Shown: positions 1-11,794 of the stretch, piece by piece
How the letters are laid out: every line of letters begins with the position of its first letter
How positions within the stretch are numbered: the first letter of the stretch is position 1
Assembly: GCA_020832965.1 (NCBI GenBank)
Contig: JAJHRM010000059.1
Span: forward strand, 1-11,794
Source of the DNA: Thermofilum sp.
GTDB taxonomy: Archaea; Thermoproteota; Thermoprotei; Thermofilales; Thermofilaceae
Length of the DNA stretch: 11,794 nucleotides
Reading direction: 5' to 3'
Program-made: the position numbers and the translations under genes
The notes under the pieces: model-generated
What the model saw: the letters and a program-made list of their open reading frames with translations, nothing else
Databases searched by the model: none
Told to the model about the DNA's origin: nothing

Positions 1-13
1 GCGCGCGGAGCAT
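1..13 (-). CDS. Start of the gene downstream of the VapB-like antitoxin, possibly a VapC toxin (cut by window edge)
   Basis: An ATG on the minus strand at 13-11 begins Met-Leu-Arg-Ala and runs off the window. It lies only five bases after the TGA of the AbrB-type antitoxin gene. The antitoxin's last codons contain an AAGGAT stretch that could serve as ribosome binding site. Archaeal vapB genes are usually followed at such spacing by a PIN-domain RNase (vapC), so that is the expected identity. Four codons cannot show a PIN domain, so this is inference from context only. Confidence 0.35.
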
Positions 14-18
14 TAACG

Positions 19-261
19 TCAGCGTGGATCCTTTCTGAGGAGCTTCTTCGTCTCAAACGCGGCTGCATCGTCGATCTCCTCAGGACTCGTGAACCTAGCG
101 GGCGCAGCTACGCCATAGTACTTATCCACAACTGGCTTCACCGGGATTAAGACTAGCCGATCCCCCTCTACCTCGATCCTGAAGCGTCTCCACGGTACCC
201 TGCGCCTGGCACTAGCTGGGATGTAGAGGCGCCCGGAGCTATCGATCTCTACGATCTCCAT
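19..261 (-). CDS. VapB-type antitoxin with AbrB/MazE DNA-binding domain
   Basis: This 80-residue protein begins with a swapped-hairpin AbrB/SpoVT-like domain at about residues 1-45. Its Val-Glu-Ile-Asp-Ser-Ser-Gly-Arg-Leu-Tyr-Ile-Pro opening is the family hallmark, followed by a basic segment and the Leu-Val-Leu-Ile-Pro strand. The C-terminal half (about 46-80) starts Asp-Lys-Tyr-Tyr-Gly-Val and continues as an acidic Ser-Pro-Glu-Glu-Ile-Asp helix, the usual toxin-binding tail of crenarchaeal VapB. In the family such proteins bind their own promoter and neutralise a PIN-domain RNase. A new ATG follows the stop within five bases, as expected for vapBC. The ATG at 261 is preceded by GGGGA, a plausible ribosome binding site. 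Family is confident; the partner toxin is outside the window. Confidence 0.82.
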   Translation of the reverse strand: MEIVEIDSSGRLYIPASARRRVPWRRFRIEVEGDRLVLIPVKPVVDKYYGVAAPARFTSPEEIDDAAAFETKKLLRKDPR

Positions 262-290
262 CCTGTCCCCTGTGGAAAGAGAGTATGCGT

Positions 291-308
291 TTCATAAGCT
301 TTTTGCCG
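291..308 (-). promoter_or_regulatory. Candidate TATA/BRE for the antitoxin gene
   Basis: On the minus strand a purine/A-rich stretch (GCAAAAAG) leads into CTTATGAA. This resembles an archaeal BRE plus TATA box whose centre is about 34 nt upstream of the ATG at 261. That would give a leader of about 8 nt. It is a motif match only, with one weak base in the TATA core. Confidence 0.35.
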
Positions 309-435
309 CATAGGGACTTCAGAAGCCTTGCACAGCCTGGAGAACCGCCTCGGCGTGCTCAAGGGGATCTGAAAGAAATGGTTTCAAGGCAGGGAGGATC
401 AAAGCTATCTGCGGCTAGCTGTTTTCTCGTACGAG

Positions 436-469
436 CTCCGCGCGCGCTAACCCCCTACGCGCGGTGGAG
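436..469 (+). other. GC-rich imperfect hairpin in a gene-free stretch
   Basis: CTCC followed by CGCGCG on the left can pair with CGCGCG then GGAG on the right, with a short bulge and a loop of about 11 bases containing CCCCCT. It sits in the 550-base interval between the antitoxin and TetR genes, which has no convincing intact gene, tRNA or rRNA. It could be part of a structured RNA or just GC-rich sequence; nothing else nearby supports an RNA gene. Confidence 0.2.
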
Positions 470-767
470 AGGAGGACTGGCAGCAGCTTGTCGCAGCGAG
501 TCAGAGCAACAGCGTATATATCAACACCCTGCAGAGTCTTCAAGCAATAAAAACTCTAACAAACAACCCTAGATCTGCGGAGCGCGCGAATCCGAACAAC
601 AATAAGAAAGCATAAACCTTTTTCTTGGAGTTATAGAGATACACATCTATGCATCGTCCAGCGGTGAGGAAGAGGCAAGTGGCATTGTTAAGAGGGTGGA
701 ACAATTCCTTATTGAAGAAACTAGAAAAACACTTGGACAAGCAGTAAATATATCGCTTCTGAAGTGA
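451..767 (+). pseudogene. Possible decayed plus-strand coding sequence in two frames
   Basis: Two overlapping open stretches without a usable start read like protein rather than noise. The first (451-615) includes Trp-Gln-Gln-Leu-Val-Ala-Ala-Ser-Gln and Leu-Gln-Ser-Leu-Gln-Ala-Ile-Lys. The second (606-767, a different frame) includes Gly-Val-Ile-Glu-Ile-His-Ile-Tyr-Ala-Ser-Ser and then an amphipathic helix rich in Glu/Lys (Val-Lys-Arg-Val-Glu-Gln-Phe-Leu-Ile-Glu-Glu-Thr-Arg-Lys). Neither begins with ATG or follows a ribosome binding site. One reading is a single gene broken by a frameshift near 560-620; the other is chance. A TATA-like GAAAGCATAAACC at 606-618 precedes only a 32-codon ORF at 649 in yet another frame. 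I do not recognise a family. Confidence 0.2.
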
Positions 768-811
768 TGCAAACACTCCTCATTGATTCCATAATTTTCG
801 TTTGATGTGTT

Positions 812-1351
812 TCATTTGTTGGGTGTCTCATATATAAGGGATAGGAGTTCTTCTATGTATTCTTTTTCGTTAAGCTCTATAGGCTTGTTGATGGAATAAC
901 ACATTAAGGCGCCTAAAAGAACTCTCATCTTGACGATGTTTTTGGTGCTTAGTTCTCCAAAGGCCTTTAGTGCTGCCCTTTGTAACATTTCTCCGCATGT
1001 CTTCTGAAGTAATTCGGCTAAAGGCATATAGTTGCTTGAGGCTGAGAGGGAGTGGAGCAAGAGGTTTCTCATTTTTGGGTCGGAATACTTTGAAATATAG
1101 GACTCGGCGATACACCTCAGCAGGTCTTTTCCTACAACTTCTTTCTCCAAGCAACTGCTAATTATCTCTGCTGGAAGAGCTTTCCTTGCAACCTCTAGGA
1201 TAAGTTCATCTTTATCTTTGAAGTACCAGAAAATAAGGCCCTTGGATACACCCGCACGCATTGCAATAAGGTGTGTAGGGGCCCGGAAAAAGCCATATTC
1301 ACTGAAAACCTCCACAGCAGCTTCAATGATCTTTTTTCTGGTTTCCTCCAT
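812..1351 (-). CDS. TetR/AcrR-family transcriptional repressor
   Basis: The 179-residue protein has the standard TetR N-terminal helix-turn-helix at about residues 8-50: Ile-Ile-Glu-Ala-Ala-Val-Glu-Val-Phe, then Ile-Ala-Met-Arg-Ala-Gly-Val-Ser-Lys-Gly, then Phe-Trp-Tyr-Phe-Lys-Asp-Lys-Asp-Glu-Leu. The rest (about 55-179) is an all-helical ligand-binding/dimerisation domain of normal TetR length and, as usual, gives no hint of the ligand. It is transcribed away from the transporter at 1457 with 105 bp between the starts. The minus-strand TATA box (1382-1389) abuts the left operator half-site at 1395-1403, so autorepression is likely. The ATG at 1351 is about 10 nt from the predicted transcription start with no strong ribosome binding site. 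Base composition is more AT-rich than the downstream ABC and transaldolase genes. Confidence 0.92.
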   Translation of the reverse strand: MEETRKKIIEAAVEVFSEYGFFRAPTHLIAMRAGVSKGLIFWYFKDKDELILEVARKALPAEIISSCLEKEVVGKDLLRCIAESYISKYSDPKMRNLLLHSLSASSNYMPLAELLQKTCGEMLQRAALKAFGELSTKNIVKMRVLLGALMCYSINKPIELNEKEYIEELLSLIYETPNK

Positions 1352-1381
1352 GTTTTCGTCAAGGTTGTATTGTTGAGGTGG

Positions 1382-1389
1382 TTTAAAAA
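1382..1389 (-). promoter_or_regulatory. TATA box of the tetR gene
   Basis: On the minus strand TTTTTAAA lies with its centre about 34 nt upstream of the tetR ATG, which predicts a leader of roughly 10 nt. The left operator half-site begins six bases upstream of it, where the BRE and TFB contact DNA, so an occupied operator should also block this promoter. Confidence 0.55.
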
Positions 1390-1394
1390 TGTTC

Positions 1395-1435
1395 TGACTG
1401 ACCCATCAACCAAACATTTATTAAGCGGTCAGTCA
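1395..1435. promoter_or_regulatory. TetR operator bracketing the transporter TATA box
   Basis: TGACTGACC (1395-1403) and GGTCAGTCA (1427-1435) are perfect 9-bp inverted repeats with 23 bp between them. Inside lies the plus-strand TATA box TTTATTAA (1417-1424). Its expected start site is about 1446-1448, giving a roughly 10-nt leader that carries GGTGA ahead of the transporter ATG at 1457. Both promoters of the divergent pair are covered. The same arrangement recurs at 2769-2815. TetR repressors normally bind inverted repeats near their own gene. That this TetR binds here is inferred from position and symmetry. Confidence 0.75.
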
Positions 1436-1456
1436 ACAAAAATAAGTGGTGACAGC

Positions 1457-2470
1457 ATGAGCAAACGAGCAGCAACAAAGAAAAGCGCCGTAAGCTGGCT
1501 AGCTGACGTCGTTAAAAAATACCTCGTCCTGCTCTCGCTTTTTTCGACACTTTTAGCCTTACCTGTGGGATTTTGCTTTAACAAGGCTATCGTCTCTAAC
1601 AAGCCTCTCATTTCGAACACTGTACTAGTGCTGGCTTTCCTTACAATTTTCCCCTCAATGATTCAGCTCAAGACTGAGGGACTGTTGAAAAGTATGAAGA
1701 AAGTTAAGGAGATTGTACTCTCCTTGCTCTATGTATTTATTGTTTCTCCATTGTTGGCTTTCCTCATAGCGCCTACCCTAGGCGATCCACATATTGGAGT
1801 TGGATACGTCTCCGCCAACGTTGTACCAGCTTCCAGTGCATCAATCGGATATGTCCTAATTGCCGGGGGGAGCATAGAGCTTGCAACAGTCCTAGCGGTA
1901 TTAACCCTTATCCTTGGCATACCCTTGATACCAATTCTCATAGGCTTGTATAGCAGCAGTGTTTCGATTTCTGTCCCAATGGAGCCTGTCGTGAACTCAC
2001 TCGTCGAGGTACTTGTGCTTCCCTTAATTCTTGGACAACTGACAAGGTACATACTTATAAGGACAAAAGGCACGCCATATGTGGATAAAACAATCAAGCC
2101 TCACCTTTCATTGGCAACCATGCTTTCCATGCTCGTTCTAATATTTGTTCTCGTACTAAACCAGGCTATGACTGTTATCAACAAGCCGATGCTGGCCTTA
2201 CTCATAATTGTATACCAGTCGATAGTTATTGTTGCTCTCCTCCTGGTCTCAACGCTGGTAAGCAAGGCACTAAGAATATCCTACGAGGATCACCAGGCCC
2301 TTGCCATGATATCCGTAACCAAGAACCAGAGTGTAGCAGCCGCGATGGCTACCGCCGCGCTTGGACCACAATCCGCACTGGCACCCGCATTGATACCAAT
2401 CATTCAGCCTGTCCTAGCAATAGCTTATCTCAATGCAGAGGGCTGGATACGAAAATTCCTACAAGGTTAA
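1457..2470 (+). CDS. BASS/ACR3-like membrane transporter (bile acid:Na+ symporter superfamily)
   Basis: This 337-residue polytopic protein has about nine to ten hydrophobic segments (roughly 22-40, 52-68, 84-105, 113-136, 141-165, 180-200, 217-240, 244-270, 280-303, 307-326). It matches the BASS/ACR3 layout: Phe-Pro-Ser-Met-Ile-Gln-Leu near 65-71, the Pro-Ala-Ser-Ser-Ala-Ser unwound region near 124-129, and Thr-Lys-Asn-Gln-Ser-Val-Ala near 288-294. Relatives are Na+-coupled symporters or arsenite effluxers. The Cys and Glu that ACR3 uses for metalloid transport appear to be replaced here by Ser/Ala and Ser/Val, so arsenite is not assured as substrate. The reading frame extends further upstream but crosses the operator and TATA box. 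The ATG at 1457 has GGTGA five bases ahead and sits just after the predicted transcript start. Control by the divergent TetR suggests efflux of a toxic or amphipathic compound. Confidence 0.82.
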   Translation: MSKRAATKKSAVSWLADVVKKYLVLLSLFSTLLALPVGFCFNKAIVSNKPLISNTVLVLAFLTIFPSMIQLKTEGLLKSMKKVKEIVLSLLYVFIVSPLLAFLIAPTLGDPHIGVGYVSANVVPASSASIGYVLIAGGSIELATVLAVLTLILGIPLIPILIGLYSSSVSISVPMEPVVNSLVEVLVLPLILGQLTRYILIRTKGTPYVDKTIKPHLSLATMLSMLVLIFVLVLNQAMTVINKPMLALLIIVYQSIVIVALLLVSTLVSKALRISYEDHQALAMISVTKNQSVAAAMATAALGPQSALAPALIPIIQPVLAIAYLNAEGWIRKFLQG

Positions 2471-2763
2471 AAGATCCACGAAAGGGACTAGGTATTAAGT
2501 AATATCTTTCCCTTAGTAGGAGATTTTTTTATCTATCCCCGGAAACATTGTCAGCGACACTAAACCTTTATACTCCCATAACGGTCCTTTTCCTTTGAGG
2601 CATCCCTTCTCCTCCTGCATGGGCCCTTACATGCTTAATACTCTCGAATACGCGAATCAAACTTCCATAGTCACCTTAAACATAAGTTGTTTATACATCC
2701 TTTTCCATGTTGGTTTTTAACGCGTATATTCGCTCACAGGGTTTCTCAACTCTCTCGTTTTAA
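2471..2763. other. Gene-free stretch between transporter and small repeat protein
   Basis: I see no intact gene on either strand in these 293 bases. It is AT-rich and holds a T7 run soon after the transporter stop (listed separately) and several TATA-like words (CTTTATAC near 2566-2573, TTTATAC near 2690) that lead to no recognised gene. Confidence 0.5.
2524..2530 (+). terminator. T-run terminator after the transporter
   Basis: Seven consecutive T residues lie about 55 nt beyond the transporter stop. Just before them an AAGGGA / TCCCTT pair could form a weak stem. Archaeal RNA polymerase terminates at T-rich tracts without needing a strong hairpin. Confidence 0.45.
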
Positions 2764-2768
2764 ATGCC

Positions 2769-2815
2769 TGACTGGCCAGATGGTCAGCCAAAAGATTTAT
2801 TAACCAGTCAGTCAA
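2769..2815. promoter_or_regulatory. Second TetR-type operator and promoter
   Basis: TGACTGGCC (2769-2777), GGTCAGCCA (2782-2790) and CAGTCAGTCA (2805-2814) surround the TATA box TTTATTAA (2796-2803). The first two form a 7-of-9 inverted repeat with a 4-bp gap. The outer pair matches the arrangement at 1395-1435. From the shared TCA(A/G)CCAAA through TATA to GTCAGTCAA the two promoters align with one inserted base. The predicted transcript start (about 2825-2827) falls on or beside the ATG at 2827, implying a leaderless message. This is strong sequence evidence that the transporter and the small protein are controlled together. Confidence 0.72.
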
Positions 2816-2826
2816 TACATTACTTG

Positions 2827-3144
2827 ATGCCCATGCCAAAGTGGGGCTGGAAATTCGGGCCAAGGCACCACTGCTACTACATGACGGAGAGCGTGCCGAG
2901 GGAGCAAGTAGAGGCGAGGCTCAAGGAAACCCTCTCCAGGGCATCCAAGGGGCATAGCTGGACAAACCCGTGGGGGATTAAGCACACTGAGATAGTCGTC
3001 GAGAACGAGGTCGTAGGTACCATCTGGGAAGACGTCGACCTAAGCACCTTAGCTCTGGGCGCATACTGGGTAGGACCATGGGGAATAAAAGCGGAACTCG
3101 TCAAGGACGGAAAAATAGTCGGAATGACCTGGCTGAAACCATAA
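2827..3144 (+). CDS. Small Trp/His-rich protein with an internal PWGIK repeat, function unknown
   Basis: I do not recognise this 105-residue protein. It has no signal peptide or membrane segment. Residues about 47-69 and 83-105 are copies of one unit: Pro-Trp-Gly-Ile-Lys, a beta-like stretch, an acidic/Gly turn (Glu-Asn-Glu or Lys-Asp-Gly-Lys), Val-Val-Gly or Ile-Val-Gly, and a Trp four residues later. The N-terminus carries Trp-Gly-Trp-Lys-Phe-Gly-Pro-Arg-His-His-Cys-Tyr-Tyr-Met, a possible third divergent copy and a possible metal or ligand site (His14, His15, Cys16). Residues 24-41 look like an amphipathic helix. The frame is open from an ATG at 2764, but that ATG lies upstream of the operator and TATA box, so the start at 2827 is preferred. 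The shared operator links it to the TetR-controlled transporter, perhaps as a ligand-binding or resistance accessory. Confidence 0.78.
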   Translation: MPMPKWGWKFGPRHHCYYMTESVPREQVEARLKETLSRASKGHSWTNPWGIKHTEIVVENEVVGTIWEDVDLSTLALGAYWVGPWGIKAELVKDGKIVGMTWLKP

Positions 3145-3158
3145 AACCCTAAAAAATA

Positions 3159-3183
3159 TTTTTTTCTTTTTTTATTTTTCTTT
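3159..3183 (+). terminator. Strong T-tract terminator
   Basis: Starting 15 nt after the small-protein stop, the plus strand has 21 T among 25 bases, in runs of 7, 7, 5 and 3. This is a typical crenarchaeal T-rich terminator and marks the end of the TetR-controlled module. It also marks where base composition shifts from AT-rich to GC-rich. Confidence 0.65.
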
Positions 3184-3423
3184 AAACTTGTGTTTACTGC
3201 ATATGCGTAGTAGAAGAAACGAGTTAAGGTATGACGGCTATCACACGCTAGCTCCCCCGCTTGACTAATCGAACCCCTGGAGCTCCCCGCACCTCTCCTC
3301 TGCTCGCCTAAAAAGCTCATTTGACTGTTCATTTCGGAGCCCTGCACACAAGCTTGGCGATAATCGAGCTAGGCTTGTTCTAGGAGGTCGTGCGGCTTCC
3401 AGGAGCATGCACCGCCCTGGCAG

Positions 3424-4140
3424 CTACTCGACTGTCAGCCTCTGCCTCAGCGCCAGGGTTGTGAAGAGCGCAGTGTAGGCTGCGGTGGCCGCGGCTGGCA
3501 GCAGCAGGGGCACCTCGGTCGGCACCCCCACCAGGTGCTGGGCTACGAGCTTCAGGGCCACAGTGGGTATGAGCGTGCTCACCAGCTGGATCTCGCGCGG
3601 AAGGATGGGGACCGGGTAGATGACTGGTGGCAGTAGGATGAGGAGGAGGTTGAGGAGGCTCGCTGCGCTGGAGACTCTCATGGGGTCTGCGAGCTTGCCG
3701 TACACGTAGAGGCCGAAGGCTGTTCCAGCAAACCAGGCCAGCAGTATCGAGGCAGCGATGAGCGGCAGCGAGACCGGGCTGACGCCCACTGTCAGAGCCA
3801 TGATCGCCAGCACGACCGTCGCCGGCGCGATGATGACCGCGAGGTGGGCTAGCGCGGATGCGACAGCGAACTCGATCGGCTTGAGGGGGCTTGCCACGAA
3901 CATGTCCATGAGCCTCCACACCCTGTACGTGGCCAGCTTCCTCGCCAGCGCGAAGCTGCCCGAGCTCCACGCGACCGCTACGAGGATTCCGAGGAGCGAC
4001 TCTACACCCCTGCCCGTCCCCAGCTGCACGACCATGAAGATCACGAGGGGGATAATCAGGTCGCTCACGAACGCCAGGGGCTCCTTCATGTAGCTCAGCG
4101 TCATGAACACTGCGGCACCAACCACCCTGCTAGCCCTCAT
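3424..4140 (-). CDS. ABC-2 type exporter permease
   Basis: The 238-residue protein has six hydrophobic segments (about 22-40, 48-66, 92-115, 122-147, 160-178, 209-231) and no soluble domain, fitting the ABC2_membrane permeases of the DrrB/NodJ kind. A characteristic feature is the conserved Leu-Leu-Pro-Pro-Val-Ile-Tyr-Pro stretch at about 169-176 followed by a short re-entrant region (Pro-Ile-Leu-Pro-Arg-Glu-Ile). Such permeases homodimerise and partner with an ATPase to export drugs, lipids or glycoconjugates. Its ATG lies inside the end of the ATPase gene (11-bp overlap, with GGTGA just upstream), so the two are translationally coupled. Substrate cannot be read from sequence. It converges on the T-tract of the small-protein gene, with 240 bp between. 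Confidence 0.88.
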   Translation of the reverse strand: MRASRVVGAAVFMTLSYMKEPLAFVSDLIIPLVIFMVVQLGTGRGVESLLGILVAVAWSSGSFALARKLATYRVWRLMDMFVASPLKPIEFAVASALAHLAVIIAPATVVLAIMALTVGVSPVSLPLIAASILLAWFAGTAFGLYVYGKLADPMRVSSAASLLNLLLILLPPVIYPVPILPREIQLVSTLIPTVALKLVAQHLVGVPTEVPLLLPAAATAAYTALFTTLALRQRLTVE

Positions 4141-5047
4141 ACCTGCTCACCCTCATGATGAAGAGGTCCTCGAGAGAGGTAGCCCTCACGGAGAAGCTCA
4201 ACCTCCTCCTCGCGAGCTCCCCCACAACCTCGGACAGCTCGCCCTCGCTCCCGGCGTAGATGATCTTCCCATCCTCGGCCTCCAAAACCCTGAGGCCGAG
4301 GCTGCTCGTGTCGGCGTCCCTGTCCAGCACAACCCTGTACCTGTGCCTCACTTTCCCAAGGAGTTCCCGCGGGTTACCCATCTCCACAATCCTCCCCTTG
4401 TTGATCATGACCACGAGGTCGCTCAGGCTCTCCGCCTCCTCCATGTAGTGCGTCGTGAGGAAGACCAGCGAGTTCCTGGCAGCGCCCCTCAGCACCTTCC
4501 ACACCTCCCTCCTCGCTATGGGGTCCAGCCCCACGGTGGGCTCGTCGAGGAAGTACACCTCCGCGGGCACAGCCAGTGCCGAGGCTATGAGGACCCTCTG
4601 CCTCGTACCCCCGCTGAGCCTCGCGCACACCCTGTTCCTGACCTCCCAGAGGCCGAGCGCCTCAAGCGCCTCCCTAGCCAGCTTCTCCGCGTCACCCCTG
4701 GGCAGCCCCCTGCTCCTCAAGTACCAGTACACGTGCTCGTACGGCGTGAGGTAGAGCTCCGGGCTGGCGTCCTGTGGCACTAGGGAGACCCTCCTCCTGA
4801 CCTCCTCGTACTCCCTCTCTACGTCGTACCCGAGCACTTCAGCCCTGCCCCTCGTCGGCCTGGTGAGCGTCGTCAGGATCTTTATCAGGGTGGTCTTCCC
4901 CGCGCCGTTCGGGCCTACTAGGCCCACGATACCCTTCTCCCCGACTGAGAATGATACCCCATCCAGGGCTATGACGCCCCCTGGGTAAACCTTGGCGAGC
5001 CCCTCGGCGAGTATGTACGGCTTGTTCACCGGAACACCCCCGCCCAT
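4130..5047 (-). CDS. ABC-2 exporter ATP-binding subunit (DrrA-like)
   Basis: This 305-residue nucleotide-binding protein has all catalytic motifs: Walker A Gly-Pro-Asn-Gly-Ala-Gly-Lys-Thr (45-52), Q-loop Gln92, signature Leu-Ser-Gly-Gly-Thr-Arg-Gln-Arg (144-151), Walker B Val-Tyr-Phe-Leu-Asp-Glu-Pro (164-170) and switch His200. The C-terminal 80 residues form the small regulatory extension common in DrrA/CcmA-type subunits, ending Ser-Leu-Glu-Asp-Leu-Phe. It energises the permease encoded immediately downstream. The ATG at 5047 follows AGGAG and GGAGG within a 13-nt leader predicted from the TATA box at about 5082-5092. A GTG six codons in, preceded by GGGGGTG, is a reasonable alternative start. 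High GC and codon use match the genes to its right. Confidence 0.94.
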   Translation of the reverse strand: MGGGVPVNKPYILAEGLAKVYPGGVIALDGVSFSVGEKGIVGLVGPNGAGKTTLIKILTTLTRPTRGRAEVLGYDVEREYEEVRRRVSLVPQDASPELYLTPYEHVYWYLRSRGLPRGDAEKLAREALEALGLWEVRNRVCARLSGGTRQRVLIASALAVPAEVYFLDEPTVGLDPIARREVWKVLRGAARNSLVFLTTHYMEEAESLSDLVVMINKGRIVEMGNPRELLGKVRHRYRVVLDRDADTSSLGLRVLEAEDGKIIYAGSEGELSEVVGELARRRLSFSVRATSLEDLFIMRVSRYEG

Positions 5048-5081
5048 CCTCCTGTCTCCTTGGCGTGGCAGGAGCCCTCCC

Positions 5082-5098
5082 TAAAATTTTTTGCGCAG
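5082..5098 (-). promoter_or_regulatory. Promoter of the ABC exporter operon
   Basis: On the minus strand GCGCAAAAAATTTTAG reads as a BRE plus TATA box. Its centre is about 39 nt before the ATG at 5047, giving a leader of about 13 nt that consists almost entirely of AGGAG/GGAGG, a clear ribosome binding site. Confidence 0.5.
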
Positions 5099-5140
5099 CT
5101 TAGCCGCTGTAGGGTCAAGCAGGGCGCTACGTGCCACGCG

Positions 5141-5245
5141 CTACCGCGCAGGGGCTAGGCCCCTTCCTATAAGCTCGTGCAGAGCCGCCTCTGAGACCGA
5201 GACCAGCAGCTCTCTCGCCTGGCTCAGCAGGGGTGCAGGCTCGTG
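5141..5245 (-). pseudogene. Possible minus-strand coding remnant
   Basis: The minus-strand frame ending at 5141 reads Leu-Leu-Ser-Gln-Ala-Arg-Glu-Leu-Leu-Val-Ser-Val, then Ser-Glu-Ala-Ala-Leu-His-Glu-Leu-Ile-Gly-Arg-Gly. This is a protein-like amphipathic helix pair ending in a stop. Upstream the frame decays into His/Arg/Gln-rich noise with only a TTG as possible start. It faintly recalls small helical HEPN-like proteins, but the stretch is too short to assign. Confidence 0.17.
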
Positions 5246-5450
5246 CCTGGAAACGTGACACAGGTGCTGCAGTTGTCTATAGATGTGGCACGTACCTCTT
5301 CTTGGAAGTTGACGGGAAGATATTCCACGCAACTCGGACGTCGGGTTAGAGGAGTTCGCGAGGTTGCTGATGGTGAAGATTGGAGACGCGGTGAGGCTGT
5401 GGGTTACTGACGATAAAATTGCCCAAGTTGAAGCCTTAATTCTTCGAGTT
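5233..5450 (+). pseudogene. Possible frameshifted small plus-strand gene
   Basis: From a GTG at 5233 one frame reads, among other things, Gly-Ala-Ala-Val-Val-Tyr-Arg-Cys-Gly-Thr-Tyr-Leu-Phe-Leu-Glu-Val-Asp-Gly-Lys-Ile, a convincing beta-hairpin pattern, and stops at TAG 5347-5349. One base back, the next frame (from 5346) continues Leu-Glu-Glu-Phe-Ala-Arg-Leu-Leu-Met-Val-Lys-Ile-Gly-Asp-Ala-Val and Leu-Trp-Val-Thr-Asp-Asp-Lys-Ile. Joined by a frameshift near 5340 they would make a domain of about 70 residues. A TATA-like CCTATAAGC lies at 5166-5174. There is no recognisable family and no proper stop before the opposing gene end at 5471, so a decayed gene is the likeliest reading. Confidence 0.25.
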
Positions 5451-5470
5451 TCTTTCTGGGTTTTTATCTC

Positions 5471-7612
5471 CTACGTTAGCTCCCGCGCCTTCCTCACGCA
5501 CTCCTCCCTGAATGCATTGTATGCCTCCGTGAATCCCTTCATCGTCTTTACCCTTGAGCCGAAGCTTGCCCACTCGCCTGGCTTTAAGCCGCCCAAACCC
5601 ATCTCCTCCACCCCCTGAACACCTGCCTCCGTAAGTATCCCTGCAAGTTCAGGTGTGAGCTCGTAGGCTTTCCTGAAGTCCTCGATAGTCATAAGCGTTT
5701 CTTTAATTGCGTCGCTGTGCTTCCTAAGTATTGACCAGTCGTAGTCCTCCAGCTTGAGTCCCTTCTCGGCGTACTCTAGGTGGACGTTTAGCTGGTGGTT
5801 GGGGAACTCCGTGTTGGTCATGTTCCTTCTCGCAAGCGTAAGGTAAGTGTCCGCAGGCTTCCTCTTTGACGCTGGGAGGACGTCTATGCCCCTCAGAACA
5901 TCCTCCGCCTGCTCCGGGCTGAGGGAGTACTTCCTGACTATGTAGGCTAGCCACTTGCCGTAGTTCTCGTCGCTGAAGAATATCCACCAGACCCTCTGAG
6001 CGACTAGTGTGCCAGCGAGGCTTATAGCTTCCTCAATCTTCTTCAGGTTGGACAAGGCTTCATCAGCTGTGGCTCCACAGACGCCCGCTCCTGCGAGGAA
6101 CTCTGCCAGGTCCCTGCTTGCCAGTGTCTTAACGTACGCCTGGCTGGCTACGAGCCCAACTTTCTCCTCTAGAGTCGCTGCCTCAACGCTGTAGCCCCAG
6201 CCCGTCGGAGCCTTCCATTTCTTGCCGGGTTCCGCTCCGGGCACGCCTAGCCTCCTTGCCAGCTCTGCGAGCGCTTGCTCAGGCTGGTCTAACTTCCTAA
6301 GCGCCTCCGATATGAGTTCAGCTGCTTTGACCTCCCTCAGGTGCGCCTCTAGCCTGCCACCCATGTTTGTCTCGTAGACCTTTGTAGGCTTCACCCCCCT
6401 CTTTACTGCTTCAACTCTCCCCTCTATTTTTGCGAGAATGAGCTGAACCTCCTGCGAGACAGTGAATGTCACGGTGTTATTCGTGCCGATCCCTAGGCTC
6501 TCAAGCCTCCTCGTTATCTCGATTGCCGCCTCGCTGCTCCCGGCAACCTTGAAGACTATGTTCGGCCTCCCCCTCTCCAGGTAGCTTGGCCACCCCCACA
6601 ACAGGTATGCGTCGTAGCGCTTAAAGTACTCCTCGCACAGCTCGTAAATCTTCAGAGCGTCCCTGAGGCTGCCCTCGACGCTGTCGGCGACGTTGGGGTT
6701 TAGCTGGTAGCTGACCATGCCGTCTTGGAAGTCTAGCAGGTATGCTGCCGGTCTGAGTACTTCCATGTTTGGCCACAGGGCTATGAGTGTCGCAGCCATT
6801 GCTAGGGCGTCTGGATCCTCCTCGACTTTCCTGAGGAGCTCGGGGTTCTTCCTAAGGTATTCTTTGAACTTGTCCCAAAGTGATGGGTCGTCCTTGTATG
6901 CTTCAGCCGCTAGAACCGGGTTTGTTGAGACCTGGACGAAGCCCAGGTGCCTGAGCCACCTCAGCCCGAGGGCGTAGTCATTACCGAATCGGCATAAGCC
7001 CTGCTTAGACATCCTGTAGTACGCGTTGCCCTGCAGCTCCCTTACTGCTTCACGCGTGAAGCTCGAGGCTGGCTTGGATTCTTCAATCCTCGCCCTTATT
7101 TTCCCGGCCATTGAGGCGAGCATGCTCTTCGTCCTCGGGTTGCTCGACATCACTTTCTCCATGTCGCCCAGCATGTAGTCAGCCGCCATGCGCGCCGCTA
7201 CTGCCACGCCGGCTTCACGCGCCTCCTCATTTTCCAGCGAGGAGAGCTCAGCCTCTATGGATGTGATGGTCTTCACTCGCTCCCGGTGTGGAATGCTTGC
7301 CCAGTCTGCTTCCAGGCTAGCGGTGTTGAGGGCTATTTCCATGAGTAGCTGGTAGATCCTCGCTCTCCTCGCAAGCCTCTGCTCCTCGCTCAGGCTTCCC
7401 AGGCGTAGGAATTCGAGGTGGCTCTGCCTGCAAACCTGCCCAACTACAAGTGAGTACTTGCCAGAGATCTGTGGGTTTAGGAGGTTGTCTGCGCCGAGCT
7501 CGGGGAACCCTTTAAGGGCTACGTATAGTGCAAGCGAGGAGTGGTCATTGGCTGGGGGGCTTGGGGGCAGCTCCTCTGGAGGGGGAAGCTTTACTCTTAC
7601 GGCTGATGGCAT
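5471..7612 (-). CDS. Large transaldolase-superfamily protein with unusual catalytic acid and long extensions
   Basis: The ATG at 7612 gives 713 residues. A GTG at 7690 would add 26, but a TATA-like CTTATAAG (7658-7665) lies between the two. About residues 205-435 match transaldolase: a lone Asp212, Ser-Thr-Asn-Pro-Val-Leu (229-234), Val-Ser-Tyr-Gln-Leu-Asn-Pro (300-306), Ile-Val-Phe-Lys-Val-Ala-Gly (352-358, Schiff-base Lys355), Gly-Thr-Asn-Asn-Thr-Val-Thr-Phe (376-383), and Gly-Gly-Arg (418-420, phosphate site). E. coli TalB is 317 residues and uses Asp17, Glu96 and Lys132. The Glu96 position here reads Gln303. About 200 residues precede and 290 follow the core, mostly helical, with no signal peptide. 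Known members transfer dihydroxyacetone units between sugar phosphates; the true substrate here is unknown. It stands alone, divergent from the serpin gene. Confidence 0.72.
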   Translation of the reverse strand: MPSAVRVKLPPPEELPPSPPANDHSSLALYVALKGFPELGADNLLNPQISGKYSLVVGQVCRQSHLEFLRLGSLSEEQRLARRARIYQLLMEIALNTASLEADWASIPHRERVKTITSIEAELSSLENEEAREAGVAVAARMAADYMLGDMEKVMSSNPRTKSMLASMAGKIRARIEESKPASSFTREAVRELQGNAYYRMSKQGLCRFGNDYALGLRWLRHLGFVQVSTNPVLAAEAYKDDPSLWDKFKEYLRKNPELLRKVEEDPDALAMAATLIALWPNMEVLRPAAYLLDFQDGMVSYQLNPNVADSVEGSLRDALKIYELCEEYFKRYDAYLLWGWPSYLERGRPNIVFKVAGSSEAAIEITRRLESLGIGTNNTVTFTVSQEVQLILAKIEGRVEAVKRGVKPTKVYETNMGGRLEAHLREVKAAELISEALRKLDQPEQALAELARRLGVPGAEPGKKWKAPTGWGYSVEAATLEEKVGLVASQAYVKTLASRDLAEFLAGAGVCGATADEALSNLKKIEEAISLAGTLVAQRVWWIFFSDENYGKWLAYIVRKYSLSPEQAEDVLRGIDVLPASKRKPADTYLTLARRNMTNTEFPNHQLNVHLEYAEKGLKLEDYDWSILRKHSDAIKETLMTIEDFRKAYELTPELAGILTEAGVQGVEEMGLGGLKPGEWASFGSRVKTMKGFTEAYNAFREECVRKARELT

Positions 7613-7650
7613 GTGAGGCTCAACTTTTAAAACTGCATATTTCCCTTTCC

Positions 7651-7717
7651 AGAAATGCTTATAAGGCAAGTCGTCCAAGCACCTGAACACGTTTGTTCAA
7701 CGCATGGCTTAATTAGC
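7651..7717. promoter_or_regulatory. Divergent promoter region of the transaldolase-like and serpin genes
   Basis: Two near-symmetric TATA elements lie between the genes. AGAAATG-CTTATAAG (7651-7665) has a good BRE on the plus strand, yet its palindromic core could also serve the minus strand, with a predicted minus start near 7636 and a 24-nt leader to the ATG at 7612. GCTTAATTAGC (7707-7717) is centred about 28 nt before the serpin ATG at 7740 and would give a nearly leaderless serpin message. Which TATA drives which gene cannot be decided by eye. Confidence 0.45.
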
Positions 7718-7739
7718 AGGGCTGGATTACTGGTTCTTG

Positions 7740-8993
7740 ATGGTGGGGCAGGGTTCAAAAAGGTTTGTGGGGATATTCGCGGTAATACTGTTATTAGCCA
7801 CATTAGCTGCCGTGATCGTAATGCTGTTCGAGAGGCGGGGGGAGATGCCGCCAGCAGTTCAGCAGCCGGCTGTGCCAGCTGTTGAAGCTAGCCCGCTAGA
7901 GTCTTACACAGGTTTCGCCCTGAAGTTTTCACTCATGGCTGGCCTCGGCGACAAAAACACTGCAGTTTCACCTTTCAGCGTGTACCCAGCTCTGCTGATG
8001 CTGAGCGAGGGGGCTGCTGGGGATACCAGAGCAGAGCTCCTGGCGGTGCTCGGTCTCTCGTCGCAGGTGGAAGCGAGGGAGTGGTTTAAGTCTAGCTCCC
8101 AGAGGTTTTTAGGCGTTCAGCCACAGGCTAAAACGTCGATCGCCAACAGTTTATGGGTTAGAAGCGGGGTCCCAGTCAAGGATGGCTACGTAAAGACGCT
8201 TGAGACGTACTACCTGGCTGAACACTACTCCTTCGGCGACACAGTTGATGCGGCTAGGAGGATCAATTCCTGGGTATGCGATAAGACGAACAAGCTGATC
8301 GATAGGATAGTTGACTACCTGGATCCATTAACCATGATCGTTCTAGTGAACACCGTCTACTTCAAGGCGAACTGGACAACACGCTTCGAAAACATGGTCA
8401 ACGAGACCTTCAACTCCCCGAGGGGGCCTGTCCGAACAGAGTTCCTCTCAGGTACCGTCAATGCGAAAATCATCGAGAACGACGACTACGTTGCAGTGGC
8501 TCTCAGCTACACTGGCACGGACGTGAAATTCGTAGCCCTGATGCCCAGGAGGCTCCCCTTAAAGGAGTACATGAGCAGGATCTCTGAGAGGGATCTCCTG
8601 AACATGCTTGCAGAGCTGTTGAGCAAGAGCGATGAGAGGGTTAAGCTGCTGCTCCCAAAGTTTGACGTAGACAGCGGCATAGTTGAGCTGAAGCCTCTCC
8701 TCAGGGGCATGGGGATAGGAAGAGTTTTCGACCCGGACCATGCGGACCTCTCAGAAATGCTTGACTACAGCAAGCTTCCGGGGAAAGCCTACGTCAGCAA
8801 CGTGTTTCACAGAGCTAGGGTCAAGGTTGACCTGTACGGCACCGAGGCTGCAGCCGCAACCGCGATAGTCATCAGGATTACAGCTATACCCGGAGAGGTA
8901 AAAACCGTGAAGATAGATAGTCCGTTCGCATTCTTCCTGGTTGACCCAAGCACAAAGGCTATCCTCTTCGCGGGGAGCTACGTAGGACCATAG
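7740..8993 (+). CDS. Membrane-anchored inhibitory-type serpin
   Basis: This 417-residue protein has an N-terminal basic segment and transmembrane helix (about 9-30), a Pro/Ala-rich linker (about 35-52), then a full serpin domain (about 53-417). Recognisable blocks are Asn-Thr-Ala-Val-Ser-Pro-Phe-Ser (73-80), Ala-Asn-Ser-Leu-Trp-Val (135-140), Leu-Val-Asn-Thr-Val-Tyr-Phe-Lys-Ala-Asn-Trp (202-212), the hinge Gly-Thr-Glu-Ala-Ala-Ala-Ala-Thr (367-374) and a Ser-Pro-Phe-Ala-Phe-Phe strand (394-399). The alanine hinge is what inhibitory serpins need to insert the reactive loop. Counting as in alpha-1-antitrypsin puts P1 at Thr381 and P1' at Ala382, suggesting an elastase-, subtilisin- or proteasome-like target. 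The usual P17 Glu is Leu365. It should sit outside the cell, tethered to the membrane. The ATG at 7740 is chosen over an adjacent TTG because of the TATA box at 7709-7715. Confidence 0.93.
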   Translation: MVGQGSKRFVGIFAVILLLATLAAVIVMLFERRGEMPPAVQQPAVPAVEASPLESYTGFALKFSLMAGLGDKNTAVSPFSVYPALLMLSEGAAGDTRAELLAVLGLSSQVEAREWFKSSSQRFLGVQPQAKTSIANSLWVRSGVPVKDGYVKTLETYYLAEHYSFGDTVDAARRINSWVCDKTNKLIDRIVDYLDPLTMIVLVNTVYFKANWTTRFENMVNETFNSPRGPVRTEFLSGTVNAKIIENDDYVAVALSYTGTDVKFVALMPRRLPLKEYMSRISERDLLNMLAELLSKSDERVKLLLPKFDVDSGIVELKPLLRGMGIGRVFDPDHADLSEMLDYSKLPGKAYVSNVFHRARVKVDLYGTEAAAATAIVIRITAIPGEVKTVKIDSPFAFFLVDPSTKAILFAGSYVGP

Positions 8994-9013
8994 GGAACCC
9001 CTTTTTCCCTTTT
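8992..9013 (+). terminator. Hairpin and T-run terminator after the serpin gene
   Basis: AGGGAA overlapping the serpin stop codon can pair with TTCCCT across a 7-base loop, followed directly by TTTT. It fills most of the 25-bp gap between the convergent serpin and inositol-phosphate synthase genes. Confidence 0.45.
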
Positions 9014-9018
9014 CAGAG

Positions 9019-10137
9019 CTACCTCAGCTTTTCAATCAGTGAAAGTAGGTCGTAGTAGGCCTGTATCTTCGAGACGTGCCTTGTACCCATGGGTCCAGGG
9101 CGCTTCATGTAGAATCTGTTGATCTCCGGTGAGGAGCCGTAGACGCCCCTCCTCATGGCGAGGTAGGCTAGGCGCACTAAGTCGACGATGTACCCCGCAA
9201 GCGCCGGGCTATCATTGATGCGCATGTTCACAGTCAACTCGTCCGTGAATCCTCCGAAGCTCACCCATTGGACATGCATAGAGACAAACTTCTTGTCGCC
9301 AAGTGGCTCGAGGAAGCCCGTGGGGCGAATGTAGTGTGGGGGATCGTAGCCCAGGATGTCCCTGAAGAAGCCGGACTTCGTCCTCTCCTTCGCCTCGTTC
9401 CTGTCTGGCTCGAGCAGCGCGAGAAAATCGGTGTTTCCGCCTATGTTGAACTGTACCACTGAGATAACCTTCCTATTCCTCTCCTTCAGGTGCTCCGCAA
9501 GGTCTATGGTTAGTGGGGTGGCGCCAGTGGCGCCGTCATCGCCCAGGACGATTGACCCGTTGCTGAGCGCCTTCTCTACGAAGCCCGGGCTGCAGGCGAC
9601 GTATGCAGGCTGGCAATTCACGTAGGCAACACCTCTGCGGTTGAGCACCAAGTAAGCATAGACCTGCGAGTGCGGAAGCAGGCCCCTGAGCGCCTTCTCC
9701 TCCACTTCCCGCCATGAGTGGAGGGGTTCGGAGCTGACCGTGCTCGTGACGTCAACGACAACGTCCGGCTTCGAGTCGTCCAGCCATTCCTCGAACTTCG
9801 AGTAGGCGTCCTTGATGCTACTGGACATGTCGAGAGACTTCACCTTTAAGAAGCTTGGCGTACTTTTCAGAGCTAACCCGGGTGAAACGTAGACGTCTCG
9901 AAGCTCCGGCTCAGGCTCTAACCCATACATCTTAGCCACGTCGAAGAGGCTCTTCCCAACCTTGTTCTCGTCAACATCAACGCTTCCAACAACCTCTATC
10001 TCGCTGAAATCAATGCCTAAATCAAACTTACCAAGGGGCACGCCGTAGGGCTCGAGCTTTCCACTCTTCATCCTTGAAAGCCCCCATACAAATATTGTGG
10101 CAACGTAACCCTGCCCAACGATAGCAACCCTAATCAT
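9019..10137 (-). CDS. ino1: myo-Inositol-1-phosphate synthase
   Basis: The 372-residue enzyme converts glucose 6-phosphate to L-myo-inositol 1-phosphate with NAD+ (oxidation, intramolecular aldol closure, reduction). Visible are the Rossmann start Val-Gly-Gln-Gly-Tyr-Val-Ala (7-13), the family signature Gly-Asp-Asp-Gly-Ala-Thr-Gly-Ala-Thr-Pro (199-208), Asn-Ile-Gly-Gly-Asn-Thr-Asp-Phe (231-238), active-site lysines in Ala-Lys-Glu-Arg-Thr-Lys-Ser (249-255) and near 282-283, and Tyr-Met-Lys-Arg-Pro-Gly-Pro (343-349). Length is normal for archaea, shorter than the eukaryotic enzyme. In archaea the product feeds archaetidylinositol lipids and, in many hyperthermophiles, the heat solute di-myo-inositol phosphate. 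No inositol-phosphate cytidylyltransferase is nearby, so the branch is undecided. The ATG at 10137 follows a TATA box at 10168-10174 and a 22-bp palindrome, so expression is probably switched by a repressor. Confidence 0.95.
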   Translation of the reverse strand: MIRVAIVGQGYVATIFVWGLSRMKSGKLEPYGVPLGKFDLGIDFSEIEVVGSVDVDENKVGKSLFDVAKMYGLEPEPELRDVYVSPGLALKSTPSFLKVKSLDMSSSIKDAYSKFEEWLDDSKPDVVVDVTSTVSSEPLHSWREVEEKALRGLLPHSQVYAYLVLNRRGVAYVNCQPAYVACSPGFVEKALSNGSIVLGDDGATGATPLTIDLAEHLKERNRKVISVVQFNIGGNTDFLALLEPDRNEAKERTKSGFFRDILGYDPPHYIRPTGFLEPLGDKKFVSMHVQWVSFGGFTDELTVNMRINDSPALAGYIVDLVRLAYLAMRRGVYGSSPEINRFYMKRPGPMGTRHVSKIQAYYDLLSLIEKLR

Positions 10138-10138
10138 G

Positions 10139-10160
10139 CTAGTTCATAATTATGAACTAG
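10139..10160. promoter_or_regulatory. Perfect 22-bp palindrome over the ino1 transcription start
   Basis: The arm CTAGTTCATAA is followed immediately by its exact reverse complement, ending two bases before the ino1 ATG. The TATA box predicts initiation near 10145, inside the palindrome. A dimeric repressor bound here would block polymerase loading or escape. The binding protein is not evident in this window. Confidence 0.75.
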
Positions 10161-10167
10161 TTTATGG

Positions 10168-10181
10168 TTATAAACATTTTC
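10168..10181 (-). promoter_or_regulatory. BRE/TATA of ino1
   Basis: On the minus strand AAAATG-TTTATAA is a textbook archaeal BRE plus TATA box, centred about 34 nt before the ino1 ATG. It gives a leader of about 8 nt. Confidence 0.65.
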
Positions 10182-10319
10182 CACGCGTTTTCTGGAAATA
10201 CTTCTTATCCATCAATACTTGTGGCTATATGGAGAGCCTGCGCTAGGTAAGGTGAGGAGGAGGCTCGCTGAGGAGAAATAGAATGTAGGAGAGAAAAAGC
10301 ATTTTTGTACTCTAATTCT

Positions 10320-11237
10320 TCACCATATCATTATGCCAAAGTAACCTGTTATGAATTTGAGGGCTACGTACAGGAAATACACCCCGAAGATCAGTTTGAG
10401 GATATTTGGCTTAAACCTCTTAATTATTGCAGCGCCGATCTGTGCTCCTACAACTGTGCCTGCTCCTAGGAGGAGCCCTGCCCCGAGAGCTACGTAGCCC
10501 TGCGCAGCCTTAATCAATCCACCAATAGTAGCTAGTGGAATCATCGCCGCCAGAGAAGTCCCCATTGTGACATAGACTGGTGCATTGAACAGGTATATTA
10601 ACCCTGGAACGAGGGCATACCCACCGCCTAAGCCAACTATGCCTGTCAGTATTCCTATGATGAAGCCAAACATGCCCATCAATATCCTGGACCCGGGAAT
10701 TGTTTCGCCCTCTCCCCCTCCACTTTTGGGTTTTGCTATGCCTATTCCTTCAACTATCATCCTGTATGATGGCCAGAGGAATGCGATGCCTAGAATAAGG
10801 TTTAAAGTTTTGACTTGCTGAACGAGCAACGTAAAAAGCCAGGAACCTACAAGTACGCCTAGGGTGCCTAGTCCTCCTATCCAGAGTGCGGCGCTCTTGT
10901 CAAGGTTTCTGCGCACCAGATGCCCATAGGCCCCGGAAACTGTTGTAAAGATTACGGCGAAAAGCGTTGTTGCTATGGCGATTGGTGCGGGATAGCTAAG
11001 CCAGAAATGCAAGATCGGTAGCATGACACTGCATCCTCCAGTACCGATGAGCCCTCCTAAGAGCCCAGCCCCGAGCCCAACAGCTACTAGTATCACTGAG
11101 TCTAGCGCTGTAATCGGCGGCGTATCCTTATGCGAAAGGTTTCCCGAGAAGTACGTAGCAACCATCAAAACAGCTATAAGCGTTAGTAGCGCAATTGTGG
11201 GAACATAGCTTTTAATCAGGCTCTCCTTAGCGGTCAT
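10320..11237 (-). CDS. TauE/SafE-family membrane permease (sulfite/organosulfonate exporter-like)
   Basis: This 305-residue protein has eight to nine transmembrane segments and the duplicated TauE/SafE architecture. The first repeat carries Gly-Leu-Gly-Ala-Gly-Leu-Leu-Gly-Gly-Leu-Ile-Gly-Thr-Gly-Gly (54-68), the second Gly-Ile-Leu-Thr-Gly-Ile-Val-Gly-Leu-Gly-Gly-Gly-Tyr (195-207), each followed by a Pro-containing helix. A Gly/Lys-rich cytoplasmic loop near 166-182 joins the halves. Relatives move sulfite, sulfoacetate or other small anions, usually outward. No sulfur gene is beside it here, so the substrate is open. GGTGAT lies five bases before the ATG at 11237. Predicted control is through the divergent promoter with palindrome 11259-11272. 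A short AAAAA-TGC-TTTTT inverted repeat at about 10294-10306 beyond the stop may terminate the transcript. Confidence 0.88.
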   Translation of the reverse strand: MTAKESLIKSYVPTIALLTLIAVLMVATYFSGNLSHKDTPPITALDSVILVAVGLGAGLLGGLIGTGGCSVMLPILHFWLSYPAPIAIATTLFAVIFTTVSGAYGHLVRRNLDKSAALWIGGLGTLGVLVGSWLFTLLVQQVKTLNLILGIAFLWPSYRMIVEGIGIAKPKSGGGEGETIPGSRILMGMFGFIIGILTGIVGLGGGYALVPGLIYLFNAPVYVTMGTSLAAMIPLATIGGLIKAAQGYVALGAGLLLGAGTVVGAQIGAAIIKRFKPNILKLIFGVYFLYVALKFITGYFGIMIW

Positions 11238-11258
11238 GCCATCACCTATTGGTATTTT

Positions 11259-11299
11259 TGTGATATATCACATTTTATACTGGAATAGAAATATATATG
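11259..11299. promoter_or_regulatory. Divergent promoter with perfect 14-bp palindrome
   Basis: TGTGATATATCACA (11259-11272) is a perfect palindrome with TGTGA half-sites spaced by four bases, resembling CRP/FNR-type operators in form only. The minus-strand TATA (TATAAAA, around 11273-11279) would start the TauE/SafE transcript near 11250, so the palindrome lies between TATA and start site, a classic repressor position. The plus-strand AAATATATAT (11290-11299) is about 26 nt before the ATG at 11320 and predicts a leaderless message for the HTH protein. Confidence 0.6.
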
Positions 11300-11319
11300 T
11301 TTTGTTGCGTTTTAGCTGT

Positions 11320-11691
11320 ATGTGCTCTTGCTGGTGTAGGAGGAGGAGAAAGGGTTTAGCCGGAAGGACTCCAAAACCGGTGGCAGTATCGTCCATTCCA
11401 GCGGCTAGCGCTTTTTACCCATACCCAGTCTTGGAAGCCGAGCCAGTGTACCTAGAGCTTGCTGAGGTTGAGGCATTGAAGCTGATAGACATCGAGAAGC
11501 TTTCCTATGAGGATGCTGGGAGAAGAATGAACATATCAAGAAACACCGTTTGGAGGCTTGTCGAGAACGCGAGAGAGAAACTCGCCAGAGCCATATTCGA
11601 GGGCAGACCCGTAATTATATTAAAGGAGGAATCATTTAAAGACCAGCCTGCGTGCCCGTACTTTTCTTTTTCTGGCACCCTGTGGCAATAG
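11320..11691 (+). CDS. DUF134 (UPF0251)-like HTH regulator with Cys-rich N-terminus
   Basis: The 123-residue protein matches the DUF134 plan. It opens with Met-Cys-Ser-Cys-Trp-Cys and an Arg4-Lys patch (1-11), then has a Pro-rich linker (19-42) and a sigma-70 region-4-like helix-turn-helix (about 43-95) including Glu-Val-Glu-Ala-Leu-Lys-Leu-Ile-Asp, Leu-Ser-Tyr-Glu-Asp-Ala-Gly-Arg-Arg-Met and Ser-Arg-Asn-Thr-Val-Trp-Arg-Leu. A short tail has one more Cys (112). DUF134 proteins are presumed DNA binders; the cysteines suggest metal or redox sensing, which is inference. The frame is open from 11236, but ATG 11320 is preferred because the TATA box at 11290-11299 predicts transcription starting on it. 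Divergence from the TauE/SafE permease across a shared palindrome suggests it controls that transporter. Confidence 0.8.
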   Translation: MCSCWCRRRRKGLAGRTPKPVAVSSIPAASAFYPYPVLEAEPVYLELAEVEALKLIDIEKLSYEDAGRRMNISRNTVWRLVENAREKLARAIFEGRPVIILKEESFKDQPACPYFSFSGTLWQ

Positions 11692-11794
11692 CTCAGGCCA
11701 AGCCAGGAGTTCTGGGAGTGCACGTTAAAGCGGTACCGGCGCAATGAGAACAGTGCGCTGATAAAATCATTTCCTTCGCGCGTGTATTCATTGA
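11692..11794. other. No supported feature at the right edge
   Basis: The last 103 bases hold only tiny ORFs. A 33-codon minus-strand frame starting at 11791 contains a Cys-x-x-Cys but has no visible promoter or ribosome binding site within the window. Confidence 0.4.

Follow-up and report, generated by a model that had tools for sequence, protein, structure and literature searches.

A small archaeal protein with an internal repeat shares a promoter element with an SBF-superfamily transporter gene and recurs beside such transporters

In an 11,794-nucleotide stretch of Thermofilum sp. DNA (the window), a gene for a 105-residue protein lies downstream of a gene for a transporter of the SBF/BASS superfamily, and the two genes are preceded by the same promoter element. 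Strong matches to the protein in Thermococcales are in most cases encoded near an SBF gene as well. On sequence grounds, the protein is a member of a family that occurs in archaea and some bacteria, has no name, and is often encoded next to exporters of metals, metalloids, or anions. The reading that we prefer, with middling confidence, is that it belongs to an efflux-type detoxification module as a soluble accessory protein, co-induced with an exporter and working with it. Soluble helpers of metal or metalloid exporters are known in a few systems (ArsD, CopZ, and CusF). If our reading is correct, this would be a helper common to SBF transporters and P-type ATPases in two domains of life that works without the usual conserved Cys, His, or Met ligands, and it would help to approach what the non-ACR3 SBF transporters of hyperthermophiles carry. 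Should the neighborhood link alone hold up, a family that lacks annotation would still gain a role open to testing. Table 1 lists the features of the window that are discussed below.

Table 1. Positions of the regulator, transporter, promoter elements, and 105-residue protein in the window
Feature	Position	Strand	Description
TetR-family regulator	812..1351	-	TetR_N 56 bits (cut-off 24); divergent from the transporter; presumed binder of the shared element
TATA-like ATTTATTAA + GGTCAGTCA	1416..1435	+	Transporter promoter; upstream at 1395-1403 is an inverted arm, TGACTGACC, with all 9 bases matching
SBF/BASS-superfamily transporter	1457..2470	+	337 aa, counted from the ATG at 1457; PF01758; not ACR3
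TATA-like ATTTATTAA	2795..2803	+	Before the 105-aa gene; 24-32 bases ahead of the ATG at 2827
Operator-like GTCAGTCAA	2807..2815	+	Site of the 105-aa gene; its upstream inverted arm (2765-2775) is imperfect, 91% over 11
105-aa protein gene	2827..3144	+	Predicted: aromatic N-terminal stretch without order, then a helix and two meanders of three strands each
N-terminal segment, residues 6-17	2842..2877	+	Predicted disordered; W8 in 36/39 rows, K or R at 9 in 36/39, Y17 in 34/39
Repeat 1, residues 41-68	2947..3030	+	From hhalign of the halves; PWGIK at residues 48-52 (2968-2982); predicted strands 40-46, 52-58, 61-66
Repeat 2, residues 77-103	3055..3135	+	From hhalign of the halves; PWGIK at residues 84-88 (3076-3090); predicted strands 76-83, 86-93, 96-103

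A protein family without a name

The reading frame of the 105-residue protein has an upstream in-frame ATG at 2764, which would yield 126 residues instead. The relative P0002, which is 92% identical over the whole length, begins at the same Met as the frame that starts at 2827. A profile search recovered 40 relatives at E ≤ 1, the weakest of them at 3.6e-13, and from these and from P0002 we conclude that the gene is real and is as the original prediction described it.

That prediction also held that the protein matches no recognized family, and the HMM and structure searches agree. Against Pfam and NCBIfam there was no match even at E 10, and among PDB sequences nothing scored below E 0.7 with the protein alone or below E 0.04 with the family profile. 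Structure searches with the predicted model gave no convincing fold match and none bearing an active site. In the case of UPF0339/YegP (2k8e and 2k49), the structural Z is so low that a chance arrangement could explain it, and the 105-residue protein has no Pfam match. In the open-licence literature, no description of the family was recognized among the matches listed, and neither the locus tags of relatives nor the string PWGIK gave a match there.

The transporter gene and the 105-residue protein gene share a promoter element

Before both genes we find ATTTATTAA followed by GTCAGTCAA, at 1416-1436 for the transporter and at 2795-2815 for the 105-residue protein. The pattern TTATTAANVNGTCAGTCAA occurs exactly twice in the window (1418-1436 and 2797-2815) but in none of 200 shuffles, a comparison that is circular because the pattern was derived from its own two sites. 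A 21-bp comparison of the two promoter regions is the less circular test, and here the best ungapped match is 19/21, a value that none of 300 dinucleotide shuffles attained (largest 18). The earlier claim that the same element precedes both genes is borne out, and its role as an operator is a probable one. As archaeal promoters generally go, a TATA-like box located 24-32 bases before the ATG fits a leaderless transcript for the 105-residue protein gene.

The transporter-side copy of the element sits between the TetR gene and the transporter gene because these two are divergent. The TetR-like protein probably represses both the transporter and the 105-residue protein through the shared element. 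The TetR and transporter genes have GC contents of 0.42 and 0.46, compared with 0.55 for the 105-residue protein gene and 0.64 for the neighboring ABC genes, and the AT-rich segment at 812-2470, which holds the TetR and transporter genes, was possibly acquired.

With a promoter element in common with the transporter and a TetR-type gene adjacent, the 105-residue protein could also act on the repressor as a soluble sensor of the ligand, which might be caged by the conserved W45, W67, E68, D69, and W81. We consider such a sensor improbable, since the regulator family differs by lineage (TetR, ArsR, or MerR) and since the proteobacterial members of the family look exported by eye, which would place them away from DNA. 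The regulator of Thermococcales loci is of the ArsR type and that of Azohydromonas is MerR, so TetR as the constant third part of the system is not supported.

The transporter belongs to the SBF superfamily and is not an ACR3

The transporter had been described as an efflux-type BASS protein. Its superfamily assignment stands, with 83.1 bits to the SBF domain (PF01758) against a gathering cut-off of 24.3, while an identity as an ACR3 arsenite exporter does not. The ACR3 model (TIGR00832) gives a long but weak match, which covers positions 5-312 of 327 and reaches 75.9 bits against a cut-off of 282.8, whereas true ACR3 proteins at loci L006, L051, and L086 score 385.8, 390.5, and 389 bits. ACR3 is described as having an essential Cys in TM4 and an important Glu that is implicated in proton coupling (PMC9671657). 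The window transporter has Ala at the column of the essential Cys (NVVPASSAS) and, near the Glu column, where the alignment is gapped, it has KNQ versus KNE in Cys-bearing SBF proteins. An ACR3 assignment for the window transporter is therefore rejected on the score and on the replaced Cys.

The essential-Cys column also separates the Thermococcales transporters. The 16 SBF genes that adjoin relatives of the 105-residue protein have Leu (13) or Gly (3) there and are therefore not ACR3, and some of them lie in islands with metalloid and metal genes. Nine second SBF genes located downstream have Cys (7) or Gly (2). In the alignment, identity with the window transporter is 32% for the Gly type of L051, 29-31% for the Cys type, 23-24% for the Leu type, and 17% for ACR3. 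Its match to the L051 SBF protein extends over 325 residues (32%, E 7e-51), and that to the SBF protein of the actinobacterial locus L088 over 252 residues (25%, E 2e-8).

The 105-residue protein contains a real internal duplication

The two PWGIK copies had been proposed to mark tandem units. When the two halves of the protein are aligned with each other as profiles, hhalign gives a probability of 93.7 over 27 columns, with 44% identity in the 105-residue protein itself, and 0 of 200 column-shuffled controls equal that probability or score. Because the halves align as profiles and the shuffled controls do not, we conclude that the tandem units go back to a true duplication and follow the scheme G-x-x-W ... 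G ... V ... V-G-x-x-W. PWGIK as an exact string varies across the family and so drops out as a family feature. Conservation was read from an alignment of 39 rows, which consist of the query and 38 of the 40 relatives from the profile search (the frameshifted P0003 and the 55-residue P0043 were omitted).

An AlphaFold2 model made from the 39 sequences (mean pLDDT 82, pTM 0.70) has residues 1-18 disordered, a helix at 25-38, and six strands that form two three-strand meanders, one in each repeat, with a folded part of about 85 residues. Although the pLDDT around W8 and the K or R at position 9 is 41-46, these residues are kept in 36/39 rows. G64, D69, G86, and L91 are invariant over the 39 rows, and L36, G42, W45, G50, W67, E68, G78, Y80, W81, and G99 are kept in 36 to 38 of them. 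The 105-residue protein carries all three marks of the family, namely the internal repeat, the W-E-D motif, and the N-terminal W-[KR].

The conserved residues bear on how a ligand might be held. Metal binding through an N-terminal His-His-Cys cluster at residues 14-16, as originally suggested, was not supported, with His14, His15, and Cys16 found in 3, 4, and 2 of the 39 rows. No column of Cys, His, Met, or Ser is invariant over the 39 rows beyond the start Met, and the lack of an invariant Cys, His, or Met makes it unlikely that all members share a soft-metal site. Cys47 and Cys49 occur in 8/39 and 12/39 rows, several of the carriers being Thermococcales, and they are close in sequence to H53 (33/39), so a lineage-specific site in some members is possible.

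A small enzyme acting on a toxic ligand, with the invariant Asp as the catalytic residue, would account for D69 in 39/39 rows and E68 in 38/39. We regard such an enzyme as very improbable. The folded part is small, none of the Cys, Ser, His, or Met columns is invariant, and the structure searches yielded no relative with an active site, although the lack of such a match says little. The CusF/SilF periplasmic Cu(I)/Ag(I) chaperones resemble the family in outline, in that they are small soluble beta proteins encoded with an export system and have prominent aromatics. The metal site of SilF comprises one His and two Met, with a Trp over the site (PMC10656224). The 105-residue family differs, with no conserved Met column beyond the start Met and no invariant His, and a His-Met-Met-Trp site of the CusF/SilF type is rejected because the Met columns are not conserved.

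The pairing with an SBF transporter recurs in Thermococcales

We surveyed 94 genomes of the order to which G002 belongs (the genome of Thermococcus locus L003), and 46 of them have relatives of the 105-residue protein at E ≤ 1e-3. A phylum-wide search matched 45/115 genomes at E ≤ 1e-5, every one of them already found within the order. The strong matches comprise 22 loci in 21 genomes, and the remaining ones (E 5e-13 or weaker) form a distant branch. Seventeen of the 22 are operon-type loci with a full-length relative at E ≤ 1.4e-47; the others are four at about 1e-36 and one 61-residue fragment. The 1e-36 group includes a Thermococcus peptonophilus plasmid gene and two more that likewise have a long N-terminal region. 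The T. peptonophilus relative has 148 residues with a Met-rich N-terminus, and its neighbors are a Cu-type P-type ATPase (653.8 bits, cut-off 397), a SHOCT protein, and an HTH gene.

The proposed link with the transporter recurs in this survey and so withstands the check for conservation in other genomes: an SBF gene lies within 5 kb at 18/22 strong loci, the four without one being the 1e-36 group. All but one of the 17 operon-type loci (16) have the SBF gene directly after the relative, on the same strand and starting within 150 bp, and the 17th has one 1257 bp away. SBF genes at E ≤ 1e-10 are present in 46/94 genomes, that is, in 21/21 with a strong match versus 25/73 others (Fisher 1.5e-8, a value that ignores shared ancestry). 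Since 25 genomes have an SBF gene without a strong match, the transporter does not need the 105-residue protein. The Thermococcales loci are related and not independent, and L001 and L067 are the same plasmid.

Within 5 kb of the 17 operon-type loci we also find genes for TauE/SafE (12 loci), Usp (10), SLAC1 (8), DGC-domain (6), OsmC (6), OYE-type (4), CDF (2), LMW phosphatase (2), and P-type ATPase (2) proteins, where each cluster name is based on one scanned representative. An ArsR-type HTH gene is found at 16/17 loci when blastp is run over the whole 13-17 kb stretch and at 12/17 within 5 kb by the ORF-picker, a program that misses genes and from which the gene order was read. At L051, the LMW phosphatase scores up to 85.1 bits with arsenate-reductase models, under their cut-offs, and the locus also carries its true ACR3. 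At L086 (genome G077, positions 3714-5639), a shortened SBF gene, the 61-residue fragment, and a TauE-like gene (by eye) stand in the usual operon order with a true ACR3 nearby, and the shortened SBF gene and the fragment look as if they had decayed together.

The Usp, OsmC, and OYE-type neighbors would suit a different role, that of a general metal- or oxidant-stress protein, e.g., a scavenger or a protector of proteins, which has regulons in common with exporters and does not act on any transporter. A stress protein would also fit partner transporters that are unrelated to one another (SBF, two kinds of P-type ATPase, and MFS), as well as genomes such as G022, G091, G092, and G094-G098, which have the distant branch only and no SBF gene at E ≤ 1e-10. 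We consider this role rather unlikely, because SBF is the sole cluster of the 12 tallied that occurs at all 17 operon-type loci and because the window, on the far side of the tree's deepest split, shows the SBF pairing again.

Family members on both sides of the deepest split, and in bacteria

In the tree, the window protein groups with P0002, P0032-P0035, P0037, and P0038 (98/89), and this group is next to the alphaproteobacterial members (92/87). A 99/98 split, the deepest, parts the window protein from the Thermococcales members. The tree is midpoint-rooted, with the root for drawing only, and four rows were added to the alignment, L088 not among them. Because the window and the Thermococcales members lie across this split, the pairing with SBF occurs on both sides of it.

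The distant branch in Thermococcales (e.g., L018, L037, L044, and L045) has the same domain (profile comparison probability 98.8, E 4e-17), but it differs from the 105-residue family in mostly lacking the W-E-D motif and the Trp residues, and some members have an N-terminal hydrophobic segment. The distant-branch genes at L018 (1462-1752), L037, L044, and L045 have no Pfam match. The neighbors are DUF2202, DUF4405, radical SAM, ArsR-type HTH, and MFS genes, and the DUF2202, DUF4405, and ArsR-type genes are again what a stress protein might adjoin.

In bacteria, P-type ATPase, SBF, or MFS genes adjoin the relatives, with the exception of one locus. Azohydromonas sediminis and a Burkholderiaceae MAG have, in line, a P-type ATPase, a gene of unknown type, MerR (scanned in Azohydromonas only), and the relative, so that the ATPase and MerR are upstream of it; the proteins encoded at L006 and L007 are identical. 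The Azohydromonas P-type ATPase is closest to a proton-pump model (561.9 bits, just under the cut-off of 615.5). On the opposite strand, Azohydromonas carries a CDF transporter, a true ACR3 (385.8 bits) about 2.3 kb off, an ArsR-type HTH gene, and an LMW phosphatase with no arsenate-reductase match at E ≤ 1e-20. The Actinomycetes MAG has two copies of the relative. One (L015) is found 52 bp after the C-terminal portion of a P-type ATPase, and the other (L005) has a one-base overlap with an MFS gene. L088 comes from the order of that MAG and has consecutive SBF, SLAC1, P-type ATPase, and relative genes at 283-6559; its ATPase looks split over two frames, recombinase pieces lie behind the relative, and the segment is possibly a mobile island. 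A Hyphomicrobiaceae locus is a negative case: it has two tandem copies of the relative and no exporter among the five neighbors scanned. Four of these five encode two glycosyltransferases, an S1-P1 nuclease, and a phosphoesterase, and the fifth matches nothing.

Relatives occur in 2/349 sampled genomes of the Azohydromonas family, 1/103 of the family of the Hyphomicrobiaceae MAG, and 2/298 sampled of the actinobacterial order, and this rarity fits horizontal spread. A scan of genome contigs relied on a single pattern to which even the protein of the window does not conform; of 72 stretches, 7 were confirmed, so its count is an undercount. By eye, the proteobacterial members have signal-peptide-like starts and the archaeal and actinobacterial members do not, so a partner surface common to all would need to be available at both faces of the membrane, which counts against the accessory reading.

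A possible mechanism

In the mechanism that we favor, the TetR-like protein would repress the SBF transporter and the 105-residue protein at the shared TATA-flanking operator, and a toxic ligand (a metalloid, metal, or anion) would lift repression so that both genes are co-expressed. The 105-residue protein would then act together with the transporter, with its rigid twin-meander domain holding the ligand or presenting a surface to the transporter and its conserved disordered N-terminal W-[KR]...Y segment serving as a docking or capture tail. A more specific version, which we offer tentatively and think rather unlikely, is that the family is a new kind of soluble partner of SBF exporters and some P-type ATPases, spread horizontally among archaea and bacteria, in which a duplicated beta-meander domain and a conserved disordered aromatic tail hand over a toxic anion or metalloid, or gate unrelated exporters, by means other than conserved Cys, His, or Met ligands.

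Other features of the window

Few archaeal serpins are known, and this archaeal-looking window has one at 7737-8993 on the plus strand (PF00079, 255 bits). A 739-residue protein at 5471-7690 on the minus strand matches transaldolase/F6P-aldolase (48.9 bits) over residues 247-420 only. At 10320-11691, a TauE/SafE transporter (146 bits) is divergent from a DUF134/sigma-r4-like regulator, and the two are possibly another anion-export pair.
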